From Ruminococcus sp. (GTDB lineage Bacteria; Bacillota; Clostridia; Oscillospirales; Ruminococcaceae): a DNA stretch of 64,000 nt. Below the pieces are notes generated by a model that saw only the letters and a program-made list of their open reading frames with translations, was not told where the DNA came from and ran no database searches. Both the position numbers and the translations under genes were made by a program. Shown here in pieces: positions 1 to 64,000 of the stretch (the stretch's first letter is position 1; every line of letters starts with the position of its first letter). The stretch spans positions 1 through 64,000 of the forward strand of contig JAJPYB010000009.1 of the NCBI GenBank assembly GCA_021205185.1. Direction: 5' to 3'.

Positions 1-2
1 GA

Positions 3-1682
3 ATCGAGCGGCTTGAAAGATTTACGGATAAGCTTGCTTCTCTTACATTTTTGGACCCCGCCTGCGGTTCAGGAAACTTTTTAACCGAAACGTATATCTC
101 GCTTCGCCGACTTGAAAATAACGCATTAAAGGAAATCTACGGCGATCAGACGATTCTCTCCGATACGGGCGCATATAACCCGATAAAGGTCAGTATCAAT
201 CAGTTTTACGGAATTGAAATCAACGACTTTGCTGTGACGGTTGCAAAAACTGCGCTTTGGATTGCTGAAAGTCAGATGCTTCACGAAACGGAAGAAATCA
301 CTCAGCTTAATATTGAGTTTTTACCGCTTAAAACAAACGCCACTATTATCGAGGATAACGCATTGCGGGTAGACTGGGAAAGCGTTGTACCGAAGCATAA
401 GCTTAATTATATAATGGGCAACCCACCGTTTGCAGGAGCAAGGTTAATGAACAACAGTCAAAAGGCTGATGTTATGAACATTTTTGACGGAGTAAAAAAC
501 AACGGAAATTTAGACTACGTTGCTTGTTGGTACCAAAAGGCATCTGATTTGATGAAGGGTACATCTATAAGGTCGGCTTTAGTATCTACTAATTCTATAA
601 CACAGGGCGAACAGGTTGCTATTCTTTGGAAGCATTTATTTGAGCATGGCGTTCATATCGACTTTGCGCACAGAACATTCCGTTGGGATAGTGAAGCTAG
701 TATGAAAGCACACGTTCATTGCGTTATTGTTGGGTTTAGTATTGCTGAAAGCTCAAAAGATAGAGCGATATATGATAATGATACTGTAAAGAAAGTCAAA
801 AACATAAATGGCTATCTTGTAGAAGCAGATAGTATTTGTATTGAAAGCCGTAACAAGCCGATTTGCGCTGCGCCTGAAATAGGTATTGGCAACAAACCTA
901 TTGATGATGGGAATTATTTGTTTACAGAAGATGAGATGAATGAGTTTGTTCAGAAAGAACCAAAATCAAAAGATTATTTTAAATTGTGGTATGGTGCTTA
1001 TGAGTTTATAAATCAAAAGCCGAGATACTGTTTATGGCTTGGTGATTGTTCACCTAAAGATTTAAGGTCAATGCCTGAATGTTTAAAACGAGTGGAAAAT
1101 GTTCGAGAGTTTAGGCTTAAAAGCAAAAGTGCAGGGACTAGGAAAATCGCTGAAAAACCCACAAGATTTCACGTTGAGAATATGCCGCAAAGCACATATA
1201 TTGTTATTCCTGAAATTAGTTCCGAGAAGAGAAAATATATTCCAATGGGATTTATGACTCCTGATATAATGTGCAGTAATCGAGTGAAAATCAGTCAATA
1301 TGCAACACGGTATCATTTTGGCGTATTAACATCCAATGTTCATATGGCGTGGACTAGGGCGGTATGTGGTCGGCTAGAAATGCGGTATTGCTATTCAAAT
1401 ACAATTGTCTACAACAACTTCCCTTGGTGTAACCCCACCGACGAGCAAAAGGCAAGAATAGAGCAAACGGCGCAGGCTATACTTGACGTCAGGGCAAAGT
1501 ACCCCGACTGCTCGCTTGCAGACCTCTACGACGACCTCACAATGCCGTCGGAGCTAAGGCGAGCGCACCAGCTAAACGACCTCGCAGTTATGGCAGCTTA
1601 TGGCTTTGATAAGCACATCACCGAAAGCGAATGCGTAGCAGAGCTGATGAAAATGTATCAGGAACTGGTGGGGAAGGAGTAG
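3..1682 (+). CDS. MmeI-type class I SAM-dependent DNA methyltransferase / type IIG restriction-modification protein, 5' truncated by the window edge
   Basis: Frame is open upstream of the ORF-track start (IERLERFTDKLASLTFLDPACGSGNF). SAM motif DPACGSGNF, catalytic NPPF, TRD-like and C-terminal segments (FPWCNPTDEQKARIEQTAQAILDVRAKYPDCSLADLYD) typical of the MmeI family. The N-terminal nuclease region, if any, lies outside the window. Confidence 0.88.
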   Translation: MERLERFTDKLASLTFLDPACGSGNFLTETYISLRRLENNALKEIYGDQTILSDTGAYNPIKVSINQFYGIEINDFAVTVAKTALWIAESQMLHETEEITQLNIEFLPLKTNATIIEDNALRVDWESVVPKHKLNYIMGNPPFAGARLMNNSQKADVMNIFDGVKNNGNLDYVACWYQKASDLMKGTSIRSALVSTNSITQGEQVAILWKHLFEHGVHIDFAHRTFRWDSEASMKAHVHCVIVGFSIAESSKDRAIYDNDTVKKVKNINGYLVEADSICIESRNKPICAAPEIGIGNKPIDDGNYLFTEDEMNEFVQKEPKSKDYFKLWYGAYEFINQKPRYCLWLGDCSPKDLRSMPECLKRVENVREFRLKSKSAGTRKIAEKPTRFHVENMPQSTYIVIPEISSEKRKYIPMGFMTPDIMCSNRVKISQYATRYHFGVLTSNVHMAWTRAVCGRLEMRYCYSNTIVYNNFPWCNPTDEQKARIEQTAQAILDVRAKYPDCSLADLYDDLTMPSELRRAHQLNDLAVMAAYGFDKHITESECVAELMKMYQELVGKE

Positions 1683-1691
1683 GAATAATAT

Positions 1692-1723
1692 TTTCGCCCC
1701 AAGCCGAAAGGCTTGGGGCGAAA
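1692..1723. terminator. Perfect 14-bp hairpin with GAAA tetraloop directly after the methyltransferase stop
   Basis: TTTCGCCCCAAGCC-GAAA-GGCTTGGGGCGAAA; only a short T-run follows. Confidence 0.6.
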
Positions 1724-1738
1724 TTTGTGGGAAACAAA

Positions 1739-1912
1739 ATGTCATATGCCAACTTTGATAAACAGCAATTACTTTTTGTTCAGGTCAATTGCGGTAATGC
1801 AATTGACGCTTATATAAAAATTGCTGGTTTAGAAGGACTTGATAGTGCAATTAAGAGCCGTCCGACTAAGCCGAATCCTAAATATATACGTTTGGTTAAT
1901 GATTTGACTTAG
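1739..1912 (+). CDS. Hypothetical 57-aa protein between the methyltransferase and the IS element
   Basis: ATG...TAG ORF MSYANFDKQQLLFVQVNCGNAIDAYIKIAGLEGLDSAIKSRPTKPNPKYIRLVNDLT; no family recognised; weak RBS context. Confidence 0.35.
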   Translation: MSYANFDKQQLLFVQVNCGNAIDAYIKIAGLEGLDSAIKSRPTKPNPKYIRLVNDLT

Positions 1913-3075
1913 ACTTAAAGAAAGTGTAAAATAATATTAAGGGGATGATATTATGCGACACTTCAAACATTTAACGTACAATGATAGATTGAAAATTGAA
2001 TCCTGGCTTAGAGTAAATGTTAGTGTTAAAGACATAGCAGTTTTTTTAGGTGTTAATGTATCTACAATTTATCGTGAAATTAAGCGTGGTCGGTACAATC
2101 GGCTTAATGGCGATACATACGAATGTGTAAATTCATATAGTCCTGATATAGCTGACTGCAAATACAGGTATAATTTAGCGGCTAAGAGTCCTGATTTGAA
2201 AATTCACGATGATTTTGAGTTCAGTAACTTTGTAGAAAACAAGATTGTAAATGATAAGTATTCTCCTGCTGCTGTTCTTGGAGAGATTGAAGACAAGAAC
2301 TTGAAATTTAAAACGAAGGTCTGTGTTTCTACTCTCTATAATTATATTTCTAAAGGTGTCTTTTCTGTTTTGAGTGATAATCATTTGCCTGTAAAAAGTA
2401 AACGCAAAAAAGCCGCTTTGTCACGAAAAGCGGCTAAGTGTTGTGCTGGAACCAGCATAGAAAAGCGACCTGATGAAATTTTACAGCGTACTTGTTTCGG
2501 TCATTGGGAAATGGATTTAGTTTGCGGCAAAAAGGAACGTGGTAAAGTTCTCCTTGTTTTCTCTGAGCGTTACAGCCGTTTTGAAATCATTAAGCTTATT
2601 GATGATAAAACAACAACGAGCGTTGTTAAAGCGATAAATGGTATTGAACGTAAGCTCGGTAAAATACGTTTCAGACAGTTGTTTAAAAGCATTACAGTTG
2701 ATAACGGCAGCGAATTTCAGGATTTTGAAGGTATTGAACATTCCACTAACGGCATACAGCGTACAAAGGTTTATTATTGTCATCCTTACAGTTCGTGGGA
2801 ACGTGGCACGAACGAAAATCAAAACAGGCTTATCCGCCGACACTATCCAAAAGGCACAAGCTTTAACAATTTAAAGCAGTCTGATGTTGACAAGCTTCAG
2901 AATTGGATAAACAACTATCCTCGTAAATTGTTTAGCTGGAGTAATTCCAACGCTGTTTTTCAAGCCTGTCTTAACAGTATTTAGTGATTTTGCACAATTT
3001 CTGCACTTCTATTTTGTGCAGTTTTACGATTTTTTGCATTTAATGTTGACATTTGCCCTTTTTCTTAAAAAGCTC
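1910..3075 (+). mobile_element. IS30-family insertion sequence (approximate boundaries)
   Basis: Contains an intact IS30-type transposase. Imperfect terminal similarity between cttaaagaaagtgtaaaa (left) and the reverse complement of the right flank tttaagaaaaagggcaaatgtcaac. Exact ends and target duplication not resolved. Confidence 0.6.
1953..2984 (+). CDS. IS30 family transposase
   Basis: N-terminal HTH (LTYNDRLKIESWLRVNVSVKDIAVFLGVNVSTIYREIKRG), DDE motifs (GHWEMDLVCG, VDNGSEF, NENQNRLIRRHYPKGTSF); RBS aagggga upstream. Confidence 0.95.
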   Translation: MRHFKHLTYNDRLKIESWLRVNVSVKDIAVFLGVNVSTIYREIKRGRYNRLNGDTYECVNSYSPDIADCKYRYNLAAKSPDLKIHDDFEFSNFVENKIVNDKYSPAAVLGEIEDKNLKFKTKVCVSTLYNYISKGVFSVLSDNHLPVKSKRKKAALSRKAAKCCAGTSIEKRPDEILQRTCFGHWEMDLVCGKKERGKVLLVFSERYSRFEIIKLIDDKTTTSVVKAINGIERKLGKIRFRQLFKSITVDNGSEFQDFEGIEHSTNGIQRTKVYYCHPYSSWERGTNENQNRLIRRHYPKGTSFNNLKQSDVDKLQNWINNYPRKLFSWSNSNAVFQACLNSI

Positions 3076-3147
3076 TGAAAACGGACAAAATCAAGAATAA
3101 AAGAGCAGGTTTGTCCATATTATTTAGTGGACATGGAGGTAAAATCT

Positions 3148-4353
3148 ATGCGAAGGATTTTTATACTTTTGCTTGCAGCTGTGTCTTTACTGCTTAGCGG
3201 CTGCAGTGAAGAAAGCGAGCTTAGAATACTGAACAGGGGAATAGAGGCTTTGACCACAAGCAGCACGAAAACAAGCGATGATGGCTATACGCCGCTTAAC
3301 TATTCTGAGCAAAAGGCTGTGTGGATTTCATACATAGAGCTTGCAGATTTTTTAGCCGATAAGGACGAAGCTTCGTTTGAAAGCGAGTTTCTGGAAGCAA
3401 TTGAAAACATCAAGTCCTCAGGCTTTAATACGGTTTACGTTCATGTCAGAGCCTTTTCGGACGCTTACTATTTTTCAGACTATTATCCAAAGGCCACAAT
3501 TTTAAGCGGCACAAGCTTCGATCCGCTTGAAATAATGACAAGGATAGCGCACGAAAATGATATATCATTTCACGCATGGATAAATCCGTTTCGGTGTATG
3601 AGCGAGAATGACATAAAGCAGGTGTCTGACAGCTATCTTGTAAAGCAATGGTATAACGAGGGAACAATTGTAAAATCTGCCGACGACAGCACGCTTTACT
3701 GGATGAACCCGTCATATGACGAGGCTTTTGAGCTTATCTGCAACGGAGTAAGCGAGGTTATAAATAACTACGACGTTGACGGAATACACTTTGACGATTA
3801 CTTTTTCCCGACTACAGACGAAGCGTTTGACAAGGAAGAATTTGAAAGCTCGGGAGAAAGCGATTTAAGCGAGTACAGAATGTCAAGAGTAAATAAACTG
3901 ATAAGTGAGGTTTACTCAACAATAAAGAGTCTTGACAAGGATATTCTGTTCGGGCTTTCGCCACAGGGAAATATAGACAACGATTACAGCACTCAATACG
4001 CTGATGTTGAGCTTTGGTGCAGCGAGGAAGGGTATTGCGATTATATAGTCCCGCAGGTTTATTACGGCTATGAAAGCTCCTGTCCATATGAAGAAACAAT
4101 AGAAGAGTGGAACGATATGTGTAAGGGAAGCTCGGCTTCGCTGATAATCGGACTTGGAGAATACAAAATAGTAACTGAGGACGAATTTATATCAACAAAA
4201 GGAATAATTGCCAATATGATAAACGACGCTAAGGAGCTTAGCTGCTATAGCGGAGTGGCAATCTACAACTATAAAAACTTATTTGCTGCTGATGAGGAAA
4301 ACGCTCAAAGGGTGTCGGCAGAAAAGGAGCTTATCGAGCAGTCACTAAAATAA
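3148..4353 (+). CDS. Family 10 glycosyl-hydrolase-like (DUF187/GHL10) lipoprotein
   Basis: Lipobox (LLLSGC) and GHL10-type sequence AVWISYIELADF, NTVYVHVRAFSDAYY, FHAWINPFR, DGIHFDDYFFP. Start moved from 3127 to ATG 3148 behind RBS ggagg. Confidence 0.85.
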   Translation: MRRIFILLLAAVSLLLSGCSEESELRILNRGIEALTTSSTKTSDDGYTPLNYSEQKAVWISYIELADFLADKDEASFESEFLEAIENIKSSGFNTVYVHVRAFSDAYYFSDYYPKATILSGTSFDPLEIMTRIAHENDISFHAWINPFRCMSENDIKQVSDSYLVKQWYNEGTIVKSADDSTLYWMNPSYDEAFELICNGVSEVINNYDVDGIHFDDYFFPTTDEAFDKEEFESSGESDLSEYRMSRVNKLISEVYSTIKSLDKDILFGLSPQGNIDNDYSTQYADVELWCSEEGYCDYIVPQVYYGYESSCPYEETIEEWNDMCKGSSASLIIGLGEYKIVTEDEFISTKGIIANMINDAKELSCYSGVAIYNYKNLFAADEENAQRVSAEKELIEQSLK

Positions 4354-4462
4354 ATTATGAATATTTTGTGAAAAGCATTGTAAAATTTCATTATTGTTGA
4401 TATAATGATAATCGGAGTTTTTCCATAAAAATGGTGAAATCAAATTTTTTAGGAGGCAAAAA

Positions 4463-4891
4463 ATGAGCGAAATTACATTATTGACATCATCAAGTAGTAG
4501 TGATACAACCTCAATGCTTGTTACCTTTATTCCATTGGTATTGATTATTGTGGTATTCTACTTCCTTTTGATAAGACCGCAGAGGAAAAAGGATAAGGAA
4601 GACGCGGCAATGAGAAACAACATTCAGGTTGGCGATGAAATTGTTACAGCCGGCGGAATTATCGGAATTGTTTTCTCTATAAAGGAAGACACATTGGTTG
4701 TTGAAACAGGCGGCGACAGAAGTAAAATCAGAATCAAAAAGTGGGCGGTTTCTCAAAACCTTACAGTTCATGAACAGCAGGAGGCAGCTCGTGCAGCGGC
4801 TAAGGAAGCCAGAATGAACAAGGCTAGCAAGAAGTCTAAGGACAAAAAGATTAAGGTAGAAACTGCTGAAAGCGATATTGAAAAAGACTAA
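4463..4891 (+). CDS. yajC: Preprotein translocase subunit YajC
   Basis: Single TM followed by FYFLLIRPQRKKDKE...IQVGDEIVTAGGIIGIV; RBS aggaggc. Confidence 0.93.
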   Translation: MSEITLLTSSSSSDTTSMLVTFIPLVLIIVVFYFLLIRPQRKKDKEDAAMRNNIQVGDEIVTAGGIIGIVFSIKEDTLVVETGGDRSKIRIKKWAVSQNLTVHEQQEAARAAAKEARMNKASKKSKDKKIKVETAESDIEKD

Positions 4892-4904
4892 ATCAAATAA
4901 CTTA

Positions 4905-4934
4905 AATGACTGCCTTTGTCGGCGGTCATTTTTA
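4905..4934 (+). terminator. Rho-independent terminator after yajC
   Basis: aatgactgcc-tttgtc-ggcggtcatt followed by tttt. Confidence 0.8.
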
Positions 4935-5002
4935 TTTTAAGAATAAACAAACAAATCCCCGAATAGTCATTAGTAATACCTTTTGATTCTGGAGGGATTG
5001 AC

Positions 5003-5401
5003 TTGCTGAAAAGAAGAAAGCATTTTAGCGTAAACCTGCCGATTTTTATATTTGTAAGCGCTCTGATAGCTATTGCCGTAACAGCACTGATTTTTACATT
5101 TGTTTCGTTTGTAATGACAAGCATTGATATTCCGAAGAATATCACACAGGTTATTTCTATTGCAGCTTTAGCGGTCGGAGCATACTTTGGCGGTTATATT
5201 TGCGCTAAGAAATACAGAAATAACGGACTGCTTCGAGGTGCGGCCTGCGGTTTTTTGGTGTTTCTGGTAGTTATGATTGCAGGCTCGTTGTTTGCGGGTA
5301 GTATGCTTAGCATATCCTCTACAACAAAGCTTTTGATTGTAATTGCAACAGGCGCTGTCGGCGGAGCGATTGGAGTTAATTCAAAAAGACGCAGATATTG
5401 A
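5003..5401 (+). CDS. TIGR04086 family membrane protein
   Basis: About four predicted TM segments, position between yajC and the SCIFF peptide as in other Clostridia; TTG start behind ggaggg. Confidence 0.75.
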   Translation: MLKRRKHFSVNLPIFIFVSALIAIAVTALIFTFVSFVMTSIDIPKNITQVISIAALAVGAYFGGYICAKKYRNNGLLRGAACGFLVFLVVMIAGSLFAGSMLSISSTTKLLIVIATGAVGGAIGVNSKRRRY

Positions 5402-5426
5402 CAACTTTGGTTTTCTTTGGTATAAT
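5398..5426 (+). promoter_or_regulatory. Perfect consensus housekeeping-sigma promoter for the SCIFF precursor
   Basis: TTGACA (5398-5403), 17-nt spacer, TATAAT (5421-5426). The -35 overlaps the TGA of the upstream CDS. Confidence 0.85.
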
Positions 5427-5478
5427 ACAAATATGAAGCTAACAGCATAATCTTATTAAAATAACAGGAGGCACAAAA

Positions 5479-5622
5479 ATGAAGCATATTAAGACAATCA
5501 ATAAGGCAAATCTTAAGGCTACTGCTGCAAAGGGCGGCTGCGGAAAATGTCAGGCATCATGCCAGTCAGCCTGCAAGACCTCATGCACTGTTGCAAATCA
5601 AAAATGTGAAAAAGACGCTTAA
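5479..5622 (+). CDS. scfA: SCIFF (six-cysteines-in-forty-five) ranthipeptide precursor
   Basis: Manual translation MKHIKTINKANLKATAAKGGCGKCQASCQSACKTSCTVANQKCEKDA*; six Cys; MKHIKT leader and CQSACKTSCTV core typical of SCIFF; RBS caggagg. Below the ORF-track size cutoff. Confidence 0.95.
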   Translation: MKHIKTINKANLKATAAKGGCGKCQASCQSACKTSCTVANQKCEKDA

Positions 5623-5637
5623 ATCTTATGTCTTTAA

Positions 5638-5670
5638 GTCCCTCGCCCTTGGTGAGGGATTTTTTTATTT
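5638..5670 (+). terminator. Rho-independent terminator after the SCIFF precursor
   Basis: tccctcgcccttggtgaggga followed by ttttttattt. Confidence 0.8.
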
Positions 5671-5706
5671 GCAGCCTCCTGTAATCTCTTTTTGCCTTTA
5701 GTACAA

Positions 5707-5735
5707 GAATAACTGGAGCCTTTTTCGGCAATAAT
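5707..5735 (+). promoter_or_regulatory. Putative forespore (SigF/SigG-type) promoter of sigG
   Basis: GAATA (5707-5711), 15 nt, GGCAATAAT (5727-5735), matching the SigF pattern GYATA-N15-GGNNANANT except one position of the -35. Confidence 0.6.
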
Positions 5736-5774
5736 ATTCCCGATAGAAATTTTAAAAGGTTTTTCAGGGAAGCT

Positions 5775-6545
5775 ATGAAGTACGAGAAGGTAAAAATAAG
5801 CGGAATAAATACGGCTGATCTTTGTGTTTTGACAGATGAGGAAAAAGAGGAGCTTTTAATCCGAGCGGAAAAGGGAGATAAGCAGGCTAAGGACAAGCTG
5901 GTGCTAGGCAATTTAAAGCTGGTATTAAGCGTTATTCAGCACTTTAACGGAAGAGGTCCGTCAGCTGACGATTTATTTGAGGTTGGAACGATAGGACTTA
6001 TAAAGGCGATAAATCGCTTTGACAGATCCAAAGGCTTTAAGCTTTCAAGCTATTGTCACCCGATGATTTTAGGTGAAATCAAACGCTTTTTGCGAGACGA
6101 TTCACCAATAAGAGTCAGCCGTTCGCTTAAAGATCTTGCGTATAAGGCTATGCAAACCAAGGAAGCACTGATTAAAATCAACAAAACAGAGCCTACGATT
6201 GACGAGATAGCGCATGAGCTTGGAGAGGACAGAGCGGACGTTGTAACAGCTCTTGAATCGGTAAGCGACCCCGTTTCGCTTTACGAGCCGGTATTTTCAG
6301 ATTCTGGCGATACTCTTTATGTACTTGATCAGATAGGCGACAACAGCGATGACGAAAGCTGGCTAAATGAGCTTTTAATCAAGGAGACAATAGCTGCTCT
6401 GTCCCAGCGAGAAAAGAAGATTTTGAATTTGAGATATTTTCAAGGCAAAACTCAGGTAGAAGTAGCTAAGGAGATAGGAATTTCACAAGCTCAGGTTTCA
6501 CGCCTTGAAAAGGGAGCGCTCGATAAAATCAAGGAAGGAATCTGA
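5775..6545 (+). CDS. sigG: RNA polymerase sporulation sigma factor SigG
   Basis: KVKISGINTADLCVLTDEEKEELL, NLKLVLSVIQHFNGRG, SPIRVSRSLKDLAYKA, RYFQGKTQVEVAKEIGISQAQVSRLEK closely resemble B. subtilis SigG as I recall it. Confidence 0.92.
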   Translation: MKYEKVKISGINTADLCVLTDEEKEELLIRAEKGDKQAKDKLVLGNLKLVLSVIQHFNGRGPSADDLFEVGTIGLIKAINRFDRSKGFKLSSYCHPMILGEIKRFLRDDSPIRVSRSLKDLAYKAMQTKEALIKINKTEPTIDEIAHELGEDRADVVTALESVSDPVSLYEPVFSDSGDTLYVLDQIGDNSDDESWLNELLIKETIAALSQREKKILNLRYFQGKTQVEVAKEIGISQAQVSRLEKGALDKIKEGI

Positions 6546-6563
6546 AATTTTAAGGCCCACTCC

Positions 6564-6592
6564 TTGACAATTATATAAAACTGTGCTATTAT
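6564..6592 (+). promoter_or_regulatory. Promoter of the T-box leader
   Basis: TTGACA, 17 nt, TATTAT. Confidence 0.75.
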
Positions 6593-6598
6593 ACCTAA

Positions 6599-6848
6599 AA
6601 AGCTGTGACTGGAACAAGTAACCTGTTTAGTCGTACAAAAGAGAGCTTTCGGCTGGTGTGAGAAAGCGGCGCTTACAGGTGAATACATCCACGAGCTGAG
6701 ACTTCAAACGATTTTTTCAAGTAGAGGTCTTCGGTTGCAACCGTTACATTGCCAACGAGGCAAAAGGTAACTCCTTTTGTAAATTGAGGTGGTACAGCGG
6801 AATTTTCGCCCTCTGATAAGCTTAAAGCTTGTTGGAGGGCTTTTTTAA
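6599..6848 (+). ncRNA. T-box leader (riboswitch), predicted tyrosine-specific
   Basis: Stem I motifs (agagag...ggtgtgagaaagc), specifier-loop-like gaaTACa (TAC at 6684-6686), T-box aattgaggTGGTacagcgg, terminator gccctctgataagctt...gagggcttttttt (6808-6847). TGGT fits pairing with an ACCA tRNA 3' end. Confidence 0.9.
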
Positions 6849-6869
6849 TTATCGCAAGGGGTGTGCGCT

Positions 6870-7538
6870 ATGCTAAATATTTCTGGTATTTTCAAAAATA
6901 AAACGCCGAATTTTAAACGCCTTGCGGAGTTTGGTTTTGTGGAGCTAGACGGTAGTTTTACATATTTCAAAAAGCTTGACGGCACCGAATTTGATATAAC
7001 AGTAAGAGTTAGCAAGGACGGCGAAATTCACGTCAGGGTAACCGACAGCGAAACTAGCGATGAATACGTTTTGGTACACCTACCGGATGCAAGCGGCAGC
7101 TTTGTGACGGGCGTAATTTTAGCTTGCGAGGATATCTTACAGAAAATCGCCGATAGCTGCTTTGACACAGACGTTTTTAAATCTCCACAAACCAGACGTG
7201 TTCTTGAATACGCTAAGGGAAAATACAAGATTTTTCCTGAGTTTTTGTGGGAAAAGTTTGACGACAACGCAATATTTCGACGAAAGGATACAAAAAAGTG
7301 GGTAGCCGTCCTGCTTACTGTTTCACGCAGAAAGCTGGGACTTGACAGCGACGAGATAGCAGAGGTTGTCGACCTCAGGGGAGAGCCGCAGGAGATAGAA
7401 AGAATAATTGACAACTCTTTGTACTTTGGCGGCTATCATATGAACAAAAAGCATTGGTATACAATTTGTCTTGATGAAACAGTACCGGATGAAGATCTGT
7501 TTGAGAGAATTGACAAAAGCTTTGAGCTTGCAAAATAG
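6870..7538 (+). CDS. MmcQ/YjbR family (YjbR-like) protein with an N-terminal extension
   Basis: C-terminal half (KYKIFPEFLWEKFDDNAIFRRKDTKKWVAVL...RRKLGLDSDEIAEVVDLRGEPQEIERIIDN..YFGGYHMNKKHWYTICLDETVPDEDLFERIDKSFELAK) is YjbR/MmcQ-like. Start chosen as ATG 6870 behind aaggggtg. Confidence 0.8.
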   Translation: MLNISGIFKNKTPNFKRLAEFGFVELDGSFTYFKKLDGTEFDITVRVSKDGEIHVRVTDSETSDEYVLVHLPDASGSFVTGVILACEDILQKIADSCFDTDVFKSPQTRRVLEYAKGKYKIFPEFLWEKFDDNAIFRRKDTKKWVAVLLTVSRRKLGLDSDEIAEVVDLRGEPQEIERIIDNSLYFGGYHMNKKHWYTICLDETVPDEDLFERIDKSFELAK

Positions 7539-7565
7539 TAAAATATATGAGGGGTTGTGATATCA

Positions 7566-7588
7566 ATGAAATCGCCCGACGATTTCAT
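7566..7588 (+). terminator. Perfect 9-bp hairpin between the YjbR-like gene and tyrS, terminator-like
   Basis: atgaaatcg-cccga-cgatttcat followed by tttg. Confidence 0.45.
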
Positions 7589-7654
7589 TTTGTATGGTAG
7601 TGTTTAAACAGGAGACAAACTATCAATAAACATAAATAAATGGAGGAATTATAA

Positions 7655-8872
7655 ATGACAGTATTTGAAGAGCTTAAAAGAAGAGGGCTTATCGCCCAGC
7701 TTACAGATGAAAAGGAAATTGAGGAGCTTACTAACGCAGGCAAGGCGACCTTCTATATAGGCTTCGACCCAACGGCGGATAGTCTGCACGTTGGTCACTT
7801 TATGGCGCTTTGCCTTATGAAGCGTTTGCAAATGGCAGGCAACAAGCCGATTGTGCTTATTGGCGGCGGAACCGCTATGATAGGCGACCCGTCGGGCAAA
7901 TCTGATATGAGAAAGATGATGACAAGAGAAACGATAGATCATAATGTAGAGTGCTTTAAAAAACAAATGAGCAGATTTATCGACTTCTCAGACGATAAGG
8001 CTATTGTTGTAAACAATGCTGACTGGCTGCTTGATTTAAACTATGTCGATGTTTTGCGTGAAGTCGGAGTACATTTCTCAGTAAATAAAATGCTGACATT
8101 TGAGTGCTACAAGCAGAGAATGGAGCGAGGACTTACCTTCTTAGAGTTTAACTATATGATTATGCAGTCCTATGACTTTTACAAGCTATATACTGATTAC
8201 GGCTGTAATATGCAGTTTGGCGGCGATGATCAGTGGGCGAATATGTTAGGGGGTACCGAGCTTATTCGTAAAAAGCTCGGCAAGGACGCTTACGCTATGA
8301 CTATTACCTTGCTTTTAAATTCTGAGGGCAAGAAAATGGGTAAGACTGAAAAGGGCGCAGTTTGGCTTGACCCTGAAAAGACTTCTCCTTATGAGTTCTT
8401 CCAATATTGGAGAAACGTGTCCGACGACGATGTTATCAAGTGTCTGAAAATGCTCACCTTCGTTCCGATTGAAGAAATTGAAGAAATGGAAAAGACAATG
8501 GAGGGAGCGCAGTTTAATAAGGCGAAGGAGCTGCTCGCTTACGAGCTTACAAAGCTTGTTCACGGCGAGGAGGAAGCTGACAAGGCGTTAGCTGCTGCAA
8601 AGGCTGTATTTTCCGGTGGCGGAGTAGATGAAAATATGCCGACTACCGAGCTTTCAGCCGATGATTTAACAGACGGAAAAATAGGAATTTTAACTCTTCT
8701 TGTAAAGGCAGGACTTGCGTCCTCTAACGGCGAAGCAAGACGACTTGTTCAGCAGGGCGGAATCACCATTGACGACGTTAAAAAGACAAACCCTCAGGAG
8801 CTTGTCGAGCTATCCGAGCAAATTGTTATAAGAAAGGGTAAAAAGGTCTTTAGAAAAGTAGTTGTGAAATAG
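7655..8872 (+). CDS. tyrS: Tyrosyl-tRNA synthetase
   Basis: [43 protein letters not shown]-terminal S4-type domain; RBS tggagg. Confidence 0.97.
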
Positions 8873-8882
8873 GCAAAGCATA

Positions 8883-8917
8883 ACACCCCTCTTGACTTAA
8901 AAAATCAAGAGGGGTGT
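8883..8917. terminator. Bidirectional terminator between convergent tyrS and trxA
   Basis: acacccctcttga-cttaaaaaa-tcaagaggggtgt, perfect 13-bp stem. Confidence 0.8.
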
Positions 8918-8934
8918 CAGTATTTCCATAAAAG

Positions 8935-9252
8935 CTATTGTGCATTGTCTATTAGCTCGATTATTTCAGACTTTGAAATAAGACCTATCGACTGACCTGT
9001 GATCTTTGCGTTTTTTATAACAACAAGCGTCGGAATGCTGGTTATGCCAAATTCCTGCGCCAGCTCCATTTGCTCGTCAACGTTTATTTTCCCAACTGTT
9101 ATATCGTCACGTTCGTTTGCTACCTGCTCGACGATTGGAGAAATCATCTGACAGGGTCCGCACCACGATGCCCAGAAGTCAAGAAGCACCGTTTTGCTTT
9201 CATTTTTTACAGCCTCGTCAAAATTATCAGCTGTTACTGTTATAATCGACAT
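8935..9252 (-). CDS. trxA: Thioredoxin
   Basis: LLDFWASWCGPCQMISPIVEQVA, cis-Pro SIPTLVV. Confidence 0.95.
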   Translation of the reverse strand: MSIITVTADNFDEAVKNESKTVLLDFWASWCGPCQMISPIVEQVANERDDITVGKINVDEQMELAQEFGITSIPTLVVIKNAKITGQSIGLISKSEIIELIDNAQ

Positions 9253-9264
9253 ATTATACCTCCT

Positions 9265-9465
9265 TTAGTCCTTTGACTTGTAATATAGTCTGCAATGGCA
9301 GTAGCCTTCAAAATCAGGATCCTTTATCTGATCCCTGAATTCCTTGCACATACAAATGTTATCATCAATTTTCTCAAGCTTACAGGGGCAATAGCCGCCT
9401 TTGCGCTTTAAGCCTTCCTTTAGCTTTTTAACAAGCTCCGCATCCTCGTTGAATTTTACAGTCAT
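9265..9465 (-). CDS. Ferredoxin-thioredoxin reductase catalytic-subunit-like protein
   Basis: 66 aa with GGYCPCKLEKIDDNICMCKEFRDQIKDPDFEGYCHCRLYYKS: CPC, CxC and CHC motifs of FTR catalytic chains. Confidence 0.88.
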   Translation of the reverse strand: MTVKFNEDAELVKKLKEGLKRKGGYCPCKLEKIDDNICMCKEFRDQIKDPDFEGYCHCRLYYKSKD

Positions 9466-9508
9466 TAAAACTTACCTCCGTAAAATACTCTTCCCGAAAA
9501 CTCAGCTA

Positions 9509-10495
9509 TTATTGTCTGTGCTTTAGCTTTTGCTGAACCTGTCTGATGTCAATTCCGAAAAACCTGAGCGGCTCGAACGACAAAAGTCTTGAAATTATTC
9601 TGTCGTCGTATTTTTCGTTAAGCTCTGACAGCGACATATTCGTTGTGACAATTATCGGCTTTTCGAGATTTATTCTGTTGTTGATAATCGTATAAAGTCC
9701 CGACTGGAAAACCGAAGAGTTAAACTCGCTTCCAAGATCGTCTAAAATGACAAGATCGGCGTTCGTCAGAACCTCTATTGTGTTTCCTTCCTCTCGTCCA
9801 AACTGTTCGTTCTGAACCTTAGTCAAAAAGTTCTGAATAGAATCGAACGCTACGTTCTTGCCGCTTAGCATAAGCTTTTTTGCAATACAAGATGACAGAA
9901 ACGTTTTACCAAGTCCTGTCTTTCCAAGCATAAAAAGGCTGGGGGAGCTGTCAGAAAAATTATCCGCATATATCATACAGTAGTTTTTGAGCGCCTTCAT
10001 TCTCTCCTGAGCGTTTATGCCGTTTGAGTCTACCGTATTCGGGTAATATTCAAGTCTGAAATCTGAAAAGTCAGAAAGCTTAATGTGGCAGTTTTTTGAA
10101 ATCTCCACAATCTGATACTTGTTTATAAGCCGCTCGAAGCATTCGCAGCGAATGCCTTCATGGTAGCCTGTATCCTTACACTTTTCGCAATAGTATTTAG
10201 GCTTCAGATAATCTGACGGATACCCACAGTTTACAAGCATCATTTCAATCTTTCGCTGGTTGGAAAGATTTTCGTTTTTCAGCCTTTCGATAATTTCGTT
10301 TATATTTCCGTAGTGCGAGCATATAGCCCGTGTCAGCTCCACGCTTGTATTTAAAATGCTCTGCTCAAGAGATGCCACTTCAGGCAGTCTAGCTGCAATT
10401 TCAACCCGTCTTTTTTCAAGGCTTTGCTCAGCGTCTAAGCGTCTGCTCTCAAGCTCAGCAGCTGCCGCTTTAAAAGCGTTAGATGTGTTTTCCAT
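9509..10495 (-). CDS. DnaC/DnaI-type ATP-binding helicase-loader-like protein
   Basis: Cys cluster YYCEKCKDTGYHEGIRCECFE, Walker A LGKTGLGKTFLSSCIAKKL, Walker B LVILDDLGSE. Confidence 0.9.
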   Translation of the reverse strand: MENTSNAFKAAAAELESRRLDAEQSLEKRRVEIAARLPEVASLEQSILNTSVELTRAICSHYGNINEIIERLKNENLSNQRKIEMMLVNCGYPSDYLKPKYYCEKCKDTGYHEGIRCECFERLINKYQIVEISKNCHIKLSDFSDFRLEYYPNTVDSNGINAQERMKALKNYCMIYADNFSDSSPSLFMLGKTGLGKTFLSSCIAKKLMLSGKNVAFDSIQNFLTKVQNEQFGREEGNTIEVLTNADLVILDDLGSEFNSSVFQSGLYTIINNRINLEKPIIVTTNMSLSELNEKYDDRIISRLLSFEPLRFFGIDIRQVQQKLKHRQ

Positions 10496-10499
10496 ATTA

Positions 10500-11459
10500 T
10501 CACTCCTTATTATCAGTCAAAAAATTTATCGAGTAGTTTTCAAAGTCGCCGATGTCGTAAGACTTATCCTTCGCCTTTCCCTTTGAAGCGGCTTTCTTAG
10601 CGTTTAAAGCCTCAATATCATTTGTGGTTTTAACGCCTTCCTTTTCCCAGTTAAGCAGGATTTTATTCATATACGCAAAGCTTAGCTTTCCCGTGTTGTC
10701 AAGCGTCAATTCGTAGGCTGCCTTTATAAGCTCCTCGCTGAACTCCTTTTGCCGCCACGACTCAATCATCTGACTTTGCTTGGTTGAAAGGTTCGAGCTT
10801 ATACCAAACATAGACTTGAGCTTGCCTTCGTAAGAATGTGCCTCGCTCATTTTCTGTACCTGCTGCTCAACGTCGTGATAGTCTGTAAGTCCGTTTTCAA
10901 ACATTGACTTTGCAACCGCTTCGATGTACTTTATACTGCTTTTTCCAATTCCAACGCAATGCTCTGCTAAGATTATAATCGACTGAGCCGAAAAACCGTA
11001 ATATTCGTATAAATTTATGTATCCGCATATTTCGCTGAACCTGAGATTTCTGTGAAGCGTTACCGCAAGCTCGTCGAGCATAGTCTTGATTTCAATATTT
11101 GAATCAACTATCTTTGCTATCTGCTTGCTATCGTATTTTACAGGCGCTTCCTTTACAATTGAATTTGTGTCAGGATTCAGCTCACTTGAAGAAACAATCG
11201 TTGACGCAGAGCTTTCAGGTTTACCAATGGAAACAATTCCTGCCTTGTTCCAATACAAAATTGCATTGTCAACTGTGTCGCCCGTAACCCCAGTCTTAGA
11301 AGCTATATCATCAGTAGAAAGTCTCGCCGATTCGCTTCCCAGTATATAAAGCAAAACCTTGAAAAAATCGCCGCTTGCTTCTTGTAAATGCTCGTCTATC
11401 GCCTTGCAGGGAACGCTAAAATGCCTTGCTGACGATGTAACGCTGATATTATAGTCCAT
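10500..11459 (-). CDS. DnaD domain primosomal protein
   Basis: Winged-helix-like N-terminus, DnaD-type C-terminal repeats (MIESWRQKEFSEELIKAAYELTLDNTGKLSFAYMNKILLNWEKEGV); ORF-track start trimmed to MDYNIS at 11459. Confidence 0.85.
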   Translation of the reverse strand: MDYNISVTSSARHFSVPCKAIDEHLQEASGDFFKVLLYILGSESARLSTDDIASKTGVTGDTVDNAILYWNKAGIVSIGKPESSASTIVSSSELNPDTNSIVKEAPVKYDSKQIAKIVDSNIEIKTMLDELAVTLHRNLRFSEICGYINLYEYYGFSAQSIIILAEHCVGIGKSSIKYIEAVAKSMFENGLTDYHDVEQQVQKMSEAHSYEGKLKSMFGISSNLSTKQSQMIESWRQKEFSEELIKAAYELTLDNTGKLSFAYMNKILLNWEKEGVKTTNDIEALNAKKAASKGKAKDKSYDIGDFENYSINFLTDNKE

Positions 11460-11629
11460 TTTTCGATTGCCTTTCCGCTTTGAGCTTTGAGAAATTTCTC
11501 TTTTATGACAGTATACCATAAATTTTCACTGATTGCAATTTAAATTGAATACTTGCCCTTGAAATTATTTTCCTACTATGCTATAATGTCTTAGATTACA
11601 CAATATATGTTAGTAAAAGGAGAAAAACT

Positions 11630-13024
11630 GTGGTTGTAAAACCTATATCTAGTGGAATTGAAAGCTTCGAGCTTTCTCTTTTAAAAAACGTCATCAAGGA
11701 AAAATATAAAGGACGTTCTCCTGTGTGCTATCTTCATTCCTACGGCTGTCAGCAAAATGTTTCCGACGGCGAAAAAATAAAAGGGGAGCTTGAAAGAGCA
11801 GGCTTTGTATTTTGCGAGGACGAAGAAAGCGCCGACTTAATTGTTTTGAATACCTGCGCTGTAAGAGAAAACGCGCACGAGCGTGTTTACGGAAAGCTCG
11901 GCGAGCTAAAGCACCTAAAGGAAAGAAACAAAGAGCTTGTAATATGCGTTTGCGGCTGTATGGTACAGCAGGAATATGTAGCCGAAAAAATAAGGGAAAC
12001 CTATCCTCATGTTTCTTTGGTATTTGGAACCTTCGCTTTGCCGTCGCTTCATAAAATGCTTTATGAGGTTCTTGCATTTAAAAAGCGAGTGTTTAACATA
12101 TCAGAGAATGACGACGCTCAGATTTACGAGGACGTGCCAATGGTGCGTGGAAGTAAATTCAAAGCTTATGTAACGGTTATGTATGGCTGCAATAATTTCT
12201 GCACATACTGTATTGTGCCGTATGTCAGAGGAAGAGAGCGAAGCCGAGAGCCTGATGCTGTAATCAGCGAGGTGCGCCAGCTTGTCGCTGAGGGCTATAA
12301 AGAAATCACTCTTTTGGGTCAGAATGTAAATTCCTACGCTTATGGCTTTGAAAAGCTGCTAAGAGCGCTTAACGATATCGAAGGCGGCTTCTGGATACGC
12401 TTTATGTCCTCACATCCTAAGGACGTATCCTTTGAGCTGATTGATACAATAGTCGATTGCGAAAAGGTTTGCACTCATCTTCATCTTCCCGTTCAAAGCG
12501 GAAATGATGAAATTCTTATGAGAATGAACAGGCGATACGATACCAAAAAATACCTTGAAATTGTAGACTACGCAAGAAGCAGAGAAGATGGCTTTTCATT
12601 TTCAACGGATATTATCGTCGGCTTTCCGGGCGAGAGCTATGAGCAATTTTGCGACACGAAGGCTTTTGTCAAAAAAGTGGGGTATGATAATATATATTCC
12701 TTTGTTTATTCAAGACGAGAGGGAACCAAGGCTTGTGAGCTTGAGGACAATATAAGCTCAAAGCAAAAGGGCTTGTGGCTAAGGGAGCTTTTAGACGAGC
12801 AAAGAGAAACAGTTGAAAAGCTGTTTCAAAGATTTGTTGGCAGAACGCTCAGAGTGCTTGTCGAAGAAAAAAGTAAAAAGGACGGCTTTTTAACAGGACA
12901 CAGCTATGAGAATATCATTGTTGAGTTTGAGGGGGACGAGTCCCTGACAGGAAGCTTTTGTAACGTTAAAATCCTTGACGCTATGAACTGGGCGTTAAAA
13001 GGAAAACTAATAGATCAGATTTGA
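11630..13024 (+). CDS. miaB: tRNA-2-methylthio-N6-dimethylallyladenosine synthase
   Basis: HSYGCQQNVSDGE, CxxxCxxC in GCNNFCTYCIVPYVRGRERSR, TRAM-like C-terminus; GTG start after aaaggag. Confidence 0.95.
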   Translation: MVVKPISSGIESFELSLLKNVIKEKYKGRSPVCYLHSYGCQQNVSDGEKIKGELERAGFVFCEDEESADLIVLNTCAVRENAHERVYGKLGELKHLKERNKELVICVCGCMVQQEYVAEKIRETYPHVSLVFGTFALPSLHKMLYEVLAFKKRVFNISENDDAQIYEDVPMVRGSKFKAYVTVMYGCNNFCTYCIVPYVRGRERSREPDAVISEVRQLVAEGYKEITLLGQNVNSYAYGFEKLLRALNDIEGGFWIRFMSSHPKDVSFELIDTIVDCEKVCTHLHLPVQSGNDEILMRMNRRYDTKKYLEIVDYARSREDGFSFSTDIIVGFPGESYEQFCDTKAFVKKVGYDNIYSFVYSRREGTKACELEDNISSKQKGLWLRELLDEQRETVEKLFQRFVGRTLRVLVEEKSKKDGFLTGHSYENIIVEFEGDESLTGSFCNVKILDAMNWALKGKLIDQI

Positions 13025-13039
13025 AAAGGAGAAATTGTT

Positions 13040-13447
13040 ATGTCAGTTATTGAAAAGGCAAGAGAGCTTGGAAAAGCATTGCAGGAGAGCGCTGAGTATC
13101 AGCAGTATATTGAGGCTAAGCGTGTAAACGACACCGACGTTGATTTACAGAATATGATTGGTGAATTCAATATGCTCAGAATGCAGCTCAATCAGGAAAT
13201 GTCAAAGGAAGAAAAGAACTCTGACGAGATGAAGCGTCTTGACGGAGAGATTAAAACTCTTTACGGAAAGATTATGTCAAACAAGAGTATGGCTGAATAC
13301 AATGCTTGTACTGAAAAAATGGAAAAGATTATGAACAGCGTAAACTACATCATTTCACAGGCTGCTAACGGTGAGAATCCGATGACCTGTCCCGAAACTG
13401 CGCCTAGCTGTACGGGAAGCTGTTCAACCTGCGGCGGCTGCCACTGA
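13040..13447 (+). CDS. YlbF/YmcA family regulator with a Cys-rich C-terminal tail
   Basis: YlbF-type helical region (VIEKARELGKALQESAEYQQYIEAKR) plus tail MTCPETAPSCTGSCSTCGGCH; adjacent to miaB. Confidence 0.87.
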   Translation: MSVIEKARELGKALQESAEYQQYIEAKRVNDTDVDLQNMIGEFNMLRMQLNQEMSKEEKNSDEMKRLDGEIKTLYGKIMSNKSMAEYNACTEKMEKIMNSVNYIISQAANGENPMTCPETAPSCTGSCSTCGGCH

Positions 13448-13472
13448 TATTTGAAATTCTATAACGAGGGGA

Positions 13473-16025
13473 GTGAGCTTTCAGATGCTTAAACTTTGTG
13501 ATGTTGACCTTGAAAAGGCTTCGCCGATGATAAAACAGTACGCTGAGGTGAAGCTGAAACACCCAAAGCATATACTGTTTTACAGACTTGGCGACTTTTA
13601 TGAAATGTTTTTTGAGGATGCGTCCTTAGCGTCAAAGGAGCTTGAGCTTACTCTTACCAGTCGTGACTGCGGTATGAGTGAGCGAGCGCCGATGTGCGGA
13701 GTTCCGTATCATTCCTGCGATGTCTACATAAAGAAGCTTATTGACAAAGGCTATACCGTTGCAATCTGCGAGCAAATGGAGGATCCCAGTGACGCAAAGG
13801 GACTTGTAAAGCGTGAGATAACAAGAGTTGTAACCCCTGGAACGCTTACTGAAAGCAGTATGCTGGATGAGGGCAGCAATAATTATCTTTGCGCTTTGTA
13901 TTATAAGGCTAAATGCTTTGCCCTGAGCTTTGTTGACATTTCAACTGGCTCTGTTCATCTGTTTACCTTTAAGGGTAAAAACGTAAGAACAGAGGTCATA
14001 AACGAGCTGGCTAAGTATACGCCCTCTGAAATAATAACCAATTGCACAGAGAAGAGCTTAAATGAAATAGCTGAATTTATCGACGATAAGCTTCATTCCT
14101 ATTTGCAGTTTTTTACTGACGATGCTTTTTCAGTTGATATTTACAAAAAAAGCGTGCTGACTCAATTTTCCGCTTCTTCATTTGAAGAGCTGGGACTTGA
14201 TGAAAGTAGTATTGAAGCGAACGTTATTTGCGGAATTTTCGGTTATGTTGAGAATACTCAAAAGGCAGCTGTCGGCAGATTTACAGAAATTACCCGCCAC
14301 AACAAAGAGCAAACTATGGGTATAGGCGTTACAGCTGTCAGAAATTTAGAGCTTGTAGAAACGCTTAGAAACAAGGACAAAAAGGGCACACTGTTTTGGG
14401 TTTTGGATAAGACAAAAACCTCTATGGGAAGGCGAATGCTAAGGACCTCGATTGAACAGCCTCTTGCAAACCCAATAAAGATAATGGCAAGGCTTGACGC
14501 TGTCGACGCTTTGGTTTCAAATTCGCTTGCAACGCCGAGAGATGTAAAAAGCCTTTCAAGGTCTGTTTTGTCGCTTCCGCAAATCAAAGCTCAGCTTAAA
14601 GAATTTGACAGCTCGCTTTTAGCGGAACTAAACGAGCAGATTTTTCCCTGTGAGGAGATTTCAACTCTTGTTGAAAACGCAATCGTTGACGAGCCGCCAG
14701 TAAATGTCAAAGAGGGCGGCGCCATAAAAGAAGGCTTTAATGCTGAGCTTGACGAGCTTAGAAGCATTATATCCAACGGCAAGGGAATCATTGAAGATAT
14801 AGCTGAAAAAGAGCGCAAAAAGACAGGGATCAAGAAGCTGAAACTAGGCTACAACCGAGTGTTTGGCTACTATCTGGAGGTTTCAAAATCTTTTGTGGAT
14901 CAGGTTCCGTCCTATTACATAAGAAAGCAAACGCTTGTGAATTATGAAAGATATGTAACCGATGAGCTTAAAGACGCAGAGAATATGATTCTCGGTGCGA
15001 GCGATAAGATAGTCAGGCTGGAGCAGGATATTTTTTCAGAGATAATTGCTTTTATTGCTGACTTTCTTGTTGAACTTCAAAGCTCTGCCAACGCAGTAGC
15101 ATATATTGATATGCTATGCTCGTTTGCAGAGGTTTCAGTAAGCAATAATTACGTTAAGCCTGAAATTTCAGTCGACGGAATCATTGATATACGAAACGGC
15201 AGGCATCCGGTCGTTGAGCTGATGCAAAGGGACGAGATTTTTGTTCCAAACGACGCATACATAGACCTTACTGACAATCGCTTGTCAATAATTACAGGTC
15301 CTAATATGAGCGGTAAAAGCACATATATGCGTCAGGTAGCTCTTATTACTCTTATGGCGCAGATAGGCTGTTTTGTTCCGTGCGATTATGCGAAGATTTC
15401 TGTTGTTGATCAGATTTTCACAAGGGTAGGAGCTTCTGACGACTTAACAAGCGGACAGTCTACCTTTATGGTTGAAATGAGCGAGGTAGCAGAAATTGTT
15501 AGCTTAGCTACAAAGAACAGCCTTGTTATTTTAGACGAGGTAGGAAGGGGAACCTCTACCTACGACGGACTTTCAATAGCAAGAGCTGTGGTTGAATATA
15601 TTGCCGGTAATTCAAGGCTTGGCTGCAAAACATTATTTGCAACTCATTACCACGAGCTTATCGAGCTTGAAGGAAATGTAAACGGAGTCAGGAATTTAAG
15701 CGTTGCTGTAAAGCAGGTTGGCGGAAGCATTAAGTTTTTAAGAAAAATTGTAAGCGGCGGCGCTGATGAAAGCTATGGAATTGAAGTTGCAAGGCTCGCA
15801 GGTCTGCCAAAGGCAATAGTAAGCCGTGCTGACGAGCTGCTCAGTCAGTTTGAAAGCGAAGCTATGAAAGAAGCTTCATCTTCGACAAGCGACCAGCTAA
15901 GCTTTGATGAGTTTAACGAGAATAAAGCTACTAAAATGCTTAAAAGAACCAATATTGACGAGATGAACGATACAGAGCTTCGGGAATTTGTCAAGAATTT
16001 AATTAAATATGTCAATATGACATAG
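13473..16025 (+). CDS. mutS: DNA mismatch repair protein MutS (start may be ATG 13485)
   Basis: FYRLGDFYEMFFEDA, ITGPNMSGKSTYMRQ, ILDEVGRGTSTYDGLSIA, TLFATHYHEL. Confidence 0.97.
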   Translation: MSFQMLKLCDVDLEKASPMIKQYAEVKLKHPKHILFYRLGDFYEMFFEDASLASKELELTLTSRDCGMSERAPMCGVPYHSCDVYIKKLIDKGYTVAICEQMEDPSDAKGLVKREITRVVTPGTLTESSMLDEGSNNYLCALYYKAKCFALSFVDISTGSVHLFTFKGKNVRTEVINELAKYTPSEIITNCTEKSLNEIAEFIDDKLHSYLQFFTDDAFSVDIYKKSVLTQFSASSFEELGLDESSIEANVICGIFGYVENTQKAAVGRFTEITRHNKEQTMGIGVTAVRNLELVETLRNKDKKGTLFWVLDKTKTSMGRRMLRTSIEQPLANPIKIMARLDAVDALVSNSLATPRDVKSLSRSVLSLPQIKAQLKEFDSSLLAELNEQIFPCEEISTLVENAIVDEPPVNVKEGGAIKEGFNAELDELRSIISNGKGIIEDIAEKERKKTGIKKLKLGYNRVFGYYLEVSKSFVDQVPSYYIRKQTLVNYERYVTDELKDAENMILGASDKIVRLEQDIFSEIIAFIADFLVELQSSANAVAYIDMLCSFAEVSVSNNYVKPEISVDGIIDIRNGRHPVVELMQRDEIFVPNDAYIDLTDNRLSIITGPNMSGKSTYMRQVALITLMAQIGCFVPCDYAKISVVDQIFTRVGASDDLTSGQSTFMVEMSEVAEIVSLATKNSLVILDEVGRGTSTYDGLSIARAVVEYIAGNSRLGCKTLFATHYHELIELEGNVNGVRNLSVAVKQVGGSIKFLRKIVSGGADESYGIEVARLAGLPKAIVSRADELLSQFESEAMKEASSSTSDQLSFDEFNENKATKMLKRTNIDEMNDTELREFVKNLIKYVNMT

Positions 16026-16045
16026 GAAACTCAAATGGAGAAAGT

Positions 16046-18019
16046 ATGGCAAGAATAAAGGTTTTGTCAAGAGAGGTTTCCGAGCTTATAGCTGCAGGGG
16101 AGGTAATTGACCGCCCTTCGTCGGTTATAAAGGAGCTTTTGGAAAACTCTATTGATTCAGGCGCTACCAACATAACAGTTGAAATTAAAAACGGCGGCAG
16201 AACTTATATGCGAATTACCGACAACGGTTGCGGAATTTCGTATGAGGATTTGCCTACCGCCTTTGTTCGTCATGCCACAAGTAAGATAAATGAAAAAGAG
16301 GATTTGGAAAAAATATGCTCTTTAGGCTTCAGAGGTGAAGCGTTAGCGTCAATCTGCGCTGTATCTAAGGTTTCGGTTTTAACAAAGCAGTCTCAGGATC
16401 AGCTGGGTTCGAGAATTGAAAACGAGGGCGGCGAGGTTCGTTTGCTTGAGGAGTGCGGCTGCCCTGACGGAACGACTATTATTGTAAGAGATTTGTTTTT
16501 TAACGTACCTGCCCGGCTTAAATTCTTAAAGAAGGACGTTACCGAATCAAATTCTATAGCCTCGATAGTTAATAAGATAGCGCTTTCAAACCCTGATATT
16601 TCCTTTAAATTTATAAAGGACAACAAGCAGGAGCTTGTAACAGCAGGAGACGGAAAGCTGTTTTCAGCTATTTATTCGGTCTTCGGTAAGGAATTTGCAA
16701 ACTCTCTTTTGAAAGCCGATTATACATACAACGGCGTCAAGGTGTCGGGTTACGTAATAAAGCCGCTTTTGGCAAAGGGAAAAAGAAGCTTTCAGAATTT
16801 TTTTGTAAACGGAAGATATGTAAAATCTGTCACCTGTATGGTGTCGCTTGAAGAAGCGTATAAAAATCAGATTATGGTCGGAAAATTTCCTGCCTGCGTT
16901 TTAATGCTTGATATCGACCCGTCGCTTGTCGACGTAAACGTTCATCCTGCAAAAATCGAGGTGAAGTTTTCAAACGAAAAGCTCATTTACGACGCTGTAT
17001 ATTTTGCAGTTAAAAATGCGCTTATGAGCGAGCAAACTCCAAGCGAAATGGTAGGGGAAAATACAAGGCATTATAAAACCTCCGAGCTTTTCGGCTATAA
17101 GACTGACGACACAGTTCAGCTTTTCTTCAAGAGCGATAAGGTGCCTAAACAAGATGCGCCGAAGCTTGAATATGTAAACGAACAGGCAAAGCCAAAAACT
17201 GATTTTTTCCAAAATGTTTCTGTAAGGGAATCAAAGCCCGGCAAGGGTGCAGTAAGCGGCGTTTTGAAGGTTGACAGACCCGAGTATGCTTTTTCAAAGA
17301 AAAACGCTAATGTGGAAACAGCTGATAACAATATCAAACAAGAAAAGAACGATGAGCCAAAAACAGGCGGCTTTAAATATATAAACAGCGAAAGCTTAAA
17401 GAAAAAGGAAATAGTTGAACCGAACCCTGAAATTACAGAAAAAGAGGATGTCTATACTCGTGTAATAGGTGAGGTTTTTGATACCTATATCGTCTGTCAG
17501 CGTGGAAACGATATGTACCTGATAGATAAGCACGCCGCTCACGAAAGAATGAATTTTGAGAATGTTAGAAGAAGTCTTAACCGCCTTGACTGTCAGATGC
17601 TTCTGTCACCGATTGAGGTGCTTTTAAGCTACGACGAGTATGACGCTGTGATTGAAAATATTGAAAACGCAAAGGAGCTGGGCTTTGTTTTAGAGGACGC
17701 AAAAGCTCCGTTTATTAAGGCCTTAGGCGTTCCTGTGATAATTGATGCGCTTGACGCTGAGGAGGCTGTAAGCGAGCTTGCAAAAAATTACCTTGAGCAT
17801 ATGAAAAATCCTCAGATTGACGTATTGGACGAGCTTTGCCATTCGATAGCCTGCAAGGCTTCAATAAAAGGAAACGTACCGTCTGAAATTGAAGAGCTGA
17901 CCGAGCTTTGCGAGAAGGTTTTCGATGAGGATTTAGTTAAATACTGCCCTCATGGCAGACCTATATTTGTAAAGTTTTCACGGACAGAAATTGAAAAGCT
18001 TTTTAAGCGTATAGTGTAA
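16046..18019 (+). CDS. mutL: DNA mismatch repair protein MutL
   Basis: IAAGEVIDRPSSVIKELLENSIDSGAT, DNGCGI, HATSKI, C-terminal DKHAAHERMNFE and CPHGRPI. Confidence 0.97.
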   Translation: MARIKVLSREVSELIAAGEVIDRPSSVIKELLENSIDSGATNITVEIKNGGRTYMRITDNGCGISYEDLPTAFVRHATSKINEKEDLEKICSLGFRGEALASICAVSKVSVLTKQSQDQLGSRIENEGGEVRLLEECGCPDGTTIIVRDLFFNVPARLKFLKKDVTESNSIASIVNKIALSNPDISFKFIKDNKQELVTAGDGKLFSAIYSVFGKEFANSLLKADYTYNGVKVSGYVIKPLLAKGKRSFQNFFVNGRYVKSVTCMVSLEEAYKNQIMVGKFPACVLMLDIDPSLVDVNVHPAKIEVKFSNEKLIYDAVYFAVKNALMSEQTPSEMVGENTRHYKTSELFGYKTDDTVQLFFKSDKVPKQDAPKLEYVNEQAKPKTDFFQNVSVRESKPGKGAVSGVLKVDRPEYAFSKKNANVETADNNIKQEKNDEPKTGGFKYINSESLKKKEIVEPNPEITEKEDVYTRVIGEVFDTYIVCQRGNDMYLIDKHAAHERMNFENVRRSLNRLDCQMLLSPIEVLLSYDEYDAVIENIENAKELGFVLEDAKAPFIKALGVPVIIDALDAEEAVSELAKNYLEHMKNPQIDVLDELCHSIACKASIKGNVPSEIEELTELCEKVFDEDLVKYCPHGRPIFVKFSRTEIEKLFKRIV

Positions 18020-18027
18020 GGTGAGTT

Positions 18028-18972
18028 ATGGAAAAGATACCTGTAATTGTTGTTTTAGGTCCAACAGCGTCCGGGAAAACGGCGCTTGCAATAGAGCTGG
18101 CGAGGACGTACAACGGAGAAATTGTTTCGGCTGACTCTATGCAAATTTATAAGGGAATGGATATAGCTACCGCTAAGCCGACGCCTTATGAGCTTTCTTT
18201 AGCTCCTCATCATCTCATTGGATTTGTAGAGTCTAAGGAACGATTTAGCGTTGCCGATTACGTCAAAGAGGCTCAAGGAGTAATTTCTGATATAAATTCA
18301 AGAGGAAGGCAAGCTATTCTTTGCGGCGGGACGGGACTTTATATAAACTCTCTTATCGACAACATTCGTTTTGACGATACTCATGAGGATTTTGAGCTTC
18401 GTGAAAGGTATTTAAAAATAGCTGAAGAAAAGGGAAACCACTATCTGTGGGAGCAGCTTAAAAGCGTTGACGAGCAAGCAGCCCTTAACATTCACGAAAA
18501 TAATCTGACAAGAGTTATAAGAGCGCTTGAGGTTTACGAGCTAAGCGGGAAAACAATTTCACAGGCTAAGGCTGAAAGTAGACTTGAGCCTTCGCCGTAC
18601 AGAGCTTATTTTATAGGACTTAAATTTTCAGACAGACAAATGCTTTATGACCGCATAAATGATCGTGTCGATAAAATGGTTGAAATGGGACTTGTTGATG
18701 AGGCGAGAAACGCCTACCTTGAAAACGGCTCAATGGTAACCGCTCAGCAGGCGATAGGGTATAAGGAGCTTATTCCGTATTTTCAGGGCAGAAGTTCTTT
18801 GAACGAATGTATTGAAAAAGTTAAACGAGAAACAAGAAGATATGCAAAGCGACAACTAACCTGGTTCAGGCGAGATTCACGAATTAACTGGATTGATTGT
18901 GACGAATTTGTAGATATTAAAAAAATTTCGGAAAAAATTCAAAAAGATATAGCCAAATCGGATTTTTTATGA
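18028..18972 (+). CDS. miaA: tRNA dimethylallyltransferase
   Basis: VLGPTASGKTALAIELA, SADSMQIYKGMDIATAKP, LTWFRRD. Confidence 0.97.
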   Translation: MEKIPVIVVLGPTASGKTALAIELARTYNGEIVSADSMQIYKGMDIATAKPTPYELSLAPHHLIGFVESKERFSVADYVKEAQGVISDINSRGRQAILCGGTGLYINSLIDNIRFDDTHEDFELRERYLKIAEEKGNHYLWEQLKSVDEQAALNIHENNLTRVIRALEVYELSGKTISQAKAESRLEPSPYRAYFIGLKFSDRQMLYDRINDRVDKMVEMGLVDEARNAYLENGSMVTAQQAIGYKELIPYFQGRSSLNECIEKVKRETRRYAKRQLTWFRRDSRINWIDCDEFVDIKKISEKIQKDIAKSDFL

Positions 18973-19029
18973 TACAATGTATGTTGAACAAGAATTTTTT
19001 CGGTAAGACAAGCTGAAAGGGTGAACAAA

Positions 19030-19266
19030 ATGAACAAAGCGATGAACCTGCAGGATATATTTTTAAATCAGGCAAGAAAAGAAAAAGTGCCTGTTACAGT
19101 ATTCCTTGTCAATGGATTTCAATTCAAGGGCTTAGTCAATGGATTTGACAGCTATGTTGTTATAATGGACTGCGATGGAAAGCAGAATGTTGTATACAAG
19201 CACGCTATATCAACAATCGCTCCGTCGAAAACGATAAACGTGCTTGATTCAGGTGATAATCAGTAA
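19030..19266 (+). CDS. hfq: RNA chaperone Hfq
   Basis: [57 protein letters not shown] (Sm1/Sm2); start ATG 19030 preferred over GTG 19021, which overlaps the RBS. Confidence 0.96.
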
Positions 19267-19282
19267 ATAGGAAGGCAATACA

Positions 19283-20479
19283 ATGAATTCGATAACCGTT
19301 AAGGTAATGGGTGTAGTTCTCTCTATATTCATTTTATTGATGGTGGGAAGTCAGTTTGTATATTTCGTAAGCGACTCGAGCGAAACGGAGGAGGCTGTTT
19401 TATATACTGTTGACGAAAGTGCTTCTTTTAGGGGTATGTTCGTTCGGGATGAAAAGGTAATTGAATATGACGGCGACGGTATTTTACAGTTTAATGTAAG
19501 CGACGCTTCAAAGCTTTCAACCGACTCGGTTATAGCTTATGTATATGATGATGAACAGCAAATATACTACAAAAGCCAGATTGAAAAGCTGACCTCCTTG
19601 AAAGAGGACTATGAAAAGGCTCAGAATCCTGGCACTACAAGCGGAATTGAAACGGAAGCACTCAGAACTAAAATATCGCAGCAGTATATGGAGCTGATTG
19701 AAAGCTGTGACAGCGAGGATTATGGAAGCGTTTGTTCGGTTCGCAAGGAGCTTATGTATCTGCTTAATTTAAATAATATCATTACCCGAAACGACACTGA
19801 CTTTTCAGAGCAAATAACTGAGCTTGAAAGTATGATTTCGGAATACGAAAGCTTAACAGTCGACCCCAAGGATACAATCACATCCAATGATTCGGGTTAT
19901 TTTGCGTCAACTCTCGATGGATATGAAGGCTTGGTTTCGATTTCTGACATTGAATATTTGACAGAGGAGAGAATAGATTCTCTTTTTAATGCCGAGCCTG
20001 AAACGTCTGAAAACGCAATAGGCAAAATTATCAGCGAGTACGATACTAAGTTTATTGGAGTTATTGAAAAGTCGAATAAGCTGGTTGAGCTTAGTCTTTT
20101 GTCAAGTAATTCGGTGAGCGTCAGGTTTAGCTCATCTGATAATGTCTACACAATGAGCATTGACACAATACGACCGATAGATCAAAACGAGGAAGAGTAC
20201 CTGATAGTTTTAGACTGTACCGTTTTAGATGAAACTCTCCTGCAGAACAGATTTGAAAATGCAGAGCTTGTCTTTGATGAATATACAGGTGTAAAGGTTC
20301 CCAGAGAAGCTATTCGTTTTAAAGACGGAGTAAAGGGCGTTTATACTCTTTTCGGCCAGGAAACAACCTTTAAAAAGATTGACGTTATATATGAGGGCGA
20401 CGACTTTGTGCTTTCAAGCAATACAGAGGACACCGCTTATGTAAACGTATATGACCAGATGCTTCTTGAAGGGGGTTAA
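19283..20479 (+). CDS. HlyD-like membrane-anchored periplasmic-adaptor-type protein
   Basis: N-terminal TM, coiled-coil region, C-terminal VPREAIRFKDGVKGVYTLFGQETTFKKIDVIYEGDDFVLSS; upstream of ylmE/sepF. Confidence 0.75.
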   Translation: MNSITVKVMGVVLSIFILLMVGSQFVYFVSDSSETEEAVLYTVDESASFRGMFVRDEKVIEYDGDGILQFNVSDASKLSTDSVIAYVYDDEQQIYYKSQIEKLTSLKEDYEKAQNPGTTSGIETEALRTKISQQYMELIESCDSEDYGSVCSVRKELMYLLNLNNIITRNDTDFSEQITELESMISEYESLTVDPKDTITSNDSGYFASTLDGYEGLVSISDIEYLTEERIDSLFNAEPETSENAIGKIISEYDTKFIGVIEKSNKLVELSLLSSNSVSVRFSSSDNVYTMSIDTIRPIDQNEEEYLIVLDCTVLDETLLQNRFENAELVFDEYTGVKVPREAIRFKDGVKGVYTLFGQETTFKKIDVIYEGDDFVLSSNTEDTAYVNVYDQMLLEGG

Positions 20480-21192
20480 TGAGGAAAATGGTTAATCAAG
20501 GTAATTTTGATTTTGTTGTTGAAAATTACAACGAAATATGTTATAATATGCAGAATGCAAGGGCAAAGTACACAAATGAGCAAAGTGATGTAAAAATTTT
20601 AGCGGTGACAAAGACCGTCGCTCCTGAAATTGTAAACGCTGCCATTGATTGCGGTGTTACGTTGCTGGGCGAAAACAGGGTTCAGGAATATCTTTCAAAG
20701 AAGGATTTTTACAAGCCCTGCGATGTGCATTTTATTGGGCACTTGCAAACTAACAAGGTTAAATATATCATAAATAGCGTATCCATGATACAATCTGTTG
20801 ATTCGATGAAGCTAGCCCAGGAAATTGACAGGCTGGCCAAAAAGAACAACAAGGTTATGGACGTTCTGATTGAAGTTAATATCGGTGAGGAGCTTTCTAA
20901 AAGTGGAGTTTCCAAAAGCGAAGCTTTTTCCTTGATAGAACAAGCGTCAGAGCTTGAGAATATAAGAATTCAAGGTTTGATGGCAATTCCGCCGATAAAT
21001 TCAAGCGATGAAATATACGCTTCTCTTTATGAAATATTTAACAGCTTGAAGGAAAAAAGCTTTCCAAACGTCGATATGAAAATATTGTCGGTAGGAATGT
21101 CGGGAGATTATGAGAAGGCTATTAAGTACGGCTCTAATCTTGTAAGAATAGGAACTAAGCTCTTCGGGGCGAGAAAATATGTGGAGGTTTAA
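20479..21192 (+). CDS. YggS/YlmE family PLP-binding protein
   Basis: ILAVTKTVAPEIVNAAIDCGVTLLGENRVQEYLSK, HFIGHLQTNKVKYI, LSVGMSGDYEKAIKYGSNLVRIGTKLFGAR; TAATG junction with the upstream gene. Confidence 0.95.
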   Translation: MRKMVNQGNFDFVVENYNEICYNMQNARAKYTNEQSDVKILAVTKTVAPEIVNAAIDCGVTLLGENRVQEYLSKKDFYKPCDVHFIGHLQTNKVKYIINSVSMIQSVDSMKLAQEIDRLAKKNNKVMDVLIEVNIGEELSKSGVSKSEAFSLIEQASELENIRIQGLMAIPPINSSDEIYASLYEIFNSLKEKSFPNVDMKILSVGMSGDYEKAIKYGSNLVRIGTKLFGARKYVEV

Positions 21193-21194
21193 AA

Positions 21195-21617
21195 ATGAGT
21201 GTAATGCAAAGCTTTAAAAATTTATTCGTTGGTACAGACGATACAGATGAGGAGTATACTGCTGTATACGATAATCCTAATCAGACTATCGATCCTGCTG
21301 TCGAAAAGAGAAACAGAGAAGTAAAGATTGCTGCAACAACTACGCTACAAATTGTACTTGCCAGACCTGCGGATTTCAACGAGGTTAAGGGAATTGGAGA
21401 CGACCTTAACGCTCAAAAGACTATTCTTTTGAACCTTGAAACCGTTAAGCCTGAGGACGCAAAAAGAATACTAGACTTTTTATCGGGAGTTGCTTATGCA
21501 AACGGCGCCGATATTAAAATGATGGCGCAGAAGACCTTTGCTATAATGCCTAGAAACGTTGACTTCTCAGGCGTTGATTTGATGAGTGAATTGGAAAACA
21601 ACGGATATAGCTTTTAA
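21195..21617 (+). CDS. sepF: Cell division protein SepF
   Basis: IVLARPADFNEVKGIGDDLNAQKTILLNLETVKPEDAKRILDFLSGVAYANGADIK. Confidence 0.95.
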   Translation: MSVMQSFKNLFVGTDDTDEEYTAVYDNPNQTIDPAVEKRNREVKIAATTTLQIVLARPADFNEVKGIGDDLNAQKTILLNLETVKPEDAKRILDFLSGVAYANGADIKMMAQKTFAIMPRNVDFSGVDLMSELENNGYSF

Positions 21618-22399
21618 TGAGTACGGACAGATTTTCATTTCTTGGCAATTTAAGCGATGAGGATGAAATTTTTGTTCGACGAGTCTGCGATGTAGCGCGT
21701 CGTGCTGAGGAAAGGTATATGCCTTGCTTTTCTCATTTTCTTGATTCAAGGCAGCGCTCTCTTGCAGGTGAGGTTTTAGCATCCCTCAAGTGTAATAGCT
21801 ATGCCTTTTTCGGAGGATATGAGGACGCATCGAGGGTAAAGCTGGGCGTTTTCCCTGAATATGAGGAGCCTGACACACAAGCGTTTGACATTTGTGGGTT
21901 TACTTTTTCCTATCGAAGTGAGGATAAGCTGACGCACAGGGATTTTCTTGGAAGTCTGATGTCGCTTGACATCAAGAGAGATACGATAGGTGATATTATT
22001 GTAGGCGACGGCAAAAGCGTTGTTTACGCAGATAAAAATGTCGGCTATCTTATTTTGCATGACATCAAAAAGATAGGACGAATAGGTGTAAAGGTGTCTG
22101 AAGGCGCCGATAGCACTGTTAGGACGATGCAGACTTTTACGGAAATTAAAGGAACAGTTTCCAGTCTCAGGCTCGACTGCATTGTAGCTCTTGCTCTGGG
22201 AATAAGCCGGGAGAAGTCTTTGAATTTGGTGAAGAATACAGGTGTCAGCATAGATTATCGCCTTATAAATTCACCTTCGTTTATGCTTGACGAGGGGCAG
22301 ACTTTCTCTATCAGAGGCTATGGAAAATATACATTCGTCAAAAATTGCGGTTTTACTCGCAAAAACCGTGTTACAGTTATTATAGAAAAATTTGATTAG
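21617..22399 (+). CDS. YlmH family S4-domain RNA-binding protein
   Basis: FGGYEDASRVKLGVFP, LTHRDFLGSLMSLDIKRDTIGDIIV, SLRLDCIVALALGISREKSLNLV. Confidence 0.93.
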   Translation: MSTDRFSFLGNLSDEDEIFVRRVCDVARRAEERYMPCFSHFLDSRQRSLAGEVLASLKCNSYAFFGGYEDASRVKLGVFPEYEEPDTQAFDICGFTFSYRSEDKLTHRDFLGSLMSLDIKRDTIGDIIVGDGKSVVYADKNVGYLILHDIKKIGRIGVKVSEGADSTVRTMQTFTEIKGTVSSLRLDCIVALALGISREKSLNLVKNTGVSIDYRLINSPSFMLDEGQTFSIRGYGKYTFVKNCGFTRKNRVTVIIEKFD

Positions 22400-22411
22400 G
22401 AGGACATTAAG

Positions 22412-23158
22412 ATGCTTAGTCCACAGGATATTGCTGAAAAACGTTTTGAAAAGGGTACGTTTGGTTACAAGCCCGAAGACGTTGACGCATACCTTCTTGA
22501 GGTTTCAAAGCTGGTTGAGGCTTTGGTTGCCGAAAATGAAGAAAGCGACGAAAAGATTATAAAGTTGGTTGAAAAAATCAACGAATACAGAAATGATGAA
22601 GAAGCTATTAAGGAAGCTCTTTTAGGCGCTCAGAAGCAGGCTCATCAGGTGCTCAGCGATGCACAGGAGAAGTCTGAAAAGATGATTAACGACGCTAAGG
22701 CTGAGCAGGAGAGAGTTTCTCAGGAAAGCGCTGAGAAGTGTGATAAAATCGTCAGGGATCACAAGGCTAAGTGCGAGAAGATCATTAAGGAAAATACCGA
22801 AAAGACAGAGCATAGAATTAAAGCTACAAAGCTTCAGGCGGAGCAGGAGGCTGAAAACCTCGAAAAGCTAAAGCTTGAGGTTTCGAGGTTTAAGGCTAAG
22901 CTTATTGAGCTTTACAATAAGCAGCTAAAGCTTATAGCAGAGCTCCCTGAAATTTCTGAGGAAGAGATTGAAACTATTATCGAGCAGAAGGAAGCAGAAG
23001 CTAAAAAGCTTGAGGAGAGCAAGGCTATTATCAAGGCTGCTGAAGAGCTTAAAAATGCTCAGCCTGAAAAGACTGAGGAGAGCTTCCACTACGAGGGAAA
23101 TACATATTCGCCTGATGATATACATTTCGACGATTTGAAATTTGGAAAAAACAACTAA
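22412..23158 (+). CDS. divIVA: DivIVA domain protein
   Basis: MLSPQDIAEKRFEKGTFGYKPEDVDAYLLEV then long coiled coil. Confidence 0.92.
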   Translation: MLSPQDIAEKRFEKGTFGYKPEDVDAYLLEVSKLVEALVAENEESDEKIIKLVEKINEYRNDEEAIKEALLGAQKQAHQVLSDAQEKSEKMINDAKAEQERVSQESAEKCDKIVRDHKAKCEKIIKENTEKTEHRIKATKLQAEQEAENLEKLKLEVSRFKAKLIELYNKQLKLIAELPEISEEEIETIIEQKEAEAKKLEESKAIIKAAEELKNAQPEKTEESFHYEGNTYSPDDIHFDDLKFGKNN

Positions 23159-23176
23159 CAGAGGAGTAAACACTAA

Positions 23177-25960
23177 ATGGCACAGGACTACAACAATACT
23201 TTGAATTTACCAAAGACTGATTTTCCTATGAGGGGTAATCTTCCAAAGAGAGAGCCTGATATGCTTTCAAAATGGGATGATGAAAGACTATATTATGAAA
23301 TGGTAAAGAAGGGTGAGGGCAAGCCGACTTATATTTTGCACGACGGACCTCCGTACGCAAACGGCGATATTCACTTGGGAACTGCTCTCAATAAAGTCCT
23401 CAAGGATATTATTGTCAAGTATAAGAATATGAGCGGATATTGCGCTCCGTACGTTCCTGGCTGGGATACTCACGGACTTCCTATTGAGCTTAAAGCAATG
23501 AAGTCAATAGGCGTTGAAAACGGTGCTATTCCTGCAATCGAGCTTAGAAAGCATTGTAAGGACTTTGCTCTTTCATTTGTTGAAAACCAAAAGAACCAGT
23601 TTAAAAGACTTGGAGTTTTAGGTGATTTTGACGATCCATATCTTACATTAAAGCCTGAGTTTGAAGCAAGACAGGTTAAGGTTTTCGGCGAAATGGCTAA
23701 GAGGGGCTACATCTACAAGGGCTTAAAGCCGGTTTATTGGTGCCCTGAATGTCAGACTGCTCTTGCAGAAGCTGAAATCGAGTATTCTGATGATCCGTGT
23801 CATTCTATTTATGTTAAATTTAAGGTAACCGACGACAAGGGAATTTTCTCATCTCTCGGAATTGACCTTGATAAAACCTATTTCGTTATCTGGACAACAA
23901 CTACATGGACGCTGCCGGGCAACCTTGCTATCTGCTTGGGACCTGAGTATGACTATACTGTTGTCAAGGCTTCAAATGGCGAAAATTATGTAATGGCTCA
24001 ATATCTCGTTCCGCAGACTATGGAAGCTGCCGGAATTGAAGAGTATACCTGTGAGGGCACATTCCTTGGCAAAGAGTTTGAAGGAATTAAGACTGAGCAT
24101 CCGTTTATGAATCGACCGTCGCCAATTATTATCGGAGATCACGTTACTCTTGACAGCGGTACAGGCTGTGTTCATACAGCTCCTGGATACGGTGTTGAGG
24201 ACTTCGAGGTTTGCAAGAATTACGACGATATCGGAATTGTTGTTGGAGTTGACGGAAAGGGAGTTCTGACTAAGGACTCCGGAATGTTCGAGGGACTTAA
24301 AACTGAGGAAGCCAACAAGGTTATTGCTCAGCATTTAAAGGAAACGGGCGCTTTGTTTGCACTTGAGGAAATCGAGCACCAATATCCGCATTGCTGGAGA
24401 TGCAAATCGCCGGTTCTTTTCCGCGCGACAGAACAGTGGTTTTGCTCTGTAAACGACTTCAAGGACGACGCTGTCAAGGCGATTGAAGACGTTGAGTGGA
24501 TTCCTGGCTGGGGCGAGGACAGAATAAAGGGAATGGTTATGGATCGTTCCGACTGGTGTATTTCTCGTCAGAGAACCTGGGGCGTGCCTATTCCTATTAT
24601 CTATTGTAAAGACTGCCACAAGCCTATTGTAAATGAAGAAACTATAAATGCTATTTCCGAGCTTTTCAGAAAGGAAGGCTCTGATGCTTGGTATACTCAC
24701 GAGCTTTCTGAATTTATTCCTGATAGCGTTAAGTGCGAGTGTGGCTGCAGCGAATTTGAAAAAGAAATGGACATTATGGACGTTTGGTTTGACAGCGGCG
24801 TAACTCACAGCGCAGTTTTAGAGGAGCGTGATGAGCTTTCAAGTCCTGCCGACCTTTACCTCGAGGGTGCAGACCAGTACAGAGGCTGGTTCCAGTCGTC
24901 ATTGCTGACAAGCGTTGTCTGCAACGGCAGAGCGCCTTATAAGGCGGTTTGTACGCATGGATGGGTTGTTGACGGCCAGGGCAAGACAATGCACAAATCA
25001 CTCGGCAACGGAATTGAGCCAAGCGAAATTACAGAAAAGTACGGAGCTGACATATTAAGACTATGGGTCACTTCAAGCGATTATCATTCCGATATCAGAA
25101 TTTCTAACGATATTCTTTCTCAGCTTTCCGATGCATATAAGAAAATCAGAAATACAGCCAGATTTATTTTAGGAAATATTGGCGATTTTGATATTGATAA
25201 GGACGCAGTTTGCGAGTGTAAGCTAAGCGACCTTGACAAGTGGGCACTTTATAAGCTCGACGAGCTGATTGACAAGGCAAATGTCGCATATAATGCTTTT
25301 GATTTTCATATTGTTTTCCACGCAATTCACAACTTCTGCGTGACGGATATGTCAAACTTCTATCTTGATATTGTCAAGGACAGATTGTATTGCGAAAAGG
25401 CTGACAGTCTTTCAAGACGTGCGGTTCAAACTGTTATGTATAAGATATTATCCGCAATTTCTCGTCTGGTAGCGCCGATTCTATCTTTTACAGCTGATGA
25501 GATCTGGAGCTATATCCCTCATTCTTCGAGCGATAACACGCAGAGCATTTTCTTAAACGATATGCCTGAAAAGTCAGGAATTGAGGTAACTGACGAGTTT
25601 AAGGAAAAGTGGAGCCTGATTTACGAGCTTCGTGACGAGGTTAAAAAGGCGCTTGAAATCAAGCGTAACGATAAGGTAATAGGCAAGTCGCTTGAAGCTG
25701 ATGTAGAGATTTACGCTGATGGTGAAATGTTTGATAAAATTAGCGCGCTTTCGGATATTTTGCCTGAAATCTTTATCGTTTCAAGAGTTGAGGTTTTAAA
25801 CGGCGAGGGAGAATTTAAGGGCGATATGGAAGGCGTTTCCATAAGCGTTAAAAAGGCGTCAGGCGAGAAGTGCGAAAGATGCTGGATATACTCCGACGAT
25901 GTTGGCAAAAATAGCGAGCATCCAACGCTTTGTGCAAGATGCGCAGGCGTCGTTGAATAG
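23177..25960 (+). CDS. ileS: Isoleucyl-tRNA synthetase
   Basis: HDGPPYANGDIHLGTALNKVLKD, GWDTHGLPIE, GKTMHKSLGN, C-terminal CERCW...CARC zinc site. Confidence 0.98.
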   Translation: MAQDYNNTLNLPKTDFPMRGNLPKREPDMLSKWDDERLYYEMVKKGEGKPTYILHDGPPYANGDIHLGTALNKVLKDIIVKYKNMSGYCAPYVPGWDTHGLPIELKAMKSIGVENGAIPAIELRKHCKDFALSFVENQKNQFKRLGVLGDFDDPYLTLKPEFEARQVKVFGEMAKRGYIYKGLKPVYWCPECQTALAEAEIEYSDDPCHSIYVKFKVTDDKGIFSSLGIDLDKTYFVIWTTTTWTLPGNLAICLGPEYDYTVVKASNGENYVMAQYLVPQTMEAAGIEEYTCEGTFLGKEFEGIKTEHPFMNRPSPIIIGDHVTLDSGTGCVHTAPGYGVEDFEVCKNYDDIGIVVGVDGKGVLTKDSGMFEGLKTEEANKVIAQHLKETGALFALEEIEHQYPHCWRCKSPVLFRATEQWFCSVNDFKDDAVKAIEDVEWIPGWGEDRIKGMVMDRSDWCISRQRTWGVPIPIIYCKDCHKPIVNEETINAISELFRKEGSDAWYTHELSEFIPDSVKCECGCSEFEKEMDIMDVWFDSGVTHSAVLEERDELSSPADLYLEGADQYRGWFQSSLLTSVVCNGRAPYKAVCTHGWVVDGQGKTMHKSLGNGIEPSEITEKYGADILRLWVTSSDYHSDIRISNDILSQLSDAYKKIRNTARFILGNIGDFDIDKDAVCECKLSDLDKWALYKLDELIDKANVAYNAFDFHIVFHAIHNFCVTDMSNFYLDIVKDRLYCEKADSLSRRAVQTVMYKILSAISRLVAPILSFTADEIWSYIPHSSSDNTQSIFLNDMPEKSGIEVTDEFKEKWSLIYELRDEVKKALEIKRNDKVIGKSLEADVEIYADGEMFDKISALSDILPEIFIVSRVEVLNGEGEFKGDMEGVSISVKKASGEKCERCWIYSDDVGKNSEHPTLCARCAGVVE

Positions 25961-25967
25961 TTTTTTC

Positions 25968-26024
25968 GCAAGCTGAGTCAGCTTGCTTTAGGGCAATACT
26001 GTGCTTTGTTTGTGCGGTGTTGCC
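25968..26024 (+). other. Two tandem hairpins in the ileS-lspA intergenic region (possible attenuator/terminator)
   Basis: gcaagctg-agt-cagcttgc (25968-25986) then ggcaatac...gtgttgcc (25992-26024). Confidence 0.5.
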
Positions 26025-26047
26025 TTAATTCGGGAGGTAAAGGGTAA

Positions 26048-26539
26048 ATGGTAGTTCTATCCGTTGTGCTTCTGGTTGTGCTAATTGCAATCGATCAGAT
26101 AACGAAAGCTTTGGTGAATACATATTTAAGCGTCGGCGAGATAGGATATTCATTTTCTATTGGCAATTTTGATGTTTTTTCTATAACTCACGTCAGAAAC
26201 AGCGGAGCAGCTTGGAGCATTCTTGAAGGCAAAACATACTTTTTGATTGCCGTTGCTTTTGCCGCCATAATTATTGCGTTTTACTTTATTTTCAGAGGTA
26301 AGATTAAATCCTCCGTTGGAATTATTTCTTTAATAATGATTATAAGCGGCGGAATAGGAAACTTAATTGACAGGATAAGGCTTGGCGAGGTAATAGACTT
26401 TATAAAGACTGATTTTATTACGTTTCCTGTGTTTAATTTTGCTGATATCTGCGTAGTTATCGGAGCGATTATATTCTGCTTGTGGGTAATTATAAGCGAT
26501 ATAAAGGAAAGAAGAAAAAAAGGAAAGTGCTTCAAATGA
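26048..26539 (+). CDS. lspA: Lipoprotein signal peptidase II
   Basis: AIDQITKALV, THVRNSGAAWSIL, GGIGNLIDRIRLGEVIDFI, FNFADICVVIG. Confidence 0.96.
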   Translation: MVVLSVVLLVVLIAIDQITKALVNTYLSVGEIGYSFSIGNFDVFSITHVRNSGAAWSILEGKTYFLIAVAFAAIIIAFYFIFRGKIKSSVGIISLIMIISGGIGNLIDRIRLGEVIDFIKTDFITFPVFNFADICVVIGAIIFCLWVIISDIKERRKKGKCFK

Positions 26540-27435
26540 ATGAGCTTGAGTTTGAGGCGTTGCAAAATGACAGCATTCGCATTGATAAATTTCTGTATTT
26601 AAAGCTTGAAGATAAAACTCGCTCGTTCATTCAAAAGCTTATAGAAGAAGAAAACGTATTTGTTTTTGACAAGCCTGTTTCTAAAAACTACAAGCTGAAG
26701 TGCGGCGACAAAGTAAGAGTGCAAATTCCAGATCCGATAGAGCTTGATATCAAGCCTGAAAACATTCCTATTAATATTGTCTATCAGGACAGCGATCTGC
26801 TTGTTGTTGACAAGCCAAAGGGAATGGTGGTTCACCCGGCGCCAGGAAATTATACAGGTACTTTAGTCAATGCTCTGATGTACCATTGCGGCGATAATTT
26901 GTCTTCAATCAACGGCGTTATAAGGCCGGGAATTGTACATAGAATTGATAAGAATACAAGCGGCTTGCTGATGGTTGCCAAAAACGACAGAACGCATAAC
27001 TTTTTAGCCGAGCAGATTAAAAACCACACCTTTAAAAGAGAATACTGCGCTGTCTGTCTGGGGCATTTCAAAGAGGAGTCAGGAACTATAAACGCGCCTA
27101 TTGGAAGAAGTAAAAACGACCGCAAAAAGATGTGCGTTACCAATGAAAATTCCAAGGAAGCTATTACTCATTACGAGGTTTTAGAGGAGTTTGACGGATA
27201 CTCGCTTGTGAAATTTGTTCTCGAAACGGGAAGAACACACCAGATAAGAGTTCATTCAAAGTATATAGGTCACCCCGTACTCGGTGATGATGTGTATTCC
27301 AAGCCGTTTAAAGGATTAGAAGGGCAGTGCCTTCACGCTCAGACGCTGGGCTTTGTCCATCCAAACGGCGAGTATATGGAATTTTCTTCACCGCTCCCGG
27401 GATATTTTACCAATATATTGAAAAGGATTAAATAG
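26536..27435 (+). CDS. RluA/RluD family 23S rRNA pseudouridine synthase
   Basis: S4 domain, KPKGMVVHPAPGNYTGTLVNAL, GVIRPGIVHRIDKNTSGLLMVAK; ATGA 4-nt overlap with lspA. Confidence 0.95.
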   Translation: MNELEFEALQNDSIRIDKFLYLKLEDKTRSFIQKLIEEENVFVFDKPVSKNYKLKCGDKVRVQIPDPIELDIKPENIPINIVYQDSDLLVVDKPKGMVVHPAPGNYTGTLVNALMYHCGDNLSSINGVIRPGIVHRIDKNTSGLLMVAKNDRTHNFLAEQIKNHTFKREYCAVCLGHFKEESGTINAPIGRSKNDRKKMCVTNENSKEAITHYEVLEEFDGYSLVKFVLETGRTHQIRVHSKYIGHPVLGDDVYSKPFKGLEGQCLHAQTLGFVHPNGEYMEFSSPLPGYFTNILKRIK

Positions 27436-27438
27436 TAG

Positions 27439-28278
27439 ATGTTTGAAGATATTGACAAGGTTTTGCTTATCACCGATATGGACGGAACTTTTTTAAATTC
27501 TAAAAAAATCCCGTCGGAAGAAAATCTTAAAGCTGTTGAAAGGTTTCAAAAGGCTGGCGGGAAATTCACTATAGCGACCGGCAGAGCTCTTCAGGCGGTT
27601 AAGCTTTATTTTGAATATTTTAACTGCAACTTTCCAATGGTTATGTTCAACGGCGGAATGGTTTACGATTTTGAGAGAGATGTATCTCTTTATGACAGCT
27701 TTGTTCCTGACTTTACAAGGGATATAGTTTTGGATATTTTAAATAAGTTTCCAAAGCTCGGCTGTGAGATATTAGTAAGGTCGAATATTAAAATCGTTCA
27801 GTATAATGATATGGAGGAGTATCACACCAGAATTTGTAAATCAAATCCTGATATAGTTTCGCTTGACGAGGTGCACGAGCCTTGGTACAAGGTTTTGTTT
27901 GCCGACACGGAAGAAAATATCGACGAGGTTCAACGGTACGTCGAAGAAAAGAACTTTGGCGGAGTTGATTTTGTCAGAAGCGATAAATTTTTCTACGAGA
28001 TTTTGCCAACAGGCAACTCAAAGGGAACTGCTGTTTCAAAGCTTCGGGAAATTTGTAATTTATCCGATTATACAATAGTTTGCGTAGGAGATTATGATAA
28101 CGATATTGAGATGATTGAGTACGCTGACGTTGGAGTTTGCCCAAGCAACGCAGTAGAGAGCGTCAAGCGGGCGGCGGATATAGTTTTAAAGCAATCAAAT
28201 GATGAAAATGCTATTGCGGCAGTAATAGATTTTATATTTTCTAAAATAAAAAACGGAGGTAAATTTGATGGACGCTAA
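27439..28278 (+). CDS. Cof-type HAD-IIB family hydrolase
   Basis: LLITDMDGTFLNSKK, FTIATGRALQAV, VCVGDYDNDIEMIEYADVGVCPSNA. Confidence 0.94.
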   Translation: MFEDIDKVLLITDMDGTFLNSKKIPSEENLKAVERFQKAGGKFTIATGRALQAVKLYFEYFNCNFPMVMFNGGMVYDFERDVSLYDSFVPDFTRDIVLDILNKFPKLGCEILVRSNIKIVQYNDMEEYHTRICKSNPDIVSLDEVHEPWYKVLFADTEENIDEVQRYVEEKNFGGVDFVRSDKFFYEILPTGNSKGTAVSKLREICNLSDYTIVCVGDYDNDIEMIEYADVGVCPSNAVESVKRAADIVLKQSNDENAIAAVIDFIFSKIKNGGKFDGR

Positions 28279-29137
28279 TTTAAAAAAGCAGCTTAAAGTT
28301 ACGGCTTGTAAAATCAGAATGGGAATTATTGAGGGCGTTCACAGCGCAAAATCGGGACACCCGGGCGGTTCGCTTTCGATAGCTGACACGCTTACATATC
28401 TTTATTTCAATAAGATGAACGTAAATCCCGAAAACCCGGACGACCCAGACAGAGATCGCTTTGTTCTGTCAAAGGGACACACAGCGCCTGCACTTTACTC
28501 AACTCTTGCACAGAAAGGATATTTCAGCACAGAGGAGCTTAAAAGCTTGCGTCATATAGGCGCACTTTTGCAAGGACATCCTTGCATTCAGATTCCTGGT
28601 GTTGATATGTCATCAGGTTCGCTAGGACAGGGTATTTCTGCGGCTTGCGGAATGGCTCTTTCATCTAAGCTTGACGCTAAGGCTGGCAAGCACGAATATA
28701 AGGTGTATACAGTTTTAGGCGACGGTGAAATTGAAGAAGGACAGGTATGGGAGGCTGCAATGTTTGCTTCTCAGTATAAGCTTGACAATCTCGTTGCAAT
28801 TGTTGACAACAACGGACTTCAGATTGACGGTAAAATTGAGGACGTTATGTCGCCGTACCCGATTGTTGATAAGTTCAAGGCTTTTGGTTGGCACGTTATC
28901 GAAATGAACGCACATTGCTTTGATTCTATAGAAGCTGCTTTTGACGAAGCTGACAAGGTTACAGGACAGCCTGTCGTTATAATTCAGAAGAGCGTCAAGG
29001 GCAAGGGCGTTTCGTTTATGGAAAACAATGTTTCATGGCATGGCGCAGCTCCAAACGACGAACAGTACGCACAGGCAATGAGTGAGCTTCAGACAGCGCT
29101 CGATGAGCTTTGCTCTGATGATTGCTGCAACAAGTAA
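28268..29137 (+). CDS. Transketolase, N-terminal subunit
   Basis: KSGHPGGSLSIADTLTYLYF, LSKGHTAPALYSTLA, GDGEIEEGQVWEAAMFA. Confidence 0.95.
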   Translation: MDANLKKQLKVTACKIRMGIIEGVHSAKSGHPGGSLSIADTLTYLYFNKMNVNPENPDDPDRDRFVLSKGHTAPALYSTLAQKGYFSTEELKSLRHIGALLQGHPCIQIPGVDMSSGSLGQGISAACGMALSSKLDAKAGKHEYKVYTVLGDGEIEEGQVWEAAMFASQYKLDNLVAIVDNNGLQIDGKIEDVMSPYPIVDKFKAFGWHVIEMNAHCFDSIEAAFDEADKVTGQPVVIIQKSVKGKGVSFMENNVSWHGAAPNDEQYAQAMSELQTALDELCSDDCCNK

Positions 29138-29153
29138 AGGGGAGGTAAGAATA

Positions 29154-30092
29154 ATGGCTGATGTAATTAAAAAAGCAACTAGAGAAAGCTACGGCGAAGC
29201 GTTAGCTGAGCTTGGCGATAAATATGAAAATCTGTATGTGCTTGACGCTGACCTTGCGGCAGCTACAAAAACAGGCATATTCAAAAAGAAGTTCCCTGAA
29301 AGATTTTTTGACTGCGGAATTGCCGAAGCAAATATGATGGGCGTTGCTGCTGGACTTGCGGCAACAGGAAAAATTCCTTTCGCTTCAACATTCGCTATGT
29401 TTGCGTCTGGCAGAGCGTTTGAAATTGTGAGAAACTCTATTGGATATCCACATCTTAATGTTAAAATCGGTGCAACTCACGCTGGAATTTCTGTAGGTGA
29501 GGACGGAGCTACTCACCAGTGCAACGAGGATATTGCTCTTATGAGAACAATTCCTGGAATGACAATTATTAACCCAGCAGACGACGTTGAAGCAAGAGCT
29601 GCTGTTGAAGCTGCTATTTTGCACGACGGTCCTGTTTATCTTCGCTTTGGAAGATTAGCTGCTCCTGTATTTAACGATAAGGAAACCTACAAGTTCGAGC
29701 TTGGCAAGGGAATTGAATTAACAAGCGGCAATGATATTACTATTGTAGCTACCGGTTTAATGGTTTCTGAAGCTTTAAAGGCGGCAGAAGCTCTTAAAGA
29801 GGACGGCATAAACGCAAGAGTTATCAACATTCATACAATTAAGCCGATTGATAAGGAAATTATCGTAAAGGCAGCTAAGGAAACAGGTAAAATAGTAACC
29901 GTTGAGGAGCATAGCGTTATCGGCGGTTTAGGCTCGGCTGTTTGCGACGTATTAAGTGAAAGCTGTCCGGCTCCTGTTAAGAAAATTGGCGTAAATGATG
30001 AGTTCGGTCATTCAGGCCCGGCTGTTGACCTGCTTAAGCAGTTTGGACTGTGCGCTGAAAATATCGCAAAGACGGTAAAGGACTTTATCTAG
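29154..30092 (+). CDS. Transketolase, C-terminal subunit
   Basis: ATRESYGEALAELGDKYENLYVLDADLAAAT, FFDCGIAEANMMGVAAGLAATGKIPFASTFA; start ATG 29154 behind ggggagg. Confidence 0.95.
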   Translation: MADVIKKATRESYGEALAELGDKYENLYVLDADLAAATKTGIFKKKFPERFFDCGIAEANMMGVAAGLAATGKIPFASTFAMFASGRAFEIVRNSIGYPHLNVKIGATHAGISVGEDGATHQCNEDIALMRTIPGMTIINPADDVEARAAVEAAILHDGPVYLRFGRLAAPVFNDKETYKFELGKGIELTSGNDITIVATGLMVSEALKAAEALKEDGINARVINIHTIKPIDKEIIVKAAKETGKIVTVEEHSVIGGLGSAVCDVLSESCPAPVKKIGVNDEFGHSGPAVDLLKQFGLCAENIAKTVKDFI

Positions 30093-30139
30093 CATTTTTA
30101 AACTCATAATTTTACGCATTTTAAAGTCGAATATTTATT

Positions 30140-30168
30140 AGCGGCAGCTGCAATCAGCAGCTGCCGCT
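30140..30168. terminator. Perfect 12-bp hairpin after the transketolase genes, without a U-tract
   Basis: agcggcagctgc-aatca-gcagctgccgct; next bases cggtatatc. Confidence 0.5.
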
Positions 30169-30192
30169 CGGTATATCAATTAAAATACACAC

Positions 30193-30235
30193 TTTACATA
30201 TTTGTGTTTTTGGTGTATACTAAGAACATAAGTTC
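30193..30235 (+). promoter_or_regulatory. Promoter with LexA-like operator upstream of radC-uvrB
   Basis: TTTACA (30193-30198), 17 nt, TATACT (30216-30221); GAAC-ATAA-GTTC (30224-30235) at the predicted start site. Confidence 0.75.
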
Positions 30236-30267
30236 AAAGCGCTTGATATTGCATGAACGGAGGATTT

Positions 30268-30960
30268 ATGGAAAATAAAACTACTGGAGAAAATCTTCAC
30301 AAGGGACATAGACAGCGACTAAAGCAAAAGTTTCTGGACAATGGAATTGAAGCTTTGAATGCACACGAAGTGCTGGAGCTGCTGCTTTTTTATACTATTC
30401 CTCTCAAAAATACCAACGACATAGCTCACGAGCTTATTAACCGTTTTGGTAGCCTTACTGCAGTTTTTGACGCACCTGTCAGCTCTCTTTGCGAGGTTAA
30501 AAACATCAGCGAAAATTCCGCCGTTTTGCTAAAGCTGATTCCTCAGCTTTTGAGATATTATCAATCTTCTCCTGATGTTAATCAGTCGATGAAGGATATA
30601 AACTATGTTAAAAGATATTTTACTGCGCTTTATATAGGCGTAAAGGATGAGGAGTTTAAAGTCTGCTGTCTTGACAATAATCTACAGGTTATTGCCTGTA
30701 ATACCTTGTCTGTTGGAAGCGCAAGAGAGGTGCCTATTGATGCTAGAATGGTTGCTAAGGCTGCCTTTGAAGCAAATTCTCAATGGGTGATTATAGCTCA
30801 TAATCATCCTGACGCTTCTCCTAATCCTTCGCAGGAGGACATTAAGCTGACTTCAGATATTGCTGGTGCATTAAATTCCATTGGCATAGAGGTGCTTGAC
30901 CACATTATCGTTGGCAAGGGTAGCGTATATTCTATGAAGGATTATGGCATAATTGATTAA
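30268..30960 (+). CDS. radC: RadC family JAB-domain protein
   Basis: HRQRLKQKFLDNGIEALNAHEVLELLLFYTIP, IAHNHPDASPNPSQEDIKLT (JAMM motif). Confidence 0.94.
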   Translation: MENKTTGENLHKGHRQRLKQKFLDNGIEALNAHEVLELLLFYTIPLKNTNDIAHELINRFGSLTAVFDAPVSSLCEVKNISENSAVLLKLIPQLLRYYQSSPDVNQSMKDINYVKRYFTALYIGVKDEEFKVCCLDNNLQVIACNTLSVGSAREVPIDARMVAKAAFEANSQWVIIAHNHPDASPNPSQEDIKLTSDIAGALNSIGIEVLDHIIVGKGSVYSMKDYGIID

Positions 30961-30981
30961 ATCTGAATTTTGGTGAAAGGT

Positions 30982-32949
30982 ATGGATAGATTTAAGCTCG
31001 TATCCGATTATAAATTGTCGGGCGATCAGCCGCAGGCGGTCGACGCCCTCGTGGAAGGAATTAACAAAGGCTACAAGGAGCAGACTTTGCTTGGAGTTAC
31101 AGGTTCAGGAAAGACCTTTACAATGGCAAACGTTATTGAAAGGGTTAATAAGCCTACTCTTGTTTTGGCGCACAATAAAATACTGGCGGCTCAGCTTTGC
31201 AGCGAGTTCAAGGAGTTTTTTCCCGACAACGCTGTTGAATATTTCGTTTCCTACTACGATTATTATCAGCCTGAAGCGTATATTCCAAGCACAGATGTGT
31301 ATATTGAGAAGGACGCATCTATTAACAATGAAATAGACAAGCTTCGTCACTCGGCTACCTCAGCGCTTGCTGAAAGGCGAGATGTTATAATTGTAGCGAG
31401 TGTGTCGTGTATATATTCGTTAGGCGACCCTGCTGAATACAAATCTATGGTGATTTCGTTACGACAGGGTATGGAAATTTCCCGTGACGAGCTTTTAAAA
31501 AGGCTCGTCAAGCTTCAATACGAGCGAAACGATATAGCCTTTGAACGAAACAGATTCAGAGTTCGTGGCGACGTAGTTGAAATTTATCCGGCAAGCTATA
31601 CTGACAAGGCTATCAGAGTTGAATTTTTTGGAGATGAAATTGACAGAATCAGCGAGATTGATATAATAACAGGCGAGCGGCTGACGGTTTTAAGTCACGC
31701 TGCAATTTTCCCTGCATCTCACTATATAGTAAGTCCTGACAAAATGTCGTCAGCTATTGAAGAAATAAGGCGGGAGCTTGACGAGCGGATAAAGTATTTT
31801 ACCGATAAGAATTTGCTTATCGAAGCTCAGAGAATAGCTCAGCGTACAAATTACGATATAGAAATGCTTCAGGAAATAGGCTTTTGCTCAGGAATTGAAA
31901 ACTACTCTCGTGTTTTAGCTGGAAGAAGTCCGGGTGCTGTTCCTTTTACGCTTTTAGACTTTTTTTCTGATGATTTTTTGCTGTTCGTGGACGAATCGCA
32001 CGTTTCAATTCCACAGGTCAGAGGAATGTACGCAGGTGACAGAGCAAGAAAAACAACTTTAATTGACTACGGATTCAGGTTGCCCTCCGCTGCTGATAAC
32101 AGACCGCTTAAATTCGACGAGTTTTATGAAAGATTAAATCAGATAGTCTTTGTGTCGGCAACTCCCGGTGATTTTGAAAGAGAAAAATCAAAGCAGATAG
32201 TAGAGCAGGTAATCAGACCTACTGGACTTTTAGACCCGCTTATTGACGTCAGACCAACTGAGGGACAGATTGACGACCTGTTGTTTGAAATAAACGAAAG
32301 GGTAGAACGCAACGAAAGAGTTTTGGTTACAACGCTTACAAAGAAGATGGCGGAGGACTTAACAGAATATTTTAAAGGCTGCAATATCAAGGTCAGATAT
32401 ATGCACCACGATATTGATTCAATCGAGCGAATGGAAATTATAAGGGATTTGCGATTAGGCGAATTTGACATTTTAGTCGGAATAAACCTGCTTCGTGAAG
32501 GACTTGATATTCCTGAGGTTTCGCTTGTTGCGATTTTAGACGCTGACAAGGAAGGCTTTTTGAGGTCTGAAAGCGCGCTTGTTCAGACGGTCGGACGAGC
32601 TGCCAGAAATGAAAACGGAAAGGTAATAATGTATGCTGATTCGGTTACTGGCTCTATGGAGCGAGCAATTACTGAAACCGAACGAAGACGAAGCATACAG
32701 ATGAAATTCAACGAGGAGCATGGAATAACTCCGAAAACTATTATAAAGGACGTTCGTGACGTTATTGAAATTTCCAGCAAGGAAGAGATTGAATATTCAG
32801 CAAGGCAGAAAAACAAGATGAGCAAGGCGGAGTCAGCGAAGCTTATTGAAAAGCTCACCCGACAGATGAAGGAAGCTGCTAAAATGCTTGAATTTGAACA
32901 CGCGGCATTCCTTCGTGATAAAATCGCAGAGCTAAAAGGCGAAAAATAA
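30982..32949 (+). CDS. uvrB: Excinuclease ABC subunit B
   Basis: [63 protein letters not shown]-terminal UVR motif. Confidence 0.98.
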
Positions 32950-32953
32950 CATC

Positions 32954-33002
32954 TTGACAAACAAACATTTGTTCGTTACAATATTTCTGGAACGTATGTT
33001 TG
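32954..33002 (+). promoter_or_regulatory. SOS-type promoter with two LexA-like boxes upstream of DUF3795-uvrA
   Basis: TTGACA (32954-32959), 17 nt, TACAAT (32977-32982). Box 1 in the spacer (32962-32975; minus strand CGAACAAATGTTTG), box 2 GGAACGTATGTTTG (32989-33002). Confidence 0.8.
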
Positions 33003-33028
33003 CAATAATCTAACTAGCAGGTGATAAA

Positions 33029-33484
33029 ATGGAATATGAAGAGTACATGATGATTTCAGACAAAACCGAAAAGGTTGAAAAAAGCATTGCGCCTTGCGGA
33101 CTGATCTGTGAGCTGTGCAGTGAAAGGAGTCATTGCAAGGGATGTAATTTCAGTAAAAAAGACGAGCTTGGATGCTGTTGTTATCAGCGTATGTGCTGTG
33201 ATAATAAGAAAATAAGCGGATGTTGGGAATGTCAAGATTTCCCTTGCGGAAAAGATATGCACGATGTTTCACAGCATGGAGTGAGGCTTGTTGCATTTGT
33301 AAGATATGCAAAGAGAATAGGTTTACATAGTCTTGCTGAATGCATTGTGAAAAACGAAGAAAAGGGAATTTTATATCAGAGTGATCCAGTGAATTACACA
33401 GGAGATTATGACGGACTTAACACAGAAGATGAAGTTATAGAACTTTTAATGAAAGGGAATTTGAAAGAAGATGCAAAGCAATAA
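33029..33484 (+). CDS. Cys-rich DUF3795-like domain protein
   Basis: [56 protein letters not shown]; 3' end overlaps the uvrA start by 14 nt. Confidence 0.8.
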
Positions 33485-36305
33485 AATAGTAATTAAAGGC
33501 GCAAGGGAGCATAATCTTAAAAACGTCAATTTAACGCTTCCGAGGGATAAGCTTATTGTAATGACAGGACTTTCAGGTTCAGGAAAATCCTCTCTTGCGT
33601 TTGATACTATATATGCAGACGGACAGCGTAGATATATGGAGTCGCTATCCTCTTATGCGAGAATGTTTTTGGGTCAGATGGAAAAGCCTGACGTTGATTC
33701 CATTGAAGGACTTTCTCCGGCAATTTCAATTGACCAGAAGACTACCTCCAAAAACCCTCGTTCAACCGTTGGAACTGTAACCGAGATTTACGACTATCTT
33801 CGACTTTTGTATGCAAGAATAGGCGTTCCTCATTGTCCTGTTTGTGGAAAGGAAATCAAGCAGCAGACGATAGATCAGATTGTCGATAAGATTTGCGAAC
33901 TGCCGCAGGGAACTAAAATTCAGCTATTAGCGCCAGTTGTCAGAGGGCGAAAGGGCGAGCATCAGAAGGAATTTGAAAAGGCCAGAAAGGCAGGCTACGT
34001 AAGAGTTCGGGTTGACGGAATTATTTACGATTTGTCGGAGAAAATAACTCTTGAGAAGAATAAAAAGCATAGCATTGAGGTTGTAGTCGACCGTCTTGTC
34101 GTAAAGGAAGGCATAAAGAGCCGCTTAACCGATAGTATTGAAACAATTTCTCATATAACTGGAGGACTCGTTTTGTGTAATGTAATCGACGGCGAGGATG
34201 TTTTATTTTCACAAAATTATTCCTGCCCTGACCACGATTTTTCAATGAGCGAGCTTACACCCCGAATGTTTTCTTTTAACAATCCATACGGCGCCTGCGA
34301 GCATTGTACAGGACTTGGAGTTTTTCAGGTTATAGATCCCGACCTTATTCTGCCAAATAAGGAGCTTTCAATTTTACAAGGCGGTATAAAGGCTAACGGC
34401 TGGAACTCTCTTGCAGAGGATTCGTTTGCTATGACTTATTTCCGTGCGCTTAATAAGCAATATGGGATACCGCTTGACAAGCCGATAAAAGACCTGTCTG
34501 CTGAGCATATTGATATTTTACTGTACGGTACAAAGGGTGAGAAGTTAAAGCTTACAAGAACCTCTAAAAGCGGTTGGAGCGGCACCTTTGAAGCTGAGTT
34601 TGAGGGAATTATAAACTCGCTTGAAAGACGTTACAGAGAGGGTACCAGCGAGTATACGAAAAAGGATATTGAGCAATGTATGTCCGAAAAACCTTGTCCT
34701 GTTTGTCACGGAGACAGGCTTAAAAAGGAAATTCTGGCTGTAACTGTAGGGGGTATGAACATTTCCGACCTTTGTAAGCTAAGCGTAGTTGAAGCTCTTG
34801 ACTTTTTTGAAAATTTAAGCGACAAGCTTGACAGCCGAGAGCTTATGATTGGCGAGCGAATTATCAAAGAGATAAAAGAACGTTTAGGCTTTTTAAAGAG
34901 TGTCGGACTTGAATACCTGACTCTTTCTCGCTCAAGCGGTACGCTCTCTGGCGGAGAAAGTCAAAGAATACGTCTTGCAACTCAGATAGGCTCGTATCTT
35001 ATGGGAGTTTTGTATATTCTGGACGAGCCGTCAATCGGACTTCATCAGAGGGATAACGACAAGCTTATTGCAACGCTCAAACAGCTTAGGGATTTAGGAA
35101 ACACACTTATAGTAGTTGAGCACGACGAGGACACTATGAGAAACGCAGACTATATAGTTGATGTTGGACCGGGAGCTGGCATTCACGGCGGTGAAATAGT
35201 GTGTGCTGGAAGTATAGAAGACATTATGAACTGTGAGAGGTCAATCACAGGTCAGTATCTTTCCGGCAAAAAGAAAATCCCTGTGCCAGGTACCAGACGA
35301 AAGCCGAATGGGAATTATTTAGAGGTAATTGGCGCTTGCCAGAATAATCTCAAGAACATAAATGTCAAAATTCCACTCGGAGTATTTACCTGCATTACTG
35401 GTGTTTCAGGTTCAGGTAAATCCTCGCTTATTAACGAAATTGTTTACAAGGAGCTAGCAGGCAAGCTTAATAAGGCGAAAATCAGACCTGGCAAATTTAA
35501 AAAGATGCTTGGAATTGAGCATTTAGACAAGGTTGTAAATATTGATCAATCGCCAATCGGCAGAACTCCACGTTCTAATCCTGCAACCTATACCGGCGTC
35601 TTTACAGATATTCGTGAGCTTTTTGCTTCGACAAACGACGCTAAAATCAAAGGATATAATGCAGGACGCTTTTCCTTTAATATCAAGGGCGGCAGGTGCG
35701 AAGCCTGTGAGGGCGACGGCATTTTAAAGATAGAAATGCATTTTTTGCCTGATATTTACGTTCCCTGCGAGGTTTGTAAGGGTAAGCGTTATAACAGAGA
35801 AACACTTGAGGTGCTTTACAAGGGCAAGAGCATTCACGACGTTCTTGAAATGACAGTAGAGGAAGGCTGTGAGTTTTTCAAAAATCTGCCGAAAATTTCA
35901 AGAAAGCTACAAACGTTGTTTGATGTAGGACTAGGATATATTAAAATAGGTCAGCCTGCAACAACCCTTTCAGGCGGTGAAGCTCAGCGTGTAAAGCTTG
36001 CAACCGAGCTGTCAAAAAGACCTACCGGCAAGACAATTTATATTCTTGACGAGCCTACAACAGGACTACACACAGCCGATGTGCATTTGCTGATTGACGT
36101 TATTCAAAAGCTTGCAGACGGCGGAAATACGGTGCTTGTAATCGAGCATAATCTTGACGTTATCAAGACTGCCGACTATATTATAGATATGGGTCCTGAG
36201 GGTGGAAACGGCGGCGGCGAGGTAGTTGTCAGCGGTACTCCTGAGGAGGTTGCAGGGTGTGATAAATCATATACTGGACAATATTTAAAAAATGTGTTAG
36301 AATAG
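33471..36305 (+). CDS. uvrA: Excinuclease ABC subunit A
   Basis: [58 protein letters not shown]; two ABC signatures; zinc-finger Cys sites. Confidence 0.98.
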
Positions 36306-36335
36306 GATATAGCCTTTAGCTAAGGAGGCACTTTT

Positions 36336-36905
36336 GTGAAGAACTTAAGCTTTAAAGTTTCCCTCGGCGGAATTATTGCAGCTCTGTCGGTAGTTTTTAT
36401 GTTTATGACAGCGCTGCTGCCGATATTTGTATATGTTATTCCTGCGTTGTGCGGAGCTATGCTTTTGGTTATCGCTGTTGAAATCAGCAGCTCATGGGCG
36501 TATCTCACTTATGCAGTTGTAAGCTTTCTGTCCTTGCTTTTTGTGCCTGACAAGGAAGCAGTACTTTTATATGTTCTTTTAATGGGCTTTTACCCGATTT
36601 TAAAGCTGAGACTTGACAGGATTAAACCTGCTGTTTTTTCGTTTTTAGTCAAGCTTATAGTTTACAATGTTTTGATAGTAGCGTACTACAATCTTACTAT
36701 CAGAATAATTTCTTCATCAACACTCCAGGACGATATGGGTGATTTCGGCAGATACGGAGTGTACATCTTTTGGGGACTGACAAATATAGTTTTTGTCATT
36801 TACGACGTAGCAATCAAACATATTATGACCTTGTATCTGGAATGGATACGCAAAAAGATACTAACATTTTCAGTAAAAAAAGGTGACGGTAAGAATGGGA
36901 AGTAA
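36336..36905 (+). CDS. Predicted multi-pass membrane protein, function unknown
   Basis: Several hydrophobic segments; RBS aaggagg; no confident family. Confidence 0.65.
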   Translation: MKNLSFKVSLGGIIAALSVVFMFMTALLPIFVYVIPALCGAMLLVIAVEISSSWAYLTYAVVSFLSLLFVPDKEAVLLYVLLMGFYPILKLRLDRIKPAVFSFLVKLIVYNVLIVAYYNLTIRIISSSTLQDDMGDFGRYGVYIFWGLTNIVFVIYDVAIKHIMTLYLEWIRKKILTFSVKKGDGKNGK

Positions 36906-37932
36906 TGATATACGAACGAAAAATGAAAAGCTGAAATTGATAACCAGGGGTATTATTTTAGGCATTATGATAGTGCTAATGGTTGTGGCAACTATAGCGC
37001 TTATTCCTGTCATTTCAATTTTAAAGACAGACGAAGGCTCCGAAAAGCTGTTAAGCTTTATAGAGGCGAGGGGAGTTTTAGCACCGGTAATTTTTATGGG
37101 ATTGCAGGCCTTACAGGTTATAATTCCGCTTATACCGCCAATTCAGATTGTCGGCGGAATACTTTTCGGACCGATTATGGGTTCAATTTATTCCTGCATC
37201 GGAATTTATGTTGGTATGAGCATAGTTTTTTGCATTGTTAGAATTTTCGGCTATCCAATAGTTGAAGCGTTGATAAGCGGTAAGGACTTGAAAAAGTTTA
37301 AATTTCTGGCTGACTCGTCAAAGGTTGAAATAATATTTTTTATTCTTTATTTTATACCAGGAATGCCAAAGGATACTCTTTCATTTGTAGCGCCGCTGAC
37401 AAGCGTTCGTCCGAAGCATTATTTTATGTATGTCCTTCCTGCAAGATTTCCGCTAATGATTTTAGCGGCTGTATTCGGCTCAGCTGTAAGAAGTCAAAGC
37501 TATACCTTCGCGGTTATCTTGTGCATAATTATGATTGACCTTGCAATAATTGGCGTTTTGTTCAGAGATAAAATTCTCTCAGCGATTCAAAAGCAAAAGC
37601 CTGAGGAAAACATAGCGAAAAGCAAAAAGGCAATAAACTCAATGTACAAAACAGGCATAGGGATGAACTTCGCATCTGCTGTGTTATTGTGCGTTTTGCT
37701 TGTGCTTTCTTCAACTGACACCTTTTCACTCGGCAGGAAAGGCTTTTTGGCTGACGGAAGCTTTAGCTCTTTTGAAAATGTGTTTTACTTTTTGGTAAAT
37801 TACGGCGAATATTTTATGGCGTCACTTATACTTGTTGGAACTGTCTCTGTTACCTCGGCGTATATAAGGAATCGCAATTTAGCTCGAAGATTAAGCGCTG
37901 CTTCCGATGATGTAAAAGCGCCTGAAAAGTGA
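36895..37932 (+). CDS. TVP38/TMEM64 (VTT/DedA-like) family membrane protein
   Basis: LQALQVIIPLIPPIQIVGGILFGPIMGSIYSCIGIYVGMSIVFCIVR, IPGMPKDTLSFVAPLT. Confidence 0.85.
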   Translation: MGSNDIRTKNEKLKLITRGIILGIMIVLMVVATIALIPVISILKTDEGSEKLLSFIEARGVLAPVIFMGLQALQVIIPLIPPIQIVGGILFGPIMGSIYSCIGIYVGMSIVFCIVRIFGYPIVEALISGKDLKKFKFLADSSKVEIIFFILYFIPGMPKDTLSFVAPLTSVRPKHYFMYVLPARFPLMILAAVFGSAVRSQSYTFAVILCIIMIDLAIIGVLFRDKILSAIQKQKPEENIAKSKKAINSMYKTGIGMNFASAVLLCVLLVLSSTDTFSLGRKGFLADGSFSSFENVFYFLVNYGEYFMASLILVGTVSVTSAYIRNRNLARRLSAASDDVKAPEK

Positions 37933-38042
37933 CAGAAATTGACGGGAAAAATTTTTTCACATTTTCGATTTTTTTGAAAAAAGCCCTTGACAAATCATTT
38001 TCGGTATGATAAACTATAATACGTTGTCAAGAGCAAAGCCTT

Positions 38043-38116
38043 GCGGGTGTAGTTCAATGGTAGAATCCCAGCCTTCCAAGCTGGTCGTGTGGGTTCGATT
38101 CCCATCACCCGCTCCA
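38043..38116 (+). tRNA. tRNA-Gly (anticodon TCC)
   Basis: GCGGGTG acceptor, loop cttccaa, T-arm gggTTCGATTccc, encoded CCA. Confidence 0.96.
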
Positions 38117-38156
38117 TGCACCATATTGGTGCAATTTTTTTGTAAACTACTCATCT

Positions 38157-38233
<77 letters not shown>

Positions 38234-38239
38234 GGTATG

Positions 38240-38316
38240 GTGGATATAGCGTAGTTGGTTAACGCGTCAGTTTGTGGCACTGAAGACCGTGGGTTCGAAT
38301 CCCACTATCCACCCCA
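38240..38316 (+). tRNA. tRNA-His (anticodon GTG)
   Basis: GTGGATA...TATCCAC acceptor with upstream G(-1) at 38239, anticodon loop ttgtggc, encoded CCA. Confidence 0.96.
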
Positions 38317-38375
38317 GATACAGCCGTCTTTGGTTTGTGCCATTGACGGCTCTTTTCTTAAAATCCGGAGGGCGT

Positions 38376-39239
38376 ATGGAAAACCTTTCAAATATCGGCG
38401 TTATCAAAGATTTAATGAAGCGTTACGGCTTTAGTTTTTCAAAGGGACTGGGACAAAACTTTCTGATAAACCCCACAGTTTGTCCAAAAATTGCTGAAAT
38501 GGGAAACGCTAAAGAAGGCTTTGGCATAATTGAAATAGGTACAGGCTTTGGCGTTTTGACCTGTGAGCTTGCCAAAAGAGCTGATAAGGTTGTAGCTGTT
38601 GAAATTGACAGTCGTCTTATTCCTGTACTTTCTGAAACGCTCGCTGAATTTGACAACGTAAAGGTAATAAACGACGATATATTAAAGATTGATTTAGCGT
38701 CGCTTATCAAGCAGGAATTTAATGGACTGGATGTTGCCGTTTGCGCTAATCTTCCGTATTATTTAACCTCGCCTATTATAATGTCGCTTCTCGAGCTTAG
38801 ACTCCCTATAAAGACGATTACTGTAATGGTACAAAAGGAAGCAGGCGTTCGCCTTTGCGCTCCGTTGGGTACAAGAGATACAGGAGCTATAACTGTTGCA
38901 ATAAACTATTACGCCAAGGCAAGACGCTTGTTTGACGTAAAAAGGGGAAGCTTTATGCCCCCGCCAAACGTCGATAGCTGTGTTATTCAGCTTGAAGTCA
39001 GGGACGCTCCGCCGAAGGTAAGCGACGAAAAATTCTTTTTTGAAACTGTTAAAGCTGCCTTTTCTCAAAGGAGAAAAACGCTTGTAAATTCCTTGTCCTC
39101 GTACTTTAGCTTGAGCAAGGATAAAGTCATTACTGTTGTTAAAAGCGTCGGACTAAAAGAAACCGTTCGCCCGGAGCAGCTGCAGTTGGATGACTTTATC
39201 TCATTAGCAGAAGCTTTAAAATCAGCATATGATTTTTAA
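38376..39239 (+). CDS. rsmA: 16S rRNA (adenine1518/1519-N6) dimethyltransferase
   Basis: FSKGLGQNFLINP, IEIGTGFGVLTCELAKRADKVVAVEID, CANLPYYLTSPIIM; ORF-track N-terminus (38274) is read through tRNA-His and trimmed. Confidence 0.96.
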   Translation: MENLSNIGVIKDLMKRYGFSFSKGLGQNFLINPTVCPKIAEMGNAKEGFGIIEIGTGFGVLTCELAKRADKVVAVEIDSRLIPVLSETLAEFDNVKVINDDILKIDLASLIKQEFNGLDVAVCANLPYYLTSPIIMSLLELRLPIKTITVMVQKEAGVRLCAPLGTRDTGAITVAINYYAKARRLFDVKRGSFMPPPNVDSCVIQLEVRDAPPKVSDEKFFFETVKAAFSQRRKTLVNSLSSYFSLSKDKVITVVKSVGLKETVRPEQLQLDDFISLAEALKSAYDF

Positions 39240-39429
39240 TATGACTCACCCTCAAATTAGTGTGCGTGATTGAAATACAGTTGTTTTTGAACAAAAAGCA
39301 GCAATGTATTTCTTGGCAATTTGTACTTTATTACGGTTGACGAAGGCCGCAATTGTTTTGTATAATATATGATATGCGTTACCGTTTATGGAAACGATAT
39401 TGAATTATTAGAAGGGGATGGCACTTTAA

Positions 39430-40749
39430 ATGATTAAGGTGGTAAAATTCGGCGGAAGCTCGCTTGCTGACGCTTGTCAATTTAAGAAGGTTTACGACAT
39501 TATCAAATCTGAGAGTGAGAGAAGGTACGTAGTTCCTTCGGCGCCGGGAAAAAGATTCAAGGACGACATAAAGGTTACAGATATGCTCTACGATTGCTAT
39601 GCAAAGGTTTCAAAGGGAGCAGATTTTGCCGAAACGTTTAAGCCGATAAAGGAACGATACAATCAGATTATAGATGATCTCAAGCTCGATTTATCACTTG
39701 AGGATGAGTTTTCAAAGATTAAAACCTGCTTTGAAGCAAGAGCAGGCAGAGATTACGCCGCTTCAAGAGGAGAGTATTTAAACGGTATAGTCCTTGCGAA
39801 TTATTTAGGCTTTGAGTTTGTTGACGCAGCTGATGTTATTTTCTTTACGGAAAACGGCTCTTATGACAGTCAAACGACAATGGATAAGCTTTCTAAAAGG
39901 CTGGAGGGTGTGGAATACGCAGTAATTCCTGGCTTTTACGGTTCAACTCCAAACGACACTATCAAGACCTTTTCAAGAGGCGGTTCTGATATAACTGGCT
40001 CTATTGTAGCTTCTGCCGTAAGCGCAGATATGTATGAAAACTGGACCGACGTTTCAGGCTTTTTAATTGCAGACCCTAGAATTATTGAGGATCCTCGTCC
40101 GATTACAGCTATTACATACAAGGAGCTCAGAGAGCTTTCTTATATGGGCGCAGGAGTTTTACACGAGGACGCAATTTTTCCTGTAAGAAAAGCTGGAATA
40201 CCAATAAATATCCGCAATACAAATTCCCCTGAGGACGCAGGAACAATGATTGTTGAGTCGACCTCGCAAAAGCCGGAGTTTACAATTACCGGAATTGCTG
40301 GAAAGACAGGCTTTGCAGTCGTAAACATTGAAAAGGATCTTATGAACTCAGAGCTTGGCTTTGGAAGAAGAGTGCTTGAGGTCTTTGAGAAGAACGGAAT
40401 TTCCTTTGAGCATATGCCTTCTGGAATTGACACAATGAGCGTAATAGTTCATCTTGAGGAATTTGCAAAGAAGGAGCAGGAAATTATAGCAGGACTGCAC
40501 AGAAATGTTCAACCAGATTCTGTTGAAATCGAATCCGACCTTGCGCTGATTGCTGTTGTAGGTCGTGGAATGAAGTCAAACAGAGGTACTGCCGGCAGAA
40601 TTTTTGCTGCTTTAGCGCATAGTCATGTGAATGTAAAAATGATAGATCAGGGCTCAAGCGAGCTTAATATTATCATCGGCGTTCAGGAGGATGACTTTGC
40701 AAAGGCGACTAAAGCTATCTACGATATTTTTGTTACTCACAGGCTGTAA
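39430..40749 (+). CDS. Aspartate kinase
   Basis: VVKFGGSSLADACQFKKV, SRGGSDITGSIVASAVSADMYENWTDVSGF, C-terminal ACT repeats. Confidence 0.95.
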   Translation: MIKVVKFGGSSLADACQFKKVYDIIKSESERRYVVPSAPGKRFKDDIKVTDMLYDCYAKVSKGADFAETFKPIKERYNQIIDDLKLDLSLEDEFSKIKTCFEARAGRDYAASRGEYLNGIVLANYLGFEFVDAADVIFFTENGSYDSQTTMDKLSKRLEGVEYAVIPGFYGSTPNDTIKTFSRGGSDITGSIVASAVSADMYENWTDVSGFLIADPRIIEDPRPITAITYKELRELSYMGAGVLHEDAIFPVRKAGIPINIRNTNSPEDAGTMIVESTSQKPEFTITGIAGKTGFAVVNIEKDLMNSELGFGRRVLEVFEKNGISFEHMPSGIDTMSVIVHLEEFAKKEQEIIAGLHRNVQPDSVEIESDLALIAVVGRGMKSNRGTAGRIFAALAHSHVNVKMIDQGSSELNIIIGVQEDDFAKATKAIYDIFVTHRL

Positions 40750-40769
40750 TAAAAAATTTCGCAAAACGC

Positions 40770-40798
40770 TTGACAAGACAGAAATTGTCTGATATAAT
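40770..40798 (+). promoter_or_regulatory. Perfect consensus promoter of the infC-rpmI-rplT operon
   Basis: TTGACA, 17 nt, TATAAT. Confidence 0.85.
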
Positions 40799-40804
40799 AA
40801 CCTA

Positions 40805-40922
40805 GTAAAAATAAAGCAGAACTCCGTTCTCACCTTCAGCAAGTTAAGCAAAAAGGTTAATACAGTATTTAGCGGCATAAAGCCGATATTGTATGAGCGC
40901 GGAAATATCTGCGCTCTTTTTT
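40805..40922 (+). ncRNA. Structured leader/attenuator of infC-rpmI-rplT (L20-leader-like)
   Basis: Leader ending in an intrinsic terminator gagcgcgg-aaatat-ctgcgctc-tttttt (40895-40922) just before infC; genomic position as for L20 leaders. Confidence 0.7.
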
Positions 40923-40944
40923 GATATTTTGGAGGTGCGTAAAC

Positions 40945-41463
40945 ATTAGCAAAGGTGAACAGAGAATTAACGAAGCTGTTACGGGAAAAGAACTTCGTAT
41001 CATCGACAACGAGGGCAATCAGCTTGGTATGATGAGTGCCAGAGAAGCTTTGGAGATTGCCTATGAAAGAGATTTGGACTTAGTTGAAATTGCTCCAAAC
41101 GCTAAGCCGCCGGTCTGCAAGATTATGGACTACGGTAAGTATTTGTTTGAGCAGTCGAAAAGGGAAAAGGAAGCTAAGAAGAACCAAAGGGTTGTCGAGG
41201 TTAAGGAAGTCAGAATGTCATCTACCATTGACACTCACGATTTTCAGACCAAGGTTAATCAAGCTGTAAAGTTTCTGAAATCCGGCGACAAGATTAAGGT
41301 TTCGGTAAGATTCAGAAAAAGAGGTATTGCTCATCCTCAGCTTGGCGAGGAGCTTTTAGGTCGCTTTAAGGAAGCGGTTTCGGAATACGGCAATGTTGAC
41401 AAACCTGCAAAAATGGAAGGCAGAAGCTTAGTTATGTTTGTTCTGCCAAAATCCAGCAAGTAA
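40945..41463 (+). CDS. infC: Translation initiation factor IF-3 with AUU start codon
   Basis: ggaggt-gcgtaaac-ATT AGC AAA GGT GAA CAG AGA ATT AAC GAA; no better start; IF3 body LRIIDNEGNQLGMMSAREALEIA...PPVCKIMDYGKYLFEQ. Confidence 0.93.
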   Translation: MSKGEQRINEAVTGKELRIIDNEGNQLGMMSAREALEIAYERDLDLVEIAPNAKPPVCKIMDYGKYLFEQSKREKEAKKNQRVVEVKEVRMSSTIDTHDFQTKVNQAVKFLKSGDKIKVSVRFRKRGIAHPQLGEELLGRFKEAVSEYGNVDKPAKMEGRSLVMFVLPKSSK

Positions 41464-41486
41464 ATTATTTAAGGAGGATAAATAAT

Positions 41487-41684
41487 ATGCCAAAGGTAAA
41501 AACACATTCCGGTGCTAAAAAGCGTTTTAGAGTTACAGGCACCGGCAAGGTAAAGTATCAGCACACAAACAAAAGACACAGACTTACTCAAAAGGCTCAT
41601 AAGAGAAAGAGGATTTTGCGTAATGGCGCATACACGGACAGCGCTGATTTGAAGAACGTAAAGCAGCTTATCCCTTACAAATAA
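41487..41684 (+). CDS. rpmI: 50S ribosomal protein L35
   Basis: MPKVKTHSGAKKRFRVTGTGKVKYQHTNKRH. Confidence 0.98.
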   Translation: MPKVKTHSGAKKRFRVTGTGKVKYQHTNKRHRLTQKAHKRKRILRNGAYTDSADLKNVKQLIPYK

Positions 41685-41732
41685 ATCGAGTTGTAGGGAC
41701 AAATTCATTAAAAATTTCAGGAGGTAATTACT

Positions 41733-42086
41733 ATGGCTCGTGTAAAGGGAGCAATGATGACTCGTAAGAGAAGAAATAAAACTCTGAAGCTTGCTAAGGG
41801 CTACTGGGGCGCAAAGAGCAAGCATTTTAAAATGGCTAAAGAAGCCGTAATGAAATCAGGACAGTACGCTTATGTTGGAAGAAGACTTAAGAAGAGAGAT
41901 TTCAGAAGACTTTGGATTACAAGAATTTCAGCAGCCTGCAAGCTTAACGGAATTAACTATTCACAGTTTATGAACGGCGTTAAGAAGGCTGGAATTACAC
42001 TTAACAGAAAGATGCTTTCAGAAATCGCTATCAGCGATCCTGCTGGATTTACTGCGATTGTTGAAAAGGCAAAAGCAGCCCTTTAA
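41733..42086 (+). CDS. rplT: 50S ribosomal protein L20
   Basis: [62 protein letters not shown]. Confidence 0.98.
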
Positions 42087-42097
42087 TTAACATAATA

Positions 42098-42135
42098 ACA
42101 CGCAGTGAGATTTTCTCTTGCGTGTTTTGTTGTTT
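42098..42135 (+). terminator. Terminator after rplT
   Basis: aacacgca-gtgagattttctct-tgcgtgtt followed by a T-rich tract. Confidence 0.75.
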
Positions 42136-42195
42136 TTACGATTGGCGAGCGAGATGCCTGAAAGTGCGAATTTAGAACAGAAAAGGCTGAAAATT

Positions 42196-42975
42196 ATGGT
42201 TATAAAATCAAAGGACAACCCGAAGATAAAGCAGCTCGCAAAGCTTATTTCTTCCAAAAAGGAACGCCTTAATAGCAGCTGTTTTGTAATTGAAGGAATA
42301 AAGCTTTTAGGAGAAGCTCTTGCTGAAAACGCAGAGGTTTTATCGGTGTTTGCGTCGTCTTCTGCTATTGAAAAGTATAGCTCTGTTTTAACTTTGGCTC
42401 AAAACGCTTGCGAATTTTACGAGATCACAGACGATATTGCCAAAAAGGTATCTGACGCTAAAAGTCCACAGGGTGTATTTGCTATTGTGACAAGCACTTA
42501 CAATTGCATTGAAGCCTTAGACGATACGAACGACAAGATATTAGTTTTAAATAACATTTCCGACCCCGGAAATTTAGGAACCCTGCTTCGTACCGCTGAC
42601 GCTGTTGGAATAAGCTCAGTTGTTTTGTGTGAAAACTGCTGTGAGGTTTATAATCCGAAGGTAGTAAGAAGCACTATGGGCAGCATTTTCAGACTTAAAA
42701 TCATCTGTGAGGAAAGCTTTAAGAGCGTTTCTGATTGGTTTAAAGCAAATGGAGTAAAGTCCTTTGCGGCGGTTGTCAATATGCAGGCAGAAAGCCTAAC
42801 ACAAATTGAATTTCCAAAACGATGCGCTATTGTTATAGGCAACGAGGGAAACGGATTAAGCGAGCGTGATGTTTCTCTTTGCGACAGACGGATTACCATC
42901 GAGATGAAAGGGGATACCGAGTCACTTAATGCGTCAGTAGCGGCGGCAATAATTATGTGGGAAATGACAAAATGA
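42196..42975 (+). CDS. TrmH/SpoU family RNA methyltransferase
   Basis: SKDNPKIKQLAKLISSKKER, ILVLNNISDPGNLGTLLRTADAVGI, VIGNEGNGLSERDVSLCDRRITIEM. Confidence 0.95.
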   Translation: MVIKSKDNPKIKQLAKLISSKKERLNSSCFVIEGIKLLGEALAENAEVLSVFASSSAIEKYSSVLTLAQNACEFYEITDDIAKKVSDAKSPQGVFAIVTSTYNCIEALDDTNDKILVLNNISDPGNLGTLLRTADAVGISSVVLCENCCEVYNPKVVRSTMGSIFRLKIICEESFKSVSDWFKANGVKSFAAVVNMQAESLTQIEFPKRCAIVIGNEGNGLSERDVSLCDRRITIEMKGDTESLNASVAAAIIMWEMTK

Positions 42976-43012
42976 GAAAAGGGAGTTTTCTTTTGAAACG
43001 GAGTGTGATACA

Positions 43013-44224
43013 ATGACTAATAAGGAGCTGTGGCTGTGGATTACAGCATCATTTGGTCCTGCTAACAAGAGAAAGTGGGAGATTATGTCGGGCTATTCGT
43101 CAATTGAAGAATTCTACTCCGATTTTGTCAGAGGAAATATAATTACGCTGACTTCTGAGGAAAAGGCAAGGATGAAAGGCGTAACCGAGCAAAAGGTCAA
43201 GCAGATAGCACATTATTGCGAAGTAAAGGAAATAAATATATACTGCTATGACGACGATGATTTTCCGCAAAGGTTTAAGGATATTTTCAATCCGCCAAGC
43301 GTTTTGTTTGTTCTGGGCGATATAAAGGGAATTGACGAGTCGGTTATAGTTTCCTTTTGCGGCTCAAGAGAAATTTCTGAGTACAGTCAAAGCTTTGAAA
43401 AAAGCGTTGTAGCAGACCTTGCACGAGCAGGCGTTTTAATCGCAAGCGGTATACAGGTCGGCGCCGATATGGAGGCAAGTGTGGAGGCTGTAAACAGGAA
43501 TGCGAAAAGCTATGCTATACTCGGCTGCGGGCTGGAGTATGAATATCCAAAGGGAAGCGGTGAGCTAGTTCGCAAAATATCAAAAAACGGCGCAGTTATC
43601 AGCGAATATTTTCCCAACCACAAGCCAAGAAGAAAGGACTTTCACTATAGAAACAGACTTTTGACGGCAATCGGCTTAGGCGTTGTAGTTGTACAGGCTT
43701 CTGCTAAAAGCGGTTCTTTGAGCATTGCTGAATTTGCTTTGACTGAGGGAAAGGATATTTTTGCGTTTTCGCCAAGCGACGTGTTCGGTGAAAATTATCG
43801 TGGAAATATTATGCTTTTGCGTGACGGTGCGCTGCCAGTATTTGACGCAAACGACATTTTAAACGAATATAAAAACAATTATTCGCACAAGCTTACTTTT
43901 TCAAAAAGCTTTACGGATAGCTATTCTATGGATAAAAGAAAGCTTTTTGAAAGAGGAAGAGGCAGAAATAAAGCTGCTAAAAATACAAATGATAAGAATA
44001 TCGACCGTACTGCAAAGCAGGAAGCGGAAGAAAAGGAAATTGATCTATCAAGCCTAAGCGATTATGGCAAGCAGATAGTTGACGCTTTAAGGAATAAAAC
44101 ACTGCTCGTAGACGAAATTTCAGAGGTCACAAAGATAGATTTAATGACCTTGAATTTAGAGCTTACAGAGCTTGAGATTTTAGGTGTAGTAAAAGCACTT
44201 CCTGGAGGAAGATATTCGTTGTAG
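43013..44224 (+). CDS. dprA: DNA processing protein DprA
   Basis: VSFCGSREISEY, AVISEYFPNHKPRRKDFHYRNRLLTAIGLGVVVVQASAKSGSLSIAEFALTEGKDIFAFSP. Confidence 0.95.
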   Translation: MTNKELWLWITASFGPANKRKWEIMSGYSSIEEFYSDFVRGNIITLTSEEKARMKGVTEQKVKQIAHYCEVKEINIYCYDDDDFPQRFKDIFNPPSVLFVLGDIKGIDESVIVSFCGSREISEYSQSFEKSVVADLARAGVLIASGIQVGADMEASVEAVNRNAKSYAILGCGLEYEYPKGSGELVRKISKNGAVISEYFPNHKPRRKDFHYRNRLLTAIGLGVVVVQASAKSGSLSIAEFALTEGKDIFAFSPSDVFGENYRGNIMLLRDGALPVFDANDILNEYKNNYSHKLTFSKSFTDSYSMDKRKLFERGRGRNKAAKNTNDKNIDRTAKQEAEEKEIDLSSLSDYGKQIVDALRNKTLLVDEISEVTKIDLMTLNLELTELEILGVVKALPGGRYSL

Positions 44225-44233
44225 ATAAAAGGA

Positions 44234-46330
44234 GTGAGTGAATTGTCCGATTTAATTATAGTTGAGTCGCCTTCAAAGATAAGAACTATAAAGAGGTATC
44301 TAGACAAGGGCAGCGATGTTATCGCTTCAAACGGACACTTGAGGGATCTTCCAAAATCAAAGCTCGGAGTTGACATTGAAAACGGCTTTGAGCCGCATTA
44401 TATAAATATCAGGGGCAAGGAGTCTTTGATTAAGGAAATCAAGAAAAAAGCAAAGAAGTACGACCACGTTTATCTTGCTGGAGACCCTGACCGGGAGGGA
44501 GAAGCTATTTCCTGGCATTTAGCTCAGATTTTAGGTCTTGACATTAATGATAACAACAGAGTTACCTTTAACGAAATCACCGAAACGGGCGTTAAAAACG
44601 GAATGAAAGCCCCTCGGAAAATAGATATGAATCTTGTAAACGCTCAGCAGGCAAGACGAATTTTGGACAGAATTGTCGGCTATAAGCTCTCACCGTTTTT
44701 GTGGAGAAAGATCCGTAAAGGACTTTCTGCCGGTAGAGTTCAGTCTGTTGCGGTTAAAATGATTTGCGACAGAGAAAATGAAATCAGAAGCTTTTTGCCA
44801 ACCGAATATTGGTCTGTTGATGCGCTTTTAAAGACTGGAAGTACTAGTAAGCCGTTTACAGCAAAGCTGATGACAGTTGCCGGCAAGAAGGCGGAGCTTT
44901 CAACCAAGGAGCAGACTGATGAGATTCTTGACAAGCTAAACGGTGCGGAGTTTATCGCTCAGAACATTAAAAAGACTATAACCAGGCGTTCTCCGAATCC
45001 GCCGTTTACAACCTCAACCTTACAGCAGGAGGCTTCAAAGCGGCTTAATTTCCAAACGAGAAAAACTATGATGATAGCTCAGCAGCTTTATGAAGGCGTT
45101 GAAATCAACGGACTGGGACTGACAGGTCTTATTACCTATATGAGAACCGACAGCCTCAGAGTTTCTGATGAAGCTAGAAAAGCTGCGGCAGATTTTATTT
45201 TGAAAAATTATGGGGAGACTTATCTTCCTGACAAGCCGAATGTTTATAAGTCAAAAAACAACGCTCAGGACGCTCACGAAGCTATCAGACCTACTCACCC
45301 TGAGCTTACGCCTGTTGACGTTAAGCAAAGCGGAGTTTCAAACGACCAATACAGACTTTATAAGCTTATATGGGAACGCTTTATGGCAAGCCAGATGGCA
45401 AAGTGTCAGCTTAATACTATATCGGTTGACATTTCAGCGCTTGACTGTATATTCAGAGTTACAGGCTTTACAGTTCGATTTGACGGATTTACAGTTTTGT
45501 ATTCTGATATTAAGGATGAGGGAAGTGCTAAGAAAACAATTTTGCCGGAAATTCACAAGGGCGATGTCTTAACGCTTGTAAGCCTTGAAGGAAATCAGCA
45601 TTTTACACAGCCGCCTGCAAGATATACAGAAGCGACGCTCGTAAAAGCGTTTGAGGAAACTGGCATCGGCAGACCGTCAACTTACGTTCCGACAATTACT
45701 ACTATACTGTCGAGAAATTATGTAGAACGAGACGGAAAGCAGCTTAAGCCTACTCCTTTAGGCGAGGTCACAAACAGTCTTATGAGCGAGCAGTTTGAGA
45801 ATATTGTAGACGTTAAGTTTACGGCTAATATGGAAACCAACCTTGACGAGGTTGAAAACGGTAAGAAGGACTGGGTTGAGGTTTTAGAAGGCTTTTACGA
45901 TGATTTTTCAAAAAGCCTTGACAAAGCAGAGCAGGAACTTGACGGAAAGAGAATTAAAGTTCCTGACGAGCCGACTGACGAGGTTTGTGAGGTCTGCGGA
46001 AAGCCAATGGTTATAAAGGTCGGAAGGTTTGGAAAGTTTATGGCGTGTACAGGCTTTCCGGAATGCACAAACACCAAAGCGATAGTTATCGACACGGGCG
46101 GAATTTGTCCGCTTTGTGGCAAAAAGGTACTTCAGAAAAAGTCAAAACGAGGTAAGACCTATTACGGCTGTGAGGATAATCCGAACTGTGAGTTTATGAC
46201 GTGGGATCTGCCGACTGATAAAAAATGTCCGAACTGCGGTTCAACTTTATTCCAAAAGGGCGGCAAAAACGGAGTTTTGATTTGTCACAAGGAGGACTGC
46301 GGCTACAGCAGGAGCGTAAACGATGAATAG
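44234..46330 (+). CDS. topA: DNA topoisomerase I
   Basis: [48 protein letters not shown], three C-terminal zinc-finger repeats. Confidence 0.97.
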
Positions 46331-47645
46331 CGCAACTGTTATAGGAGCAGGACTTGCCGGAGTTGAAGCCTGTTATCAGCTTTCACAGCACGGAATTAAA
46401 GTAAAGCTTTTCGAGATGAAGCCTGAAAAGAAATCCCCAGCACATAAAATGGATACCTTTGCAGAGCTTGTTTGTTCAAATTCTCTGAAGGCTAAAAGAC
46501 TTGAGTCGGCGGCAGGAATGCTAAAGGAAGAAATGCGGATTTTAGGCTCTCTCACAATGAAAGCAGCAGATAAGACCGCCGTTTCAGCGGGCGGTGCGCT
46601 CGCAGTTGACAGACAAGCCTTTTCTGAATATATTACCGATTATATAAGGCAGGACAAAAATATTGAGATTATATCCTCTGAGGTAAAAAGCGTCCCAAAG
46701 GACGATTATGCTATAATTGCAACAGGGCCGCTTACAAGCGAAGCTCTGAGCGAGAGTATAAAGGAGCTTTGTTCGCAGGAATATCTGTATTTTCACGATG
46801 CGGCGGCGCCGATTGTAACTTACGAAAGTCTTGATAAGTGCAAGGTTTTCAAAGCTTCAAGATATGACAGAGGTGAAGCAGATTATATTAACTGTCCTTT
46901 TGAGAGGGAAGAATACGAAAGGTTTTATCAAGAGCTTATAAACGCAGAATCCGCCCCGCTAAAGCAGGTGGATACCGAGCATTTCTCAAAGGACGGCTTT
47001 AAGGTTTATGAGGGCTGTATGCCGATCGAGGTGCTTGCAAAAAGAGGTGCTGACACTATGCGTTTTGGTCCTCTGAAGCCGGTAGGTATTACGGATCCTG
47101 AAACTGGAAGGCGACCATTTGCTGTGGTTCAGCTAAGAGCAGAAAACAACAAGGGCGATTTATACAATATCGTCGGCTTTCAGACAAACCTGAAGTTTGG
47201 CGAGCAAAAGAGAGTTTTCTCACTCATTCCTGGACTTGAGCAGGCGGAATTTGTTCGCTACGGCGTTATGCACAGAAATACTTTTATAAATTCGCCAAAG
47301 CTTTTAAACAGGAGCTTTAATATGAGAAGTCACAAGAATATCTTTTTCGCAGGGCAGATAACTGGCGTTGAAGGATATATTGAATCAGCAGCTTCTGGAA
47401 TAATTGCAGGAATAAATTTATCGAGAATGATTTTGGGCAAAGACTTTTTAAATCTGCCAAAAACTACTATGATTGGTGCGCTGTCAAGCTACATCAGCGA
47501 CGAAAGCGTTGAAAATTTTCAGCCAATGGGCAGCAATATGGGAATATTACCGCCGCTTGAACAAAGAATAAAGAATAAATCCGAGCGATATTTAAAGGTT
47601 GCAACGAGAGGAATTGACGATCTTAAAGCAACGCTTGGAATGTAA
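46323..47645 (+). CDS. trmFO: Methylenetetrahydrofolate-tRNA (uracil-5-)-methyltransferase TrmFO
   Basis: [50 protein letters not shown]; 8-nt overlap with topA. Confidence 0.97.
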
Positions 47646-47659
47646 AAAAGGAGTAAGAT

Positions 47660-48658
47660 ATGAATATTATAATAGACGCTTTTGGCGGAGATAATGCGCC
47701 ACTGGAAGTCATACTTGGAAGCAAAAGAGCAATAGAAAACCTAGACGATGTTCATATGATTTTAGTTGGCGACGAGGGTAAAATCAAAGCCTGTGCTGAA
47801 AGAAATCATATTAGCCTTAGAGGACTTGAAATTGTACATACCGACTCTGTTATCGATATTTGCGAGGAGCCTACAGAGATTATAAAGTCAAAGAATGATT
47901 GCTCAATGGCAGTCGGTATGAAGATGCTTGCTGAGGGTAAGGGCGACGCTTTTATTTCTGCAGGCTCAACGGGTGCGCTAGTAGTTGGAGCTACCTTTAT
48001 CGTAAAAAGAATCAAGGGTATTAAAAGAACCGCTATTGCTACAATGCTTCCGACCTCTAATAAGCCGTTTTTGCTGATTGACGCCGGAGCTAACCACGAT
48101 TGTCGCCCAGAAATGCTTGTTCAGTTTGCAATTATGGGAAGCATTTATATGGAAAAAATTATGGATAGAAGAACTCCGTCAGTATATCTCGCAAACATCG
48201 GCGAAGAAGTTTCAAAGGGCAGAGAGCTAGAGCATTTGACTTACGACCTTTTAGGCTCTGCAAATGTTAATTTCTGTGGAAATGTAGAGGCAAGAGATTT
48301 GCCTGTAGGCGATATTGACGTTTGCGTTACCGACGGCTTTACAGGTAATATGCTTTTAAAGCTTTACGAGGGTATGGGAAAAATGATGTCAAGAGAGCTT
48401 AAAGGCTTGATGACAAGTAATTTCATAAGCAAGCTCGGCGCGCTTTGTATGCTTAAAGGAATTAAAAAGTTTAGAAAGAAAATGGATTATACCGAATACG
48501 GCGGCGCACCGCTTTTAGGCATTGCAAAGCCTGTTATTAAAGCGCACGGAAGCTCTGATTCAAATGCGTTTTACAATGCTATAATTCAGGCTAAGAGCTG
48601 TGTAGAAGCTAATGTAGCTGAAGAAATTAGTAATTCATTAAAAGAAATGAAGGTTTAA
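47660..48658 (+). CDS. plsX: Phosphate acyltransferase PlsX
   Basis: IIIDAFGGDNAPLEVILGSKRAI, GAFISAGSTGALVVGAT-type segment, DGFTGNMLLKLYEGMGK. Confidence 0.97.
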   Translation: MNIIIDAFGGDNAPLEVILGSKRAIENLDDVHMILVGDEGKIKACAERNHISLRGLEIVHTDSVIDICEEPTEIIKSKNDCSMAVGMKMLAEGKGDAFISAGSTGALVVGATFIVKRIKGIKRTAIATMLPTSNKPFLLIDAGANHDCRPEMLVQFAIMGSIYMEKIMDRRTPSVYLANIGEEVSKGRELEHLTYDLLGSANVNFCGNVEARDLPVGDIDVCVTDGFTGNMLLKLYEGMGKMMSRELKGLMTSNFISKLGALCMLKGIKKFRKKMDYTEYGGAPLLGIAKPVIKAHGSSDSNAFYNAIIQAKSCVEANVAEEISNSLKEMKV

Positions 48659-48660
48659 AA

Positions 48661-49347
48661 ATGGAAAAAATTTCTGAATTTGAAGAGATAATCGGTTATA
48701 GCTTTAAGGATAAAAATCTTATATATACGGCGCTTTCACATTCGTCGTTTGCAAATGAGAATAAGAAGCAGCGCAAGAGCAACGAGCGCCTTGAATTTTT
48801 AGGCGACAGCGTTTTGTCGATTATAGTTTCCGATTATATTTTCGAGCATTACACCTTCCTTCCAGAGGGAGAGCTTACAAAAATTCGAGCTTCTCTTGTC
48901 TGTGAAAAGGCGCTGTTTGGTTTTGCAAAGCAAATCAGGCTCGGCGACTTTATAATGCTTGGAAAGGGGGAAATAAATACAGGCGGCAGAACTCGCCCGT
49001 CGATTCTTGCTGACGCTTTTGAAGCTGTAATTGCGGCAATTTATCTTGACGGCGGAATGGAAGCTGCTAAAAAACACGTTTTGAGGTTCATTCCTAAAGA
49101 CCTTGATCCGAAGCATTATCAGATTACCGACTATAAAACAGTTTTGCAGGAAATTATTCAGCGTAATCCTGAGGAAACGGTTGAATATGTTTTGACAGAT
49201 GAAAAGGGTCCCGATCACGATAAGGAATTTACCGTTGCCGTAATGCTGAATTCAAATGTTATCGGCGAGGGAAAGGGCAAAAGCAAAAAGAGTGCAGAGC
49301 AAATGGCGGCGAAGCAGGCACTGGATTTAATGGGTTATGAAGCATAG
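48661..49347 (+). CDS. rnc: Ribonuclease III
   Basis: ALSHSSFANENKKQRKSNERLEFLGDSVLSIIVSDYIF, DAFEAVIAAIYLDGG, dsRBD C-terminus. Confidence 0.97.
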   Translation: MEKISEFEEIIGYSFKDKNLIYTALSHSSFANENKKQRKSNERLEFLGDSVLSIIVSDYIFEHYTFLPEGELTKIRASLVCEKALFGFAKQIRLGDFIMLGKGEINTGGRTRPSILADAFEAVIAAIYLDGGMEAAKKHVLRFIPKDLDPKHYQITDYKTVLQEIIQRNPEETVEYVLTDEKGPDHDKEFTVAVMLNSNVIGEGKGKSKKSAEQMAAKQALDLMGYEA

Positions 49348-50353
49348 CAATATTTCAATTTTTATACCTCATCTCGGCTGTCCTCACGCTTGCAGCTTTT
49401 GCAATCAAAATACAATAAGCGGACAGCAAAAGGCACCGACTCCAGATGAAGTCAAAGAGATTTTAAGCAATTCGCTCAATGAGGTCAGGAACAAGAAAAA
49501 CACAGAAATTGCCTTCTTTGGCGGAAGCTTTACTGCCATTGACAGAGATTATATGACAGCTCTTTTAGAGGTTGCAAACGAGTTTTTGGGGAGTGACGGT
49601 TTTTCGGGAATTAGAATTTCAACACGTCCTGATTTTATTGACAGCGAGGTTTTGTCATTGCTCAAAGGCTATGGCGTTACAGCTATTGAGCTTGGAGCGC
49701 AAAGTATGTGCGACGACGTTCTATTTGCGAATGAGCGTGGGCACACTTCAAGCGATGTTAAAAACGCGTCAAGGCTCATTTTGGATTTTGGCTTTGAGCT
49801 TGGACTTCAGATGATGACGGGACTTTATAAATCTGCTCCTGAAAACGATTTGTACACAGCTTATGAAATAATCAAGCTCCACCCTAAAACTGTCAGAATT
49901 TATCCTGTTGCGGTTTTGAAAAATACAAAGCTTCACACGCTTTATAAAAGCGGCGAGTACAAGCTTATACCCTTTGATGAAATGGTGGACGAGTGCTCCA
50001 AAATGCTTATTATGTTTAAATCTGCCAATATTGAGGTTATAAGATGCGGACTGCATTCATCTGAGGACGTAAAAAACAATCTCGTTGCAGGTTTTTATCA
50101 CCCTGCATTCAAGGAGCTTTGCGAGGGAAGAATTTACAGAAATGAAATTAACAGACTTATTGCAAATGTGAATAGAAATCACTTTGAGTTTTTAGTAAAC
50201 GACAGGTGTATCAGCAAGGCAAAGGGTCAGAATAAGGAAAATGTCAGATACTTTGAAGAGAAGGGAATTACTATAAAGCTAATTCCCGACCGCAATACAA
50301 AAATCTATCAATTGAAATTACTCGATACTTCTACGAAAGGAGCAGGTTTGTAA
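49337..50353 (+). CDS. Elp3-like radical SAM protein (no acetyltransferase domain)
   Basis: IFIPHLGCPHACSFCNQNTISGQQ, AFFGGSFTAID, ELGAQSMCDDVLFANERGHTSSDV. Confidence 0.92.
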   Translation: MKHSNISIFIPHLGCPHACSFCNQNTISGQQKAPTPDEVKEILSNSLNEVRNKKNTEIAFFGGSFTAIDRDYMTALLEVANEFLGSDGFSGIRISTRPDFIDSEVLSLLKGYGVTAIELGAQSMCDDVLFANERGHTSSDVKNASRLILDFGFELGLQMMTGLYKSAPENDLYTAYEIIKLHPKTVRIYPVAVLKNTKLHTLYKSGEYKLIPFDEMVDECSKMLIMFKSANIEVIRCGLHSSEDVKNNLVAGFYHPAFKELCEGRIYRNEINRLIANVNRNHFEFLVNDRCISKAKGQNKENVRYFEEKGITIKLIPDRNTKIYQLKLLDTSTKGAGL

Positions 50354-50373
50354 AAATTGCAGACTAATAAAAG

Positions 50374-53300
50374 ATGTATTTACAATCATTAGAACTTAAC
50401 GGGTTTAAATCATTTCCCGATAAAATATCATTGGAATTTGACAAGGGACTTACCTGCGTTGTCGGACCTAACGGAAGCGGAAAGAGCAATATCGGCGACG
50501 CTGTCAGATGGGTCTTAGGAGAGCAATCTTCTAAAAGTCTTCGTGGTTCAAATATGCAGGACGTAATCTTTTCAGGAACTCAAACGAGAAAGGCTGGAAA
50601 GTTTGCGCAGGTAACTCTAAATATTGAAAATTCCGACCGAGCGCTTGAGCGTGACGATGATTTGGTTTCCGTTTCAAGAAAGCTTTATAAAAACGGTGAC
50701 AGCGAATACATAATCAACGGAGAGCAGGTAAGGCTTCGCGACGTTTTAGAGCTGTTTATGGATACGGGCCTTGGTAAGGACGGCTATTCTATTATTGGTC
50801 AGGGCAAAATTGCCGATATAGTTTCAAGCAAGTCGACCGACAGACGTGAAATTTTTGAGGAAGCAGCTGGAATTTCAAAATTCCGATATAAGAAACAGGA
50901 AAGCGAAAGAAAGCTCGCTCATGCAGAGGACAATATTTTAAGGCTTAATGATATTCTTTCCGAGCTTGAAGGAAGAGTAGGACCGCTTAAAACTCAATCT
51001 GAAAAGGCGAAGAAGTATCTGCAGCTCAGAGATGTTAAAAAGGATTTAGACGTTTCTCTCAGCGTTTACAAATACAACGAGCTTAATGAAAATTTATCAG
51101 GAGTTGAGGATAAGCTTTTATCAGCTCAAAGCGAGTATGAAGCACTTTCCCGTGAGCTTGACGAGCTTGACGATACAATTGACAAGGGCAATCTTGAGCG
51201 TGCTAAATATAACGATAAAATCGACGCACTTCGCAAGGAGATACACTTCATTGAGCAGCAAAGCGGAGAGCTAAATGCTCGCACAGCCGTACTTCAAAAC
51301 GATATAGAGCATATAAACTCGCAGATTGTTGATAACACTCTTTCAATCAAAGAGCTTGAGGGAAGCTCGCAGGACTTTGAAAAAAAGATTGAAGAAAAAG
51401 AAAATGAGCTTTCAAAAATTCGGGAGCAGCTGGATCAGACGAACAAGCAGGCTGACGAAACTCAGCAAAAGCTTAGTCATACACAAACTCTTGAAAGTGA
51501 ATTTGACAAGGATCTAAAGCAAAATTCACAAAACATAAACTCGCTGTACATTAAGAAAAGTGAGCTTGAATTTACTATTGCCGGCGAAAAGCGAAATATT
51601 GAAGAGTATAAAAAGCAAATTTCCGAGGGCGAAAGGTATATAGCAGAAGCAGAGGACGAGCAGAAGAGAGTTTTAAAGGAGCGTGCTGAAATAAACTCAG
51701 CGCTTGTGCTTGCCGAAGAAAAGCTATCGGAATTAACAAACAGAATTTCAGGCTTTACTAAGCTTTACGAAAGCAAGGAAAGCCAATACGAAGCAAAAAA
51801 TGCTGCTTTTAATTCCTGTAGGCTTAAAATCGGCGAGCTTAAAAACCGTCTGCAAATTTTAAGCGACCTTGAAACCTCTATGGAAGGCTTTTCATCAAGC
51901 GTTAAGCAGATTGTAAAGGCTTCAAAGGAAGGCAGAATCAGTGGAATATCAGGCTCTGTGGCGCAGCTTATTACAGTAGATTCAAAATACAGCATAGCTA
52001 TTGAAACGGCGCTTGGCGCAGCTATGCAAAACATCGTTGTTGAAAATGAAGAAACCGCTAAGAGATGTATACGCTACTTAAAGGAAATAAGAGGAGGCAG
52101 AGCAACATTTCTACCTCTCAATGTCATAAAGCCTAGAACGCTTGACCTTAGTCGTGCGAAGCTTTCCGACGGATATATATCTACTGCTGAAAAGCTTGTC
52201 AGCGCTGATGCGAAGTACCAAAATATTATTTCAAATCTTTTAGGTAGAATTGTAGTAGCAGAGGATTTGGACAGCGGCACTGTTATTGCAAAGTCAAACA
52301 ACTATGCCTTTAAGGTTGTAACGCTTGACGGACAGGTTATAAATGCAGGAGGCTCGTTTACAGGCGGAAGTGCGTCCAGAAGCGCAGGAATTTTATCCAG
52401 AAAGAATGAAATGGATAAAATCAACGGCGAGCTAAAGGCTTGTGAGTTTCGGGAGGAAAAGCTTACTGCTGAGCTTACAGCCCTTAAAGAGGAAATCACA
52501 AAGCTTCAGTTTGACATTGACGGAGAACGAGAAATCCAAAGTGAGCATAAAGAGGACAAGTTTAAGTTTGAGTCGGAGCTTACCAGACTTAACGACTTAC
52601 TCAAGCAGTACGACAGCCGCCTTGATGATTACGACAGTCAGATTGAGGATTTTAAGAGCAAAATCGCTCGCTCTAAGAATATTGAAAGCGAGTCTTGTGA
52701 TAAGCTTTCTGAAACAATAAACAGCATCTCAGATTATGAGAAACAAGCATCTGAAGGAATCAACACGCTTAATTTGTATAAGTCAAAGCGTGAGGAGCTT
52801 TCCTCTACGCTTAGCAGCTTGAAAATCGAAGCCATTTCTCTTTCAAAGGATGAGCAATCGGTTCTTTTAGCTATCGAACAGATTAAACAGTCAGCTGAAA
52901 ACTCCAACAGCACCAAGCTCAAGCTTTCAATAAAGATTATGGAGCAGCAGGAGCAGATTTCTCAAATAGAACAGGAAATCAAAGAAATAGAACAAAGCAT
53001 TGAAGGCTCGAAGAAAGACATTGAGAGCAAGGAGAAGGAAATTGTCGCTTGCCAGGCTCAGTACAACACTCTTGAAGCTAAAAATTCAAAGCTTCGCAGC
53101 TATCAAAAAATTAAAATTTCCGAGAGGGAAACAGCAGCTGGCGAGCTAGAGCGGTCAAGCGAGAAAAAGCTTTATTTGGAAAATGAAATTGATACGCTGC
53201 TCAATACGCTTTATGACGATTATGAGCTTACAAGAAGCGAAGCTTTAAAGCTTGCTCACCCGATAGAGGATATTGCAGAGGCTTCCAAAGAGCAGACCAA

Positions 53301-53946
53301 AATCAGAAACAAAATTCGAGCGCTCGGCTCTGTCAATATTGATTCTATCGAGGAATATAAAGAGGTGTCTCAGAGGTATGAATTTCTTTCCACACAGCTC
53401 AAGGACGTTTTAAAGTCAAAGTCTGAGCTTGAAAGGCTTATCGCAAGCCTTACAGAAGAGATGATTGCAATTTTCTCAGACAGCTTCAACAAAATAAACG
53501 ATAACTTTAAGGTTATCTTTTCTGAGCTTTTTGGCGGAGGAAGCGGTGAGCTTGTGCTTACCGACCCTGAGAATATTCTCGAATCGGGAATTGAAATCAA
53601 GGTAGCGCCTCCGGGAAAGGTAATAAAGAATCTGTTAAGCTTATCTGGCGGCGAGCAAGCGTTTGTGGCTATTGCAATATATTTTGCAATTTTAAAGGTT
53701 AAGCCTTCTCCGTTTTGTATTCTTGATGAGATTGAAGCGGCGCTTGACGATGTTAATGTTACAAAGTATGCTCAGTATCTTAGAAACTTTTCAGACAAGA
53801 CGCAGTTTATTTTAATCTCCCACAGAAGGGGAACTATGGAGGAGTCGGACGTCCTTTACGGCGTTACAATGCAGGAAAAGGGCATATCAAAGCTGTTAAG
53901 ACTAAATACTGAACAAACGCAAATTGATATGAATCAGGAGGAATAA
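50374..53946 (+). CDS. smc: Chromosome segregation protein SMC
   Basis: LNGFKSFPDKISLEFDKGLTCVVGPNGSGKSNIGDAVRWVLGEQS, hinge FTGGSASRSAGILSR, LSLSGGEQAFVAIAIYFAILKVKPSPFCILDEIEAALDD. Confidence 0.98.
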   Translation: MYLQSLELNGFKSFPDKISLEFDKGLTCVVGPNGSGKSNIGDAVRWVLGEQSSKSLRGSNMQDVIFSGTQTRKAGKFAQVTLNIENSDRALERDDDLVSVSRKLYKNGDSEYIINGEQVRLRDVLELFMDTGLGKDGYSIIGQGKIADIVSSKSTDRREIFEEAAGISKFRYKKQESERKLAHAEDNILRLNDILSELEGRVGPLKTQSEKAKKYLQLRDVKKDLDVSLSVYKYNELNENLSGVEDKLLSAQSEYEALSRELDELDDTIDKGNLERAKYNDKIDALRKEIHFIEQQSGELNARTAVLQNDIEHINSQIVDNTLSIKELEGSSQDFEKKIEEKENELSKIREQLDQTNKQADETQQKLSHTQTLESEFDKDLKQNSQNINSLYIKKSELEFTIAGEKRNIEEYKKQISEGERYIAEAEDEQKRVLKERAEINSALVLAEEKLSELTNRISGFTKLYESKESQYEAKNAAFNSCRLKIGELKNRLQILSDLETSMEGFSSSVKQIVKASKEGRISGISGSVAQLITVDSKYSIAIETALGAAMQNIVVENEETAKRCIRYLKEIRGGRATFLPLNVIKPRTLDLSRAKLSDGYISTAEKLVSADAKYQNIISNLLGRIVVAEDLDSGTVIAKSNNYAFKVVTLDGQVINAGGSFTGGSASRSAGILSRKNEMDKINGELKACEFREEKLTAELTALKEEITKLQFDIDGEREIQSEHKEDKFKFESELTRLNDLLKQYDSRLDDYDSQIEDFKSKIARSKNIESESCDKLSETINSISDYEKQASEGINTLNLYKSKREELSSTLSSLKIEAISLSKDEQSVLLAIEQIKQSAENSNSTKLKLSIKIMEQQEQISQIEQEIKEIEQSIEGSKKDIESKEKEIVACQAQYNTLEAKNSKLRSYQKIKISERETAAGELERSSEKKLYLENEIDTLLNTLYDDYELTRSEALKLAHPIEDIAEASKEQTKIRNKIRALGSVNIDSIEEYKEVSQRYEFLSTQLKDVLKSKSELERLIASLTEEMIAIFSDSFNKINDNFKVIFSELFGGGSGELVLTDPENILESGIEIKVAPPGKVIKNLLSLSGGEQAFVAIAIYFAILKVKPSPFCILDEIEAALDDVNVTKYAQYLRNFSDKTQFILISHRRGTMEESDVLYGVTMQEKGISKLLRLNTEQTQIDMNQEE

Positions 53947-53947
53947 A

Positions 53948-54853
53948 ATGGGACTTTTTCAAAAGCTAAAGGATAGCTTGAAAAAGACTAAGGACTCTTT
54001 TTTAGGCAGAATTGATAAAATGCTCGGAGCGTTCACAAAAATTGATGAGGATTTATTTGAAGAGCTTGAGGAAACGCTTATTATGTGCGACATCGGCGTA
54101 AACACATCAGTTAAAATTTGTGATAAGCTAAGAGAAAAGGTTAAAGAGCAAAGAATTGAGGACCCGAATAAAATCAAGGACCTGCTAAAGGAAGTTATTT
54201 CTGAGATGCTGGGTGAAAACGAGCCGCTTGATTTAAATACAACACCGTCTGTTATCTTGGTAATAGGCGTAAATGGAGTTGGCAAGACGACTACTATCGG
54301 GAAGCTTGCTTACAAGCTTAAAAACGAAGGCAAAAAGGTGCTTGTTGCGGCAGCTGATACGTTTCGCGCGGCGGCAATCGACCAGCTCGAGGTCTGGACT
54401 CAAAGAGCAGGAGTCGATATAATAAAGCACAAGGAAGGCGGAGATCCTGCTGCTGTTGTGTTCGACGCTCTTACAGCGGCTAAGGCAAGAGGAGTAGACG
54501 TTGTAATCTGCGATACGGCAGGCAGGCTCCACAACAAAAAGAATCTGATGGACGAGCTTAAGAAAATTTCTAAAATCGTTCACGAAAAGGCTGAGGGCTG
54601 CTCGCTTGAGGTACTGCTTGCGCTTGACGCTACAACCGGTCAGAATGCTGTAAATCAGGCAAGTCAGTTTAACGAAGCGGCAAACATCACAGGCATAATT
54701 CTGACAAAGCTTGACGGAACTGCAAAGGGCGGTATTGTAATTTCAATTACCGACGACCTAAAGATACCTGTTAAGCTTATAACAACTGGCGAAAAAATTG
54801 AGGATATTCAGGCGTTTGATTCCAAGGACTTCGTAGAAGCACTTTTTGACTGA
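53948..54853 (+). CDS. ftsY: Signal recognition particle receptor FtsY
   Basis: VILVIGVNGVGKTTTIGKLAYKL, AAADTFRAAAIDQLEVW, CDTAGRLHNKKNLMDELKKI, TKLDGTAKGG. Confidence 0.97.
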   Translation: MGLFQKLKDSLKKTKDSFLGRIDKMLGAFTKIDEDLFEELEETLIMCDIGVNTSVKICDKLREKVKEQRIEDPNKIKDLLKEVISEMLGENEPLDLNTTPSVILVIGVNGVGKTTTIGKLAYKLKNEGKKVLVAAADTFRAAAIDQLEVWTQRAGVDIIKHKEGGDPAAVVFDALTAAKARGVDVVICDTAGRLHNKKNLMDELKKISKIVHEKAEGCSLEVLLALDATTGQNAVNQASQFNEAANITGIILTKLDGTAKGGIVISITDDLKIPVKLITTGEKIEDIQAFDSKDFVEALFD

Positions 54854-54861
54854 GGTGTTAA

Positions 54862-55443
54862 ATGAAACTTATTTTAGCGACAAACAACAATGGAAAGGTT
54901 CGTGAATACAAGGAGATTCTGTTGCCGCTCGGCTTTGAGGTGATTTCTCAAAGCGAGGCGGGCATCAATATAGACGTTGAGGAAACAGGAAACACATTTT
55001 CTGAAAACGCATATTTAAAGGCGAAAGCTATTTATGATATTACGCATTCCTGCGTCTTAGCTGACGACAGCGGTTTAGAGGTTAAAGCTCTTGACGGCAG
55101 ACCTGGAATATATTCCGCAAGATATGCGCCGGTTGGCGAGAGACGTAAAAAAATTCTCGCTGAAATGGAAAACGTACCTGAAAAAGACAGAGCTGCTCGA
55201 TTTGTTTGTTCCATTTGCCTTATTTTTGAAAACGGCGAGAAAATAGCGGTTGAAGGCTATTGTGTTGGCAAAATAGGCTATGAGAGCGTTGGTGATAACG
55301 GCTTTGGCTACGACCCTATATTTGTTTATGAAAACGGAAAAACCTTAGCGCAGATGACAGAAGACGAGAAAAATTCAATTTCTCACAGAGGAAATGCTGC
55401 AAAAAAATTAGTCGAAGAAATTAAACGGAGAAATGATAAATGA
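54862..55443 (+). CDS. rdgB: XTP/dITP diphosphatase
   Basis: LATNNNGKVREYKEIL, LADDSGLEVKALDGRPGIYSARYA, GYDPIFVYENG. Confidence 0.96.
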   Translation: MKLILATNNNGKVREYKEILLPLGFEVISQSEAGINIDVEETGNTFSENAYLKAKAIYDITHSCVLADDSGLEVKALDGRPGIYSARYAPVGERRKKILAEMENVPEKDRAARFVCSICLIFENGEKIAVEGYCVGKIGYESVGDNGFGYDPIFVYENGKTLAQMTEDEKNSISHRGNAAKKLVEEIKRRNDK

Positions 55444-55733
55444 TTACATCAAAACAAAGAGCGTATCTAAAAAAGCTTGCAAGCTCCATTACGCCAACCT
55501 TTCAGATTGGAAAGGGCGGAGTGGTAGACTCTCAAATTGCTCAGATTGACGACTATCTGAGAGTTCACGAGCTTGTAAAGGTAAAAGTGCTTGACAACTC
55601 TCTTTACACAGCAAAGGAAGCATTGATAGAAATAAGCGAAAAGATAAATGCTGAGCCTGTATGCTCAATCGGTTCTATGCTTATACTATATAAGAAAAAT
55701 CCAAAAGAGCCTAAAATTATTTTACCGAGATGA
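55440..55733 (+). CDS. YhbY family (CRM domain) RNA-binding protein
   Basis: MITSKQRAYLKKLASSITPTFQIGKGGV, LHxLVKVKVL-type segment; ATGA overlap with rdgB. Confidence 0.93.
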   Translation: MITSKQRAYLKKLASSITPTFQIGKGGVVDSQIAQIDDYLRVHELVKVKVLDNSLYTAKEALIEISEKINAEPVCSIGSMLILYKKNPKEPKIILPR

Positions 55734-56338
55734 AAAGAATAGGAATTTTCGGAGGGACATTTAATCCCATCCATAAAGGACACATTAAGTGCATTGAAGA
55801 AATTGACAAAGAGCTTGGCTTTGACAAAATTCTGGTAATTCCAACTAAAATTCCGCCCCACAAGCAAGCGGTTGACCTGGCTAGCGATAATGACAGATTT
55901 AATATGTGCCGCCTTGCAACAAAGCGTATAAGCAATGCTGAGGTGAGCGACATTGAGATTAAAAGCGAGGGCAAGAGCTACTCTGTGCTAACTCTCAGAA
56001 AGCTGATACTGACTTATCCTAAGAGCGATTACAGATTATATTTTCTAATGGGAAGCGATATGCTGCTCTGCTTTGAAAAGTGGTTTGAGTTCAGAGATAT
56101 ATTATCTCTTTGCTCGCTTGTTTGCATTACAAGAAATAGTGACGACAAATTAAAAATTAAAGCTCAGGCGGAAAAATTGAGAGATCTTGGCGGAGAGATT
56201 ATAATAGTTAATACCGAACCGCTTGAGATTTCATCGTCTGAAATACGTGACCTTATAAGAAAAGGCGAAGATTTGTCTTGCTTTTTAGACGATGCAGTAG
56301 TAAAATATATCTCGGAGAGTGGTATTTATGGTAAATGA
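55730..56338 (+). CDS. nadD: Nicotinate-nucleotide adenylyltransferase
   Basis: RIGIFGGTFNPIHKGHI, FMGSDMLLCFEKWFEFRDIL, ISSSEIRDLIRKGED; ATGA overlap with yhbY. Confidence 0.96.
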   Translation: MKRIGIFGGTFNPIHKGHIKCIEEIDKELGFDKILVIPTKIPPHKQAVDLASDNDRFNMCRLATKRISNAEVSDIEIKSEGKSYSVLTLRKLILTYPKSDYRLYFLMGSDMLLCFEKWFEFRDILSLCSLVCITRNSDDKLKIKAQAEKLRDLGGEIIIVNTEPLEISSSEIRDLIRKGEDLSCFLDDAVVKYISESGIYGK

Positions 56339-56921
56339 TGCTCAGATCAAAGAGTATAAAAAATTCCTGAAGACGGCATTGTCTCAAAAAAGATATAAGC
56401 ACTCGCTTAATGTTGCGGCTTCTGCTGCAAGACTTGCTACAAGACACGGTGCAGATGTATATAAAGCAACTGTTGCGGGGCTTTTACACGACGTTTGCAA
56501 GGAAATGACAGGGGTACAGCAGCTAGAGCTTATTAAGCAGTCTGAGCTTGAGGTCGATCCATTGGAGCTCAGAGTGCCTAGTATGTATCACGCAATAGCA
56601 GGCAGCGTGTTTGTTCAAAAGCAATTTAACATAACAGATGAGGAAATAATAAGCGCAATACGCTTTCATACAGTAGGCTCTGACAAAATGTCGCTTATAG
56701 CGCAAATCGTTTATCTTGCGGATTTGATTTCAGCGGACAGAACGTATGACGGCGTTACAAAAATGCGAAGGCTCTGCACAAAAAGTATAAGCAAGGCGAT
56801 GCTCGAGGCGCTTAGATTTCAAATTGTTTCGCATACTGAAAAGGATGGATTTATATTTACGTCAACCGCAAGAGCATTTAATGAATTTGTATTAAAGGAG
56901 AAATTTAATGAATCAAAATGA
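56328..56921 (+). CDS. YqeK family HD-domain hydrolase
   Basis: KRYKHSLNVAASAARLATRHGAD, AGLLHDVCKEM, AIAGSVFVQKQF, IRFHTVGSDKMSLIAQIVYLADLISADR. Confidence 0.94.
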   Translation: MVNDAQIKEYKKFLKTALSQKRYKHSLNVAASAARLATRHGADVYKATVAGLLHDVCKEMTGVQQLELIKQSELEVDPLELRVPSMYHAIAGSVFVQKQFNITDEEIISAIRFHTVGSDKMSLIAQIVYLADLISADRTYDGVTKMRRLCTKSISKAMLEALRFQIVSHTEKDGFIFTSTARAFNEFVLKEKFNESK

Positions 56922-57258
56922 GAAGCTAAAGGTTATAGTAAAAGCAGCTGATTCTAAAATAGCTGACGATATTAAGGTTATAAAGATTTCAGATTTAACG
57001 ATAATTTCCGACTATTTTGTAATAGCTGACGGCAGCTCTGTTACACAGACTAAGGCTATTGCCGATGAAATAGAATTTAAAATGAAGGAAGCAGGAGTTT
57101 CACCCCTGAGAACCGAAGGCTATCAGGGCGCAAACTGGATAATTTTAGACTACGGTGATATTGTGGTTCATGTTTTCTATAAGGAAACAAGGCAGTTTTA
57201 CAATCTAGAACGCCTTTGGAACGACGGCGAGGAAATAGATGTTTCCACATTGCTTTAG
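56908..57258 (+). CDS. rsfS: Ribosome silencing factor RsfS
   Basis: KISDLTIISDYFVIADGSSVTQTKAIADEIE, EGYQGANWIILDYGDIVVHVFYKETRQFYNLERLW. Confidence 0.96.
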   Translation: MNQNEKLKVIVKAADSKIADDIKVIKISDLTIISDYFVIADGSSVTQTKAIADEIEFKMKEAGVSPLRTEGYQGANWIILDYGDIVVHVFYKETRQFYNLERLWNDGEEIDVSTLL

Positions 57259-57283
57259 AATTTTCAGAAAGGAATGATTATAT

Positions 57284-59692
57284 ATGAAGTACAACTTTAA
57301 AGAGGTTGAAAAAAAGTGGCAGGGTATCTGGGAGAAGAACAAAACCTTTGAAGCAAGCGACGACTACTCAAAGCCTAAATTTTACGGTTTGGTTGAGTTT
57401 CCATATCCGTCAGGACATGGTATGCACGTCGGACATATCAAGGCTTATTCCGGACTTGAGGTAGTAAGTCGTAAGAGAAGACTTGAGGGATATAATGTGC
57501 TTTTCCCGATAGGCTTTGACGCTTACGGACTGCCAACTGAAAATTCAGCTATTAAGTTTGGCGTTCATCCAAGGCAAATTACCGACGAGAACATCGTCAA
57601 GTTTACAAATCAGCTTAAAAGCGTTGGATTTTCCTTCGACTGGTCAAGAGTTATAGACACCACCGACGAGGGGTATTATAAATGGACTCAGTGGATTTTT
57701 CTTAAAATGTTTGAAAACGGACTTGTTTTCCGTGATAAAACATTAGTAAACTATTGCCCAAGCTGTAAGGTAGTTCTTTCAAATGAGGATTCTCAGGGCG
57801 GAAAGTGCGATATTTGCCACAGCGACATTGTTCAAAAAACCAAAGAGGTTTGGTACTTAAGAATTACAGAGTATGCTGACAAGCTGCTTGATGGCTTAAA
57901 GGAGGTCGATTATCTCCCGAACATTAAGCTTCAGCAGGAAAACTGGATTGGTAAGTCGACTGGCGCTTTTGTAAACTTCAAGATTGCCGAACAGGACGAG
58001 CAGCTCAGAATTTATACAACTCGCCCAGATACGCTTTACGGCGTAACCTTTATGGTAATTGCGCCTGAGCATCCGATTATTCAAAAGTACAGGAGCAGCA
58101 TTTCAAATATCGAAGCTCTTGACGAGTACAAGGCTGAGTGCGCTAAAAAGAGCGAGTTTGAGAGAACGCAGCTTGTAAAGGATAAAACTGGTGTCAAGAT
58201 TGAAGGACTTACAGCCATAAATCCTATTACGGGAAAGCAAATTCCTATTTACATATCAGATTATGTAATGATGGGATACGGAACAGGCGCTATAATGGCA
58301 GTTCCTGCACATGATACAAGAGACTACGAGTTTGCTAAAAAGTTCGGCATTGATATTATTGAAGTTATAAAGGGCGGAGATATTTCCAAGGAAGCCTATA
58401 CGGGCGACGGAGAAATGGTAAATTCGGGCGAGCTTAATGGAATTACCAACAAGAAGGACGCTATTAAAAAAATGCTCGGTATACTTGAAAGCAAAGGATG
58501 CGGAGAAAAGGGCGTTCAGTACAAAATGAAGGACTGGGCGTTTAACCGCCAGAGATATTGGGGCGAGCCTATTCCTATTGTTCATTGCCCGAAGTGCGGA
58601 ATGGTTGCGGTCCCTTATGAGGAGCTTCCGTTAAAGCTTCCGAAGGTCAAGGACTTTAAGCCAGGAACAGACGGAGAAAGTCCGCTTGCTAAAATTGACG
58701 ATTTCGTAAGTTGTAAGTGCCCGAAGTGCGGCGATGACGCTAAGCGGGAAACTGATACTATGCCGCAATGGGCAGGGTCTTCGTGGTACTTTTTAAGATA
58801 CTGCGACCCTCATAACGATAAGGAATTTGCGTCTCAGGAGGCTTTAAAATACTGGATGCCGGTTGATTGGTATAACGGTGGTATGGAGCACGTTACAAGG
58901 CATATGATTTATTCTCGTTTCTGGCATAAATTCCTGTACGATCTGGGACTTGTTCCAACCTCAGAGCCTTATATGAAGAGAACCGCTCAGGGACTTATTT
59001 TAGGCTCTGACGGCGAAAAGATGAGCAAGTCAAGAGGAAACGTAGTTGATCCGAACGACGTTGTTGAAGAATACGGCGCAGACGTTTTAAGACTTTACGT
59101 TTTGTTTATGGGCGATTACGAAAAGGCAGCGCCCTGGCAGGAATCGTCTATCAAAGGCTGTAAAAAGTTTTTGGACAGAGTGTGGGCAATGCAGGACTTT
59201 TGCACCGACGATGAAGGCTATTCGGACGACTTGAAATCCTTGATGCACAAAACAATCAAGAAGGTTACAAACGATATTGAAAACCTCAAGTTCAATACGG
59301 CAATCGCTGCAATGATGACGCTGTTAAATGAGATATATCTTAAAAAGAGCGTAACAAGTGGTGAAATCAAAACCTTCATCACGCTTCTGAATCCGTTTGC
59401 ACCTCATATGACCGAAGAGATTTATGAAGCTTTAGGCTTTGGCGGAATGCTCAATGAAAGCGAGTGGCCAAAGTATGACGAGAGCCTTTGCGTTGACGAT
59501 ATGGTTGAAATTGTAGCACAGATAAACGGTAAGGTTAAAGCTAAGGCTACAATTTCAAGAAATGCTGATAAGGACGAGGTTATTGCGCTTATCAAGCAGG
59601 ATCCGAGAATTTTGGAAGCTACAAACGGCAAAAATATAATCAAAGAGATTTACGTTCCAGGAAAGCTTGTTAACCTTGTTGTAAAGCCGTAA
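57284..59692 (+). CDS. leuS: Leucyl-tRNA synthetase
   Basis: FPYPSGHGMHVGHIKAYSGLEVVSR, FDAYGLPTENSAIK, KMSKSRGNVVDPNDVV. Confidence 0.98.
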   Translation: MKYNFKEVEKKWQGIWEKNKTFEASDDYSKPKFYGLVEFPYPSGHGMHVGHIKAYSGLEVVSRKRRLEGYNVLFPIGFDAYGLPTENSAIKFGVHPRQITDENIVKFTNQLKSVGFSFDWSRVIDTTDEGYYKWTQWIFLKMFENGLVFRDKTLVNYCPSCKVVLSNEDSQGGKCDICHSDIVQKTKEVWYLRITEYADKLLDGLKEVDYLPNIKLQQENWIGKSTGAFVNFKIAEQDEQLRIYTTRPDTLYGVTFMVIAPEHPIIQKYRSSISNIEALDEYKAECAKKSEFERTQLVKDKTGVKIEGLTAINPITGKQIPIYISDYVMMGYGTGAIMAVPAHDTRDYEFAKKFGIDIIEVIKGGDISKEAYTGDGEMVNSGELNGITNKKDAIKKMLGILESKGCGEKGVQYKMKDWAFNRQRYWGEPIPIVHCPKCGMVAVPYEELPLKLPKVKDFKPGTDGESPLAKIDDFVSCKCPKCGDDAKRETDTMPQWAGSSWYFLRYCDPHNDKEFASQEALKYWMPVDWYNGGMEHVTRHMIYSRFWHKFLYDLGLVPTSEPYMKRTAQGLILGSDGEKMSKSRGNVVDPNDVVEEYGADVLRLYVLFMGDYEKAAPWQESSIKGCKKFLDRVWAMQDFCTDDEGYSDDLKSLMHKTIKKVTNDIENLKFNTAIAAMMTLLNEIYLKKSVTSGEIKTFITLLNPFAPHMTEEIYEALGFGGMLNESEWPKYDESLCVDDMVEIVAQINGKVKAKATISRNADKDEVIALIKQDPRILEATNGKNIIKEIYVPGKLVNLVVKP

Positions 59693-59713
59693 AAAATTTC
59701 TTTCTGAAATTCC

Positions 59714-59742
59714 TTGACATCTTTGCGTTTGTATTGTATAAT
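59714..59742 (+). promoter_or_regulatory. Perfect consensus promoter of rpsU
   Basis: TTGACA (59714-59719), 17 nt, TATAAT (59737-59742). Confidence 0.85.
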
Positions 59743-59752
59743 GATTTGTATA

Positions 59753-59876
59753 CTTAGTCGATTTGGAAGCTTTTGCGAAACACAGAGGAAAGAGCTAAGC
59801 GGCTCCTTTATAGGTTTAAACAAGCCTTCACTATTCACTTTGAACAAAAGCTGTGTGCATCGACAAAGACCTCTGT
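59753..59876 (+). ncRNA. Candidate structured (pseudoknotted) leader RNA of rpsU
   Basis: P1 cttAgtcgat(59753-59762)/atcgacAaag(59859-59868); P2 agctttt(59768-59774)/aaaagct(59846-59852); pseudoknot acagagg(59782-59788)/cctctgt(59870-59876). Confidence 0.5.
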
Positions 59877-59905
59877 TATAGGTGACAAAGGGAGGGAATT
59901 TAACT

Positions 59906-60079
59906 ATGGCAGAAATTCGTGTTGGTAAGAACGAATCTCTCGATACTGCTCTTAAAAGATTTAAGAGAAGCTGTGCTAAGGACGGCGTTATTGCTGAGGT
60001 TCGTAAAAGAGAGCACTATGAAAAGCCTTCTGTAAAGCGTAAGAAAAAGTCAGAAGCTGCTCGCAAGAGAAAATATTAG
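59906..60079 (+). CDS. rpsU: 30S ribosomal protein S21
   Basis: [60 protein letters not shown] gggagg. Confidence 0.98.
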
Positions 60080-60087
60080 TCCACAAT

Positions 60088-60118
60088 AAAGCAGGTGTTA
60101 TAATTCGCCTGCTTTTTA
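60088..60118 (+). terminator. Terminator after rpsU
   Basis: aaagcaggtg-ttataatt-cgcctgctttttatt. Confidence 0.85.
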
Positions 60119-60180
60119 TTGTTTTTTGCGTACTGGCTTTAAATGAAACTTTTCGCATATACTTTTACGAGGTGAGTTTT

Positions 60181-60471
60181 ATGCTGTTTAGTTTTAATGA
60201 ATTGAAGGACAAGGAAGTAATTGATAAGCAATCAGGATCTCGAATCGGTTATGTTGACGACGTCGTAATGAATTTTGACGGCAGAGGAGTGGAATCTATT
60301 GTTGTTTACGGTAGGCCACGTGCTTTCGGTCTTTTAGGACGAGAGGAGGATTTGGTTATTGACTTTTGTGATATCGACCTGATTGGAGAGGATACAATAC
60401 TTGTAAATCTTGCAAATAGTAAAATATGCACAAAAGAAAAGCGATTTGAGCTGAAAAATTTGTTAAAATGA
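60181..60471 (+). CDS. YlmC/YmxH family PRC-barrel sporulation-associated protein
   Basis: FSFNELKDKEVIDKQSGSRIGYVDDVVMNFDGRGVESIVVYG...EEDLVIDFCDIDLIGEDTILV. Confidence 0.88.
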   Translation: MLFSFNELKDKEVIDKQSGSRIGYVDDVVMNFDGRGVESIVVYGRPRAFGLLGREEDLVIDFCDIDLIGEDTILVNLANSKICTKEKRFELKNLLK

Positions 60472-60485
60472 CGGTAATTTTTTGG

Positions 60486-60514
60486 TTGAATCTGATTGCA
60501 AAAAGTGGTATAAT
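60486..60514 (+). promoter_or_regulatory. Promoter of rpsB-tsf
   Basis: TTGAAT, 17 nt, TATAAT. Confidence 0.75.
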
Positions 60515-60530
60515 ATTTAAGCAATTCGCA

Positions 60531-60589
60531 CGCATATTTTTTAAGCGAGGTTCCCGAGCTTTCGGGTAGCGTTTAAGTTAAGGTATGCG
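60531..60589 (+). ncRNA. Candidate rpsB leader element
   Basis: Outer stem cgcata(60531-60536)/tatgcg(60584-60589) enclosing aagcg...cgttt and cccga-gctt-tcggg hairpin, between promoter and RBS. Confidence 0.5.
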
Positions 60590-60623
60590 GAGGAAATTTT
60601 AAACCAATAGGAGGAACTACACA

Positions 60624-61406
60624 ATGGCAGTAGTATCAATGAAGCAGCTTCTTGAGGCTGGCGTACACTTCGGTCACCAGACAAGAAGATGGAATCCGAA
60701 AATGGCTCCGTACATTTTCACAGAAAGAAACGGTATTTACATTATCGACCTTCAAAAAACAGTTAAGAAGCTTGAAGAAGCTTATATGTTCATCAGAGAC
60801 ATTTCTGCTGAAGGTAAAGAGGTATTGTTTGTAGGTACCAAGAAGCAGGCAAGCGACAGCGTAAGAGAAGAAGCGCTGAGAGCTGACGCACATTACGTTA
60901 ATGCCAGATGGCTTGGCGGAATGATGACAAACTTTAAGACAATTAAGCAGAGAATCAAGAGACTTGAACAGCTTCACACAATGGCTGAGGACGGTACCTT
61001 TGACCTTCTACCAAAGAAGGAAGTTACAAAGCTCAACCTTGAAATTGAGAAGCTTGAAAAGTTCCTTGGCGGTATCAAGAATATGAAGGAGCTTCCTGGA
61101 GCGCTCTTTATTGTTGACCCGAGAAAGGAAAAGATTGCAGTAGCAGAAGCTAAGAGACTTGGCATTCCAATCGTAGCTATCGTTGATACAAACTGTGATC
61201 CTGACGAGGTTGATTATGTTATTCCAGGTAACGACGACGCTATCCGTGCGGTTAAGCTTATAGCTGGAGCTATGGCTGACGCTATTATCGAGGGAAGACA
61301 GGGCGTTGACGGCGCAGCTGAGGAGACTGAAGCTGTAGAAGAAGCAGAAGCTGAAGCTGAAGAAGTGGAGACCGAGCAAGCAGAGACTGCTGAGGACGCT
61401 GAATAG
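60624..61406 (+). CDS. rpsB: 30S ribosomal protein S2
   Basis: [43 protein letters not shown]; acidic C-terminal tail. Confidence 0.98.
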
Positions 61407-61446
61407 TCGTTTAAAATTTTGAATTTTACATTTGGAGGAATATAAA

Positions 61447-62361
61447 ATGGGAAAGGTATCCGTAGCGGAAATCAAAGATTTAATGAAGTCCACAGGCGTT
61501 GGCATGATGGATTGTAAGAAAGCTCTTGAAGCGGCTGATGGCGATACTGAGCAGGCTATTGTTATCCTTCGTGAGAAGGGACTTGCAACACAGGCAAAGA
61601 AGAGCGGACGCGTTTCAGCAGAGGGTATTGTAACTTCTGTTGTTGAGGGAAATGTCGGCGCAGTTGTTGAGGTTAATATCGAAACTGACTTTGCTGCAAA
61701 TAACGATGAGTTCAAGGCTTTTGTAGCAGCAGTTGCCAAGACTGTAATTGACACAAATCCTGCTGATATTGACGCACTTAAGAAGACTGTTATTTCGGGC
61801 GGTGACAAGACTGTTGAGGAAGCTTTACAGGATTTGTTCATCAAGATCAGAGAGAATATGGTTATTCGTCGTTTTAAGAGATTTGAGGGCGTTTTGGTTT
61901 CTTATGTTCATGGCGGCGGAAGCATTGGCGTTATGGTTAAGCTTGATACAGACCTTGATTATGACAAGGTTTACGAGGTTGGTAAGGACTGCGCACTTCA
62001 GGTTGCAGCTATGAATCCGGCTTACCTTGACAGAGCTTCAGTTCCTGACAGCGCTCTTGAAGAGGAAAAGAAGATTATGCTCGCTCAGATGTCTGAGGAT
62101 CCAAAAATGGCCAGCAAGCCTGAGCAGGTTAAGGTAAAGATTGTTGAAGGAAAAATTGGTAAGTTCTATTCTGAAAACTGCTTGTTGGAGCAGGCATTCG
62201 TTAAGGACGACAAGGTTTCAGTTGGCAAGTATGTTGAAGCTGCTGCTTCAAAGTTCGGCGGAGCTATCAAGGTTGTAGACTTCGTTCGTTTTGAGCGTGG
62301 CGAAGGCGTTGAAAAGAAGGCTGACAATTTCGCAGACGAAGTTGCAAGCATGATTAAGTAA
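61447..62361 (+). CDS. tsf: Translation elongation factor Ts
   Basis: VAEIKDLMKSTGVGMMDCKKALEAADGDTEQAIVILREKGLATQAKKSGRVSAEG, ETDFAANNDEFKAF. Confidence 0.98.
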   Translation: MGKVSVAEIKDLMKSTGVGMMDCKKALEAADGDTEQAIVILREKGLATQAKKSGRVSAEGIVTSVVEGNVGAVVEVNIETDFAANNDEFKAFVAAVAKTVIDTNPADIDALKKTVISGGDKTVEEALQDLFIKIRENMVIRRFKRFEGVLVSYVHGGGSIGVMVKLDTDLDYDKVYEVGKDCALQVAAMNPAYLDRASVPDSALEEEKKIMLAQMSEDPKMASKPEQVKVKIVEGKIGKFYSENCLLEQAFVKDDKVSVGKYVEAAASKFGGAIKVVDFVRFERGEGVEKKADNFADEVASMIK

Positions 62362-62382
62362 TTTATCAGAGCAATACTTTTA

Positions 62383-62410
62383 AAAGGACGGTGCTTTCCG
62401 TCCTTTTATT
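62383..62410 (+). terminator. Terminator after tsf
   Basis: aaaggacgg-tgcttt-ccgtccttt followed by tattttag. Confidence 0.8.
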
Positions 62411-62441
62411 TTAGCTGTTCAAAATCAAAGGAGTTATTTTT

Positions 62442-63812
62442 ATGATTCATAAATTCAAGCTTGGCGGTTTTAATATTATTCTTGACGTAAATTCTGGCGG
62501 CGTTCACAGCGTGGACGAGCTTACATATGATTTGCTTGATTTTGCCGCACCTCCGTTTGATGAGGAAAACTTAAAGGCTTGCATTAACGCTCTTAGCGAC
62601 AGGTATGGCAAGGATGATATAAAGGAAGCCTTTGACGAGGTCAAAAAGCTTTATGATGAAAAGATTTTGTTTTCAGAGGATGATTATGAAAAGTACGCTA
62701 AGTACTCGGTTGCTTCTCCTATAAAGGCGATGTGCTTGCATATAGCGCACGACTGTAATCTGAGATGTAAATATTGCTTTGCTTCAACCGGCGACTTCGG
62801 CGAGGGAAGAAAGCTTATGAGCTTTGAAACCGGAAAAGCAGCGATTGATTTTCTTCTCAACAATTCTGGTGACAGAGTTAATCTGGAGCTTGACTTTTTC
62901 GGCGGTGAGCCGCTTATGAACTTTGATGTAGTAAAGCAAATTGTCAGGTATGCAAGAAGCAAGGAAAAAGAATATAACAAGAATTTCAGATTTACAATTA
63001 CCACTAACGGAATGCTTTTGACGGACGACAAAATTGACTTTATAAACGAGGAAATGTCAAACGTTGTACTTTCTATCGACGGCAGAAAAGAGGTAAATGA
63101 CAGACTCAGGGTCAGAGTTGACGGACGGGGAAGCTACGACAAGATTCTTGACGGCTATAAAAGGCTGGTTGCAAAAAGAGGGGACAAGGACTATTACGTT
63201 CGTGGAACCTATACAAAATACAACCTCGACTTTTCAAACGACGTAATGCATCTTTACGATTTAGGCTTTGATCAGGTTTCTGTTGAGCCTGTTATGGCGG
63301 ATAAAGAGCTTCCGTTTGCAATAACTGATGACGATATAGAAGCTATCAGCCGTGAATATGAGGTGCTTACTGAAAAGCTTGAAAACATTCGTGAAAATGG
63401 CGGATTTTGTAATTTCTTCCACTTTATGCTTGACCTTGATCAAGGCCCTTGTGCTATAAAGCGATTAAGAGGCTGTGGAAGCGGAAACGAGTATGTTGCT
63501 ATAACTCCTGACGGAGATATTTATCCCTGCCACCAGTTCGTTGGTATTCCTGAGTTTAAAATGGGAAATCTTGAGGACGGAACTTTTGATATGGAAATGA
63601 AAAAGAGATTTGCCGCTACTCACGTTTACGCAAAAGAGGATTGTAAAAAATGCTGGGCGAAGTTTTATTGCTCAGGCGGTTGTAACGCTAACAATTTCTT
63701 GTACGAGGGCGATATTTTAAAGGCTCATAAGCTTTCCTGCAAGCTTCAGAAGAAGCGATTGGAGTGCGCTATAATGCTTCAAATAAAAAGACATTTGGAA
63801 AAAGAGGCGTAA
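62442..63812 (+). CDS. scfB: Thioether cross-link-forming SCIFF peptide maturase (radical SAM/SPASM)
   Basis: N-terminal PqqD/RRE-like region, CNLRCKYCFASTGDFGEGRKLMSFETGKAAIDFLL, FFGGEPLMNFDVVKQIV, SPASM Cys set (CAIKRLRGCGSGNEYVAITPDGDIYPCHQFVG...CKKCWAKFYCSGGCNANNF). Confidence 0.93.
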   Translation: MIHKFKLGGFNIILDVNSGGVHSVDELTYDLLDFAAPPFDEENLKACINALSDRYGKDDIKEAFDEVKKLYDEKILFSEDDYEKYAKYSVASPIKAMCLHIAHDCNLRCKYCFASTGDFGEGRKLMSFETGKAAIDFLLNNSGDRVNLELDFFGGEPLMNFDVVKQIVRYARSKEKEYNKNFRFTITTNGMLLTDDKIDFINEEMSNVVLSIDGRKEVNDRLRVRVDGRGSYDKILDGYKRLVAKRGDKDYYVRGTYTKYNLDFSNDVMHLYDLGFDQVSVEPVMADKELPFAITDDDIEAISREYEVLTEKLENIRENGGFCNFFHFMLDLDQGPCAIKRLRGCGSGNEYVAITPDGDIYPCHQFVGIPEFKMGNLEDGTFDMEMKKRFAATHVYAKEDCKKCWAKFYCSGGCNANNFLYEGDILKAHKLSCKLQKKRLECAIMLQIKRHLEKEA

Positions 63813-63934
63813 AACAAAGCTCTTGCAAAAACATACAAAGTATAGTATAATGTACTCATAGCTTAGCTTTAAAAGAGCAGGCAATCAGTTTTGATTTAAA
63901 AAACAACAATTTAAGCAACGGAGGGACATCTTTT

Positions 63935-64000
63935 ATGGAAATGATGGATACAATCGGCTATGTTACGCAGTTTGATAGCGAGGTAGGAGAGGCTATGAAT
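63935..64000 (+). CDS. N-terminal fragment of a CDS cut by the window end; possibly serine hydroxymethyltransferase
   Basis: MEMMDTIGYVTQFDSEVGEAMN... behind cggaggg; resemblance to GlyA N-termini is tentative. Confidence 0.4.
   Translation, partial: MEMMDTIGYVTQFDSEVGEAMN

Follow-up and report, generated by a model that had tools for sequence, protein, structure and literature searches.

The window, the whole 64,000-nucleotide stretch analyzed here, carries both genes of a SCIFF ranthipeptide system: scfA, which encodes the precursor peptide, and scfB, which encodes the radical SAM/SPASM maturase (Table 1). The two genes have the same orientation and are separated by 56.8 kb, close to the 57 kb given in an earlier note on this DNA. 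Whole-genome searches of this 1.75-Mb gut bacterial genome revealed a single copy each of scfA and scfB on contig C13 (197,036 bp), with one match to TIGR03973 and one match above the cut-off to TIGR03974; no second copy of either gene was found, including the second scfB beside another scfA for which the note had allowed. As it had described, yajC and the TIGR04086 gene are retained upstream of scfA and are followed by a sigG-type gene. The product of the latter is a SigF/SigG-type sigma factor, for which the SigG models score best but below their cut-offs. On the other side, tsf precedes scfB, and the genes downstream of scfB encode a serine hydroxymethyltransferase and a RarA-like ATPase, an order shared with the related genome G149. 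Adjacency of maturase and precursor gene, a usual but not defining trait of SCIFF systems, is absent from the window. The restriction-modification gene and the IS30-like transposase near the contig start have no counterpart at that place in the relatives examined.

Table 1. Features of the window (positions count from its first nucleotide).
Feature	Position	Strand	Basis or remark
MmeI-type restriction-modification gene	51..1682		methyltransferase and target-recognition part; at contig start
IS30-like transposase	1953..2984		upstream of the yajC cluster
yajC	4463..4891	+	TIGR00739 87 bits, cut-off 44.2; upstream neighbor of scfA conserved in the genus
TIGR04086 family membrane protein	5003..5401	+	74.4 bits, cut-off 30
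scfA promoter TTGACA-N17-TATAAT, TG before -10	5398..5426	+	12/12 consensus matches; -35 overlaps the TIGR04086 stop codon
scfA ribosome-binding site AGGAGG	5466..5471	+	read straight from the sequence
scfA, 47-aa SCIFF ranthipeptide precursor	5479..5622	+	TIGR03973 80.5 bits; six Cys; Cys32/Thr34/Thr37 numbered as in characterized SCIFF peptides
Intrinsic-terminator-like hairpin after scfA	5636..5662	+	12 pairs, 6 G-C, T-rich tail
sigG-like sporulation sigma factor, now next gene after scfA	5775..6545	+	best matches PRK08215 / TIGR02850 SigG, below cut-offs
rpsB	60624..61406	+	orthologues precede tsf in relatives; named from sequence and gene order alone
tsf (elongation factor Ts), new upstream neighbor of scfB	61447..62361	+	named from sequence and gene order alone
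Intrinsic-terminator-like hairpin, tsf-scfB interval	62381..62408	+	11 pairs, 5 G-C
scfB, SCIFF radical SAM/SPASM maturase, 456 aa	62442..63812	+	TIGR03974 702 bits; PDB 5wgg E 2e-175

Translation of scfA yields exactly the peptide that the note had quoted as a six-cysteine SCIFF precursor, and its match to TIGR03973 (E 5.8e-23) exceeds the cut-off of 50 bits. The cysteines are located at positions 21, 24, 28, 32, 36 and 43, and the motif C32-K-T34-S-C-T37 contains the donor Cys32 together with both acceptors, Thr34 and Thr37. Cross-links have been mapped at this numbering in CteA and Tte1186a (PMC8326336, PMC8172795). ScfB exceeds the TIGR03974 cut-off of 425 bits, and remains below the cut-offs of the ‘not_ScfB’ exception model NF040492 (576.6; cut-off 855) and the PapB model (287; cut-off 340). 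It aligns over its full length, beginning at residue 1, to its closest solved structure, PDB 5wgg, which we take to be CteB; the aligned N-terminal part may include a leader-binding (RRE) domain. The radical SAM CX3CX2C motif reads CNLRCKYC, and the SPASM domain is recognized by TIGR04085 (74 bits; cut-off 27). The family model, the structural match and the ScfB tree all place the protein inside the SCIFF maturase family, as the note had proposed. Judged by every testable sequence feature, the pair is an ordinary representative of the SCIFF family, and only its arrangement is variant.

As read from its flanking signals, scfA is a self-contained transcription unit with its own promoter and terminator. 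The promoter is a perfect sigma-A-type element whose layout is identical in the linked relatives shown; the scfA-scfB spacers of these relatives likewise contain a hairpin followed by a T-run. We surveyed 80 Ruminococcus-type loci, in 77 of which scfA adjoins scfB. A terminator-like hairpin occupies the spacer in 74 of these 77, where shuffled spacers would give about 11; a near-consensus promoter lies no more than 150 bp from scfA in 43, where about 4 would be expected. Because the linked spacers carry a terminator, scfA forms a unit of its own and scfB lies behind a terminator even in the normal gene order. In the window, scfB starts 33 bp past the terminator-like hairpin of tsf, and no convincing promoter was found directly upstream of it. 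Transcription of scfB most likely occurs by read-through of the tsf terminator, as it would have occurred by read-through of the scfA terminator before the genes were separated; we infer that scfB has always depended on read-through, formerly from scfA and now from tsf.

To place the separation, gene order was compared across the GTDB genus sample of 15 genomes, each of which contains exactly one scfA and one scfB. The genes are linked in ten genomes (gap of about 120 bp) and split in five: the window genome (G000), G149, G154, G155 and G161. In the ScfB tree, the five split species form one branch inside the genus (support 100/99). The gene 3´ of scfA is sigG in all five; tsf lies 5´ of scfB in all five as well, directly in four and with an intervening Nudix gene in G155, so that the upstream gene of scfB differs among the split species. 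tsf has a single orthologue in 13 of the 15 genomes, with 69–98% identity in the others. Since adjacency prevails elsewhere in the family and class, adjacency is ancestral and the split is derived. Downstream of scfB, linked members of the genus have spoIIIAA, not the secD-secF genes that the note had named for many Clostridia. secD-secF were not found as ancestral downstream genes in this genus, and the gene that follows scfB varies among other Ruminococcus-type loci. The spoIIIA operon is still located 3´ of scfB in G161, G155 and G154 and is lost in the window genome and G149.

Two side observations concern the tsf-scfB interval. The Nudix hydrolase gene of G155 (L187:9518-9997) is represented in G154 by its two ends only and in G161 by little beyond the scfB ribosome-binding site, and nothing recognizable is left in G000 and G149. 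Between G154 and G161 (L185, L189), the silent divergence of tsf and scfB is 0.24–0.32, compared with about 1–2.6 for neighboring genes. This contrast points either to recombination of the tsf-scfB tract or to strong codon constraint. Because the tract may have recombined, the vertical descent of the tsf-scfB junction is uncertain.

The linked genome G152 has the following arrangement on one contig: yajC-TIGR04086-scfA(+)-scfB-spoIIIA, with a sigG-tyrS block, preceded by spoIIGA-sigE-hsp20, in the opposite orientation (-) about 66 kb further on. Across linked genomes, sigG is located approximately 62–68 kb from scfA, also in the opposite orientation. In the window, the sigG block is inverted directly behind scfA; it is followed by a second block that ends with smc-ftsY-leuS-rpsB-tsf and then by scfB. 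A single inversion accounts for the scfA-sigG junction and not for tsf-scfB, so at least one further step is needed. We also rejected an IS element as the cause, as the IS30-like transposase is on the far side of yajC, at a distance from both junctions, and other genes occupy that place in the relatives examined. A rearrangement in the ancestor of the five-species clade of this Ruminococcus-like genus would have separated a working scfA/scfB pair, with a break point just past the scfA terminator. scfA would have stayed behind yajC-TIGR04086 as a complete unit of promoter, ribosome-binding site, open reading frame and terminator, and scfB would have moved to the 3´ side of rpsB-tsf, at first with the spoIIIA operon still behind it; the order of the steps we infer. 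A break at the scfA-scfB spacer leaves scfA whole.

The split is not confined to this clade. In the family sample, scfA lies directly 5´ of scfB in 113 of the 117 genomes in which both genes were located (median gap 119 bp), and the exceptions are G000, G123, G068 and G088. In the class sample, scfA and scfB each occur in 334 of 393 genomes. Class-wide coordinates cover the best 150 matches; among these, 97 genomes have both positions, of which 91 are linked, five are split and one is ambiguous at contig ends. The five split genomes, among the matches listed, all belong to genus g217 of family f54. All ten g217 genomes are split, including one assembled as a single contig, and so is G418 from another f54 genus (96 kb). 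In g217 and G418, scfA is located on the tgt-yajC side, and scfB adjoins the UbiB-like and RecJ genes; in G547 and G479, which are linked relatives, the two halves are joined. An S-layer-like gene is the first to follow scfA in the g217 genome examined. An NhaC-type antiporter gene lies 5´ of scfB in both G068 and G088, and these two splits may represent one event. Overall, there are at least four split lineages, with the break exactly at the scfA-scfB spacer in at least two. The same split therefore occurs elsewhere in Clostridia and the window locus is not unique.

Individual genomes in these samples have unusual genes. In the split 0.7-Mb genome G068, the ScfA peptide (L152, G068:C4 about 196420-196547) has Ala in place of Cys32 and Ser in place of Thr37 (CQSAAKTSCS), and a full-length scfB is kept; Cys32 and Thr34 are conserved in all 129 other ScfA peptides checked. 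G097 contains two tandem SCIFF domains in one 98-residue open frame directly 5´ of scfB (G097:C50:59309-59557), possibly a double-core SCIFF precursor; its contig C3 carries another, weaker scfA-scfB pair. In the single-contig genome G118, the maturase match (G118:C1:1576903-1577814) spans only positions 1–307 of 451 with an intact scfA beside it; this scfB may be truncated or frameshifted.

Could the separation have arisen from faulty assembly or binning of a single metagenome-assembled genome? Most of the nearest named relatives are metagenome-assembled, so the window genome probably is too, and contig C13 ends only some 5 kb from the scfA side. However, G149, a different species that was independently assembled, has the genes 57 kb apart in the same layout on one 70.6-kb contig, with 96% and 99% DNA identity to the window at the two junctions. 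In G154, G155 and G161 the genes are on different contigs, but the scfA-sigG and tsf-scfB junctions are each found on large contigs, and an independent split is present in the single-contig genome of another family. Junctions common to several species lead us to reject an assembly error, and an artefact is exceedingly improbable. A partnership lost after the split, with ScfA decaying or acting unmodified, or with ScfB serving another substrate, would fit G068, whose ScfA lacks Cys32 and Thr37 although scfB is still present. In the window clade, by contrast, ScfA differs from its counterparts in G149, G154, G155 and G161 by 0–2 amino-acid changes, although silent sites of scfA are near saturation against G154, G155 and G161, that is, between the two sub-branches of the split clade. 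scfB is tightly constrained: its dN relative to neighbor genes is 0.15–0.44 in split pairs and 0.46–0.81 in linked pairs, and its amino-acid sequence changes more slowly than those of neighbor genes in every split pair examined. The control for the G000-G149 pair is one gene only; a wider gene list for that pair gave no sign of relaxation, and relaxed selection on scfB after the split was rejected. ScfA and ScfB both remain under strong purifying selection, and each gene is retained in exactly one copy in every genome of the genus, the 5 split and the 10 linked ones. We regard a lost partnership at the window locus as very unlikely, and hold equally slim the prospect that ScfA functions without ScfB, or ScfB has another substrate, in some split lineages, so that the pair is not obligate, with G068 as the extreme case.

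The new positions might instead be adaptive, if scfA before sigG or scfB behind tsf brought useful co-regulation with sporulation or growth rate. The other four species have lost part or all of the Nudix gene seen in G155, which brings scfB close to tsf, and scfB adjoined spoIIIA before the split. Against this, scfA has retained its own housekeeping-type promoter and its terminator and is thus insulated from sigG, and the other split lineages have unrelated neighbors (S-layer-type, NhaC-type antiporter, purA and nadE genes). We consider an adaptive origin very unlikely. As a whole, the locus is in all likelihood best explained as a functional SCIFF pair that was split by an ancestral rearrangement, with maturation in trans and transcription of scfB by read-through. 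The note had offered rearrangement or action in trans as alternatives. The clade-wide split and the shared junctions support rearrangement; the two are nevertheless compatible, and trans action follows from a rearrangement of the pair. By analogy with SCIFF maturases in vitro, ScfB most likely binds the ScfA leader and forms the Cys32-Thr thioether in trans.

SCIFF peptides, reportedly named by Haft and Basu in 2011, rank among the modified peptides found most widely in Clostridia, and precursor-maturase adjacency is commonly used for finding such systems. Our comparison shows that the adjacency of scfA and scfB is strongly favored yet dispensable, and genome mining by proximity will miss intact SCIFF pairs. 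SCIFF maturases are separate proteins that are active on free peptide in vitro (reviewed in PMC8326336, PMC8172795), so linkage is not expected as a biochemical need. The suggestion that the locus is a natural test of linkage is accordingly only partly new, because trans action was already implied by this work in vitro and the split occurs elsewhere; in this respect the advance is modest. The repeated occurrence of the split, and the insulation of scfA as its likely reason, appear to be new; neither was found in a limited literature search. A strong transcription unit of its own for scfA allows precursor and enzyme to be produced in different amounts, and a genus that contains closely related split and linked species offers a clean comparison of expression and product.

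Compared with CteA/CteB of Clostridium thermocellum and Tte1186a/Tte1186 of Caldanaerobacter, the window pair is alike in protein families, six cysteines and the Cys32/Thr34/Thr37 numbering. The known genes are adjacent, whereas those of the window are about 57 kb apart, with tsf instead of scfA preceding scfB. The f54 splits (all ten g217 genomes and G418) resemble the window in having a break at the scfA-scfB spacer, an scfA that is still near yajC and an scfB that remains with its old downstream genes. They differ in having approximately 60–96 kb between the genes and an S-layer-like gene first behind scfA, where the window has the sigG to tsf block with an inversion. PapA/PapB (freyrasin) shares with the window pair radical SAM/SPASM thioether chemistry on Cys-rich peptides; in contrast, the window maturase falls below the PapB cut-off and its peptide has the SCIFF Cys/Thr pattern rather than Cys-X3-Asp.
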